A stretch of DNA of 64,000 nucleotides from Melampsora larici-populina 98AG31. Taxonomy: Eukaryota > Basidiomycota > Pucciniomycetes > Pucciniales > Melampsoraceae. A program made the translations under genes and the position numbers. The first letter of the stretch is position 1. Every line of letters begins with the position of its first letter. The notes under the pieces are model-generated. The model worked only from the letters and a program-made list of their open reading frames with translations. It was not told the DNA's origin and made no database searches. Of the stretch, positions 1 to 64,000 are shown piece after piece. The stretch spans positions 557,967 through 621,966 of the forward strand of contig NW_006768800.1 in assembly GCF_000204055.1 (NCBI RefSeq), read 5' to 3'.

Positions 1-682
1 GGTTTTCTACCACCTAATCTCTGGACGGGTGGCGTCCTGAGCCCGTCAAAAACCCATCTACGGCAAACATCCAGATCTCCGCAATTGATCTGCTGCATGT
101 GATTAGATTTTCCATACGACTTCTCTGATCTTCAATTTGACACATTCCATTTTCAGCCTGAGCCCCGACCCGCAAAACGCGGGTAATGGCCTGCCCGCAC
201 CCCGAACCGATATCCAGTAGGCTCCCCCGCGCCCGAACCCTACCCAAACCAATCAAAACCCGGCTTCCAGAAGGCCCCCCGACCCCTATCCCGAATGCCT
301 AAAACCCGCGGGAAGCCGGGGGTCCCCGCGGATAAGATTGGGGGTTTGAGGACTAGCCCCCCCTGCCCCCGAACCCTACGGGGCCCCCGATGTACTGGGG
401 TCCCAAAAAAGGTGACCAAACCCGCACCCCAAGGGTTCGGGGCTCGGGGAACCCTCGGGGTGTCGGTCTCGGGACTCAGGCTGATTCCATTTCAAACTTT
501 CTTTGTACAGCCCCCGCACATCGCCTCGTCTTCCCAAACTCTAATTCTACTCCCTCTCTTACTGTTCTCCTAGTCTTCTGTCTTTCCCGCTGCCTTCGGA
601 AATTATTTATCCAATATCAGTCTCCTTCTCTTCTTATTGTTTGAAGCACTTCTCACTTACTTTCACTCTCCCTTGTCCTTCT
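1..682. other. GC-rich block and downstream flank of the DIRS element
   Basis: No gene is supported here. Roughly 160-500 is strikingly G+C-rich compared with the AT-rich surroundings. It is full of CCCGAACC, CCCGCGGG and GGGTCCC-like words, and its open frames on both strands are low-complexity. From about 500 to 682 the sequence is pyrimidine-rich and leads into the 3' end of the retroelement recombinase gene on the minus strand. The block could be a decayed repeat or an unmethylated island. I cannot tell which. Confidence 0.5.
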
Positions 683-729
683 TCAAACGCTAACAGATCC
701 CACAATTCTTTTGTCTCTTTCTTCTCTCT

Positions 730-1030
730 CACCATGTCGGTATCCTTGTAGCACGTCGACGTGCACACACGGAGAGTTTTGATAAAAAACAGAAAGGTGT
801 TTGGTAGGCTTTAGACTGAGATCGGTGCCGAGCACCCTTTGTGAATGATAATTTGACAAAAGAATTTGTGGGATCCTTTGTCAGCCGTTGGGGTCAACTG
901 AGTGCCAACGTCCCAGTTGACAAAGGGAAGACATGCCTATTGTGGAGACCTCTTTAATGGCTCTTTCAAGTATGTATCAAAAGTATTTGGTGTGTGCACA
1001 TCGACGTGCTACACGGATACGGACACGGTG
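730..1030. mobile_element. 301-bp MITE, CACCATGT ends, TSD TCT
   Basis: The ends are inverted repeats over about 42 bp. The left end begins CACCATGTCGGTATCC and the right end, read as reverse complement, begins CACCGTGTCCGTATCC. Both then continue through a shared GCACGTCGAYGTGCACAC block. The element is flanked by TCT on both sides (727-729 and 1031-1033), a 3-bp target duplication. It has no coding capacity. It is inserted at the 3' end of the retroelement recombinase gene. A second copy lies at 50573-50872. Confidence 0.85.
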
Positions 1031-1575
1031 TCTGTTACTATACTTTCTCAGATACAACTGATACGCTTTCAACTGCCATCTCCCAATTGCCTTGATCTCT
1101 TCTAAAGGCCTCTTCTCATTCCACCTAAATGTAGTACCTCCCACTCTGAACGAGTGTCCTGACAGTCGTTTTCCATCTTCTTCTGCACTCCACACTCTCC
1201 TGTAAATTCCCATCAACTTAGCTTTCAAAATCGTGCTCCTCTGACCGTTCTCTTCGAGATATGAGAATAACACATCACCTGATCCCGTTTGATTATCTCT
1301 TATCATCCTCTCTACTGCTGTCACCGCGTCTAAGTACAATTGCTGTGCTTTCAACTTGATGTATTGGACTTGTCCTGGCTGTGCCGTTTTTGCGTTGAAT
1401 AAGCTGATGAGCACTTTTTCCCCATTACCTGTCACTTGTACGTCTTTCAATCTGATCTGTCTCTTCTTCTTGTCATCTGATACTAACTCCCCTAATCTTG
1501 CCATCCCCCAGAATGCCACCAATGCAATTGTTAGTGCCACCTGGCCTCTATTACTTCCGTTCAACAAGCTCCTAA

Positions 1576-2391
1576 CACTACACCAAATGTCATCTTTACC
1601 GGGCGGTAAAGAAAACTACTGACATAGAAAAGTCCTGAGGCAACAGGAAGAGAGCTAAAAATCTGAAAAAATATGCACCTTGTTCCTAGATGTTGGGGCG
1701 TCATGATGAGTATTTTTTTGTATTTTACACGCAGAAATTGGTTTATGTACTAACAATAAATGCTGAAAATCAACAAAAACTCACATGTAACAATACCTGA
1801 AATTTGGGTCATGAGTATGAAGACAATATTTTGTGGTCTAAAAACTTCAATAACTTTTGCAATTCTGCTCCAAATAACTCGATTTGTGGTTCATTCAAAA
1901 GCTGAACTATTCTCCTTCACACTTCATAATGTTAGTAAGGTGCTATCTAGTCATTTAAAGACTCTACATATGTTCAAACAGTTCTGCATGAATAGCTCTG
2001 TAGGATCTTTTTTAGACCAGCTACAGATGTGATGTCTCAATGAAAAATGTAGAGGAAAGGCTCACCTTTTTCATGAACTTCACATCGATTGATTTGATTC
2101 AGGACTGCAAAAGTTATTGATGTTTGAAGATTCCAAAATCCTGTCTTCAAAGTCAAGGGCCAAATTTCAGGTATTGTTACAGGTGGGTTTTTGATGATTC
2201 TCAGCCTTTATTGTTAGTACATTAACCAATATCTGTGTGTAAAATACAAAAAAATACTTGTCATGACGCCCCAACATCTAGGAACAAGGTGCATGTTTTT
2301 TCAGATTTTTAGCTCTCTTCCTGTTGCCTCAGGACTTTTCTATGTCAGTAGTTTTCTTTACCGCCCAGTAAAGATGACATTTTGTGTAGTG
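1576..2391. mobile_element. 816-bp fold-back element, CACTACAC ends, TSD TAA
   Basis: The ends are CACTACAC...GTGTAGTG flanked by TAA at 1573-1575 and 2392-2394. The inverted repeats are very long: near-identical for about 230 bp from each end, and recognisably related for at least another 100 bp inward. Nearly the whole element can therefore fold into one stem. No protein is encoded. Termini CACTA plus a 3-bp duplication fit a CACTA-type non-autonomous element; TAA also suits PIF/Harbinger. It splits the tyrosine recombinase reading frame of the host retroelement, so it is younger than that element. Confidence 0.85.
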
Positions 2392-2879
2392 TAAGGAGTT
2401 GTACCATATGCTTCAATAACACCGGTTTTTTCTGTTCCTTCTCCGATTCCCTTATCGCTGTTTCCGCTATTTTCGATGACTTCAATAACACCAACAACTT
2501 CAATGCGTCATATTTTGGGTACTCCTCATCATGAAATAAGTGCCAGCACTTGATGCCTGTGAGATATTTTTTCAACGTTTCTACTTCTATTGTCGTCGTT
2601 GATTCGTTTTTCTTTTCTGTTTTTCCATCCTCATTCAGCTTCTTTCCAGCCCAAATTACAAATTCATACAACCGGTTGATCGACAACGGTAACAAACTCT
2701 TCCTTTCATAACCTCTCTCCTTTGCGAACTTGATCAGTTTCGAAACTCCGCTACTATAATTTATCAATGTCAAATCCGCCCATCCTCCTGATAAAAAATG
2801 GACCTGTACCTCATTTTCTCTCCACCTCTCTACCCCGGTCCGTCTTGCAGGAATAGCGTGATCTTATGTTCCACTCTCG

Positions 2880-3776
2880 GGGCTATCATGCTTCTACCAA
2901 CAGTTCTTTCAAGTCTTCCGGCAGTTCTATTTTAATTCGCTCCTTCACTTGATTGTCTTCTCCTATGCCTCTTGATAGGTCGTCTGCCTTGTTGCTTCCT
3001 GAGTCTACCCTCTCTTATGTTATGTCGCACTGCAGTCTCAAAAGCAAATCCTGAATTTTCTTCCACTCCTTGTTTACCGATTTGCTTTTCGATCATCTTT
3101 TGTGTACTGTTGACTCCGTGGTTGTATTATCGGTTTTTACCTAAAAGTTTCTCCCTCTGACGTCTATTGACACCTCTAACATCAACAAACCTATCCTTAT
3201 CGCCACCGTTTTGGCCCAGGCAATATCCTGATGTGTTTCATCATTCCTCAATCCTTTTGTGGCCCATCCTTCTTTCAGCTTGAATCTCACCCATCCGTGC
3301 TCTGTTACTACGCCTATCCCAAAGCCGCTTGCATCTCCCACCCAACCAACTCTCTCCAGTTCTACCGCCGGTATAATCCTTCTTGGCTCAAAGTTGGATA
3401 ACACTTCTTTCCAGCTTTGTAGATCTTTCCTCGCCGCTCTTGACAGGTATCGTCTTGCGTTCGTCTTTTGCCATGGATTCAGCCACGCATAGAGTCCTCG
3501 CATGTACGGTTTCATGTGTGGTAAAATGTAGATCAGGTGCACGATTTTCCCTATAATTGAATCCGCTTCTTTTAAACTCCACGGTCCTTCCTTCTCCAAC
3601 ATGTCCGTGATTGCGGCTAACCTTTCTTCTAACTTTTCTTCCGGCAATCTCACAGTTTTGTTTCTCCCGTTAAACACAAAACCCAGATACTTTTGTTCCT
3701 CTGCAAAGTCTCGTAGCTTTTCGTAATTGGTTTTCACTCCCATTTCCGTGCTTAACTCTACTACATCCTCTATCCT
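2880..3776 (-). pseudogene. DIRS RNase H domain with stop codons
   Basis: It continues the reverse-transcriptase frame. Visible segments are the connection GVKTNYEKLRDFAEEQKYLG and the RNase H core VGWVGDASGFGIGVV, which carries the first catalytic aspartate. Then come QDIAWAKTVAIRIGL, TDNTTTES and the carboxy-terminal NKADDLSRGI. The last three sit beyond or between in-frame stops: TAG at about 3141, then TGA and TAA further on. The frame itself is kept, which points to substitutions and not to indels. The enzyme would remove the RNA template during replication. The end coordinate is approximate because RNase H grades into the recombinase linker. Confidence 0.7.
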
Positions 3777-4641
3777 TCAGTTGTCTCCTTTCACCTTCAC
3801 TATCATGTTGTTGTCTACCCACCTAAAGATCCTATCAATTCCCAGGTGTCTTTGAATGATCAATCTCCATGCATCCGCCACCTTTCCAAATGTCCCACAT
3901 CCGGCTCTCCCTCCGAACGGTACCACAATGTCCATCCAAATCCTGTTACAAAAGTCTTTGATCATCAGGTATTTCCATTCCTCCTCTTTTGTACAAGCTT
4001 GTCTATAAGCTTTTTCCCAGTCATATATGGCTAACAATAAAATTTCTTTGAAATGTTCTCTAAAATATTTGGCCACCGCGTGAAAGTCGTCCCACGACGT
4101 GTCAAAATCATGCTTGTCAACCATGGAGTTCACCGACGGTATCTCTGCATCCCCAACCGGAAAGGAAAGATCATTAATCATCCGTAAAGATCCATCGTTG
4201 TTAACCACACTCCCCATTGGATTCGTTCTGAAGAATCCCCATTTCTTGTACACCTCTTCGTGCGTGAATGGGCCGAAGACTCTCCCGGCTTCTTTTTCTT
4301 TTTGTAAGTTTCTCATTATCTTCTCCTTCACCGCCGTTGCTGAGCTGTGATTATCTGGTGTCCACCACCTCTTCTTCCATAAGTAGTGCTCCGGAATCCC
4401 CTGCGTGAAGCCTTCTTCTAAGCCTTGTATCACATCCTCTACTTGTCCTTCTACACCGAGTCTCTTTGCCAGCTCTCTCCACTTCCTTAAGTTCATCTCA
4501 CATCTTGCTCCGACTGGCCATCTGGTGTTTCTTCTCTTTTCCACCTTCTCTACCTCAGGCGTTTTAGCCGGTGAGTTTGCCTCGTTCTCTTCCACTTGTA
4601 TCTCTCCTACCTTCTCATTTGACTCTCTCAATTCCTCAGAT
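3777..4641 (-). pseudogene. DIRS reverse transcriptase domain
   Basis: The minus-strand frame opens at the splice acceptor at 4642 and reads through a basic linker into a reverse transcriptase. Visible motifs are RMINDLSFPVG, IYDWEKAYRQ (the first catalytic aspartate region), VPFGGRAGCGTFGKVADAW, and FRWVDNNMIVKVKG at the active site. DIRS enzymes normally have VDD at the last motif. Here the second aspartate codon reads AAC, so it would be inactive unless this family differs. GAC to AAC is a CpG-type transition read on the other strand. An in-frame TGA just after GDN (3777-3779) separates it from the RNase H part, which continues in the same frame. Confidence 0.8.
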
Positions 4642-4862
4642 CTAGAGAACGCCCCAAGCAAACAAAATATGGAACAATTCTCAGTATTTTACTCACTTCT
4701 CACTGCTTCTCTAGCTCAATACTAGCATGTCTAATTGACATTTCATTATTGGGACACATGTGGAGACGAGAAACGAGACACAATCATAATTTCTTATTTC
4801 TGTTCTTCACCACTTCCATTCTGTCTAAAGTGAAAGGAAAACTATTACAACTTGAGTGCCAC

Positions 4863-6849
4863 TTACTGAGCTCCTGCACCACCACTACTTGCTCCTGCCT
4901 GCTTAGCCACCTTCATTGCCTCGAACGCTCCTGGGCCAAACTTTGGTACCACTACTCCGTTCACTACTGAGGTCGGGCCTGATGTTGAGGGACCTCTACT
5001 ACTACCACCTCTTCCTACGACACCTCTATGACCACCTCTTCCTCTACAACCTCTACCTCTATTTCCATGACCGCTACTTCCACTCGCCTCTGTGAAATCA
5101 CTCTGATGGTAACTTTGTGACTGATTTCCTTCAAAAAAGAACTGTCCGTTCACCTGATGACTCTGGCTCTTTCCACTTGGAGCTAGATGTGATAGCATCC
5201 TTCCTCCCGTTATTGCCGTGATCTGCTTGTCTCCGTTCAATAACAAATCTCACCCGACTTGCATCCTCCCAGTTGCTGGATTTGTATTTTCCATAGCTCC
5301 TCCCACGATGTACGGATTATCGAAGTACCAATGATCACCGTTTGCCTTCGAATCAGCTATCGCTTGTTCTGCTATCTCCTCATTCTTGATTCCGACGTCC
5401 GACAGTTCACCATCTTCTAGCGTGTGACTAAAAACATTGGTCCTGTGAGTGATGTTGTATCTTAACGCTGGCGCAAACGCTTTGTGATATTTGTCCTTTA
5501 TCGCTAACACTATCTTATAATGCTCTTCTAATCTACTTGCGATATCTTCTCTGCCATACTTCAGCCTCCAATATTGCATGTATCAATTGAACAATGTCGA
5601 CCACATCAAAAAACTTTGGCACCACTCGTTTGGGACTCTTAACCCCACGTACGCCACCACATCTGAGCACAATGACGACTGCTTTCTCCTATTTGACATA
5701 TGATTTTTATCCGCTAATAACCATGCCGGGACGAAAATGGTCAACAGTACGTAACCAAACGCTAGTTTCATACGGTTATCCCAGTAAGGCGCTAGATTGA
5801 TTAATCTGTGTGTTAAGACTTCTCCCGGGTTCATCTTCTTTCCGACTTTAGCTGGCTTATTGCTGACTTTCTCCTTTGCTTTCCTCTTGGTTTCACTCAC
5901 TTCTACCTCCACCTCTTCACTCGATGCGTCTAGCATTTGAACACCTCTCTGATCTGTCCCAATCCTTTCACACCATCTCGCGTATGCACGCTCCAGGATT
6001 TCAAACCTTCCCGTGTTTCCTCTTTTATAATGCTTCGTCAACTCCGAGATGTAGCGCTCATGCTCTCTATCAATGTGTGCGTCTTCCGCTGAAAATTCTG
6101 CTTCATCTACTATTTATCACACAAGGCACATAATTCATTGAATTAGTTCTGATCCACACTTCTTTTCTATTACGCTTTCAGGACTCTCCAGGACTTTTTA
6201 GGATTTAAGACATTCGAGGACTTTAGGACAGGATCTCTAACACTCTAGGACATATATCAAGCTGTTTGCTTTCCTTGGTTCTTAACCAGATATCTCTTGT
6301 GTCCCACCCGTGTGGCTGCACCTTCTCTCCATTTGCTTGTTCCACCCGTGTGGTTACAGCGCTTCTAACTCGAATCATATGCGGTTTGCTCCACCCGTGT
6401 GGTTACACCCTATGCCTTTCACAACTTCTGGACCATGGAGGAAGAGAGAACTATGATTGAATAGAGAGAATTTCTTGATGGAACTTACCTAGCAAGACGG
6501 TATCCTCCTCTTCTTCATCACCACCAGGTACGTCTTTTTCTCCTCTTCCTTCTTCCTTTCCACTCTCCTCCTTCTCTTCCGTCAAATTTCTTTCCTCTCC
6601 TGACGACTCATCTTTTGGTTCTTGAATCTTCCCTTTAGTTTTGCTTCTTGTTTTTCTAGTAGTTGCAGTTCCGCCTCTTCCTCTTCTTCTGCCTCTACCT
6701 CTTCCTCTAGTTGCTTTTCCTTTCCCTCTTCCTCTATTTGCACCACCTATTTCTTGATCTGTTTTCTCTCTTCCTTGTTTGTGTTTAGATAAGATGTCTT
6801 CTACATCTTTGTTGAACATTTGTGTGCTGCTTTGATCTTGTGATGCCAT
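4863..6849 (-). pseudogene. gag-like 5' part of the DIRS gag-pol gene
   Basis: Exon 1 runs from the ATG at 6849 to 6489 and encodes a charged protein with an RG-rich stretch (GRGKGKATRGRGRG) and an acidic tail. A GTAAGT donor at 6488 and a TAG acceptor at 6107 join it in frame to exon 2 (6106-4867). Exon 2 carries a lysine-rich segment and a second glycine/arginine-rich tract (GRGCRGRGG), probably nucleic-acid binding. A second donor (GTAAGT at 4866) joins to an acceptor at 4642 and enters the reverse-transcriptase frame. Two in-frame TGA codons, near 5585 and 5250, break exon 2. Both fit CGA-to-TGA changes, because the frame continues unchanged on each side. The function as a capsid-like protein is inferred from position, not from a recognised domain. 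Confidence 0.65.
6299..6408. repeat. Three copies of CCACCCGTGTGG in the gag intron
   Basis: A near-palindromic word CCACCCGTGTGG, mostly followed by TTACA, occurs three times within about 110 bp (near 6303, 6341 and 6392). It lies inside the inferred 382-bp gag intron of the DIRS element. Such spaced copies could be a protein-binding site cluster or part of the element's own control region. Nothing more can be said from sequence. Confidence 0.55.
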
Positions 6850-7798
6850 TTTTAAAACTGAAATAAACTATTTCTGCTGGGAGTTGGAAATCTTTTATAG
6901 ATTTGAGGATTCGAAGCTGAAGTGTATGAGTCTTGTGAGGCGTGCGGAACTATGAAATTGAAAATTTTTCATAGTTTGTACTGCCTCACTCTGTGAGTGG
7001 GCCGCGTACTACCCGGCCCTGTTCTCTCTCTCATACACTGCGTTACCCGTCACGATGGACCTCACCAATGATGTCGTTCCTTTGGCCACCAGTGCCAAGT
7101 AATTCACTTGCTCACTATAAACTTCAGGTCATCATAAGCAATCAACTGTGGATTGAAAGTAGGAATGTATGGAGGATGTGGATAGAAAAACTACCAATCC
7201 TCCTTCCATCACTTTTCTGAATGTCATGGATAAATCTTTTGGCCTCCTTTTTTCCAGCTTGAAGGCTCAAGTCAAAAAAGACATCAGTGTCAAAAGCTTC
7301 ATGTTCAAATCTTCTAGAAGTCTTGTCATCTGATAGAGAAACATTGTCACTCTTCCCATTTTTTGTGATGTTATGTCTCCACACTTCTCCATCCTTTGGA
7401 TTACTCAATTTATGGTAGGCATCTCTTTTACTAAGCCTACATATATTCAAGGGCAATTTTAGATGAGACAGAAGCTAAATAAAGTAGGTCACAGATCAGT
7501 TTTTATACTGTCTCCACCCCTGTTAATTGACTTACCAGTGTGGCTCTATCAGAACCAAACCTTCTCTAAAGTCAGTCTATCATGATGCTATCACTCCAGA
7601 GTTTGTCATCATATCATGATTCCAATATAACCATCAATGGTAAGGATGATGATTTGAGAGCATCATTAAAATCTCAACTAATCAAAATCTTTGCACTCAA
7701 CATTGCCTCTTGAAACCAAAAGTGGAATGAATTCAGAGGAGGTATAAAAGCCATTCTCTCCCAGTATATTTGGTCAATCACCGGCCATGTTCTGTTAC
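6850..7798. other. Region without a supported gene
   Basis: It holds the 5' side of the DIRS element and about 900 bp of flank. A 104-codon minus-strand frame at 7142-7456 has no ATG and no recognisable domain, so I do not call it. The last part is the 3' flank of the minus-strand GST gene. Confidence 0.4.
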
Positions 7799-9071
7799 CT
7801 AGCCTTCCTTTGAATCCTGAGCTTTTTTGAGAGCTTCCAGATGCGCATTGACCTTCTTAATTGCTGGTCGCTCATCCATTCTCTTCGCCCACTTGTCGAG
7901 TGAGGGATATTCCTTTGCACAATCATAGTTGTCAAGTAGAAACTTCACAGCCATGTTGTGCCAAGCAAGGAAGGACTATAGATATAAGATGTGAATTAGA
8001 ACCCAAATGCAGATGTAGATGAAATCAATGGACGAACCAAGTCTGCGATAGTGTATTTACCACCGACCAACCAATCCTGTTTGCTCAGAACACTTTCCAA
8101 GACACCAAACACTCGCTTGACTTCCTTTTCATAGCGTTCGATAGCAGAATCAAACCTGTGGATGATAGGAAATGACAAAAGCAGATGAATTGGGTGGCCA
8201 ATTGTGGCTCAAGAGGGAAGCCGTGGGAAAAGAAAATGATTTTAACGCTTAACTTTTCAGGGTGATAGAGCTTGAACCATCCTAATTGACCAAAGTAAGG
8301 GCCCTGTCCAGAAGCTTGGAAGTATAGCCATTGTGATTGTATGTGCTGAGATTGAAGAGTGCGTGAAATAGTCAGATGTAAGTGAATATATCACGCATAC
8401 ATCATACGGGATCATACCTTATCTTCTGGTTTCGTCACTGAGAACTTGTCTTCCTTGTCGTATTTATCTACTAAGTATTGGAGTATTGCATTACTTTCCC
8501 ATAACGAGAAATCCGAGTTTCTGTCGTAGGTCAATAATGGAAAACCAAGTCAGCGAAGACAGCGGAAATCATGGTTCGAGAAGGTTTTCAGAAGGAACAT
8601 TACTCAACTGATGATCAATGATCGTAGGAATTCGCCTGATAATTGAGATATGATGCCATCAAAAAGGAAGTCAGTAAGACAGAATTGAAAGTGAAATGTG
8701 AATGGATCCTCAAGGTAGAATTATTTACCCATTGGGATTGAGCTTGATATGGTCAGGAGACTTTTGCTCATCTTTTCGGTAGTCCAGATAGATGGTATCG
8801 TAAGTTAGTCCAAGCTCTTCGAGCAGGTAGGTCACCTGCGCATCAGATAGTTTATATGTTCCGAAGCCGTTTAGTTCAAAGCGCTTAACAAAGCCTCAAT
8901 GAGAGGGAAACATGCAATACCTTTGTTCCATTTGTGCCACCCTTTTCGTGTTGACGATCGCCAGGAGTGAAGAAAAGGTCGGTTACATGAATCGTCAAAC
9001 GGCTTGTTTAGCGAAGCAAGCTGAGCACTCACAATGATACTATAAAGCGTGAACTGCTTCCCATGAGACAT
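7799..9071 (-). CDS. Ure2-like glutathione S-transferase, eight exons (inverted paralogue)
   Basis: This is a cytosolic thioredoxin-fold enzyme expected to conjugate or reduce substrates with glutathione. Exons: 9071-9033, 8941-8921, 8835-8729, 8635-8609, 8520-8418, 8345-8254, 8155-8038, 7975-7799. All junctions are GT-AG and the total is 684 nt (227 aa). The N-terminal GST fold shows YLLEELGLTYDTIYLDY, PNGRIPTIIDH (the cis-proline region) and DFSLWESNAILQYLVDKY, where ES binds the glutathione gamma-glutamyl group. The C-terminal helical domain shows YFQASGQGPYFGQ, KYTIADL and AWHNMAV. At the first tip the usual SHKGGPNGWKV reads SIIGGTNGTKV, so binding may be altered. Its mirror copy is at 14337-15558; exons 1-7 have identical lengths. 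No stop or frameshift was found. The GST class was assigned by eye. Confidence 0.85.
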
Positions 9072-10321
9072 GGTATATAAGTCAAACTAGTCAATTCAAG
9101 TCAAGCAGCGAATATCGATGGTAATGAGCCACTTGTTCGCTCGAAGAGACCTTGAGCAATGTCAGATCAAATGAAGTGAATGAACTCAGAATTTATGGTA
9201 ACGACTCGAGTCCCTTGATCGAACAGACTCAAAGTCGGACGAAAGTCGATCAATTCACAGCATGATAGGATTCAGGTTAATCTAACACAGCAGTATTAGT
9301 AAGGACAACTTCAACTCATCACAGCAAGTACAGCACATTTGGTTTGGATCAACTTCGACCTCGAACAAATGAGAATAAAACAAAAGGACCACTGGCATCA
9401 TGAACACAAAACAATGCCTGTTTGGTAGGTAAAGGCAGTGAGCCAGCCCCGTCCTGTTAACGTATCTTCCAATTCACATTATGTACTTCCTTACTTCAAG
9501 GAAGCTATTGGAATTTCAAATCAGGAAATGTGTGGTTTAGAACTTCTTGATTTCTGGTCTTGATTGCTTCAAATTGGATATGCACTCTGAAATTGCATAC
9601 CCCAGACTCGAAAACTTCCCTGTGTCATGACATATCATGAATCACTGGGATGTCATAGCACATGATGGATGGGCTACTTGACCATTTGAGTTTCACTCTA
9701 TACATGAGAGGTTTTGCATATACCAATCTCTTGGACATCCTACAATAAGAATATCAAGCAGCACACTGTCCTCTATCCCTCAAGTTGCCGGCTGTCTGAA
9801 GCAGGCTTCAACAAATTGATGATCATGAATGTTCAAAATAACAAAGCTCCAAAGGTGATCAAAAGCCTCAAAACATACTTAGCACTAGTCCAATAGCTCC
9901 CAATAAAGATTCCCTCCGAAAATGTTGTGTACACCATAAAAACCCTGGCTTATCAAGCCATCAATTCACCAATCAAGGTTTTTTGAAAGGGACTCCACAG
10001 TGGAAAATCATAAGATTCATTCTCAAATTTACCCTGATCTGTAAAAGTGCCACACCAATTGTAGACCATAGTTCTTCATAAGCCCATCCCAAACCACATT
10101 CATGATATTGATTATCTCATAGATTGTTAATTTGTTTGACTACTACAAATTTTGATGACATCATTATAATCTACATGCATTATAAAATTGGCAATTCATT
10201 CAAACTAAACAATGTGTCTATGTACTGATCAAGAAATACACACACAAAACATAATCATACTAAACATCCAAACCTGATTCAAGAAGCAAAAAACAAGCAT
10301 TTGGAAAGTTTGAATAAGTTT
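9072..10321. other. Intergenic region between GST and ferric reductase
   Basis: About 1.2 kb without a supported gene. It must contain the promoter of the minus-strand GST (upstream of 9071) and the terminator region of the ferric reductase. Small open frames here lack codon structure or domains. I see no tRNA, clear repeat or inverted-repeat element. Confidence 0.4.
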
Positions 10322-13185
10322 TCAACTTATCAAAGGAAATATGATTCTTGCTCTGGATACAATTGGTTTCACATCCTCTCGCTTCTTTTTAAATTGACCA
10401 ACCAAGTGAATATCTACTGTTTCTTCCTCCCAGTCAAACACTTCAAAATGATCTCAGTGACTACATGCTTTTCACGTTTTCGTATATGTTGAATATATGT
10501 CACAAGATCTCCCAAACTCAAAGAAAGTCCGCCCTGGAGTCGAAAAAATAAAGGATGGGCAAAATGAACATCATTCTCAAAGAGATTGATAAAATTTAAG
10601 CAAAAACTTACGAGTAAAATGTGATACCACCAAGCCGTTTAGCGTCCCCTACTGAAACTCCCCCCACTGCTTTCCTCAAGTCTGCGGATAATGATCGAGG
10701 ACCACATACACCACAACCAACTCCCCATCCACCAGTGACAGTCTTGAGAAATTCTCTGAATAAGTCATTAACTTTGGGTCTAGACCAAGACACCTGGATC
10801 CCATCTAATGTTCTTTGTGAATATCTTGAGTATTCTTGTTTTGTCACAAAGATTTGTAATTCAAAATCGATTCCACACATCTCAGCCCTTTCCATTTGAA
10901 TCCCCAAGAGTTTTCCAAAATATTGAGCGGCATCTGAATTTATTTAGATTAAATTCAAGGTAAATGTCACCAAAGATGATAAGTTCGGAAAAGAAGTGAA
11001 GACAGATCAGCATCTCTCTATCTCACTTCATGCCTAATTATAAAAATAAGGGTGATTCCTAATCTCAAAGTAAATATTTTCCCCAACTTGATTGGAGAGA
11101 TGGGAAGAGGGTATCATTAAAGAAAAAAATATCTCACCCCACTCTTGCAAAACATACAATGCTTTGATCCGTTTGGTTGAACATCTTCCATTCATCTTTT
11201 CTGTCACAATATCCATAATTGTGCTGGTGAGATATGAGATTCCTGATCCACCTACACACAGGAAAACGCTTCCAAAATCCTTCATACTGTGCGGTCCCAT
11301 TCCACCATAAGGACTTCAAACAAAAAAAAGTCAACGTATGATCAGACAATGCCGGCTTAGCCAAGGATTTGAGACCATATCATACACGCACCCTTGAACC
11401 AATAATCGAATTGTGGAGCTATTTGTTGAGGGAAGGGAACTCCTCTTTTCACTTGCATCATCTCCTTCTGTTTGAGTAGTTTCATTTCCTTGCAGTGTAG
11501 CAACATCTGAATGGTTTGATGGCTTCAGTTCTAATTCTTCAGCCTCTTGGGCTCTTTCAGCGTGTGTGTAAATGGTTCGAGTGAATCTCCCAGAAACCTT
11601 GATGTATAAAATCAAGGGATTACCTGAACTTGTGGCTATTGTGAACGGATGTGCTTGGAGGATTTGCGAGAAATTACCCATTCGGATTCGGATATGTTGT
11701 CCTACTCCGTCCAATCGATACGTACATGCGGGCTGGTCAGCTATTGTTTCATCAGTGAATTTTCAAAAACAATGGCTCACCAGGTTTCCAACCTGATTTC
11801 AATCCGGGAATCTCAAGCATAACAAACTTGCCAGGTAAGGCGGTGAGGGTGGCATTCATCTTATTTGCTTTGAAAAGTTGCCAAGCCGTTGAAGCTGAAT
11901 GAAGTACAATCGCCGAGATGATATACTTAACACAGTCCAAAGACATTCACAGAGATCAATACTTTATCTCGAAGACCAATCATTTCTGATTATAAAAACT
12001 TACGGGTCTCAACATAGGAGAGTGAAACATTGCAGCGCTAAAGATGCCGCTGTATCCCAATAGATGGACCCAGTAAAAGAGCCCATAAAACCGCTTCCTG
12101 ATAGGTTGGAATGAAGTTATTGACATACACACACTATGAGTTGAAGACCAACTTCACGTCAATAAGCGGATAAAGGTACATCGAGAAATCAGAGAAGTAA
12201 ATGTCGTTAAATGTACTCACAGAGCGATCCACATTCCACCTCCAATATACATTGCGAGTGAAATCTTGATGACTCCATCGAGGTACATTTTCAAGAATAG
12301 ACCTCCATGTACAGTGACCGCAGCGGTCACAACTCTTCCCACAAATTTGTGAAGAAAGTTGATCTGCACCCGTTCGAGGACAGAAGTCATTTTCAGAACA
12401 AGGATATAGGCGAATCAAAAAAACGTTTCATGTCTTGAAACAAACCTTCTCGTAGCTTATCCCTGCCAGACTCAATGGCCCGTTTTTCATCGAAAGCAAA
12501 ACTGCTACTACTATACTTATAAGCGCAAGGTAGCCAAACCTTCGTGGATTTTGTAGTGGTGTTGGATTCGAGAGTATGCTCATGATGATGATGAGGCCTA
12601 AGAATATCTGAACTCTCCAAAATTTCGACTTTAGAGTCCACTACTGTGTTTATTGATGAAGACTAGAGTCTCTTACAGCACAGATCAAGCTTTGACCAAG
12701 GGTAAGCGTTTTACAACATGGTATATTTTGAAGAAAGGTCGTGTTATAAAGTTGACGTAGACCTCCAGTCTTTTTTTCGTCTGGCACTACGATTTCAATC
12801 ACTGGCTTGACGTCGTTTGCCTTTTCTGATAGAAACCATCCTTGTCGAAAGCTTTCTGGACCCCGACGTATTATAGAGACCATGGAAGCCAATAATGCAG
12901 CCTGTAAAACGAAAAAAATGAACAAGTGTGTCACGAGATAGGATAAGGATGACGCACTAGTAGACAGAATACCAGTATCTGCCAAGTGGCAGCCAATAAC
13001 ATTTGATTATCTTCTTGCTGGTCCTTCAGAAACGGTGGACCTGAAAATATTGGGGCCGGTGTGAAGAAAGATATTTGTGCATGAGGGATTGAAGGCATTG
13101 AGGCGAGCAGAGATACAACGAAAAGTTGGCGAAGTGGATTGAATCGAAACCCATGAGAGTACGTGTTCATCAAAGCATGCGCCAT
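10322..13185 (-). CDS. Ferric/cupric reductase-like transmembrane oxidoreductase
   Basis: A plasma-membrane flavocytochrome that would reduce extracellular Fe(III) or Cu(II) with NADPH electrons. The start at 13185 is followed by a hydrophobic secretion-type segment (RQLFVVSLLASMPSIPHA). Several membrane spans follow, e.g. GYLALISIVVAVLLSM. Two H-x13-H pairs for the haems are visible: codons at 12351/12309 (LHKFVGR...VHGG) and 12066/12024 (VHLLGY...MFH). The FAD-binding motif is HPFTIATSS, followed by NADPH-side QGPYGG and CVGGSGISYL, then CGPRSLSADLRKAV. A last exon appears to hold FEVFDW near 10460. Introns are many and short. Good junctions include GISYEK|INFLHK and PG|QHIRIRM. The splice after LICA (a 36-nt intron) and the last acceptor do not fit cleanly, so exon ends there are uncertain. 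Confidence 0.78.
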
Positions 13186-14336
13186 CGCTCTTTACAATCG
13201 GTGCTATGATGTGAATTGCTTATCCAAGTCCTGGGTAAGGCGATTTTGGTAGAAAGTGTCAAAGTTGAAAGGTCTCAGGATTCATGCATTCAACCGCTTG
13301 AAGTCCAATGATATCGCTCCAGGAAACGGTGATCAATGCAGACTCTTAGGTTCTTTCGATTACCGGGACGGAAGACCAAAATAAGATTGTTGGCAACGTT
13401 GATGGGTTGATGGACTAGTCACCTAGAGAAACCCACCTCGAACGACCAGCGTGGCCGCAAGGGATTCCCATACGCCCGGGACTGTTTAGCAGCGTCGGTA
13501 GTCTGAATCCGAAGTTACATCTTCTGGATGAATCGAAACGAGGAACATTTTGACGAAATGATTCTGGATAGCAGTGATCAATGGAATCATCACAAAAAAT
13601 GAGCCCAAGTCAGGCGTGTATATGCAAAACTGTGTACCGGAATGCATCGATGTTCTCTCATATACCATTGATCATCTTCCTTCTGGAAAAAGGGGAATGC
13701 TTAACCAGGCATGAATGGATGGGAACGATGCTCAACGATCGAAGCCGACAGATATTTGCGCATATGATAACGAGTGTTCTTCGAACGAAAGATCTTCGAT
13801 GTGCCGTATATTCACAAGAGTCGGTCAACAAGCTATTTCCGATGAAGCCGCGCTTGTGATGTTCAAGTTTCCTTGCAAGAACAAGACTTGGTCTAGTTAA
13901 GTGAAATACCTTAACGTGAATTGTATCTACATGGCATGCAGCTCAACGACCGTGTGTCCGCTGGACATGCCCGCTGTGGGATCCGTCCGGTGTTGGAATT
14001 CATTTGTGATGACTCATCCACGGACGATCCACACGCGTTTGAGGGTCTGATGATCATGAAATTGGCTTGTTTGTCGAGAGTTCTTCATGCGTAACCAATC
14101 AAAAACCGACATGTCAGTAATGTACCATTACAATTTATCAATCCAAGGGAAATCATCAAGTTCCATATTAAGAAATTGATGAACCTTTGATTAATTTACA
14201 GAGTAAAGAAATACAACCTACGTCATCGAGTCATCACCACCAATTATTGGTAAAATCACTATTTAATAGATCGAGTTGTCTTCTTCTCTCCTTCACGGAT
14301 TCCTATCTGAACTTCTTTGATTTATAGCTAGCAATC
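13186..14336. other. Divergent promoter region, ferric reductase / GST
   Basis: About 1.15 kb between the start of the minus-strand ferric reductase and the start of the plus-strand GST, so it should hold both promoters. I see no convincing gene. The short frames at 13581-13900 have no domain. No clear iron-responsive or oxidative-stress element could be assigned by eye. Confidence 0.4.
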
Positions 14337-15558
14337 ATGTCTCACGGTAAACAATTCACACTTTACAGTCACAAGGTATGTTTTACATCATCATCACCTC
14401 ATTGCTTGATCCATAACACAAGGCTCCAGTGAAATAAACAAGGCTCATTTCTTGTCTTACGTGATCTTTCATCATCCTCAAAGGGTGGTCCGAACGGATG
14501 GAAGGTGTGTAACTCATACAATCTCAATTTTGCTCACTAATCGTTGAGATACTCATACTTCTCTATGTTTATAGGTGGCCTTTCTCCTCGAGGAACTCGG
14601 TCTTAGCTATGAGACTATCTTCGTCGACTTTCAAAAAGGTGAACAAAAGTCGCCTGAACATGTCAAGCTCAACCCAAATGGGTCAGTCATCTAGAATCTT
14701 TAGACCTAGCACATGAAGTGCTCTGTAGTCTGAATTTGCTTCCGAATGATCTGATGATGATATAATTCACTTTACCGAATTTTGTAGTCGCATTCCTACC
14801 ATCATTGATCACAAGTGGGTCGGGCCAGATTTCCTTTTTACCATGAATATCTCCACTAACGTCACATACGAAACAGAAACTCGGATTTCAGTCTTTGGGA
14901 AAGCAACGCGATTCTCGAATATATTGTCTACACCTATGACAAGGAAGGCAAGTTATCTGTCACCAAGCCGGAGGAAAAGGTAAATTCTACAATCCATTCA
15001 AGAATGCAATCCTCCAAATATCAACTGATAGGCCATGTTTGATACGTTTCACCTCAGTACAAACAACTCCAATGGTTGTTTTTCCAAGCTTCTGGTCAAG
15101 GACCGTACTTCGGTCAAGCGGTATGGTTCCAAAAGTACCACGCTGAAAAGTAAGTCTCTTTGAGCAACCCTTTAGATGTGTACCATTTCTCACTGACATA
15201 TGGATTGGTCTGATCCTCCTACAGAATCCCATCAGCAATCGAGCGCTATGAAAAAGAGATTAGAAGAGTCTTTGACGTCTTAGAAAGTGTCCTAAGCAAA
15301 GAGGAATGGCTAGTTGCGGGGAAATACACCATTGCCGACTTGGTTAGTGTTTGACTCGATTGATGTTGAGTCTGCCTCTGATGAGTTCTGCTTCTACAAC
15401 AGTCTTTCATCCCTTGGCACCGTCATGCAACCACTGGTATCTTGGAAAATTATGATGGTTCAAAGGAACATCCAGCCTTGGATAAGTGGATCAACAAGAT
15501 GACTGAAAGACCGGCTATCAAAAAGGTCTTGGCCGAACGCGAGGCTCTCATGAAATAG
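14337..15558 (+). CDS. Ure2-like glutathione S-transferase, eight exons
   Basis: Exons: 14337-14375, 14484-14504, 14575-14681, 14788-14814, 14877-14979, 15058-15149, 15225-15342, 15403-15558. All introns are GT-AG and the sum is 663 nt (220 aa). The start SHGKQFTLYSHKGGPNGWKV matches the classic first strand and helix of fungal Ure2/GST proteins. GRIPTIIDHKNSDFSLWESN holds the glutathione-binding proline and ES. The C-terminal domain carries FFQASGQGPYFGQAVWFQ, KYTIADLSFIPWHRHA and a KHPALDKW-like helix. Role: glutathione-dependent detoxification or redox in the cytosol. It is the more canonical of the two copies, the other being 7799-9071 on the opposite strand with the same intron positions. 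No damage was seen. Confidence 0.9.
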
Positions 15559-16480
15559 AGTTAGCCAGTAAGCTACATCCCGGCCAAACATTCTCGTCGC
15601 GTGTCTAGCCTCTACTTCTTCCAGGGCGAATCATTTGGTTGCTCCTTCCATAGACTGTTCATGATTGTACTTTCTAGAATGAAATAATTGTAAATTCAAC
15701 TGTCTTTTGACAAATCCAAAGAGGTAGCTTCGCCTATTTGGCCCGTGCCAGTGAGACAGATAATTGTCGATCAAAAACGTCTTCTAAAGGGTATCAAAGG
15801 CCTATAAGGCTCAAGCAATGGGGTGGTCAAGTTAGATCAAAGTCATGCAAAACAAGTTTTATGAAAGTGATTGTGTTTGGTTCAAAACCAAACTCCAACT
15901 GTATCTAGTGTCTGTTATAGATCATCCATCCATTTGACTGCTTACATGAGCCCATTTCACGCTCATGGACAGATTCCTAATCTTGACGAAAGCGTAGGAA
16001 AACCCCACCACTGACTCATTTTCTCAGAATGATTAGTCTCTTTGAAAATTTTAAATTTCACAACACTGGAAGTACAAACCACTAAAGTTGAACTTTTTGG
16101 TCAACTTGAGATTCCCTATGGTGGAGGACACCCAAGATAAGGAAAATCCTGATCAATCTACATAATCTAGTCAAGCCCTCAACTCTCAGATTTTTAAGGA
16201 GCCCATGTTATCTTTGAGATGACCTCTTCAGAAGCATATTGAAAGTAGCTGTGCAGGACAATTGAACAACTCATGTTCCTTCTGTATGAAAAAAATCAAC
16301 TCCTGTATAATTTAGGGCTCTACATGTAAAAGTAATGCTTTGACCTTTCTATATATCTGTTGTCCTGCACCATAATTTGATCCCTTGGCATTGTTTTATA
16401 TTATATTAACCTTCAGAATCAGGGGAACTGGTTTGTGAATGTTCATAGTAACCACGGCGAAAGAGAGGAATATAACAATG
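15559..16480. other. Intergenic region with a diverged repeat of the hairpin unit
   Basis: No gene is supported. Around 16090-16270 the sequence resembles 16700-16880: the same order of an ATAAGGAAAA word, a TCTAG...AGCC stretch and TTGAGATG...AAAGTAGCT. A hairpin-bearing unit thus appears twice in direct orientation, once outside and once inside the DDE transposon that starts at 16481. Confidence 0.45.
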
Positions 16481-16823
16481 CACTGCAAACACTTCCCTAA
16501 GTTGAAAGAGGAAAATGATTAATAGTACAGTTTGTCATAAAATGATCCAATACTGCATACCTGAGGCATAACACCCACAATACATATGTGCATCAAGCCA
16601 AGTAAATAGTTGTCTACATATCATGTACATACAGGTCTGCTCAGTTTTTTGCCCATCAGAATAAATAAATCACATGTTATACCACATGTAACTTTTTTGA
16701 CTTGGAAAAAATTGCCCCAAAGAATCACTATAGTGGGAGTCACCAAACATAAGGAAAAGCCCGGTCGGTCCTTTAGCAGTCTGTAAAATCTAGCCCAGCC
16801 TGCAATTCTCAAGGTATCGTTTT

Positions 16824-16876
16824 AAAAAGCTACTTTTGAGATGCCATCATCCAGAGCATCTCAAAAGTAGCTTTTT
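16824..16876. repeat. Perfect 20-bp inverted repeat (hairpin)
   Basis: The arm 16824-16843 (AAAAAGCTACTTTTGAGATG) is followed by a 13-nt loop and its exact reverse complement at 16857-16876. It lies inside the left part of the CACTG transposon, 3' of the transposase gene. A diverged form without a perfect stem is at about 16200-16260. A terminator or a small fold-back unit is possible. Confidence 0.7.
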
Positions 16877-17121
16877 GTAGGGATCCGACAAGATTTTTGT
16901 TTTTTTTTATTTTGACTTCACATTCATATTTCAAAACGTGTATATTAGACAATTCAGTGTGTGTAATCATACAAAAAAATGATAAGGCTGCTGAGGACAC
17001 GATGATACAACACTCTGACAAAAGATGAGAAAGAAATAACCAAATTGAGCTTACCAAAAGTAAAAAAAGTAAAAAATCGATTTTAAAAAGCAGTTGGTGA
17101 TTGGAAATTGATACCTTTTGA

Positions 17122-19509
17122 AAGTCAGATGCGGCGATGAGACTTGTAAATTGTAGCGGTAGGGTCTGGACCAAAGTGTTTTTCCCTAAACAGATCGATC
17201 AAAGGAAAGGAAATCAAAATCTGATTCCTTGAAGTGAAGAAGAAAACTTACATTAGTTCATGTCTCATTTGGTCACATCGATTGAAAAAACAACGGACTG
17301 TCACCACCGGACAGCTTGTCCTAAGCTTTTCCCATAGAGCTTTACTCTGTTGTAGGGTACTAGCTGTGTGGCTTACATCTCGAAATCCTAAATTTTGTTT
17401 TCAATGTTGTTTGATCTTGTTAGCAGTTGCTTAATTTATGTAATATATGTAGATTGAATGAACTTGCCTCCCTTTGTATAGCACCAAATGTGTTCAATCG
17501 GGTTTAATTCACAATGAAATTTCGGGAGGAATGTGCACATGTGACCAGCTTCTTCAATCACCGTTTGAAGCACTGGTTTTTTGTTCTTGAAGTCCGATTG
17601 ATTTGATAAGATTTTGTAAGCACAACAGTCAAGGCCTTGACCTTCGGCTGGCACAGATTCGGCAGAGTCCATAATGTCTTGAGGATTTGGTGTTTCAAAA
17701 TTTTGAATGAGACGTTCTGCTCTGAGAATTTTTTCCTTGGCGTGTCCGCTAAGTTTACATTGGTCACACTTGAGATTAAGTTGTTTGAGACCTCTTGAAG
17801 CGCGCTTCTCGTTATGAAATGACCATAAGCCCCGCTCGACAAGAACTTGCTGAACCCCTTTGGGCTCATTTGCTAGCTGTAGATCATGTTTATTCTTGAT
17901 CTTCTTGATGCCGAGATAGTCAGAAGGGAAGTTCATTGATTGGACTTATCCACGAAGGCCTTCAGGGATATTGGGATCGTCTGTGGGAATGGTCGTGCTT
18001 CGGAGTTGAGGTTGTCCACCAGCAGATCCCATATTCATCTTTTTGACTCGGAGAGCATTTGGTGCAAAGGACTCGTGCGCAGACGAGCAGTCAAAGATGA
18101 ACAAAGCTTGGCATCCAGGATTCAAAAAGTTGAAAATCAGAATTGCTCGTTCTTCAATTTGCTTTTGAAGTTGAAGGCTATTCCAGTATGCATCCCCATT
18201 TGATCCGGGGTAGATCACGACAGCAGCGTCCTTGAATTGAAGAGGGCAGTTGGAATCCTCCAGTACCACGAGTCGACCATGTTTTTTTTTCAGTGAAATC
18301 CGATGTGTGAATTAACTTGCCATCGTCCTTGCGCTTGAAAGCACAGTCTTTCTCCGCAAACCATCCCTTCAGAGGTTCTTCGTGAGTGTGAATTGTACAC
18401 TCATCTTGATAAACACGTACAATCTCCCGATCCGAGCCTTTGAGTTCAGGATACACAATCTCATCACAATTTGGTCCAAGGTAGTGAACTTCGCGCTTGC
18501 AAAGTTCTTTGAGTTGGCTGCCATATTGGTGTCGATAGATTACTACGTCAGCACGTTCGTGTCCATCGTAATAGAGGCATTTTGAGTATGCTTTGACCGT
18601 AAGCCCTAGGTTGTGCATCCAACGTTGAGCCGTTCTATCGGAGATTAGACTTTTGTACTGATCGAACCGAGGTAGGATCACATCGGCAAGGTGAATTACA
18701 AGCATCCTGGGCAAAACCTGATGAAAGAGAACAAAATAAAATCAGTTGAATCATAATTGACAAGAGTTGAGATAAGACTCACTCACCTTGCCAACCTTAT
18801 GAGTGGATATCCATTCAAAAATTGCTCAAGACACCTCCATATCATCTAGAATTGAAAAGTGGTTGGTGGCTAAGCCATTTCCTTGGATGGGTAATCTTTT
18901 GTAAGTGATGACATGTGACGCTTGTTTTCTTAACCTCTCAGCGTGAGACTTTCCAACTTCGGATCCGGTTAAAGGTGCTCTCTGTCGCCGAAGAGATCTC
19001 TTGATTGTTGCAATCGAGGCGTCCATGGATGCAGTTCCTTTTCTAGCAAGTTCCATTTCTCTTCGTATGTAATTGAAATCACGTAACTCTGATAGTTCAT
19101 CAAACTGTTGAATGGCCTTTGAGTTTGAGGTTTCGAAATCATTGTAGTAAGTTGCAGCCTCTTCAATGGCATCTCTGAGAATTTCCCATTCCAGGTTGAT
19201 CGCAGCAATCTGACAAGGGGTCTTGACAACTTTCTGGGGCAGGTGAGGGATAGAGTCTTTGGATTGAGATTGAGATTTGAGTTCAACTTCGGATTCAGAT
19301 CTATCTTCAGAGTCGTTAGTTTCATCAAGGTCTGATTCGCTTTCTGATTCACAATTGGATGAAGATGTTAAACTTGAAAGGTCTGAGTCGGATTGCTCAT
19401 CAGAGCTCTGATTGCGCCACGGTTCATTTCGATACTTGGGTCTCTTTTTAGGTCGTGAATTGCCGCGTTGTCGATAACGTTGAGCCTTCTGAGACCTGGA
19501 AAGAGCCAT
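17122..19509 (-). pseudogene. LNPIE-type DDE transposase (copy 1), frameshifted
   Basis: Exon 1 (19509 to about 18786) begins with basic sequence and a long acidic serine-rich tract, then a helical region ending LDDMEV. A GTGAGT intron leads to exon 2 at about 18718. The catalytic triad is visible: VYQDECTIH, FIFDCSSAHE and LPKFHCELNPIEHIW. A CDQC...CC cysteine group between the second and third acidic residues suggests a zinc-stabilised insertion. The C-terminus ends IYKSHRRI near 17124. Damage: an in-frame TGA after LDDMEVS near 18828 (CGA expected) and a frameshift in a run of A/T at about 18282-18290. The family is common in basidiomycetes and resembles IS630/Tc1 at the last motif. A related gene is at 44678-47746. 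Confidence 0.8.
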
Positions 19510-19711
19510 CAGGTTGTCTTGAGTGGTGATATCAAGTCAATTGATATCGAGGAAGGGCTATTGATTTACAAAATTACATATGATTTCAATGATTACAGCA
19601 ATTTCAACTGTATTTGGGACTACAGACCGGGTAAAAGTACTGATTGGGATTTTCCTTATCTTTGCTGTCTCCCACCATACATATAATTCTGTAGCTGCTC
19701 GGGGAATATTA

Positions 19712-19867
19712 AGGGTACTCAAAGTAAGTATGCATGTGTACATACTTTTTACTATATACTTTTTTTGGTGGGGAAAACCAGGCCCAAAGTATATTTGTTT
19801 CTTTTTCCCGCCAAAAAAAGTATGTAGCAAAACGTATGTAGTGCTACATACTTACTTTGAGTACCCT
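19712..19867. mobile_element. 156-bp MITE, AGGGTACTC ends, TSD TA
   Basis: Perfect inverted repeats (AGGGTACTCAAAGTAAGTAT at each end, read inward) are flanked by TA at 19710-19711 and 19868-19869. The inner part repeats CATACTTTTT and TTTTTTGG-like words in inverted order. The TA duplication points to mobilisation by a Tc1/mariner or pogo-class transposase. It is nested in the 5' region of the CACTG transposon. Confidence 0.85.
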
Positions 19868-20209
19868 TATTGTTGAAGCTATTTCTCAGTAACAGAAAGG
19901 GTGTTACATGCAGTTGAGTTGATGAGATTACACCAAAACGTTGAGTCAGTGTATGTAGTCAATCTTTTGAATGCTTTTGTCAATCTGAAAAAAGTTACAG
20001 CATGTATTACATATGAATAACATATCCTGATGAGCAGATAACTCAGGAAAACTGTATGTACATGATAATCACCTATTCACTGAGCCTTCTACACATATGT
20101 AGTGTGGGTGTTATGTCTCAGGTGTGGAGTGATAGATCATTTTATGACAAATCATACTCCCAATCATTTTCTCCTGCCCAATTGGGGAAGTTGAATAGTG
20201 TTTGCAGTG

Positions 20210-20639
20210 ATGGTATATACAGAAAACCTTGAACAGATAAATTGAAGCTGGCTGGGCTCAAAGCCTTAAAAAAACCATGTCCTAAAACCAAACAACACCC
20301 TATGGGATGGCTAACAGTACAAGACTGTCAGCCGTGAGTACTAAACCAGAGTACCACTGGGCAACATATTATAATAAAAACCTTAGAAATAGCAATTACA
20401 ACCCAAGGCTCAGTTTCAAGAGTCAAGTCCAAGTCTATTACTACTTGCAGATATTGATCTACACAACTTTGGTAGAAGTTATTGGACTTTCTACAAACTT
20501 TTTATTGACTCAACTAGCCTAACAGACACTAATAGGCTAACAAAGACTATATTATGTATCATTACATTTAACCACAAAGGCACTTCAAATACAAAACTCT
20601 GGCAAAAATACACAAGCGAAGTTCCGCATGGCAAAAATA
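20210..20639. other. Gap between two transposons, with a 29-bp tandem repeat
   Basis: No gene. At 20601-20639 a 29-bp unit beginning GGCAAAAATACACAAGC is repeated. The second unit is cut at its internal TA by the element starting at 20640, and the rest of that unit resumes at 24902. Confidence 0.7.
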
Positions 20640-20819
20640 CAGTCAAGCTAGATTAGCTTGGCCAATTTTGAATTTCAAAATTGTTTTTTACAGTGATACA
20701 GCTCAAATACAGCTGTTTTTATAAGCATATCTCTCAAACGAGATATGAATTTTGCTGTTGACCGGTTCTCACGCATACCACCTCGAAACCCTTGAAACCA
20801 CCTTGAAACCTTCACCAGC

Positions 20820-23005
20820 ATGCCGAGAGGACCCTCAAAACGTCAAGTCCAACTCGAGGAGCAGGCGCGTGCGTTAGAAGAGGCGTAAGTTTCCATTTCG
20901 ATATCCTCCTTTACTCCATTTCGATATCCTCCTTTACTCCATTTCGATATCCTCCTTCCTTTCGATATCCTCCTTCCTCTTTGATTTCGATTCATATTCA
21001 ATCTGACAATTCTTTTGATTTAAAATCATCCGATTGTCCCACTTTTCCGGATTCAACTCATTCAATCAACCCACTTTCCAATTCGAATCCTATTTTCATC
21101 ATTAGCGCAATCAAACGAGCAAGACAGGCCCCAAAGGAAGGCCTTAGTCCTCCTCGTGGCCGCGGTGGCAGCCCTTGTTATATGCACAAGTAAGTTCTTC
21201 TATTTCTTTCGACTTGTATCATCAATTGACTGCTGATTACCTATGGAAATTCTGTTTTAGACCCGGTCACCACTGGGAAGACGTTCGATACGGTGGTAAA
21301 CGCCAATATCTCGATACCGAGTTAACTCACATTGATATGTGTCAACCTCCTGGTCTTCGCGAGTTCCGTTGTACACTCCATCCCAACATTGATATCATGG
21401 CCAGCGAGGCACAGGTCACTTCAACTTTAAGTCATAGGGATCCATTGTTTGGAAATCAAAGCGTTGAACACCGAGGTGAACATGCGATTGCAGGTTAGTG
21501 TTTTTTATCTTACTCTTGAATGCTGAAGACAGACTGACCATGTTTCCACTAGATCCACATATTGATGTGGATCTAACCCAATCACCGAGTCCAACCCCGG
21601 GCGCCATCAACCCTTCTGGACCGATAGTCACTCCTCAGGACCACAAACCTATTCGAACCAGCATATATTGCCATGTTTATATTCCTATTCACCTTTCCGA
21701 TGCTGAGAGACGCTCTGGAGCGCCTACCACCTACGCGGACTACGTAACCAAACAACCTTTTGAAAAATTACTTCAAATTCATGGCTTTACGCTCAATGAT
21801 ATGAAGGAATCACTTTATAAGGCTTGAAACGAACACAAGGCACCTTCTGGAGACCTACTTCGGGTGGCTGACGAGGAGGGTAATCTATCTCTCAAGGGTT
21901 ATGTTTGTAGTGGCGAGGCCTTCAGTAAGACAGCAGTGCCGGCAATTCCGGACGATGAAACCTTCAATAAGCTCAAGAAGATGATCCTCCTCAAGCCGGG
22001 GAAGGAGGTTGGATTTCGACTTGTCATGGGGGACCCAAAAAGAAAGGCACGAACCGATTCCCGAGTAAGTTCAAACTAACATCCTTGTCTTTTCGTATTC
22101 ACAAGTTGATACTAATACATTGGTTTATTTCAAACAGGACATGTTATTCAATCAAGCGGTCGCACACCGCCGTCCAGACGCATTGGATACTGGTCAACAC
22201 AATGACGTCGAGATGTCGGTATGTTCATGTTCCACCTTTTCTCTTTTCCTTCTCATTTGCTTACAGTCGTGGTATTCTGGAGCAGGCCATTGGAGTCACA
22301 GCTGCGATTCAGGCCGAACACACCCAGCTCATGCGTACGTATGGTCATACCAACATTGGTGGCAAGGAGTGTATGGGTTATGTCAAACCGGACGATTCTA
22401 CTTCCGTGATATACTTATCACATTCAATGTTTGACATTTGGGCTGGTGATATCGTAAGTTTGTTCATTGAGTTCCATCTGAGTTGGCAAGTTTTAATCAA
22501 CTGTCTTTCAATTGATTTGACACAGGTCCATAAGCGACATGGAGCTACGCAACTGAACCCACCTCGTCGCATCATGTTCAAATACGTTGGAATTGATCAT
22601 GCCACATCAAAGTCCGGCAACAAATTGGCGCCTTCTCGTTCTGACTTGGTTGCGTCTCAAAGTTCCTCCTTGGTCTCACTTGGGAACGGTCTGTTCTCAT
22701 TGAACAGCGATGTCAACAACAACGGTCGCCAACCAACTGCCCCCCGATCAGATTCCCCGGCCCCAAGACCTCTGTCTGACTTTGAACAATACCTTGAGTA
22801 TTGTTCAATCGGCATAGACGATCACAAAACTCGAGGTTTACTCAAGTTCTATGATATAGTGAACTTCGAGATGTTCCTTTCATCAGCCCTTGACATCTCA
22901 ACAATGGAGAAGTTTGGCTTTGACTTTGGCCCTCGTCTTCGTCTCCATGAAAGTGCTGTGATGTATCGACAGCACCTCAAGAATTTAGCCTTTGGACGTA
23001 TCTAG
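20820..23005 (+). pseudogene. Accessory protein of element A (SAM-like C-terminus), one nonsense codon
   Basis: Unknown function; I do not recognise the full-length family. Exons by eye: 20820-20884, 21106-21189, 21261-21493, 21553-22064, 22138-22214, 22267-22453, 22526-23005, total 1638 nt (545 codons plus stop). The end of exon 5 uses a weak donor (GTCGGT) chosen to keep frame. Exon 2 encodes a basic RG-rich stretch. The middle is mixed alpha/beta-looking. The last part is a serine/proline linker followed by about 60 residues (LLKFYDIVNFEMFLSS...MEKFGFDFGPRLRLHE...YRQHL) resembling a SAM-type helical bundle. A TGA at 21825-21827 interrupts the frame where CGA is expected. The protein aligns weakly but co-linearly with the gene at 26761-28466. 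Association with the transposase suggests a helper, regulator or target-choice role, which is inference. Confidence 0.7.
20893..20976 (+). repeat. 23-bp tandem repeat in intron 1 of the element A accessory gene
   Basis: The unit CCATTTCGATATCCTCC plus TTTACT is repeated with a 23-bp period at 20893, 20916 and 20939, followed by a shortened unit. It lies directly behind the GTAAGT donor of intron 1. It may reflect slippage or an intronic control element. Confidence 0.75.
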
Positions 23006-23580
23006 CCTTATTCAATCAAAAAAGTAATGACCTTGACCTTCGTCCTGTAAACATGTCTTCAATATGTTGTAGCTATAGTAAAGTATACTATGATCAGACC
23101 TCTCCTCTATTATTATCGTTGGTTGTTTGGCTTTATTCTGTAATGCAAAGATTGTTTAGTGAATAAATTGACGCCCCAAAAGTGATTGCAGTTTCAAGTG
23201 AGATTTTCTTGAACTTGACTCAAAGTAAGAAAAAGGAATTTTATTGAGTTTTTGTGTTTTGAAATGTTTATTGAAACTCAAGAAACCTCAACATTTGAAA
23301 TCTTTAAGCTCCATAAACATCTTACTCAAGGTGTTTCTTGAAACTTGAGATGTTTCTAATCTCATTACTCACAGTATTCCAACTCAATCTCTCAATCTCT
23401 CAAAGTTTTGGGTCAAAGGCACTTTAGGAATTGCAGTAGGACACCATTTCATTGACCACTTTCCAAATGACACTACAAAGACAATTTCAACAACGATTTC
23501 TTTTAACCAGACTATTCTGTAAGACAACTGAGAGCTCAATCCCCAATGTTTTGATAAAACTCCTTTGAAACTCATCATCC

Positions 23581-24705
23581 TTAGTCACGTGGTCTATAAC
23601 CACAAGTCTTGTATAAGCAGGTGATAAAATGACTAGTGCAGACATCACTAAAAACTGTCTTCAAACACTTCAACCTATCTGGAGCCTGTGCAAGCAAACC
23701 GTTGCGACAAAGAGTGGCCTTGAAGACGTCGAATGTTCGCTCAATAGGATTAAATTCTGGAGAATAAGGTGACAGATATATTAATAACACCCCTGCGTCC
23801 TCGCACAATCGTTCAATTGTTCCACGGTGATGGATGGGTGCATTATCCATCACCAGAACTGAATTGCGATCTGGGTATGGTTGCATAACAGGCAACTTCA
23901 ATAAATACAGTCATTGTCAGCTCGGTTTTTGGATCTGAAGCAAGAGAAAAGGATACTCACTAAAAGATGCTTTAAAAACGCTTCGAATTTGTTTTGATGA
24001 TAAGTGTTGACCTTGGCGTTGCAAGCCAAGAGACCCATCTCGCAGATGGCAGCTAGGACGCTGTAGTGAACCCCGTGCCTCGATCGTTTTAAAGCTGTCG
24101 GTCTTTGACCTTTTTTAGACCGGACATGATTGCGTTGGACATCCAGTAATCTTAAGCCAGTCTCGTCTTAGACAAAGTTAGGAAGACAAAATCCACATCA
24201 GTACAAAGTCTTCCCGAAGAAAGAAGAGGATGAAGTACTAACCTAAGAACACCAAATACTTGGGTGGAATATGTGCAACAGAAGCAGAATATCTTGCTTG
24301 TAAGGCAGGCGACTGATTTGGATCGACTTTGATAACTTTATGAACAGTAAGGAAGAGGCGTTCTTTTAGGTCGTTTGCGATAGTTTGTCGACAAGCCAGT
24401 ACATCCGTGTGATCGTACATGGCTTCTTGGATTTCGTCAAGAAACAGGGTAGGATCGTTGTCGATGAGTTCAAGCATGAACTCTCGACCTTCGTCAGTGT
24501 AAAGTGTTGGTCGACCTCGTTGTTTGTACGTAGCCGGATCGCGAACAACCGCGTGAGTATGAGTGTATAAGGTGTTCCATCGCACAAATGACTTGTCGGA
24601 GATCGTTGTAAGAAGTTCTTCGTTAATCGATTGAGGAGATTGTCCGGATAAGAGTTTGTGCACAGCAATAACTTTCAGCTGTGCACTATACTTCACAAAT
24701 CCCAT
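23581..24705 (-). CDS. IS630/Tc1-like DDE transposase of element A
   Basis: Catalyses cut-and-paste transposition into TA. Exons 24705-24243, 24166-23961 and 23895-23581 are joined by GT-AG introns in phases 1 and 0, giving 984 nt (327 aa) without stops. The N-terminus MGFVKYSAQLKVIAVHKLLS starts a helix-turn-helix region, and GRPTLYTDEGREFMLELI continues the second DNA-binding helix set. Catalytic residues: FLDETGLR (D1), VLVMDNAPIHH (D2) and SPYSPEFNPIERTF (E). Exons 1 and 2 have exactly the lengths found in the transposase of element B. It is convergent with the accessory gene, with a gap of about 575 bp. The gene looks intact, although the accessory gene next to it has a stop. Confidence 0.88.
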
Positions 24706-24901
24706 GACCGGGTAAATTTGATGAAGTTAAACAATGAAAATGATATCGGATGATGGAATCGGATGATGGATGATGGAAGTGGTCTGACGCGGCAGGCTGT
24801 TTAGCCTGACCCGTTTGAAGGCTATGCTTGTATTCTCACCTGTATTTAAAAAAAAAAAAAAAAAAAAAAACGAAATTGGCCAAGCAAATCTTGAATGACT
24901 G

Positions 24902-26313
24902 TACACAAGCAAAGTTCCGCAATCAACCTGTAACCCATCCGCACACATCTTATGTTGCCGTGATTCACTAACGCGCAAATTGTCCTCTCATAGCGAGTTT
25001 ACCCATTGGCGATGTCAATCAACTACTACCACAATCACGCTTTTGTTTGCAAGACTCATGATCTCCTTCACACAGGTAGTAGGCAACATGATATCCCATC
25101 AACGACTGAATAATGTTTTTCAAGGCAACACCCACCACAGCCCATCATCAACTGTCTATTGTTTCCTTCTTGGATATCAAATCTCCGAACATGTATAATC
25201 AACAATCAATCCACTGGACTTACAATTTATTCATAACACCACACATAAGTCTCCTACCCAGGCAGCCACACCTAATCATGATGACTTTCACCGTAACCGA
25301 TGCCACTTATAACCAAACATCATTCAACGTCTGTAGGAATCATATCATACAAGTTGAGAGCAAACTGGTTTGCCCAAAACCTGATTAAACTCCTTCCTTC
25401 TCACGCAAAAGTGGCTTATTGACCAAAACAAATCAATCCGTAAGGGATCACACATTAATCCAATCCAACCACTTCATCATTATCAGCATCAACTACAGAC
25501 CATCAATCAATCATAGAACTGTGATTATCATTTCAAACAAAACCATCAACTTCGTTCAATTAGAATAACTCTTCTCGATCTTTTCAAGTGTTTTAGATAT
25601 AGAATTTGATTCAAATCAATATACAAAGGATTTATCACAATTTATAAGTTTACCTGATTCTGGATTTATGGGATTTTTATGAATACTCAAAGATGATCTA
25701 TCGGAGAAAAATTTGAGAAAAAAGAAGCATGATAATTTAGATGAACCATTTGATGAGGATTTGGATTTAGCAGAAGACAATGATGGTGATGATGAAACTT
25801 CTCAGTGAGCGATTTCCCAACAAATCATTTTTTAATCAACTTTTTGGTTTGTTTAATTCTGTTTAATTTACATATTTTCTTGGCTTGTTTTCAATTTTAC
25901 TGGGACATGTACGGCTCCAAGAATCTCAGTAGCTTCATCAAATTGTCAATCAATACCCAGTGATAAATACATCGAAACAACCAAAATCACAACTATATGA
26001 TCCAGAAGAAAGATTAAACCAGAATACATTTCATCTACATCAGTTCAAGAAGGAGTTACCCGTATGCTTAAATAACTGTTTAGATGGTGTGGCGAAGATC
26101 TTCTTGCAATTATGGAAGGACAATCAACTAGATTTATAACCAAAACGATCGTCTTTTTTTACAGCCTTCAATTCCTTCAGGTCTTTGTTTGTTTATATCT
26201 TTTTTCATTCGTTATCTATTCCCAATATCCATATCAAAACAAAAACTGATTTTTTCTTTTTCTTTTCTTCTGAAAAGATGCTTCAATCCTTGCTTCTAAA
26301 TCTCAAATATGTA
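24902..26313. other. Region with small coding-like remnants between elements A and B
   Basis: No complete gene. Two short plus-strand stretches look coding by composition. One, at about 25707-25808, encodes an acidic tail (DEPFDEDLDLAEDNDGDDE). The other, at about 25993-26137, encodes QLYDPEERLNQNTFHLHQFK and ends at TAA. They may be exons of a host gene disrupted by the nearby insertions. I could not connect them by splicing. Confidence 0.3.
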
Positions 26314-26760
26314 CAGTCAATTCCATAAAGAATGAAATGTTCATTTTTCGAAAAAACATGATGGTCCGTGCCCCGTGTAGCCAGACGGGCCACGAACCAT
26401 CAGGATCAGCATTAATACTCAGATCCTGTCCAGATCCTGTCCAGATTCCCCCTTCTCAAATCTCAACAACGGTCACGATTCTCAATTTTCAACAACTTTC
26501 ACGAAGGTTGATTTCTTCGCATCGTACGACATTTCTCATCTCTGATGAGAAGTCACTCGATGGCCCGATGGGCAAGACCTCAACCATCAATCTCCGGCCG
26601 CGCTCACTCTGCTCACTCTTCTGGAACACCCCTTTCCACAGTTTCTTCATTCGACTCAGCTTATTTCGATCACTCTCCATTCTCTCCCGATTCGTTCTTA
26701 TTCATCCACCTCTTTCTCAGCGTCGATAATTCATCGTTCATCTTCAATAACGTATTAGAC

Positions 26761-28466
26761 ATGTCTAATCTTTCTGACATCAGTCCCCAGTACGTCTTCA
26801 ATTTCAGATTCAAAAGGCATCCAACTTACTGATTCTGATCTTTGCAGGTCCGATTCGGAATTTACCAAATTGGCCAAGCAATATTTGGCTGATGAGGGCT
26901 ATGAACCTTCCAGTGCCACACCGGTGGACTTCGATTTCCGACACTCTTCTCCGGTCAAAGAACGAACCCCCGTCAGAGGACCGACTCCATTCATTGAACC
27001 GGGTAAGTCACACCAACCATAATCATCTTTGCCCTGCCCTACTGGACTGACCTCGATTTGTCTGTCCCAGTGGCTAAAGCCGAGGTTAGAATGCAGAAGT
27101 TGTTTGATTTTTTGATAAGTTTTGGTCTGTACACTCCGGAAGCAAGCAAGGGCCCCGTCAAGGCGAATCACAAGGCCCGATGGATTGCGCACAAGTTTCC
27201 CGTTACGAAGCAACAAATAGACGTTACCAACTATTCAATTGCGAAACTCAAATCGCACTTGTTCACAATCGCTGACAAGATCACGAACAACCCATCTGGC
27301 CGCATGTCCGCCCTCTTCCAAACTGCCGACGCCAACGAGCAGCTCTCGCTTGGGCTTTACATCTCCCAGCATCCGACCTATGGCAAGGGGAAAGAGTTCC
27401 AGCCCAAGGAAGAAAATGACTTGGAAGCTTTTTTTGCCGCGGTCGAGAAAAATGCGACAACCGAAAAAGGGATCACCTTGACGATGGAGAATCCCTCAAA
27501 AGCGGTTCAAAAAGAAATTGGGGTAAGTGTCGTCTACTCACTCGTTCCTTCTTCATGATTTTTGACATCATGATTTTCTCATTTGGTAAATAGAAACGAT
27601 CGTTGGCTCATGTCGTTTTGGCAGCGCGCAACGTTGTTCATGAAGGCCGCCCAACTTCGCAAGACGAGCTCGATCATTCGGACCCGGTTCCGAAACAAAA
27701 ACAAATCTTGACGGATTTGATCGCTCATCATAAGGCGCTTGGCAACACCTGCAAAGAAGGGTATCGCCTAGTCCATAAGCTTCAACCGACTAGGATCATG
27801 ATACTGTCCTTTGAGCACATGGTCAAGTGGGCCCAAGCTTTGGTAAGTCAAGTTGGCCCTTTGTCTTGATTCTATTTGGTTTTTTGACTCATCATGTGAT
27901 TATTCTACTTTCTCAAGGCCCGCGGAACCGATGGAGTGACCAAGGACAACCCACCAAAGGAAGCTGGCTTCAAGTGGGAGTCAATCAAACGTGATCTTGT
28001 GACCACCACCCCGATCATGTCAGCCAAGCGTTCCAAGACGACCTCCAAAGACGTACCCGGAGGGAAATCTACTGATTCTCCCTGGGGATACGCTGAGATG
28101 CAAGATATGGACTTTGAGGTTGATCGCCATGAGGCTAAAAGACTTGCGCACTTTTCGACCATTCAAGATTTCGTATCTTTCGCTGACGTTCCTGAAAATG
28201 AGGAAGACCTGGTCATCGAGGCGTTTGAAGATCACGGAATCAAAAACTTCTATCCTTTCCTATTTCCGGGCTCATACGACGCGCGCGACATGGAGCGTTG
28301 GGGTATCCCATTCGGCACTGGATGGAACTTGATGGAGTGTGCTCGCAGGTTTTATCATCATCTAGTTGAAGTGGAGGAATCAAAGCTTCGGATGAAGGGT
28401 ATTGTAATTCCAGATTCCGATGAGGACTTAGAAATCAAAGTGATGCCTTCTAAAAGACGCGCATAA
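26761..28466 (+). CDS. Accessory protein of element B (SAM-like C-terminus), intact
   Basis: Function unknown. Exons 26761-26789, 26848-27002, 27071-27522, 27594-27842, 27918-28466 are joined by GT-AG introns and total 1434 nt (477 aa) without a stop. The N-terminus is acidic/serine-rich. A central helical part (LIAHHKALGNTCKEGYRLV, TRIMILSFEHMVKWAQ) is followed by a basic, lysine-rich linker (AKRSKTTSK). About 65 residues then look like a SAM-type bundle: EAFEDHGIKNFYPFLF, DMERWGIPFGTGWNLME and ARRFYHHL. The end is basic (PSKRRA), a possible nuclear signal. Alignable parts with the element A protein include NPSG...SALFQTAD against APSG...LLRVAD, and the whole C-terminal domain. It shares an element with the minus-strand transposase and converges on it. 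The start is the first ATG in frame before a good donor. Confidence 0.78.
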
Positions 28467-29418
28467 ACGTGTCATTCTCTTTCCCACTCAAAAAAGAAAA
28501 CAATATGTAGATTCCATTATCTTATATCTTTTTTGTTTTATAAAAATTATATTGTCTCTCCTTATTCTCTTTCCACTCAAAAAAGAACCGAGTATGTCGC
28601 TATTCAAATGATTTTGTTTAAGTGTTCCACCTTTTTTGTTTAATAAAAACCATACTGGCTCTCATTTAACAGCTACCATCATCTCTTTCAATTTGGTATT
28701 TTGTGTTCCGAGTTAGTTTTGTTTTGTGTTCCGAGTTAGTTTTGTGCGCACTTCTGATAGTAGTTTGTTGACTGACGGAATGAAGTCATATGTGGTCATC
28801 TGAAATAAACTGATGGGATATCCAACATACGTTGTCTTTGCGAGCGAGCCCCATCTCTGCCCCACAAAGACGACATCGGGAAAGTGAGAGTTTGACATTT
28901 ACCTCTTCAGCATTATGTGAAGTTTTCGATGTGATCATGTCACGTCTCAGCATCACAACTCAAGTCACTCAATTTTGACTTGAGTCGTGACTTATCACTT
29001 TCCTAAGGACTTCGTCTACGAACTTGTAGACGCGCATTTAGTTCAAATGGTCAACTCATTGGGCGGTGACCAGCTCTCGATGGGTTAAGGTTATCATCCT
29101 GGAAATGATACGAGCGTACGTTTCATTGCAAATGAAACGATTAACACAAACACTGGGTTTCATTTATTTTTTCCCTAAGCTCCCAATTTCCATCAAATGA
29201 CAAACAAAAGCTCGAGGTACAAACATAGTATCAATTTAACTCGACTGATTCTAATAAGACCAATCGTCAGGACACAGGAAAGAGACAACGTATCATTTCT
29301 TAAACTGAGAGAGTGGATATTGAAATAGACCCATACAAAGCATTTGATACCGTAGCCAAGACAGTTAATAACAGTATTGAAACAAGATATAAAAAACCCA
29401 TTGGCATAGAGAAATAAA

Positions 29419-30550
29419 CTAATCGGCAAATCGCGCGTTGTATCTGACCCAATAGTGACGAGTGGTGTACCCAGCATGGGCGATTAGGGCTTGCATCAGT
29501 TGCCGGGTCATGACTCTAGCGGCCAATAGGAGTAGGTAATCGGCCTTGTCCTCCTCAAACAACCATCTCTCTTCCCTTTTTAATCGACACTTGGTACAAT
29601 GAAACACATTTTCGATCGGATTCATGTCCGGCGAATACGCCGGGAGATAGATGACAAGTATGCCGGCCTGGTTGCAAAGCTCCAAAATTTGGCCACCGTG
29701 ATGGACTCGTGCATTGTCCATCACGAGGACTGAGTTCGGACCTGGGTATCGGTTCATAACGGGAAGCTGGAAATAAAAGTCAGCATCTGATTAACACTCG
29801 GTTTCTGAAGATGACTTACCAAGTCGTTCTTCAGAAACAGCTCTACATCGATCCTACGGACGGGTCCCTCGATTACAGTCCCAGCGATCATGCCTTCCTC
29901 GCTGACGGCAGGCAGTAAGGTCCAATGACTACGTTCGGTGTGGCGGGCCTGGCGGATAGTACGAGTGCCTCGCTTAGCCCAACTGTGGGTTCGAGATGCA
30001 TCACGACCCACGACTCCGCTCTCATCTGCAATACCCAAAGGGTTAGTGAGAGCGAGCACATTGAGGAATTGAGAGTGGGGCACGTACCAATAAATACCCA
30101 ATATTCGGGTGGTATTCCAGCCACCCAAAACATAAAATCAGTTCGCTCTTCGGGGGATTGATTAGGATGGACGCCTCGTGTGACTAAGAGCGATAGGCCG
30201 AGACGGTTATGAAGTTCACGACAGAGGGTTGCACGAGATATCGTCAACCCGGTTAAAGTCGCCACTTCAGTTTGCAACTCGTCGAGGTAGACCGCGGGGC
30301 GATCATTCACAAGGTCGTGGAGTCGGGCAAGGTTCTCGTCAGACAAAAGGAAAGGTCGACCACAAGGCTCGTAGGTTGCTGGGTCTTTGACGACGCTGTT
30401 GGTGTTACGGAATATGGTTTTCCATCGGTATAGTGAAACAGGGGATATGTTTGTTCGTAATCGAACATTGATATCGGCAAGAGGGACACGCTCCATGGCC
30501 AGCCGAGTAGCCAGGAGCTTGAGGTCCTCTGAATAACGTTGAAAACCCAT
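29419..30550 (-). CDS. IS630/Tc1-like DDE transposase of element B
   Basis: Exons 30550-30088, 30025-29820 and 29766-29419 give 1017 nt (338 aa) with no stop. Lengths 463 and 206 for exons 1 and 2 and both intron phases equal those of the element A enzyme. It starts MGFQRYSEDLKLLATRLAM (helix-turn-helix), with GRPFLLSDENLARLHDLV as the following DNA-binding part. Catalytic motifs: FIDESGVV (D1), VLVMDNARVHHG (D2) and PAYSPDMNPIENVFH (E). The C-terminus is longer than in element A. The gene ends about 950 bp from the convergent accessory gene. With intact reading frame, near-identical termini and a kept TA duplication, it is a plausible recently active source. Confidence 0.9.
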
Positions 30551-30767
30551 CTTCGAGGGTGAAATCGAATAGTTGAAAGGGTGAAAAATAAAAAAACTGG
30601 ATTGGGAATAAAGAGAGGGGAAATGTCCAATCGGAGGCGACTCGGGATGGATAGGATTAACCCCAACCAAGATAAAAAAACGCATAGGTAGGGTTAACCC
30701 CATCCAAGAAAAAAAAACGCAAGACCAAAAAAAAGACTAAAAAAAGCAACTTATAAAGAAGATACTA

Positions 30768-33461
30768 CAGTCGTCTCTCCAAAAATCCATATACCCAATA
30801 AGCCATACTCTCGCATATCCCATGCTTTTTTCCGTCCATATTTTTTATGGGCGGGGGAAATTGACAGAAAATCCATATCTCCATCATTCCCCATAAACCA
30901 TACTTTTTTGAGGCCAACCAGCGATGAAAAACCCATACTTTTGGGTGATGTAGATTCAGACTGGTGAACAAGAGTTTGAAATTCCTTACTGTACAACTTA
31001 CTTTTGTCAGCAATACACCCACAAACACACAAATCAACACACAAACTCCACCGCATAAAGATGATTCCTAAAGACCTAACAAAGTTCACCCTCGCGAATA
31101 TTCAAGAAGGTTTCGATCGGCTGAAATCTGAAAATGATCGACGTATGGGTCCACTACGAGACCTTTTGAGCCAAGGGAAGGCGCTTTCAAAGGCAGACGA
31201 AGATTTTATCGATAACGCTGGAAATATGGTTGATGAGGCTCTTGTCCTTGAGAAAATAAAAAATAGCAACAATGTCTCTGATGCTGCTAAGACCTTCAGC
31301 AAAGATGAGCTGAAGACATTAGAGGTCTTGATTTATAAGTTTGAGCACAAGGTTTTTGTGGACCCATCTGTAGCTAAACCTCGTGAATATCTCTTTGCAA
31401 ACACTTCTAAAGCATCCAATATGTATGGTGAAATCTGATCCCTATGTATTGTTCAACACCCAGGTCCCAAGAAGCGAAATCGAGACGATCCTTGTGTTGA
31501 ATCTTCCAATCAACCAAACTCGAGTTCTTCTAAAAAAACCCGATCAAAGTCTGCTCGTACTAATGCCACTCTGGCTCAGCGTATATTAGTGTTAGACTGG
31601 CACAATAAAAATGGTCGAGTTCAGGTCAAGACAGCAAAACATTTTGAAAATAGTTTTCCTGGTGTTATCATAACACAACCTCTAGTCTCGAGTTGGGTAC
31701 ATAATGAATCGAAGTTACGAGATAGTTACGAGTCTGGTGTAGGACTTGGCATTAAGCGGAGAAATGAGACTGAACATCCTCAAGTAACAGAAGACCTACA
31801 GACTTGGGTTCAACAGGCTGACATTGCCGGACTTCCACTTACCGGAGATGTGATACGAGCCAAGTGGCGTCACTTCGCAACACTTTTCAAAGTGCCTCAA
31901 GCAGAGTGGCTTAAGCTCAGTGAAGGCTGGCTGACCAAGTTTAAATTACGTAACGGTCTTAGACAAAGAGTCAGACACGGCGAGGCGGGCTCAGCTACTC
32001 CGGATAAGGTCGTTGCAGAACGAAAACGAATCCAGGATATCACCAAGTCCTACCATCCTAGAGACATCTATAACATGGATGAAACAGGATTGTTCTATGC
32101 GTGAGAACATTTGTACTGTAACATACTTTTGATCTTTACTAACAAGCCTCGATTTCTCAACACGTACTGTAGAATGCCACCAGACCGAGCCTTGTCTAAA
32201 GACAAACAATCAGGTGTTAAAGGTGATAAGCGACGCTTGACCTTTGCACTCACATGTAATGCAGATGGAACAGACAAGCTCAAACCGTTCATCATTGGAA
32301 AAGCAAAGCGTCCAGCCTGCTTCCACAAAAAGTCCGGCGAAAATCTTGGATACTACTATCGGAGCAATGCAAAGGCATGGATGACATTTGAGCTGTTTTC
32401 AGAGTGGATTATAGACTGGGACATCAAGTTATCGGCAGAAGGTCGTTCTATATTACTCTTAGTTGACAATTTTTCTGGTCATAAGGAGCCTTCCGAGTAC
32501 AAACTTACCAGTATTTGCCTTGAGTTCTTTTCTCCAAACCTTACATCACATGTTCAACCGCTGGATGCTGGCATAATCGCATCATGGAAATGTCGATATA
32601 GATCTGAATACATTACATATGTGATCAATCGCTATGAAAATGAAGTCCCCATTGGAACAATCTTCAAAATCAATCAAATCGACGCTATGGAGCGAGCTGA
32701 AAACTCTTGGAATGAAGTGACTCAAGATACAATTTCAAACTGTTATAGGAAGGCGGGTATCATTTCCCCTCGAAATCCCGATGGATCTTTGCTGCAGGAT
32801 CCAAACTCAGCGGATGCGAGTCTCAACACGGAGCCTTTGATTGATGATGTTGCTCATCAGGATCTTGAGCAAGACCTTCAAGAATTGATCTCCTTACGAG
32901 TTGTTCACAAATCAAACATGATGTCTATTAGCGAGCTCTTAAATCTTCACGGTGAGCATGCAAGCGGCCTTGAAACCTGGACACCCGAGGAAATCTTTGA
33001 ATCAATTCAGGAACGTGACAGTCATGAAGATCTCCCTCAACCCGAGCACATTGAAGTTGAAGTACCTCCACAACCATCATATTCTGACTTACTGAAATCA
33101 AGTGATGTTGTAATGGCATACCTCAGGCATGAAGAATGCAAGGAAGCGAGGGCTTGCGGAAAAACCCTTCGCCGAGCGTTGCGGCAGTTTAGTTCAGCAC
33201 ATTCAAAGAAAATGAACCAATCAAATTTGAAGCACTACTTCTCATCCAATCCTTAAATCTTCCCGCTTTTTGTTCTACTTCACTATTTACTTTGCTTTGA
33301 AATAAAAATTGTTTTTTAAAAAAAAATCTCTCTCCTAACCCATATTTTACCCCCAAAATAAGATTTATGGGTTATCAGAGAGATCCCCATAGGACATACT
33401 CCATCAAAACCCATACTTTTTGGTGTCCATAAAACGGTATGGGTTATTGGAGAGACGACTG
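30768..33461 (+). mobile_element. pogo/Tigger-type transposon, CAGTCG ends, TSD TA, nested in element B
   Basis: Terminal inverted repeats begin CAGTCGTCTCTCCAA on both ends and are flanked by TA (30766-30767, 33462-33463). Subterminal regions on both sides are crowded with CCATA/TATGG words, probably transposase binding sites. One plus-strand gene of three exons fills the middle. Length is 2694 bp. All parts look intact. Confidence 0.9.
31061..33256 (+). CDS. pogo-type DDE_1 transposase
   Basis: Exons 31061-31427, 31464-32100 and 32173-33256 sum to 2088 nt (695 aa). Intron 1 would be only 36 nt, but its removal is needed to avoid TGA and keeps frame. The N-terminal 120 residues are helical and of unknown role. 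Next is a basic nuclear signal (GPKKRNRDD), then a helix-turn-helix (TLAQRILVLDWHNKNGRVQV) and a CENP-B/Tc5-type DNA-binding domain (GDVIRAKWRHFATLFKV). The catalytic core follows: YNMDETGLFYAMPPDRALS (D1), LLVDNFSGHKE (D2) and HVQPLDAGIIASWK (D3), the DDD form usual for pogo. The ATG at 31061 is the first in frame. It inserted into the 5' side of the element B transposase gene region without touching its coding sequence. Confidence 0.88.
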
Positions 33462-33601
33462 TAACGATTTTCTGCAGATCATCGAGTGCGTGAGCGCTTG
33501 TTTGACAGCCTGGCCTGATCAGAAATGGCCGCGGCTGCGTCGCGCACGGACCTTCATGTTTTTTCGAAAAACCAACATTTCATTCTTTATGGAATTGACT
33601 G

Positions 33602-34801
33602 TATTCAATCAATTCCATCATCTAATCCTCAAAGCTGATCGGTTTCTACTAATTCTAATACTTCTCATCTTTGAATCAGATTAGAATGTATGCCTGATAG
33701 GTAATTAACAAGAACTGTAAGTTCATGTCGGACAGTTTCAAATGCATCAATCAGAGTAAGTTTTCATTTCTAAAAGAAAGTTGAATCGATTGACTGATGT
33801 AAATGTTGATGATAGTTGGGTTTTCTTTTTAGACAGCTTTTGTGATTGTACCTTGCGATTTAGATTTCCAGTCTAAATCAAATGAAACCGAATCGACTTT
33901 TCGATGTTCTTCATTTCATTTAATTGACAATTTCACTTGAAGATACGTCTTTAGAAAACGCCGAGAAGTTAGCAATCTTTCCATTGAATATCAATATAAA
34001 AGTTTGATTTGATTTCAGGTCAAGCGAGACGGAAATATGATACCAAGAGTCAAAAAAACTTCAGTGTTTTACTTCAAAATGAATCGGAAACCGTATACTT
34101 TAACATAGGCCACACGTCAGTTACTCAACAAATCTATGCAGCAAACCAATTCATTTTGACTAATCAACTTGAACAATGCTTACAAAACAAAAACAGAACA
34201 ATATCATCTGTTCACTACTGGAATCTCTCTAGGCTGTGAGTTGGGTCTTGATCTTATCTTTCCTCATCAATATCGAATTACAATATACTATACTAGCTAT
34301 CAATGGCTAATCTATCATTATTCTGAATAATCAGATCGGCTACTCACCTTCATTCATTACACTCGCAACCTTCAATCGGAAGATCAAGATGGAGGTTAAG
34401 ATTACACAATTAAGACTGAACTCTCAGTTTCACTTCAAGCTAGGTTTACTCAAAAGGGTTTCAACTGTGACTTAGTCGCAGTATTTGGATCATAATCAAG
34501 TGGAAGGAGTATGGCTTAATTATATACCCTTCCAATCAACCTATCTTGTTTTGAAACTGAAATCTAATCTTTCTTTTTTGACCATAAAGGTACCCTGTTG
34601 AACCGAGCGTTTGGTATTACAATCGAGGACATGGATGAGCATGGATGAGGGTGATTAGTGAAGGTTTGCCATAGACCTATCACATTTGTAACTCCAAGAA
34701 TTTGATGCTTCAGGTTAAGTAGACAGAAGAATAGAAGTAGGTCAATTGATTTCCATGTACTCGGAACCTTTTGATCCTTGATTGCAATCTAATTCCACAT
34801 A
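33602..34801. other. AT-rich flank upstream of the transcription-factor relic
   Basis: No supported gene. If the transcription-factor pseudogene downstream had the usual N-terminal zinc cluster, its exons should lie here. I did not find six correctly spaced cysteines, so that part is lost or too diverged. Confidence 0.35.
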
Positions 34802-37800
34802 TAGGAATCTCCCTTGGCAATCCATCTACAACGAGGACCCAAGGCTCAGCTGACGGCTCCTCTGGCACCAAACTCTTCTGGGCCGAACCAATTCTCTTCT
34901 GAAGGTCTCATCCGCGCATGTCAAATGCTTATCCCACGACACATACCAATGAACACCTGGATTCAGCCTGCTTTGCTGCCCTTCCAGACTTCAGTCGGCC
35001 CCCGAGCCCTAGGCTACATTCTTTACCCAATAATACTTTGAATTCCCTGGGCCTCTTGGCAGAGTAAGTCGATTGACATCATCTATCTTGAGAAAAACTC
35101 GGTTACAAGGTACTGATCCACCACACACTCCTACTTATGACTTGCAGAGCTTCCCTGCGCAAAAGACACAATCGGCATAGATCTGATTGTAGTTCGAGCG
35201 GGTCTCACAGACGAACATCGCCTGTGCGGTCTATGCCACCGGATCAACGCACTCTATCAGCCCTCGACGAGCATGACGTGTCACGACATCACATTGCTGA
35301 AGAGTCAGAACCAATGGGACAAGATGATGACAATTTGTCTCAGTGCTCTTCGGCTTTGAGTCTACAGGAGCCGACATCTGCTGTGGCTGACAAGTCTAAC
35401 ACGAATCATCATCATAGTAGCAAGACTCATAAACGCAAGGTCGGAGTCGCAAACCAATCATATTTTCAACCTGCTCCAAGACATACCTTGCCACTCCGAC
35501 GAATTGTCATTGGACAACGAGCTCCCCCTGCTTTACTGACAGACAAGATATTAACTAATGAGGAAGCTATTGAATTATTCCAGATCTTTTTTGACAAATG
35601 CAACCCACAGTATGTCTTTAATAGATCTCTTGCAGATTTCACAACACTATCTCTTGGTCAATTCCACATTTTAAGGTGAACTTTCTAATCTTACCTCTAT
35701 GATTATTGTAGCTGCTGTATTCTCGAGCAAGACTTTCACACACCTACAATAGTCGGATCTTGTTCGCCGTTCTTATTCACCTTCATCTGTGCTGTGGCAT
35801 CTCGATACTATGCAAAATGTCAAAAGCTATATCTCAATTGTCTCAGGCTGAAAAGCGCATTGCTTTTGATGTGATGGTCAAAGGCTATAAGTCTGTAGGA
35901 GTCATTCAAGCACTCTTATTATTGACCCTTTGGAACAAACCCGCAGAAAGGTTTGAAGAGGACCATACATGTGAGTTTTTGGCACAATACCCCGATGCTT
36001 GAAACTATTAGCGCCTTTGACATCACACAGGGGCCTTCTCTGGTATAGATATCTGTATGGTAGTGGATCTGAATCTTCACAGGAAAAGCGCCGTGCAATT
36101 GCCATTTGCAGATTCTCAGTCGCAAAAACCCATTCCTGACGATTCATCTATACAGCAAGAACACTACGAGAAAGAGATTCTGAACCGGCAAAGAACCTGG
36201 CTTTGTTGCTTTATTATTAATTGCTCATTATCAGCCCAGATGGGAAAACCATACACAATTTGAGAAGATTTCATCATTAGTTCTTCAAAACGTTGGCATA
36301 AACATCGTGCCTTGGTCCCAGACGACTCTGGGATCACAGCTATGGTGGATCTACATTGAATACACGTACATAGCTTAGAATTGTTCTATAAGATTATCAA
36401 TGATTGAGTATTCAAATGTCTACAGTCAAGATCTCTGGATTTGCTATATTCTCATACTGGTACACCCTCAGGCTTGAACGCCAATCTAGACTACTCTTTA
36501 TTGATGAAGACCTTTTCTCAGTAAGCCGCCTCTTGGGTACTGATCTTCGCAGTTGATGGGCTGATTACCAATCATATGCATCCCAATAGGTCACTAGATC
36601 AATGGATGACCGAGGTTATGTCAAATTGTTCTTGTTAGATTTCTTTCCAGACTGAAGGAACTCTATCTGTTTCTTAGTGCACCATTCGTACCCTTGACAA
36701 TGAGCTTGATCGCCCGGGTGGATACGGACATAGCATGAAGGAGTTTTATTACAATTACTATGTGATGTCAATTTTGATGATAGCTCTTTGTTGTGTACTC
36801 GCCAACTGACTTTGCCTTCTTGATACTGCTTGTCACAGATTATTCACCATGAGCTTTATGCTACAACACACAATAGAAAACCCTGACAAACAAATTGAGC
36901 TTCCGCAATACGTTTGATGATGATTTTGCTTGTTATATCATGCGATGATAGACTCACAGTCCGTCTAACTGATTATACAGTGTCTACCTGACCTGTTACG
37001 ACGCTGCGACACGAGTGATCACTATGGCACAAGATCACTTGGACCTCTAGGTGCTTTGTGATATGCACCCAACAGTCAATTTGTATACATTGCTTATGCT
37101 GCAGTATTCTTACTGAAGGTACGCGGAGTTTTGAGGCCAAATCCAGAAAATCAACTGCTGATACCATATCTCTGAATGACCACAGTTTAGCTCCACGTGT
37201 GACCCGTTGGCAGTCACAATTTTAGTCTATGACTGTACAGTGCTCTTAGAAGAGGTTTTGGTGGATGAGAAGCACATGCCAGCCCTGTATGCGGCCTTTT
37301 TGAAAGTGTTGTTGAATAGCAAGAAAGGAACTTCAGCATCTCCCAAAGACACAGATCATTCACAACCGTCCACTTCCACGCCTCTTGATCCCGGTGGATA
37401 CAAGGACCCCAACTAATTCAACTTCGAACAAGGCAGTTGATAGCGAAGATTGTGGTTTGCAATCTGACTAGCACTCAGTTGCCACACAGCGCAAAGGTTT
37501 ACCGGTTAATACTGCTCCGGACAGAGTTGATCATATCACAGGTGTCCCATTTCCGCCTGGAAATCAATTGGACCCAGCTTTTGGATCTTCATCCGAGCTT
37601 CCGTCTAATGTCAATTGTCCAATACTACCATTTGACCTACAACCATTCGAGGGTTTTGTTGCGGAGAACGATTAACCACAAATGAACAATTGTCTTGTTG
37701 ATACATTATTGGAAGATGGTGGATTTTGGGATTCGATTTTGATGTGTTAGTGATTTTCTTTTTCTTTAACCCTGAAAGAAATTGATTCAAAAGAAAGCTT

Positions 37801-38041
37801 GATTTACATAACATTTATTGCTTTGTCCTTCAATTTAGCTGGATATTCTGGACCATTATATGCACTTTCAGGTGGAGTTGGATTAGTTTTGCAATTTAAT
37901 TCACATGATCAAATCGGATTTGGATTTACACCTACTGGATCTGGTAGAGCTACACCTAATCATTTTTTGAATCATACACAACATCATGGGAATGGGAATG
38001 GGAATAGGAATCTAAATGAAAATTCAAATGAACATGTTTAA
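34802..38041 (+). pseudogene. Fungal Zn2Cys6-family transcription factor (PrtT-like), several nonsense codons
   Basis: Pieces of the fungal-specific transcription factor domain appear in order over 3.2 kb. They include EEAIELFQIFFDKCNPQ, FTFICAVASRYYAK, GVIQALLLLTLWNKPAERF, GIDICMVVDLNLHRK, RQRTWLCCFIINCSLSAQ, YAPNSQFVYIAYAAVFLLK and DEKHMPALYAAFL. A C-terminal acidic end (TLLEDGGFWDSIL) and GYSGPLYALSGG follow. The order and wording match the zinc-cluster regulators related to Aspergillus PrtT. In-frame stops break it: before RSHPRM, after KPYTI, after VDLH, after LGAL and after AEND. Four of the five are TGA where CGA (Arg) fits the family. The N-terminal zinc cluster was not seen. Intron borders were only partly resolved. 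Confidence 0.7.
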
Positions 38042-38564
38042 GAAAAACATCAAGGTGAAAAATGAGGACGTTATGTGTATTATTTGGTTTGGTTTAAAGC
38101 ATTTATTATGTATTCATTTTGTTAGAAACAAAAGTATTCATTAGATGAGAACAAGTTTGAAAAAGTAGTGAAATATGATGATAGTTTATGAAACAAAAGA
38201 TCATGTGAAGCATAATATGAACAATGTCTGTAAGGTGTAAATTCACTGATGGTTCAGAATAGTGTGAAGATGCAGAAAAGTTTTTAAACCAGAGAAGGTT
38301 GGGAGGATATGAAAAAACGGTATGTTTCCTCAATTGTAAGACATGACGAGGGGAATACCCAGCAGAGAGATCATGATAAACTTTGAGTTTATGACTCTTA
38401 TATGGGCTTATCACCACAAATAACATTGTATGTAGAATCACTCTCTTGCTTCCATAAATAACTGGTTTTGAAAAGATCCAACAAAAATTTTGCCTTGAGT
38501 TTTTGAAGCTTGCTTTCTAGCCAATCATCAAGAGTGATGGTTTGAAACCAACTTCAAATCCTTG

Positions 38565-38724
38565 CACAGGAAACACGAGATGATTTTGCCATGGGAAAAC
38601 CAATTGTCGTTAACTCAGTTAATGAGCCAAAATGTTTTGTTTTGGCATTATATCTGTGTTTTTTCTATGTTTTGGCTCAGAAACTTCAGTCTTCCCATGG
38701 GAAAATCCCGTTTTGTTTCCTGTG
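38565..38724. mobile_element. 160-bp MITE, CACAGGAAAC ends, TSD TTG
   Basis: Inverted termini are CACAGGAAACACGAG (left) and CACAGGAAACAAAAC (right, reverse complement), then a shared GATTTT-CCATGGGAA block; the repeats span about 34 bp. TTG flanks each side (38562-38564, 38725-38727). A second, inner mirror pair (GAGCCAAAA...TTTTGGCTC) makes most of it palindromic. It is non-coding. Confidence 0.82.
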
Positions 38725-39720
38725 TTGGCCCATTGCCATTGTTTTTGAGGACACCTGGTAAAAGACATTGAAAGAAGACTTTACACTGTGATCATATATC
38801 ATTGAACCTGATGAAGAACAAAAGAAAGATAATTTGTATTAGTAACGCTAAGATCTTGGATTTCAACCCAATCTGTTTAAACTCATTATTAGTCCAGATT
38901 GAAGAAGATCTCTCCAAATTATATGCCATGAACAAATCAATCGACCCAATCAAGTCCAAGAAGAACTCCCAAAAAGACAATATTGGACTCTTATCAACAT
39001 TGACCTCCTACTGGTCTTGCTTTGGCTGTAGCATCCAATACAATTGTAAATGGATCATCAGTCATCCCAGGTGAGAAAGCAATCATTCCAGGTACATCAA
39101 ATCCATACCAGCTCAGTTCTTAGCAAAACAGTGGATATCAACCAATGTGAATATCTTTCATTTTCCACAACCTGTTTTATTTATATATTTGTTTTTGTTC
39201 AATTTGAGTATCCACCCTAAAGAAAAGCCAGAATGCAGGGAATCAGCATGTACTCAAATTATTAATTCAACAAAACAACTAGACACTTAGCAAAAGATCA
39301 GTCATATGAGTAGACAATTTATTCGCACATTCAGAATTGATATTTTGTTCAAATTTGCTGGATTTTGTTTGTAATGATGTTGTTCAGATCATGGCTACCA
39401 TACCTTTGCTTGTTTGCATCTCTAATTGTTTTGTGGACTTTTCCACATTTTTGGTTTCAAACCTCTCTTGCCTCAAAAGGCAATTTTGCCGCTTTTGCTG
39501 TCTGGTTCTTATGGCTTTTTAGTTTCTGTTTGTGACTTGTGAAAAAATGATGTTTGCTTCCTTTTAAGTGTGTTAGACTTTGTTTGCGCCACTGGTTGTT
39601 TTTCTTTATATTGTATTTTGAAACACCTCCTTGCACAGTATGCCATGTCCTCCATTTTCAAAACTTGCAGCAGTGTTACATATGGTAGAGGTTGTGTGCA
39701 ACCCATTTACCTTTTCCCTT

Positions 39721-39759
39721 TGCTCAATACGTAGAGCTTTTGCTCAATACGTAGAGCTT
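39721..39759. repeat. 20-bp tandem duplication
   Basis: The unit TGCTCAATACGTAGAGCTTT is present twice head to tail, with the second unit lacking only its last base. No function can be assigned. Confidence 0.8.
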
Positions 39760-40021
39760 GTTGGTCAAAATGTGGTATTTATTCTGGCTGAGAGCGGCGC
39801 CCGCCGCCCCCAAATGGCTAGTGTATATATATCAATAAAGACAGACAATCAAAACTGAACAACCAATTCTTTTTGGGAATTTCTCAATGCCTCCCACAGG
39901 CTACACCAATGTAGGCACTCTCAAAGGAGCTCTTAGACAGCTCCTACAGCTATTTTTGGCAAATTTGCAATGTAGGCGCTAGATTTCTGGAAACTACATC
40001 AATTTTCTTCAAATATTCAAT

Positions 40022-40547
40022 TTAGGCACTAGTTGTCTGGCGCCTACATGTATTTCTAGGTATGTATGTAGGTGCCAGTCTCCAGTGCCTCCATGATAGT
40101 TGCTGGAATTTGGCACCCACTATGAGTCATACACAGAATCACAGATGTCAAAGTTAATTTGTGGTATATAAAAGGTAGAGATTCAAACAGATGGTTGTTC
40201 ATTATCTTGTAACATCAAGCACTATACAAATAATAAAGTGAAAAGATTAAGAAATAATATATGAGAGAAAAAATGAAAAAACATCTATGAGTTGTACACA
40301 GAATCACAAATGTCAAAGTTAGTCTGGTCATAAAAGGTGGAGCTTTCAAAAGATGAAATGAAAATCATTCAAACATCACACAGGATGATCAGACACAACA
40401 GTAACTGGCACATAAAACAACACCATATTAACATCACAGCCCGTACATAATATTTGATAAAATATGTACACAATGAGATAATCAAATGACCAACTAATAT
40501 GCACATGCCTAGAAATACATGTAGGCGCCAGAAAACTGGTGCCTACA
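40022..40547. mobile_element. Inverted-repeat element rich in TAGGCGCC-like words
   Basis: A perfect 24-bp inverted repeat (40037-40060 and 40508-40531; CTGGCGCCTACATGTATTTC...) extends imperfectly to about 40 bp per arm. Between and around the arms lie many TAGGYRCC and GGCGCC words. Two direct repeats of ACACAGAATCACARATGTCA (near 40132 and 40298) are each followed by ATAAAAGG, a TATA-like box. Termini and target duplication were not resolved, so the limits are those of the arms. Confidence 0.55.
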
Positions 40548-42594
40548 TGGACAGAAGACAATCAGTGCCTGCACCAGGGCCTGCATCAATTTATGCATGT
40601 GTAGGTGCCATGATGGAGCACTGACAACTCAAAATTGGTGAACACATTTTCACCTGTTACATGCAAACTCAACCAAGTCCAATAGAGCCTCAGAATTTTT
40701 TGATGACTAGTCATCTCTGAGGCATGAGGGACTTGGGCATTTCAATTGTCAAGAACAAACAAAATGTGGTTTCAAAGGCTTTGTATTGTATTTATGGCAA
40801 AAATGTGCAGAGAAACAACACATGGTCAGGTAAACACCCCAAATTTTACATCTTGATGAGATTTTCCTAAAAATCAATTCCTCTCAAATTTGCTCTAACT
40901 TCAAACCCTTGAACAGCTACAGATGAAGGTCAAAAATATCCTAAACTAATCCAAAGTATAGCCAACAATTGATGTAATCAAGCTTGTTGTATGCATAATC
41001 TTACTATCTGCGGAGGCTTTTGCGGGATTATCTTTGGAATATATGTTCAGCCAACACGCAAAGACCCTGTGACGGTGTGGTGATCTATTTATCAGATCAA
41101 TCAAGAAAATCAATCATTGGTTGTTTACCAATGCAGTAGGAAAATTCAGTATAAAAGAAAATTCAAAATTAAAGAATCTGATCAATTGAATCTCTTTTGG
41201 GCTTATGTATTGGTCATTAGGTCATGATTAGGTCATCATATTTCAAAAAACTTATTAAGATCATTATAATTTATTCACAAACAGATTACAAAAAGAAAGA
41301 AAAGAAAAAGATAAGAAAAAATCAAAAATATAGGTATATAGGTATATAGGCTGGAAAATGGTTTTTAGGGTAGTAATATTAGGTTTATGGGTTTTATGAG
41401 GTTAGAATATGAAAGAAAAGCATTTTATTCTACAGTAACAACTTTAATCTTGATGGTTGACAAGGAGAAATGAAAGTTATTAGGAAAATGGTACTTTTTT
41501 GAAGCTGGCAAACAAGGGTTTACAGGTAGTTCACATATGTAACAGTGGTTTTAACAATATTTAAGGTTGCAAAGAGGATTTTCCAGGATTTTTAGGGCTA
41601 TAGATGATGCTGTCATATTACATGAGCAAGGAAGAAGGAGTTACAGCTGTGAAAAGGGGTAAAAAGGTGTGTATTTTGTTGAAAATGGAAGGTTTCAGCT
41701 TATTACTTATGTTGAATGACGTCAGAATAGAATGGTAAATGGCCCATTTAACACAGAAAAGTAGTTTACATAATTCAAAACCTTGTAACAGAGGTGTGCG
41801 AATGAATTTATAAGGGAAACAATAAATTGGTGTGAACTTCAAAATTTACACTTACATGCATACATGTAACAACATTTACATACAAAGACCTTAACTTCAC
41901 AGCTCAATGACTCATTCATTACTCAACAGCTCAGAAACACCTGATATGGCAGCAATTATTGATCAGTATCACAAGTTCTACAAGATGCACTTTAGTAATC
42001 CAAAATTGGACCCCATTTGAAAAAATCCGTAATCTCAAAAATAGGTACTCAGCTAGTTTACCAGGAAAAAACCACCTGCATTCATCATAAGAAGTGCTGT
42101 ACATCATACAACTACATCATTGATCACTTTTGGCTGCGTAAATGACATCATACATTAGTAACAAGATCATTACACTGCTTCATCATATGGGTTTTTGGGG
42201 TTTTTGGGCGGGATTGATTGGTTCTTGAGGCTGTTGACCATTGTAGGAGTTGTTACACATTAATATATATACTCACTGGTGATTTTGGGATTGCTGTTCC
42301 CTTTTTGGCATCTTATACTGTTTGCGCCTTCAAAGCAAGGAGAAATCTATGTACGTGTGTTAAAGACTACAAGTCTCTTTGGGAATAATACTTAGAACAG
42401 TATTGCTAGTAATTAGAATTTTTTGGTGATCTTTTGCACTTAAAATCTGGAATAATACTTATTTCAAGTATTGAGAAACATTTCTCTGGTGCCTTTATCT
42501 TTTTCTCTGTTATCACAAAGTGGTCAGTAAGTGCCCTTGTGCTGGTTTCTTTGAAGAAGGTAGTCTTTAGGCAACTTCTACTATCCTCACACTA

Positions 42595-42848
42595 GTAGAA
42601 TATTCCTTCTTAGGTGTTGTAAAGTTCTTGTTGAGCTTCATATACTACAACGGGCTGTTGCACCAGCCAAATAACAACAACACTGTGATATGCTGCAGCA
42701 CTGTTTCAACACCACCACAGTGCAGTTGCAGGGTAAAAAAAATTGACTACAAAGACGGTGTGATTCAAAAAATTGGTGTGCACCACGGGCGGCTGTAGTA
42801 TTTGAAGCTCAACAAGAGCTTTACAATACCTAAGAAGGGATAATCTAC
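42595..42848. mobile_element. 254-bp MITE, GTAGAATAT ends, TSD TA
   Basis: Left arm GTAGAATATTCCTTCTTAGG and right arm (reverse complement) GTAGATTATCCCTTCTTAGG. Similarity continues for about 60 bp through TGTAAAG-TCTTGTTGAGCTTC. TA flanks both ends (42593-42594, 42849-42850). No coding capacity. A Tc1/mariner- or pogo-class enzyme is the likely mobiliser. Confidence 0.85.
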
Positions 42849-43688
42849 TAATGTCTGAATAGTAAAAGTTGTTTAAGTTTATCCTTCTTCTTTCATTCTT
42901 TTGTAACAGACACCATTCTTGTAGATTTAAAAAAAATCCTTCTTCATCAATTCCATTCTTACAAAGGTATGTTAATCATTTTCACTCTGTTAATATTCTC
43001 ATTTTTTCCAACTTTTTCTCTTCTAATAATGTTCTTATCAAATGATGTAATAGGGAGATGATTGAAATGACAATAAAAATATAATTTATAAGCAACTTTG
43101 AGGCCCTTGCTGACCAATAACTCCACTAATGAATTTGATTTTGACTAAAACACAACTTTTCCACATAATTTTTAATTTTTTTGATTATATAAGATATACT
43201 GATCACCACACCACTTCTCCACAGGAAAAACACAGTGTTCTGCCTCCTGCTGTCTGAGGTTCAAAATTGCTCAGGTGCAGAACTAAAGAAAGGTTACACA
43301 ATATATCACATTACAAAAATCAAGTTAATGAAAGTATAAGAAAGTATAACAAGTAAGAGAGTTGAAGGAGCAATTATCAAATTGAATCAGACATAGTAAA
43401 AGAAATTGTAAAAGTAGATGATTATAAAAAATTGAACAAATCATCAGAGAGTGTGTATACAAATTAAAAGAGACAAAATATTGTAATACAATAAGATATT
43501 CTGCACAATTCTGATCACTGCTTTATGTTTCTTTATGTGAGGGTTGGGTACTCAGAAGAGAACTCAAGGTTCACTAAATGGGCTATCTAGGGTTTATAAT
43601 TTGTAGATAATTAAGTTTATATTTCAAATATAATGTAATTAAAAATGAAATTATAAGGAATGGGGAAAAGGAGGAAGGGAGACAGATC
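42849..43688. other. AT-rich region without a gene
   Basis: About 840 bp of AT-rich sequence with A- and T-runs. I see no coding sequence, RNA gene or clear inverted repeat. Confidence 0.4.
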
Positions 43689-44217
43689 TGTTGGAATAAA
43701 TCCAGACATACTACAGCTAAGTGACTCCTTAAAAGGAGGTTATAATTATAATTATAAATAATTAGAATTTATGAAAACTGGATCCAAGGTTTTCCTTCAA
43801 ACTTCTATTTGACAGATTGAAGAGTGAGGTCTAGATCACCAAACTGGTTGTTCTTATGGTCACCAACCGGGGGTTGTTCTTATGGTGACCAACCAAAGTG
43901 CTTGTATGTAGGTCACTAGCCTTGGGTTGATTTGAGGTCACCAACCTAATTTGATTTCTACTTGAGGGAAGTAGAGGATCCAGAGGGATGTGAAGGAAAG
44001 TATTACTTACTTTTAATCAGGAAGCTGATTAAAGTTGTAAGAAGTTTATCACAAGTCTTATCTTTGTAAGACTCTTGATGGTAGTTCTTATGTTGTTCTT
44101 TAAAAGTGTAGTGTAATAATTGCTTGGGGAAATATATCTGAAGGCTGAGAGAGGAGGGGTTTATATGCTCTCCTCTCTAAACCTAACTGTAGTGATATAT
44201 TTGTTATTATCAATACA
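43689..44217 (+). repeat. Solo-like LTR, 529 bp
   Basis: Begins TGTTGGAATAAATCC and ends TATCAATACA. It aligns over its whole length with the reverse complement of 49621-50480 once the MITE there is removed (about 528 bp). Shared blocks include TTTGACAG-TTGAAGAGTG, several TTGTTCTTA/ACCAAC repeats, GCTGAGAGAGG and CTCTAAACCTAACTGT. A TATA-like TTTATATG lies before the end. No internal coding region or 5-bp target duplication was found, so it is called solo-like. Confidence 0.7.
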
Positions 44218-44677
44218 TTGGTTCAGGGTTAATCATTACTAGATGTTAATGATTATTACTAGTAGTGCTTGATTACATATACATGTTATGTGTAATATGT
44301 AATATAAGCATTTTAACTCTTGACACTGAGTTATGAGGTGTAAATGGTATTTTATTACATATTACATGTTGTTTTAAGTGTACATGTATATGTAATAAGT
44401 GTTTTGGTACATTGAATTACATGTTACATTCAGTCTAAGCTCAGTATGTATGTAAAATGTAATTAATGTTATACATAAGGTTTTTAATATTACAAGTTAG
44501 TTTGGGTACATATATGTGTACTCAGGGCTGACACTTTACTTCATTTGACTTGTATCATATAAGATGCTCATCCCTGCAACACATGGTTCCCTCTGTGGTG
44601 TCCCACTGATACGTAAGTGCACATAACATGCTTTAGTAGGGACGACCTAAAAACCAACTTGGATCGTTTTCAGTCTT
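44218..44677. other. TGTAAT/ATTACA-rich stretch
   Basis: Between the LTR and the transposase gene the sequence repeats TACATGTTACAT and TGTAATATG-like words on both strands, mostly at 44270-44480. It could be a subterminal repeat array of the second transposon or simple AT-rich drift. Terminal repeats of that transposon were not found. Confidence 0.4.
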
Positions 44678-47600
44678 CATGAATGCCAGCATCACGTGCG
44701 ATACAACGGTGAGAATGATAAATCTTCTCTCTGATGGCCTTCTCAGCTTGAGCTCCAGTGAGACCATCACTAATAATGTAAATCATCTTCATGAGAACTC
44801 CAGAAACAAGAGAACAGGCATGATTGAGCTTACAGATATGCCATGTGATGACGCTGGACCTTCCGAAAGTATCCGTGAATTGTTAATAAGGGGCAGCTGA
44901 TACGAATCTCTTCAAAAAGTGCTCAGCAATCTTTGAACAATTTGCATTCCAAACTTCGCTTGCGATAATCTGATGAGTCACAAAAGTTAGATGAGATGAT
45001 AAGCGACACGATTGAAATAAGATCATAAGCTGAGGAGATTCAAATATGATGATGGGCAAATGACAAGAAAAGCAAACTCACGATGCTTGATAAATGACCA
45101 ATAGAGCTCAATTGGGTTGAGCTTGCAGTGAAACTTAGGAAGGAACAGGCAGATGTGACCTGCCTCCTCAAGAACCATTTGAAGTAATGGCTTTTCATTT
45201 GCGAAGTCCGACTGACAAGCAAGGATTTTTGAGGCACAGCAAGATGAACTGAAAGGCTGTGAGGTGTCAGGTTGTTGAGTGTCAAGTAATTCTTGATCGC
45301 GATTCTCTTTAGCTTCGTTCTGCAAACAAGCCTCGCGCCGGGCTGCATCACGACGAACACCGGACTCTCTACACGTTGCACACTGCATCACCAGTCCCGA
45401 GTTACTTTCGTGTTTAGATTTTTCGTTGTAAAAGTCCCACAAGCCACGTTCTTGGAGGACAATCTTCATGCCTTTTTGCTTACCAGCTTGATTAGGATCA
45501 GGATGAGTCATCGGAAATACCATACTCTGCGGTTTGCCTCGTAATTCAGGTGGGATTTGTGGATCGTCTGTTGGGATTATTGTGTCTCGAAGAAAGCCTT
45601 GTTTACCACCCATGGCCAAGTTCATCTTATTAACACGTAGTGCTGTAGGTCCATAGGCCTCGTGAGCAGATGAACAGTCGAATATGAACACCCCTGTGGC
45701 TCCAGGGTGTAGATATTCAAAGATTGGGATTGTTCGTGTTTTGACTTGATCAATAAGTTGAGCCATGTCCCACCAAGCATCGCCCTTTGAGCCTGGATAG
45801 ATCACCACAGCAGCATCAGAAAAAGGTGGAGGAGGATGAGGCGAATCAATCGAGATCGATGGATCTTTTAAAGATGTATGGAGCCGTCCTGTAGTTGGTA
45901 ATATGAAATCAGAGATGTGAATCAAGCGCCCGTTGCTCTTGCTGCGGAGTTCATTCACACCATCTTGGATCCAAGCTAGCCTGGGCCGTTCATTTGCATG
46001 GATGGTTGATTCATCATGGTATACAGTTCGCCAAAGGTTGGATCTTCAAGGACAAGGGGGTTGGCGACTTGAAGATTGGGATCGGAATATGTTCGGATAT
46101 TTTTCTTGAGTTGTTCATATTTCTCGAGAAAGACTTGTCTGGAAAGAACTACATCAGGTCTTTCATGACCATCATAATACAGTCCTTTACTGTATTCACG
46201 TGCCCGAAATCCCAAGTGAAAAAGCCATTGATACGTGGTGACCAGANNNNNNNNNNNNNNNNNNNNNNNNNNNNNNNNNNNNNNNNNNNNNNNNNNNNNN
46301 NNNNNNNNNNNNNNNNNNNNNNNNNNNNNNNNNNNNNNNNNNNNNNGATGGTCTTCTGATATCCAAATTTTGGGAGAACAATCGAGTTTGCATAGTCCTG
46401 TAGACCAAGAGGTAAGAGCTGGTTTGAATGAAGAAAGATTCAGTGTTTGTATCTCTGATTTAGTGAGAACTACATAGAAAGAGACTTACCTCGCCTGGCT
46501 TCTTAGATGATGCCCATGTGTAAAGCATATCAAAGACCCGTTGATCATCCAACATTGATTTTGGTCTTGATTCTAAACCAGTCCTTGAAAAAAGAAGCTC
46601 GTTATGGGTCATGAGATGAACTGCTTGCTTTTGTAACCTCTTTGCATGGCTTACACCAGTTCGAAAGTCGTGATGCTTGATTGAGGTTCGACGGGCTGAA
46701 GAATGTGCAGTGAAATATGAAGCAGTGACTGCAGGGGACTTTGCTCCTTCCAGAGTCAGTTCTAGACGACGTCTGTCGTACTCGTGAAGTTCGCCAATAA
46801 GGGTGGTGGGGTATTGAAATCCAGGATCTGTAACTTGCTTATACTTTTCAGACACATCAAGTAGAGCCTGATGCATAGCGTGATGTTGATCACGGGCTTT
46901 CTTGCTAATTTGATCCGGAAGTAACTTGTGAACCTTGACCAAGCCTCGATATTGTTCGACACAATGGTCAATCCAGGCGTCATAAGTTGAATCATCCTGG
47001 ATTGCATTGAAGCTGCTGGATAAGATTGGTGGTTGAGAAGTGGTGCTCTTATCAATTGATGAATTTGATTCGTATTCAGTATCTGATTCGGTTGCAGAAT
47101 TGGAATACTGAGTGCTTTCAGGATCCAGTGCGAGAGAGGGAGATTCCCCGCCTTGGCCAAGCCAATTAGCCATAAACATGTTATTTTTACCAATAGCCTT
47201 GTCTCTTGCAAGCTTGTAGTTATGCTTAGTTGACCGTGGAAGTGGACGTGGTTTAAGTTTTTTTGTAATTGGGTCCATCATTGGTCGTTTATAGTGTTTG
47301 AGGTTGTGACCGGAATGGTGTTGACGTTTCCCAAGTGTTGGCTTTGAAGGGCAAGGTTGGAGAAAAACCGGATATAACACACTCTGTATAAGCACTTGAT
47401 CACATGCATCGTCATCGTCAGAGTCTCCAATGCCACCAACAATAAATTGTGTAATATCAGAAGGTTCTAATTCATCGTCTTCATCTTCATAAGTATGATG
47501 TATCTGAACCCAGTGTGTCTCAGCTTGATTTTCAGGTGGAATTAGAGGTAGTGGATTCTCAAAAGGTTCCAAGGGGTCATCTTTGTCTTCTTGAGTAAGG

Positions 47601-47746
47601 TCTATTTGAAGTTGATGTTGTTTAGCTTGATTTTTGGGTAATATTGGAGGTGATATTGGAGGTGATGCTTTGGAGTCCTCTTCTGCCTTGCGCTGGAGTT
47701 TCCATTGACGTTTTTGGGCTCGGGAAGCACGATTAGCCATAATCAA
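44678..47746 (-). pseudogene. LNPIE-type DDE transposase (copy 2), frameshifted and with a sequence gap
   Basis: Same family and layout as the gene at 17122-19509. Exon 1 (47746 to about 46490) has a basic start (ASRAQKRQWKLQRK) and long acidic and serine-rich parts, ending FDMLYTWASSKKPGE before a GTAAGT. Exon 2 crosses 100 unknown bases. Catalytic motifs: YHDESTIHANERP near 46020 (D1), FIFDCSSAHEAYG (D2) and LPKFHCKLNPIELYW (E). The CATC...CC cysteine group is kept. After a GTGAGT intron near 45085 the C-terminal part reads RKVQRHHMAYL, then GLTGAQAEKAIREKIYHSH and ends at 44678. A one-base frameshift separates PTFGE from VYHDES, and a stop lies in the last exon. Inactive. Confidence 0.78.
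46247..46346. other. Assembly gap of 100 N
   Basis: Exactly 100 unknown bases, a usual placeholder for a scaffold gap of unknown size. It falls inside the second LNPIE-type transposase gene, so that gene's exon 2 cannot be fully judged. Confidence 0.95.
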
Positions 47747-49620
47747 AATGAATTTTTCAATTATTAGAGACTAACAGAGGTGAAAACTGGGAAAATTGTG
47801 AGACCTTGGTCCCTGTTGGGGACAAAACGGCCCCAAAAAGGCTGGGAAAAATATGTGAATATTTGGGACAGGGCCGGGGCCGGGGCCGGGTCCGGGGTCA
47901 GTGTGTGGTTGAGCTTCAACTTTACCAACTGTACCGAATTGGTATCTGCAAAAGTAATGGACTTCTACCGAGCCGCAGGCCACACCACCACTCCCAAAAT
48001 TCAAAGTCCAACTACATTTCACTTTTTCTGCTCTTGATCCGCATATGTACCCACACCAAATTTCTCATTCTTACTCTCAACTTGCATACCTATTGCATCT
48101 TGGTAATACTCATCAGCTTTAGGAAGTCTGCCTGTTTTCAAATCGTTTGTTTTCATTTTTATTCAGATTGATTGTTTTATAATCGATTGTTTTCAAATCT
48201 TTTTGTTTTTAAAATCAATTGTTCCCAAATTGATCATTCTTCAAATGATCATTTTTTGGATTGATTGTTATGAAAATGATACTTTTCAAACAGTTTGTTC
48301 TCAAATTGGGGTGTCAACCCATCTTGAGCAATGACCAAAAGTCAAAACTTGATTGTTCATGATTTGCAGTTTTTTTTACAGAATGCACAATAGTGGGACA
48401 CAGTCATTTCTGTACAGTATCTACTGTACAGAATAGCACTTACCAAAACAATAGTGGATTTCCACATTTCTGTACCTAATTCAATACCCAAACCGCTACG
48501 CTACACTATGAATTTTGGACATTCTTCATAGTGGTGCGCAGCCTGCGCTATGAGCCTGCGCACTCATGGCTGCGCTATCTGGTCAAAAAAAATCTTGCAC
48601 AATGGCGGAGCGGTCTATATCACTATATCTGCACTATATAGCGCGCTATAAACGGTGTCGCTATGGGACCCTATATTGCGCGCTATGTGAGTGAAAAGAA
48701 CAAGGAAAAATATTTTAAATAGGTATCTACGACAGGTTGTTGTAGAGATCAAGTAGGAAATAAAAACAAAGACATTCAACTCTGGTAAGTTTAATGAACA
48801 AGAGTGACAATAAACCAATCACTGTTACTATCTTGTTAATATCAAATGTGATGGTTGTCCTTGAATTGAGATAAAAATCTTGAAGTGTTTCTGTTGCCAA
48901 AACTTGCCAGGTATCATACCAGCTCAAAACTTGAAGTAGGACTGATGTATTCATATTGATCATCACCAATAAAATATCAGCAAGTGGCTCAATCATAGAT
49001 GGTTCATCAAGTTCAAATCCTAATTCTAAACTTGAAAGTTGAATCGATTATCTCCTTTGATATCTCAGCTAAATAACTTAAACTTAGTATCCTCAATGAA
49101 TCCTTCAATTCAATCACATTCAAAATGCTATGAGACTTTTGGATTTCTTCATCAGAAGCCCCTGTTTCACTCAAAGAGTTTTAAAAGTAATTGGTTCGAT
49201 GGAATTATCATCAGCAATCATATAACCCATACATTTTTCATCTTCATCTTCACCGCTATAAGACCAAGGTTGGAATAATTCTGTCATTGTTTCAATTCTA
49301 GTTCCAAGAAAAAACGTGAAATCAGAAATTCAATAGTTTCATTGACAGTTTGTAAAACTTCTAATGAAGATCAATTCTTGTTAATTGAATCTGTAATCGT
49401 TTTACATATCATTACACTACATATTACTATTTTGAACAGTTCTAAGATCTTTTGTTGTAGATACCGAATCATCTTCTGATCTACCACGTAATTCTAGTTG
49501 ACTCTGATCTTGATTCTGATTTGATTGATTGTTTATTGTAAGTTACAGATGCCTAATTTACTGTACTGTGAAATCTGTACTGAAAAATTTACTGAAAAAT
49601 TTACTGAACGATAGCGGATT
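47747..49620. other. Non-coding region with palindromes and GCGCTAT words
   Basis: No gene. At 47865-47905 there is a GGGGCC-type repeat. At 48408-48433 TTCTGTACAGTA is followed after TC by its exact reverse complement. At 48484-48690 at least four GCGCTAT or GCGCTATA words occur within 200 bp. At 49578-49606 a TTTACTGAAAAA unit is repeated. These could be subterminal signals of undetected DNA elements. Confidence 0.5.
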
Positions 49621-50480
49621 TGTAGTGATATGAACAAGTATCATGACAGTTAGGTTTAGAGATGAGAGTACATAAACCTCCCCTCTCTCAGCCTTCAAGC
49701 AGAATCCCCCAAGCTTTTATTACACAATGCTTTTAAAGATCCACTTTGAGGTTATACTTAAGTATATAATCAAAAGTCTTATAAATATAAGACTAGTTAT
49801 TTACTTCTGTCACTTCAAAGAGTTTCCCGACTAGAGTTAGTAATATCACTTCTTTATGGCCCCTCTGCTTCCCCCAAGTAAAGACATTATAAGTTGTTGA
49901 CTTTAAGAACAACCTCAGGCTAGTGTCCTTGAGAAGAACGCAGGTTGGTGACTGTAAGAACAACCCCAAGTTGGTCAATTTAAGAACAAACAAAGTATTG
50001 ACCTATATAACACTCTTCAACCTGTCAAACTTGAAGGTTGAAGACAAGGGTGCCACTATACTATACTGGTATGAGTATAGCTGGGTATAGTATAGTTTGA
50101 ATTGTACTATACTATACTCAGGTTGGAACTGTACTTTCTTCAACTATACTCAGTATAATATCAATTGATCAACTATACATGGACAAGGGTTACACAAGTT
50201 TTCCATCAGCATGTTTAACTATACTGCACAGTATAGCATAGTATAGTATAGATGAGTATAGTTGTACTATACTATACCAAGTATTGTTCAATTACAGTAG
50301 AGTTGAACTATACTATACCAAGTATAGTCTCAGTATAGTAAGTATAGTATAGTATAGTGGCAGCCTTGTTGAAGGGAAGCCTTGGATCCAGCTTCCATTG
50401 ATGATAACGTTTGATAATTATACTTAAAATATCCTTTCAAAGATTCATCTAGCTGTAGTCTGTCTAGATTTATCCAAACA
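49621..50480 (-). repeat. Solo-like LTR (inverted relative to 43689-44217), with nested MITE
   Basis: On the minus strand it starts TGTTTGGATAAATC at 50480 and ends TATCACTACA at 49621. Without the nested element at 50044-50367 and one 8-bp duplication it is about 528 bp, the same as the LTR at 43689-44217 and alignable throughout. No retroelement interior is linked to either copy. Together the two LTRs bracket the second LNPIE-type transposase, but flanking bases do not match, so they are probably independent insertions. Confidence 0.7.
50044..50367. mobile_element. 324-bp hAT-like MITE built of ACTATACTATA words
   Basis: Ends read CAAGGGTGCCACTATACTAT (left) and AAGGCTGCCACTATACTATA (right, reverse complement). 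GTTGAAGA precedes and GTTGAAGG follows, an 8-bp duplication with one mismatch. Eight-base duplications and CAAGG-type tips are typical of hAT elements. The interior is dominated by ACTATACTATAC and its complement. The LTR around it is continuous when the element and one duplication copy are removed. Confidence 0.75.
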
Positions 50481-50572
50481 GATATACTGCTAGTTCTTTT
50501 TTTAGTTATTTCCCTTTCTTCAGAAGTGAAATTCATTACAAACCTTACCTCTTGCCCATTTAGTGAGTTAAT

Positions 50573-50872
50573 CACCATGTAAATATCCGTGTGGCACGTT
50601 GACGTGCACACACGGAGAGTTTTGAAATAAAACTCCAAGTCTTTTGTTCGAATTTAGACTGAGATTGTTGTTGAGCACCCTTTGTGCTCTGTGATCTGTT
50701 CAAAGGATTTGCAGAATCCTTTGTTGTCAGCAGCGGTCAACTGACTTTCAACCGCCCAGGTGATAGGGGGAAGATGTGCTTGTTGTGGCACCTCTTTGAT
50801 GGGTCGTTACAGGGTTTAAGGAAAGTCTTTCGTGTGTGCATGTCGACGTGCTACAAGGATATTTACATGGTG
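50573..50872. mobile_element. 300-bp MITE, CACCATGT ends, TSD AAT (second copy)
   Basis: The same family as 730-1030, in the same orientation. Inverted ends begin CACCATGTAAATATCC on both sides and go on through GCACGT-GAC-TGCACACAC. AAT flanks both ends (50570-50572, 50873-50875). Internal similarity includes GGAGAGTTTTGA, TTTAGACTGAGAT and GAGCACCCTTTGTG. Confidence 0.88.
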
Positions 50873-53800
50873 AATGTACTCTAAAAGATCACCATACCCT
50901 CACCATATTTATGCATTTTATTTCTTATTTACTAATTCTTTTTGCCCTCTGATTTATTTGATTTAGTCCAATATTATAATTAATTATTACCAAAATATCT
51001 ACTTCATTCACAAGACCATAAGCTAAGTGCCTTATGAAATGTGTGATAAGGACTTATTGTGTGGGGGAGGGGGCAATAGGCTGTGGGTCTCCCAGCTGGT
51101 GATGCTCTCTCCTATGTAATATTGGGACAAATTGTCTGGTGCCTGTGGAGAGCCACCTGGTTAGGGGCTGAGATTTTGTGGTCACTTTTTGGATACTTCC
51201 CCCTAATAGCTTTATGTCAGTCAACATATCCCTTTTAGATTTCAATAGCTCATTGTATTGTTTCAATTTCAAACACCTGGTTTGTCACCAACATCATTAG
51301 CTTTGCTTCACTATATCAAAGCTTGTCAGTATATCAAGATCCATTGCAAATGTCATATCACAAACAATTTCTTAACACCTCCTTTTCATGATTTTTTATC
51401 AATTACTTCATCTTGTTGTGTGGTTTTGTGATCTGCCACATGTATTTGGTGTTATTCATATCACCTTCAGTATACTTGCACAGATGTGCTTGACAAGCCT
51501 TATGTTCCCAACAACCAAGCCGTACTACATGCATAGCCCCCAGCTAGTATTCAATGGCAGGCTAGAGACTATCACAACTTCAACGGGATTTCAAAATGAT
51601 TTCAAAATGACTTCAACGTAATATAACTGTGGGAGTAATTTGCCTGACATACCACAAAAGCTCCAATGGCATCATATGACATCATAAGTCTGTACACGCC
51701 TGCTCCTGTATTCACAGATGAAGAATATATAGTCTACTAACCTTTATCATGTAAATTGAATGAGTTATTCATGGTTTTTGAAAAAAATCATCCATAAAAA
51801 TTACTATCTTTGCACTACTTAAGACTTGGGTCTTATATTGTCAATCTTCATCAATATACATATATATGAAATTTGATATTCCTTTCTGCAATATGCTTCT
51901 CTACATTTTTGTCCTTTTGGTTTCAAACTTTTCAGCCAAACATGATGGAGTTCCTTTATTCAATTTTTGGATATCACCTCTTTAAGCTTAGTTTTATTCA
52001 AATTGACTATATTGCATCAAAAAACCAAAGACTAGGGTGATGAGGAGGATAAAGGATTTTGGGGAAGGTATCATACTGACACAAAATAGGTGGGAGGCAG
52101 GAAACAAAGATATAGAAGAGGTTGTGATATAGAAAGGTGAGAAATAGAAAAAAAACATAAATGAATAAAAATGTCTGATACCAACCTCTTCTTGAAAAAC
52201 ACCCTATCTCTCCAACAACTCTGCTGCCAGGAACACCATCATTCCTTCCATCAACATCTTTCATCTGATTAGTTTCTTTACTGGTTTGATTTTGATCTCC
52301 AGTTGAGTCATTCAAACCATCTTTTTCTCTACCACTGTCATTTTCCTTTTTTCCTTACTCTTATCTTCATTTTCTTTGCTTTCATTTAACGTTTTGCATG
52401 ATGATTTATCTTTCTTTTTTGTATAATTATGAGTTTCACTTTACAGAGTATTATAGTTTTGAACTAAGAGGATAAAGATATATATATCAAAGAAAATTTA
52501 AAAAAAACAATATCAGTCTTTGTCTTTGTCCTGCTAGACAAGAGGTGGTTTGAAGGATGTGAAATCATGTAAAGAGTAAGAATTGATTATTCTTAATTAC
52601 AATTCATTCTGGGAACTTTTGTCAGTGCCTGGTGCCAAACCCTTTACTTACCCTAACTTAAGTCAGTCCTTCTCAAACAACAGGCATCCTCCGGAAACTG
52701 CAGAGGAGGAACTTACAGCTTATCACATCTCTTTGTGTGGTACCAATGATTTTTTTTCACACTTTTCACACTGGATCTGCACTACAGCATTTCAATCAAC
52801 AACTCACAAATTCTGAGTACACTGTCCTTTCCTGATGCATCTTGTACATGATTACTTCTAATAAAGGAAAGAGCAAGTTTTAGAAAAAAGTGCCACAGTG
52901 AAGCCCTCCTTGACACAAAACCTAAGAATCCCCATATGGTTAAGTGAGGCATGGGGTTACAAGCTAAGCAGTCCCATGGGGGCTCCCCGGACAAGTAGGA
53001 TGTGCAGTCAATGTGGGTACATTCACTACTTTGATTTGTTCAGTGGTCTCCGCTGAATCCAGTCATCACAAATAGATTTCACCATTGTGACTAACTGTCA
53101 ATGTTCCACACCACATTGGTCAAGCAAGTGTTGGGTATTGTGCTTGCTTTCCACTTTGGGCAATGTGATCATAACAGTCAATGTTTCATGGTATGACTAT
53201 GATGTGCTACCTACCAAAAGGTTGTTCATTGTGACTGGCAAACTTTTGTACATATGTAAGGTGCAAAACAACACAAAGATTTTACGACCATGGGTATGTT
53301 ATAAGGTGTGGTAAGTTCACAAAGCGGCTGGCTGCCCAGGGTGTAGTACCTCAATATCTACAAGCCTTGACAAGATGATATTTCCTTGAGGTGACAGTGA
53401 AGAGTCTCATGTTTTGAAGCCACATTCAGAGGACTGTGGAAGTGTACTCTCTGACAAAATTAGCAGAGACCCTATAGGTTGGCATAAAGAAATAGAGACT
53501 TGTCCATAAAGAGACTGTAATCACAGAGGTCTCAGTAATTCAAAATCTGAAATTTTGATTTTTTTTAGTTTTTTCCATTTGGCAACATAGCGCCTTCTAG
53601 GACAGCTATAGTAATCTTGAGGAGAGCAAAAGATTATGAAAACATGGCCCTACAAATTTCACAGAGGCATGATGGAAGGGTTTTTTGTCTGAGAGGGCAA
53701 CTTAAGGGAGGCTGGAGATAGCCCCAGCCAAATTGGATTTGTTATCAAGCCAATATCTTTGATAAGTTGAAAGCCCCCTCTGCAAGATGCATGGGACAGC

Positions 53801-54104
53801 TATGTGGTTGGTGGGTCCTGTGTTAAGCTAGCTATTTACTGGGCTCAACATGCCTTCTGTTCACACTACCTCAAAAGTAATATTTTCTGTCCAGAAAAAA
53901 ACAGTACAGGCATGCTTTACTGTAGAAAACTCTCACCATCACAAAAAAATGGCAAAGATGAGCAGAAAGGTGCCTTGGCTTTCTACTTGATCATTTGTGC
54001 TCCTCTGATTTTTTTGTATCTTTCAGTGAAACAACTCTTTGTTGTACTAAAAAAACATATTTTCAGGCTCCAGAGTGTGACCTGTAAGAACCATGGAGGG
54101 GGCG
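50873..54104. other. 3.2 kb without a supported gene
   Basis: Several frames of 60-100 codons occur on both strands, but none has an ATG-led domain, splice support or recognisable motif. The sequence is AT-rich. It ends at the LTR starting 54105. Confidence 0.4.
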
Positions 54105-55444
54105 TGTCATAAACTTCAATTTTTCCCAAAACCATCAGATCATAGGGTCTTTGTCAGGGTGGCAACAACTATTACGTACGTGAAGGTCTAGTCTAACAAC
54201 TCGTACGAGTTTCCTGACTAAGGTATTCCGCTGGGTACGGGGAATACAGTTTAATCTGACGATAGGAATAAGTAAGTGAAGAGTTGCTCTTGGTGTCGTT
54301 TTAGAGGACTAATAGAATGCGGGCTCACTGTAGGTTTACAGATGATAGCTGGTCGAAGCCTGAGCCGTAATCTTCTCTCAAAACTGAAAGTTTGAGAGTA
54401 GCCTGAGATAGAATTGTCAGGGATCTTGCCAACTAGTGAGTTGCAAGACCTGGGTCCTTGACCAGGGGAAGATAGGAAAATTACTAACAAGTAAGTTATG
54501 CGAACGTAGTAACTTTCGATAGAATGGGGAGATCAAGGGTATAATATTTGACGCTGATTTAATCTACTTTTAACAATAAGCTATTAAGATTATTCTTTGA
54601 GAATTTCTTACGAGCTAATTAGTTGAAAGTACTAAGGAGTTTTGTCCTTGAGAAGTGTTCTTCTCTAACAAAAATGGTTATATGCTAAAAATCAGGTGAG
54701 GTTCATTCCCTTTTCGAATATTAGCCCAGTATTTATATCTTTCTCTTCTCATCCACAAGCCTGCGGTTGATAGAAGAAAAAGGATTCTATTTACTAGTTC
54801 CGCATTACTCCGGACAGGATCATTATCCTTTGTTGCGTAATTTCAACTGAGATATGGTTCACTACGTCAATGGATTACATAGTCCTTGCGCATGAGCATA
54901 TAGTTCTCAGGATCTATTCCTTGGCGTTATGATTGTTCTAAGCATAGTTAGTAGTAGGTTCGTTAGCTTGTGAGTAAGTTTTGTTTTACTCTTCCTTCTC
55001 TTATTCTTTCTCAATACGTATTACGGATTTCCTGATATTAACTTCCTTGGCTCGTCTTGTTGCTAAGGTGTCTTCTCCAACCTAGTCTCCTTCTTGGGGT
55101 ACTAGGTAAGGTTATCTGTTCTTTTCGATTTCTCTTCCCTGAGAGTATTCTTCTCTCAAAGGTACGTTTCCGAGACTTTTGATACTAAGTCAATAAGGTG
55201 AGGGTTTCTTGGCTACATTACTTGTTCTGTTCGTTTTATGTGTTTTGGTTTTATTAGCGCTCAGCATTTCTGGCGGGTTTTGTGATCTTTGAAACTAGAT
55301 CAATAAGTTGTATATATATTTTTTTAATTTAATTGGTATCTGTTATATTGTTATTAGGCCATATTTAGTTCTTTATGTTATTTTATTATTTACTTATATT
55401 TGTGGCTCTTCTGGTTCTTACGCGTAAGAGCTCGAGAGCTGACA
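54105..55444 (-). repeat. Gypsy 3' LTR (1340 bp)
   Basis: The LTR runs TGTCA...TGACA. Read on the minus strand it starts at 55444 directly behind a purine-rich tract (TTGAGGTTGGGGAA), the expected polypurine primer next to a 3' LTR. It follows the end of the integrase/chromodomain frame at 55494. The matching 5' LTR is not in the window, so the exact outer end is inferred from the TG/CA rule. Confidence 0.7.
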
Positions 55445-55493
55445 TTCCCCAACCTCAAGGGTGGAATTCAAATGACGCCCCCCAACCTCAGGA

Positions 55494-56285
55494 TCAAGTC
55501 TTATTGTCTCTTTTCTCGACTCTAAATTTCCTCAGGAGCTTGTCTCCCTCTGGTATGTCTTTAGCTTCCAACCATTTATCTTCATCTGCGTCTTTTCCTT
55601 TGAACCGCGCTAGGTAGAGCCTGGTGCTTTTCCCATTAATCCTCACGATCTTATCACTAATAATCTTTTTTATGACCCCTATAGGTTCCTCTTCCATGGG
55701 TGGATCTATTCTTTGGGTCTCTACCCTGTTCGGGAATTTATCCTCGTCCGACTTCTCGTATTTCTTCAAGAGGGATACCGGAAACGTGGGGTGTTTCCTT
55801 GACACTTGTCCTGTCAGAATAACCTCAACTGCGTTAGGCCCGTGAAAAGCTTTGATGACGTATGGGCCTATGAAAGAGTCTTTCATCTTTCGTGGTCCTT
55901 GTAAATTCGTGAAATTAACTGTTGATATTAATACTAGGTCGCCTATCTGAAACTTAGGCTCTTTATGGGTCTTGTCCCATCTTTGTTTGTTATATTCTTT
56001 GGCTGCCGTTATGCAATTTCCTGCATGTGTTCTTGCTTTTTCTAGCATCTTATGGAAGTCTATAGCTGTTGGGTGAAAAATCGCTTCTTTAGGTTTAAGC
56101 ATTTTAACAGGGGTTCTGATATTGAATCCTCTTTCCACTTCAAACGGTGTTTTTCCTGTGGTACTATGTGTACTCGTATCATCATTCAAGTTAAAGGAAA
56201 ACCGTGTTCGCCGGCAAAACTGGACAAAACTCCCAATCAGTACTTTCAATTTGGCGGTTTACGTCTCCTTTGAGTAAAATCCCTG
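55494..56285 (-). pseudogene. Ty3/Gypsy integrase C-terminus plus chromodomain
   Basis: The minus-strand frame holds STHSTTGKTPFEVERGFN (after the integrase catalytic core), a helical stretch, and a GPF/Y-type module (NLQGPRKMKDSFIGPYVI, HPTFPVSLLKKY). It ends with a chromodomain-like end (IGVIKKIISDKIVRINGKST...YLARFKG...DKWLEAKDI). The chromodomain would guide integration to heterochromatin. Upstream, DWEFCPVLPA is in another frame, so one base is lost or gained near 56220. Nothing of the integrase core lies beyond about 56285. It overlaps in homology with the end of 60205-63057, so the two are more likely separate truncated copies than halves of one. Confidence 0.75.
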
Positions 56286-59200
56286 GATCACGCGTCCACC
56301 TCATGATCTATTGTGAAGCTCCCATAAAATCACCTGATGATCATATCATCTCAATCCAATCCAATCCTTCAATCCGATTCACCTTCAACTCGACTATGAT
56401 CGGAAGTCACTTAAATCTTGAAACCTCACCTTCTTTATCAATTCTCAATCAGATCCTGGTCTCAACCGACCAAAGACAATAAACAATTTCATGGAAACAT
56501 TGTACCTTCAAATGATCAATCATTTCCATGATCAAATTACTCAGAACGGTCATCAAGAGAGAAACATGAACCAATCTAAAGCATCAAGGTAATCCAACAA
56601 ATCATCAAATTCAACTTATCAGTATTTTTTCTACTTTATTCATCCATACAATCTTATTCTCATCATCCAGCACCCATCAATATCTTGTTCGATCAATCAC
56701 TTAAAATGACTAAAACTAAGCCAACTAAACTAACATGAACAACACCAACAATCATTAAACCGATCTCAATCTCACCTTTACCTACTTCAACTACTTCTTC
56801 TTCCTCTTCTTCAACTTATTCACCATCTTCATCTACAAATCAACATCAACAACAGAATCTTAATCAACCCAACTTTCATCGCCAAATTCAATCTACACCT
56901 ACCCACCACAACTCATCTTTTCCATTACCACATGGTATCTTTGGTATTGCTGATTGCAGTATTGATAGGCCGTTCAGTCACATCATCTGGGTCAATAGTG
57001 ATATCAGGAATGGAATCGCCATCGATCACAGGAATTGAATTGTCATCAAGAGTGGGATTGGGATCACCAGCAGTAGCTGGGATATGATTGCCAGCGATTT
57101 CTGCAGCGCAATCAACATCACCGGTGGATCCTCGGATTTTGATTCCAATTGGATGGTTATTAAACTACATATCATTCAATGGACTGGTCGGAATAGACTC
57201 GGAGAATTGGATTGATAGGATTGTTTGGGATCATGAAATGGTATTTGTCAGTGGTGGTTCTGATGGGTTAGGTAAAGTGATTTTGGAAACTTTGGCTATC
57301 AGGAATATTACGATCGTCGTTTTAGATCTTAGACCTTCTATCCAAAATCCTTCTGGTTCTGGTTTGTTTTTGTCTTTTGAATTGAAACTCACTGTTTTTC
57401 AAATCAAGATTGTTGCTGACTTTGGTTTTCTTTGTCTCTAGATGTTTGATGTTATAAGTGCAACATAATGGATCCGAAAGCAGTCAAAGATGTAGTTGAT
57501 CGCGTCAAAGCTGAAGTAGGACATCCAACAATTATCTCCAATAAAGCTGGAGTAGTAGATGGGAAATCGATCATTGATCTTAGTCTCAGTGAAATCCAGT
57601 GGTATGTCACTGCTTTTCATGATTGTTGGGTCTTGTTTACATTTTGAAGATAAAATCAGTGTAGGAAGAGATTTCATGTGGTAAGTACTTTGAGACAACT
57701 TGGATTATGATTTGGATTGAACTAATTATGATCTCATGAATTAATTCCAATATATTCAAGTTCAATTAATTTTTGAATCCAATCAATTTGAAAACTATAT
57801 TGTTTATTGAGATCAACCAAATCATTTGAAGCATTTTCAATCTTGCATCATCTTCATCTTTTTTTGTATTTATTAGAATCCTTTCTGCTTGGGGTTGAAT
57901 ATCTGATAATAGATTGATTCAGTCAGTGGCATATTATCAAAACCAACTTGAATCAAATTCAATTACTCAATCAACAATTTACATTCATCTTCTCTATGAC
58001 TTATGGATCAAGAATCAATGAATTCTGTGAGTTTGAGAATTGATCATGCACCTAGACCTTCATTAAAAGCAGCAAGAGTAGCAACATTCATTGATAATTT
58101 CTTCTGACCTGAAGAATCACATTTAGTTTCAATCAATCATTTGGAGATGATGTTTATTGGAATGAATCATGTGACATTCAATATTCAGATACTATTGTTG
58201 AATTTTTGATCAAACTTGTGAACTACTTGAAGCACATAGAGATGTTCTAAAAGTCTTCAAACAAACTTTGTGACTTGAAAGTTGAATAAAAGACAGAGAC
58301 TCACTAAACCCCAACCCAAAGAAGAAAATATCTCATTGATGTGAATCATGATTGGTATTTTGTGGATGCATAAATTGAACAATTCTGTAATGCAAAGGAT
58401 GACATGACAAAATTGATAAGTGAAGTGGTTCATCATTCCAATGAGAAAAATTTTGAGACAAGGACTCTCCATTGAAATTGAGGATTCGAAAGAAATGAGC
58501 AAATAAGGTTAGTAATGTCTGAAGTTCAATCCAAGATCACACATAAAACCAAAATCTTATAGAAGAATATGTTATATGTAGCAAGTGATTATAAATGAAG
58601 CTTGCAAATGATTTTATTATTGAGTAAGTAATAATTGTGATTAGAAGAAGCTTGAAAGAAGGTGAAGTCACTGAAAGTTTGAAGTTAATATTGATTGAGG
58701 CTTTGAGTGAGAAATCACTTGGAAAAGAATAAAACTTTGGTATAAAAGTGGAGTAGACAATATTTCTGTCACATAGGATTTGGTTGTGTGTTGAATGATC
58801 TTATAGAATCTTTGTTATCTTTGATTTTAGGTCTTGAAAATAATTCATTTTTGAGCCATTCTTCTGGATTCTCATTAATTATTTGAGATCTAATAGTCAA
58901 CTGCTGATCAAAGCCTTCACCAGATGGGAAGAGGGCAACACAGAGGGAGAAAAATCTGAAATGGGAATATCAGAACCAAACTCACTAATATTTTGGTATA
59001 GAGAAACCAAATATAGAATGATGTTTGGTGTGAAGCCCAAGGCCTAAGCCAAGGGAAAAAAATTCTTTTGACAAACAAACACACCCTATGGGGCGGACAG
59101 CGGATAACACATGTTTTAGACCAACTTCTGAATGAAACAGTACTGATAATAATGATGATGAAAAAATAAAAGATAACCAAACCAAATAAGAATCAAAAAA

Positions 59201-60204
59201 TAAAAATAACTATCATAAACAATAACTCATAACAAACTAAAGAATAAGAGACCCCATATCATACCCTATCAAATATATGCCATTTTATTTTGTAACCTGA
59301 CTTGCCGGGAAATGGGAGGGTGGGCAAACTTAAATAATAACTCTTGACTAGGAAATATAATCTTATAAATTGATGATAAGATAAGTTCAACAGAAGTAAA
59401 TGCTATGGGAAAGTTGAGAACAATGGTGGTAAACAGCTATGATATCATAGCTGTAAAACAAAGAGATATGGTTAACAGGCTGACCCATCAGTACCAATAC
59501 ACATGTGATAGATTCCAACTTTCCCATTCCACCATGTTAATCACAAGTTACCAACACCAAGCAATGATTTGTTGGATTTATTTCTGTGCTTTAAAAAGTC
59601 TTTTTACATATTAATGTATTTCATATAAATGTATTTTTGTTTTATTCATTTTTGTGTTTCTTCATTTACCACATTACATCATATAGCCCAATGAAGAATG
59701 TTACATCACTGATCTTGTGATGTCATAGCTGTAAATTTCATTTTGCGTTTTCTTTATAACCTGATCACTGAACATCAATCTGATAGGTTTTTTTTTCTTT
59801 TCCTCATCTGACTGTATCATTACAAAATCTTTATATAAGATTACTGTCATTTCTCTCTTTCTCTTATACTGAGGTTCTGCTTTTGTTTGGATTGAGTCCA
59901 ACATGATTTGCTTGGCCTGATTAGAACATTCCACCATCTATCTCCTGACCAAGCACAACTTCACACTTTTGCAGGGCACTTTTGACCATGTAAGATTGAT
60001 GCTTCAAGTACAAGGATAAAGTTCCCTACTGTGGGAGTTAGAGTTAGAAGTGTCTGCAATGAAAAATCAATTTCTGTTAGACTCAAAAACCCAAGGTTCA
60101 ATTCCAGAGGTACTATTTATCACAGCTGTTGTGAGACTGGGATCAGTGTGAAATCTTAAGAAATCTCTTGGGAAGGAGTTGTGCGGCGCCCGCCGCTGAA
60201 TGGG
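56286..60204. other. 3.9 kb between the two Gypsy pieces
   Basis: Apart from a short-chain dehydrogenase relic (57120-57650) no gene is supported. The sequence is AT-rich. A GC island GCGGCGCCCGCCGC at 60183 lies exactly at the truncated end of the Gypsy pol frame and is repeated, with a similar ATGG-CTAGT neighbour, near 39795. Confidence 0.45.
57120..57650 (+). pseudogene. Short-chain dehydrogenase/reductase fragment
   Basis: The first part encodes PRILIPIGWLLNYISFNG and then the Rossmann nucleotide-binding start MVFVSGGSDGLGKVILETLA...ITIVVLDL. A GGSxGLG glycine motif and an acidic residue after the second strand suit an NAD(P)-dependent SDR close to the retinol-dehydrogenase-like group. 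After an intron, NIMDPKAVKDVVDRVKAEVG and PTIISNKAGVVDGKSIIDLS follow, where NAG is expected but reads KAG. A TGA lies just before the second part. The catalytic YxxxK half was not found. It is therefore a decayed or captured fragment; the original reaction cannot be told. Confidence 0.6.
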
Positions 60205-63057
60205 CTAGTTGTATGCTATTTCTAGGGCTGGGAGCAAGCTTTTCCAATCATGTGTATAGCCATTATTGTCTTTGAACTCAAGTCCGAATGCACAATATCT
60301 CCTGACGAGATCACTAAGACTCTCGATCATCCTTTCCGCCAACCCATCTGTCTGAGGATGATAAGCGGTAGACATGGCTAATGAAGTTCCTGCTAGGCTG
60401 AACAGGCCTTTCCAAAATTCAGACGTGAATTTCGGGTCTCGATCACTAATGATCACTCTAGGTAATCCTGTATCAGAGATTACTCTTTCCCAGAAAAGCA
60501 TAGCAATGTCCATTGCCGTCGCGCTCTTGTGACAAGGTAGGAACCTACAACGTTTCAAAAACCTGTCTACTACTACCAACACGCAATCTACATTGTCATG
60601 TCCTGCTGGCGGTAACCCCGTCACGAAGTCCATATTAATGACTTCCCACGGAGTTGTTGGTTCTTCGATATGTTGAAGCAGCCCCAGTCTCTTGCCTGTA
60701 GCTCTATTGGCTTTCTGGCATCTATCGCAGGAGCTGACGTATTCTTCTGTCAGTGTCCTCCATCCTGGCCACCAAGCTATTTGCTTCACTCGATCTATAG
60801 TCCTTTCGCTGGATAGGTGGCCTGACATCACATCGTCGTGGCATATCTTCAGAATGTCGGTCTTCAATCTCTGTGAGGTTATCACCATTGCGCAGGAATG
60901 CCTTTCTCCATGGTATAGTATTCCGCTCAATAAGGTGAATCTTCCTTCATCAAACGATTTTTTCCATTCTTTCTCCAATGAGGCTGAAAGGTCTAATGCT
61001 TTACACCCCTGCTTCATTATGGTTAATAGCTTGACAGTATTTGGTTCTTTTTTGTAGTCTTCTTTGATTTTATCGTAAAATTCTTCTGATAAATCTGATA
61101 TAGTTATGCCCATAATTGGCAAGTCTCTGCTAATATCATCTGGATCCCATGCCGGGTTCTCAATGTCATTCTCGAGTGCCATTCTGCTCAAGGCGTCTGC
61201 GTTCTCGTGCTTACGCCCTTCCCTATGAGTTATCGTCATACATGATTGGTACTCCTGAATGGCTATCTGCCACCGCAGCATATGCCTATTAGGAGTTTTC
61301 ATATTCAACAGGGATTTTAGTGCTGTGCAATCTGTTATTACCTCAAAGAAGGATCCGTCGAGATAATAATGGAACTTTTCCAGAGCCCAAACTAGGCATA
61401 AGTTCTCTAGTTGAGTGGCTCCGTAGCTCAGCTCGGACTGTTTCAACTTCCTTGATATGCAACTAATCAGTCCCTTGAAATGTTTCCCGTCTACAATCTG
61501 AATCTGTTGTAATGTGGCTCCCAATCCATCAAAGCTAGCATCTACATATACTTTAAAGGGCAGTTTAAAATCTGCGTGAAGCAAAAACGGGGCTTCAGTT
61601 AGTTTCTTTTTTAGTAAGTTCCATGATGCTACTCTGTCCACTGTCATTTCGAATGTGACACCTTTCTGTAATAATTTATACAGTGGACCACTTGCTTTGG
61701 CAAAGCCTTCTAGGTGAGATCTGTAGTAGTTTGCGAATCCTAGGAACTGTTGCACTTCTTTAACTGATTGTGGTATTTGTTTTTTCAACACTGCTGCTAC
61801 TTTGTTTTGGTCTACCGCTATCCATAGGCCTGAGACTATATGTCCCAGAGCTTTGAGTTCTTCGAAGGCAAAATTAGTTTTCTGCAAGGATATCGTCATC
61901 CCTAAATTGACAAGTTTTCTAAAGACATGTTCTAATTTGGTTAAATGTTCCTCCCATGTCTTGGAGAACACAATAATATCATCTATATAGATAATGAGCC
62001 ATCCTTCACTCAACTCCGTTGCAAATTCCGTATCCATCATACGTTGAAAATGTGCCGGAGCCCCTTTGATCCCGAATGGCATCTTGAGATATTTGTGTAT
62101 GCCCATGTGAGATATAATTCTCAGCAAATATCTGCTTATTTCGTCTACTTCATTCTGATGAAACCCCTTCATAACATCCATGGTGGTGATGTATAGGGCC
62201 ATACCTAGGTTTGTCAGGCAATGACTAATTCTAGGCATTGGGTATCTATCCGGCACTGTGAAGGTGTTCAGTGCTCGGAAATCTCCACACATCCGAGATT
62301 TGCCGTTATGCCAGGCTATGATAACAGGTGTTGTCACATCTACTTCCTCGTCTGCTCCTACTTTCCGTAGGATGCCATATCGAACAAGTTCGTTGACATG
62401 TTTCTCTATTTCATCTCTACTCCGTGGGCTCGCTGGATATGCCTGCTTTTTTAATATCGGAGGGTAAGGTTTCTCTATATTAAGTCTGAGCTTGAGTTTA
62501 TGACCTTTAATGGTCCCTATTGGATTGTCTCCATATGCAAAGGCGCTTTTGTACTTTCTCACCACTGCTTTCAATGAGTGTAGTTCGGTAGATTTCAACC
62601 TAGGCGAAATGTTACATTCCTCAAAGGCTTTCTCAAATGCTTTGTCTGTTTTCGCTGAAACTGCTGCTATGGTTTGTTCTTTCATTAGACTTAAGAGGAA
62701 TTTCTTCTTCTTGTTTTCGTTTCCTATTGTAAAGTATTTCTCTTTACTGTGGACTATATCGAATCCATACAATCGAAGGAATTCTCCTCCTAGGATAAAG
62801 TACTCTGATGTGGCGTTATCCATTATTACAAATTCTGGTTGAATTTGTACTGATCCTAGGTGATGAGGAAATATCATAGGGAGCTCTATAACTCCTATCG
62901 CTTTCAGTCTGTTACTACATCCTCTGAATGTCATGCTGCTTGGAGGCAACATCCGTTCCTTCCAGTCCTTTACGAATTTGTTCAGATAGTTCATTCCAAC
63001 TATGGAGCACGCTGCTCCACTGTCGAGCAATATTTCCACTTTCTGATCCCCATTCAC
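60205..63057 (-). pseudogene. Ty3/Gypsy pol: protease, RT, RNase H, integrase; 3'-truncated
   Basis: A 950-codon open frame on the minus strand. An aspartic protease comes first (VEILLDSGAACSIVG, then FILGGEFLRLYGFDIV). Next is reverse transcriptase with MPFGIKGAPAHFQRMMD and LIIYIDDIIVFSKTW, the active-site DD. RNase H follows with KVYVDASFDGLGATLQQ and ITDCTALKSLL. Integrase has an H/C zinc finger (CHDDVMSGHLSSERT...CDRCQK) and catalytic D (VINMDFVTGLP), D (ISDRDPKFTS) and E (AERMIESL). The frame stops abruptly after LLPALEIAYN, where unrelated GC-rich sequence begins. The ATG is not seen at the 5' side; it is a polyprotein continuing from 63103-63978 across one TGA. Confidence 0.9.
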
Positions 63058-63102
63058 TAAAGCCGAGGTGAGGCAGTGATGACCTATTGTATGCGCTTGT
63101 CC

Positions 63103-63978
63103 TCATTTGGGTTTAGACATCATAAGTCGCGCATCTGATACTTGCGACGATGGTTTCGTATTTTCTTCCCATTGTTGGGGTATGGCAGCTTGTGATTGTA
63201 GCTCCGCTATATCACATCCTTCTGCTGCTTCCACTGTGATTGTGGCTATGTAACTTAGAACTCGTAGTCTTTCGTCCCATATATTTTGGGGTATTATTGG
63301 AAATTGAAATGTTTGGCTATCTGTTCGTATCTTACAGCGTGTTCTACCTCCTAGGTAGAGAGAGAATCCGAATTCTCGTAGGTCTCTGCTACCTAGTATC
63401 AAGTGATCTAATTCGTCGTCCCGTAATACCGTGAACTTGATCATCAGAAAGCACGGATTATATACGTGTTCTAGTTTAATCGGCATTGACACTTCTCCTA
63501 GTACGTCCAACTCGTCTGTGCCGGTTGTTTTCATATCTGTTGGCCATGTTGGCCAGTACTTGTTTAGGATTTTTGTCGAAGCTATTGAGGGTTCGATGCC
63601 TGTATTCAAGAGCATGTGGCTGCTGAAACCCGATATCGTAACTGCTATGAATGCTCTGCTTTCTGCGTTATCGAAGTTTCTTCGTTCTAAAAATGGCGGT
63701 GGATTAACTGATGCTGTAACTTCCTCAGCTATTCTCAAGTTCTTGGCTAAATCTTCTATTGACAAAGTTGGAGTTTGTACTTGTACGGTCTCTTCTGTAG
63801 CTTCTGATACAGTTGCAAGACACTCTTGTTCTCGGTGTTGATCCATCATATCGATGTTACCTATACATAGCCCATTCTCATCATCATCGGATGATTCCGT
63901 TCCCCTATGTTCTTGCTCTTCTGACATCTCTGTCTTTTCTTCGTCATCTTGTTCTTCGTCCATTTCGTTACTTATCAC
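63103..63978 (-). pseudogene. Gypsy polyprotein part with a second, degenerate protease-like domain
   Basis: The frame is open to the window edge region and carries an acidic start and a helical stretch. It then has a retropepsin-like fold: AFIAVTISGFSSHMLLNTGIEPSIA, with a later LILGSRDLREFGFSLYLGG. The active-site position reads NTG where DTG/DSG is usual, so it should not cut. A true DSG protease follows in 60205-63057. A TGA near 63108 (CGA expected, in KPKRGQ) separates the two frames, which are otherwise the same. No zinc knuckle is seen. The gag part, if any, lies beyond the window. Confidence 0.6.
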
Positions 63979-64000
63979 GTTAATAGATTTCTTCTCGAAT

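What the first reader, a model, noticed from the sequence alone, without database searches (positions are those of the whole stretch)
20640..33601. Two-gene transposon family: IS630/Tc1-like transposase plus a conserved accessory protein
Seen: two neighbouring elements (20640-24901 and 26314-33601) share CAGTCA termini, TA duplications, a plus-strand multi-exon accessory gene next to the left end, and a convergent minus-strand transposase next to the right end. Transposase exons 1 and 2 are exactly 463 and 206 nt in both. The accessory proteins (545 and 477 codons) align weakly but in the same order and share a C-terminal region of about 60 residues. Known: ordinary Tc1/IS630 elements carry only a transposase. 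Inference: the accessory protein belongs to the element and helps or regulates transposition, target choice or silencing escape. I know of no described family with this layout, but could not search.
Basis: partly seen in the sequence, partly recalled or inferred. Interest (0 to 1): 0.92.

Follow-up and report, generated by a model that had tools for sequence, protein, structure and literature searches.

The report
Two-gene transposons with a scaffold partner
A fungal genome, likely of a rust, holds over a hundred copies of a jumping element whose cutting enzyme is paired with a second conserved gene; the partner protein is predicted to self-assemble and likely helps the element move, which is unusual because this very common transposon class normally carries only the enzyme.

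The parts
20640..24901 (.). Element E1, TA on both sides (20638-20639, 24902-24903)
   Evidence: sequence; inverted repeat I2
20601..20628 (+). Uninterrupted copy of E1's target in its left flank (built-in empty site)
   Evidence: repeat D14
20820..20884 (+). E1 accessory exon 1
21106..21189 (+). E1 accessory exon 2
21261..21493 (+). E1 accessory exon 3
21553..22064 (+). E1 accessory exon 4 (region aligned to the PB1-like part), in-frame TGA at 21825-21827
   Evidence: aligned to P0002, modelled
22138..22218 (+). E1 accessory exon 5
22286..22453 (+). E1 accessory exon 6
22526..23005 (+). E1 accessory exon 7 (linker and SAM-like C-terminus)
   Evidence: 22553-23005 gives 57 matches in own genome
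24243..24705 (-). E1 transposase exon 1 (463 nt; weak HTH match)
23961..24166 (-). E1 transposase exon 2 (206 nt; DDE_3)
23581..23895 (-). E1 transposase exon 3 (DDE_3; 327 aa in all, DD34E)
26314..33601 (.). Element E2 with TA on both sides; TIR arms 26312-26382 and 33533-33603
   Evidence: I1
26761..26789 (+). E2 accessory exon 1
26848..27002 (+). E2 accessory exon 2
27071..27522 (+). E2 accessory exon 3 (PB1-like region)
   Evidence: the ORF around it gives 57 matches in own genome; fold of homologue P0001
27594..27842 (+). E2 accessory exon 4
27918..28466 (+). E2 accessory exon 5 (linker with KRSK cluster, SAM-like region, acidic tail); 477 aa in all, open
30088..30550 (-). E2 transposase exon 1 (463 nt)
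29820..30025 (-). E2 transposase exon 2 (206 nt)
29419..29766 (-). E2 transposase exon 3 (DDE_3; 338 aa in all, DD34E)
30768..33461 (+). Nested third element inside E2 (HTH_Tnp_Tc5 + DDE_1 transposase; own TIRs, TA)
   Evidence: I3

Best explanation
These are IS630/Tc1-type DD34E transposons that carry a second conserved gene convergent with the transposase, whose product is predicted to fold into PB1-like and SAM-like self-association modules and likely acts as an oligomeric scaffold that helps the transposase move the element. Shown here: the two-gene unit recurs across the genome with its own TIRs at TA sites, the two genes descend together, both are under purifying selection, and small gene-less copies share the termini. 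Predicted: the folds. Inferred: the accessory assembles through its PB1-like and SAM-like ends, enters the nucleus (a KRxK-type linker cluster in 15 of the 20 E2-like sequences scanned) and gathers transposase, element ends or a chromatin target into one complex. Untested: any binding, assembly or effect on transposition.
Confidence: 0.5

Rival explanations
1. The accessory is a counter-silencing factor: it keeps element copies expressed by interfering with host chromatin marks, as VANC proteins do for plant VANDAL elements, and does not take part in the cut-and-paste reaction.
For: Element-borne, conserved, separate from the transposase. A VDVDLT-like stretch before SPSP is kept in 8 of 33 scanned sequences (W1, L029, P0002-P0005, P0007, P0008) and a VIPDSDxD-like tail in 11 of 33, all E2-like; both look like SUMO-binding motifs, a label recalled and untested. 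VANC precedent: PMC10398659 and PMC5735166 (search listing with abstract starts).
Against: No DNA-binding domain recognised by Pfam. The predicted folds point to self-association rather than DNA binding.
Confidence: 0.22
2. The accessory is a brake: it binds its own transposase and lowers activity, sparing the host and the element.
For: Convergent genes and co-descent allow a dosage partner.
Against: A brake should be lost easily by selfish copies (inference); no element with transposase alone was seen among 32 TIR pairs of the E2-type pattern. That pattern covers only part of the family, and 141 of 256 transposase loci have no detected accessory within 12 kb.
Confidence: 0.12
3. A host gene lies beside the transposase by chance, or was captured once as a passenger.
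For: Accessory fragments lie beside an unrelated PIF/Harbinger-like transposase in an amplified repeat, so capture of such pieces does happen. 32 of 146 accessory loci have no listed transposase within 12 kb.
Against: 106 of 146 accessory loci have a convergent transposase within 4 kb; purifying selection across elements; accessory-like genes also with distant transposases L034 and L035.
Confidence: 0.03

Closest known systems
Tc1/mariner - IS630 superfamily, DD34E (Tc1-like) transposons
   Same: DDE_3 transposase with DD34E, TIRs beginning CAGT in both window elements, insertion at TA
   Different: Ordinary members encode the transposase only; here a second spliced gene is convergent with it and conserved across subfamilies
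TBE elements of ciliates
   Same: Tc1/mariner elements with extra genes; the TBE accessory proteins are described as under purifying selection and as proposed accessory factors (PMC12242761, passages)
   Different: TBE accessories are a 57-kDa zinc-finger/kinase protein and a 22-kDa protein without predicted domains; the fungal accessory matches no Pfam family and is predicted PB1-like + SAM-like; different hosts
PIF/Harbinger transposons
   Same: Two-gene DNA transposons with a Myb-like partner protein (recalled; PMC9179366 and PMC9710019 seen in a search listing only)
   Different: Transposase family DDE_Tnp_4 instead of DDE_3; different target duplication and partner (recalled)
VANDAL elements with VANC anti-silencing proteins
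   Same: TE-encoded non-transposase protein that serves the element (PMC10398659, PMC5735166; abstract starts)
   Different: Plant elements of another superfamily (recalled); no relation tested here
PB1 domains (PKCiota, Cdc24, NBR1, p62) and SAM domains
   Same: Predicted fold of the middle and, less surely, the C-terminal part
   Different: No Pfam match; where the acidic OPCA stretch would lie (recalled) the alignment has a loop with an invariant lysine

Membership tests
IS630/Tc1-type DDE transposons | DDE_3 catalytic domain | tested here: met
   Exon pieces match PF13358, E 6.2e-8 and 2.6e-16 (E1) and 1.4e-16 (E2)
IS630/Tc1-type DDE transposons | DD34E spacing | tested here: met
   34 residues between second D and E in both
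IS630/Tc1-type DDE transposons | TIRs and TA target duplication | tested here: met
   uninterrupted target copy beside E1
IS630/Tc1-type DDE transposons | Transposase as only gene (usual, not strictly defining) | tested here: not met
   Second conserved gene
Ciliate TBE-type elements | Zinc-finger/kinase accessory protein | tested here: not met
   No Pfam zinc finger or kinase in the 10 family members or the 7 proteins and pieces
PIF/Harbinger | DDE_Tnp_4 transposase | tested here: not met
   E1 and E2 match DDE_3
PB1 domain family | PB1 (ubiquitin-like) fold | tested here: met
PB1 domain family | Pfam PB1 match or acidic OPCA stretch | tested here: not met
   No Pfam PB1 hit; loop after the strand is GYV..G..F.K or YI..H..YGKGK in the alignment; the form of OPCA is recalled
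SAM domain family | Five-helix SAM fold | tested here: inconclusive
VANC-like anti-silencing proteins | Sequence-specific loss of silencing marks | not testable with these tools
   No chromatin data

The most novel reading that the evidence does not exclude
A whole lineage of Tc1/IS630 transposons runs on an obligate two-part machine: the DDE transposase plus a PB1-SAM protein that polymerises into a nuclear filament or condensate, holding transposase and element ends and docking them, perhaps through SUMO-binding stretches, on chosen chromatin. It would be the first polymer-forming partner known to me for this superfamily and a second, independent multi-protein Tc1/mariner system beside the ciliate ones.
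Probability: 0.25. Interest if true: 0.87.

Novelty: new variant of a known kind. Interest (0 to 1): 0.74.

Why it matters
Tc1/mariner elements are the textbook case of transposition by one protein, which is thought to be why they move between hosts so easily and serve as gene-delivery tools (recalled). A large, diverged lineage that pairs the transposase with a conserved, probably self-associating protein asks what the second protein supplies (speed, target choice, or escape from silencing) and makes that testable. It would also explain several repeated hypothetical proteins of Melampsora americana (P0002-P0008) as transposon genes.

Tried and rejected
Rejected: chance neighbour; a purely C-terminal resemblance between the two accessories (one search shows 309 columns); a known Pfam domain in the accessory (weak hits such as DbpA at E 0.11 and CRF-BP_N at E 0.23 are not credible); a solved relative by sequence (0). 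Led nowhere: literature searches for a described fungal Tc1/mariner with an accessory gene (none seen in the listings, of which only the top rows are shown; in PMC12210899 the passages shown mention rust Tc1-Mariner elements but no second gene). The protein database gave P0001-P0008 only. The E2-type TIR pattern finds only part of the family. Dropped before counts: L018 and L021 (no transposase model) and L034, L035 (partial models) from the 25-element set; L001-L008 (short stretches round hits that were fetched longer, or the window itself) from the models. 28 of the 32 unpaired accessory loci were not fetched.

Full report
What is there. E1 (20640-24901) and E2 (26314-33601) are complete DNA transposons with inverted ends, each flanked by TA. 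Beside E1 the target is still readable in an uninterrupted tandem copy (20601-20628), so the TA duplication is seen directly. Each carries a three-exon transposase on the minus strand, exons 1 and 2 being 463 and 206 nt in both, with DDE_3 matches and DD34E. On the plus strand, next to the left end, lies the second gene: 5 exons and 477 aa, open, in E2; 7 exons in E1, where my model meets an in-frame TGA at 21825. E2 is long because a 2.7-kb element with an HTH_Tnp_Tc5/DDE_1 transposase has inserted upstream of its transposase gene.

Is the second gene part of the element? The window lies in a held assembly of 98.3 Mb in 243 contigs. The ORF around E2 accessory exon 3 and the last exon of the E1 accessory each give 57 matches; transposase exon 1 of each gives 150, a cap. 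For 44 of 57 and 40 of 57 accessory hits the nearest listed transposase within 12 kb is convergent. Two multi-copy transposase families with no E1- or E2-type accessory hit (L034, L035) were fetched; both had an accessory-like gene in the same place (2 of 2; scores 105 and 93; the L035 link is weak). Their own accessory pieces give 19 and 23 matches, some already listed. Merged, there are 146 accessory loci: 106 with a convergent transposase within 4 kb, 114 within 12 kb; of the transposases within 4 kb of an accessory, 106 are convergent, 2 divergent, 0 on the same strand; chance is about 2% per locus. From the other side, 115 of 256 merged transposase loci have a detected convergent accessory within 12 kb and 141 do not. 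The searches used single sequences and capped lists, so the paired fraction is a lower bound, and truly single-gene relatives are not excluded.

Ends and derivatives. TIR pairs were found at 21 of 29 oriented loci, both window elements included; no two of these shared flanks. L035 has 183-nt inverted repeats. A pattern for E2-type ends hits 41 + 39 times, 0 in the reversed control. 32 facing pairs result: 12 hold both genes, 20 hold neither (18 of 569-747 bp, one of 2.2 kb, one of 4.2 kb), none holds one gene only, judged by the listed hits. The short ones look like MITEs moved in trans (inference).

Homology, descent, selection. hhalign joins the E2-type (5 rows) and E1-type (2 rows) profiles with probability 99.2, E 3.1e-19, 309 columns. 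For 25 elements, identity matrices of accessory and transposase correlate at r 0.946 (0 of 9,999 permutations as high), 0.928 within the 19 E2-like elements. Trees agree in the main clades, with small differences inside them. The clearest exception is L009: its accessory is nearer to E2 (156 of 474 third positions differ, against 184 of 472 to L010), its transposase nearer to L010 (79 of 309 against 115 of 309): an exchange of halves. Of 300 pairs, 31 were close enough to list; 24 give accessory dN/dS 0.079-0.294, similar to the transposase; 5 very recent pairs give 0.28-0.95 on few changes; 2 have saturated accessory dS. By region, in seven pairs, the PB1-like, middle and SAM-like parts are mostly below the N-terminus and tail, with exceptions (L023-L025: SAM-like 0.36).

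Relatives elsewhere. In 5.8 billion proteins only P0001 (51% to E2's, unnamed source) and P0002-P0008, hypothetical proteins of Melampsora americana, were found. E1's two accessory pieces are 61% and 72% identical to P0002 in the alignment. The host is therefore likely a rust; its species was not established.

How it likely works. Shown: a mobile two-gene unit, co-inherited and under selection in both genes. Predicted: two self-association folds. Inferred: the accessory assembles into an oligomer that gathers transposase, ends or target chromatin and so raises or steers transposition. Counter-silencing is the strongest rival, a brake the next.

Against what is known. A 2025 paper calls accessory proteins surprising for Tc1/mariner elements and describes them in the ciliate TBEs, where they did not alter DNA binding of the transposase in E. 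coli (PMC12242761, passages). The fungal accessory shares neither their domains nor their hosts. My literature searches showed, in the rows listed, no described fungal family with this layout; the library lacks most subscription journals, and Repbase was not available. Hence a new variant of a known kind.

Noticed in passing
window 30768-33461: A third transposon (HTH_Tnp_Tc5 + DDE_1) with its own TIRs and TA sits inside E2, about 215 bp upstream of the E2 transposase start.
   Followed up: yes
window 21825-21827: In-frame TGA in the E1 accessory gene model; this copy looks broken although its transposase reads open.
   Followed up: yes
L036, L037 (and hit C41:51251-51547, not fetched): E1-type accessory fragments in which the PB1-like exons were not found lie beside, and convergent with, a PIF/Harbinger-like (DDE_Tnp_4) transposase in a repeat 95.9% identical over 3.5 kb between L036 and L037: a piece of one transposon's accessory apparently amplified with another.
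   Followed up: partly
own genome, e.g. C1:3503715-3504308: 18 gene-less TIR pairs of 569-747 bp with E2-type ends: MITE-like derivatives.
   Followed up: partly
L009: Accessory and transposase halves have different nearest relatives, which suggests exchange between elements.
   Followed up: partly
accessory N-terminal and C-terminal flexible parts: Recurring VDVDLT..SPSP stretch (8 of 33 sequences) and VIPDSDxD-like tail (11 of 33, all E2-like).
   Followed up: partly
window 46247-46346: A run of 100 N (assembly gap or withheld stretch).
   Followed up: no
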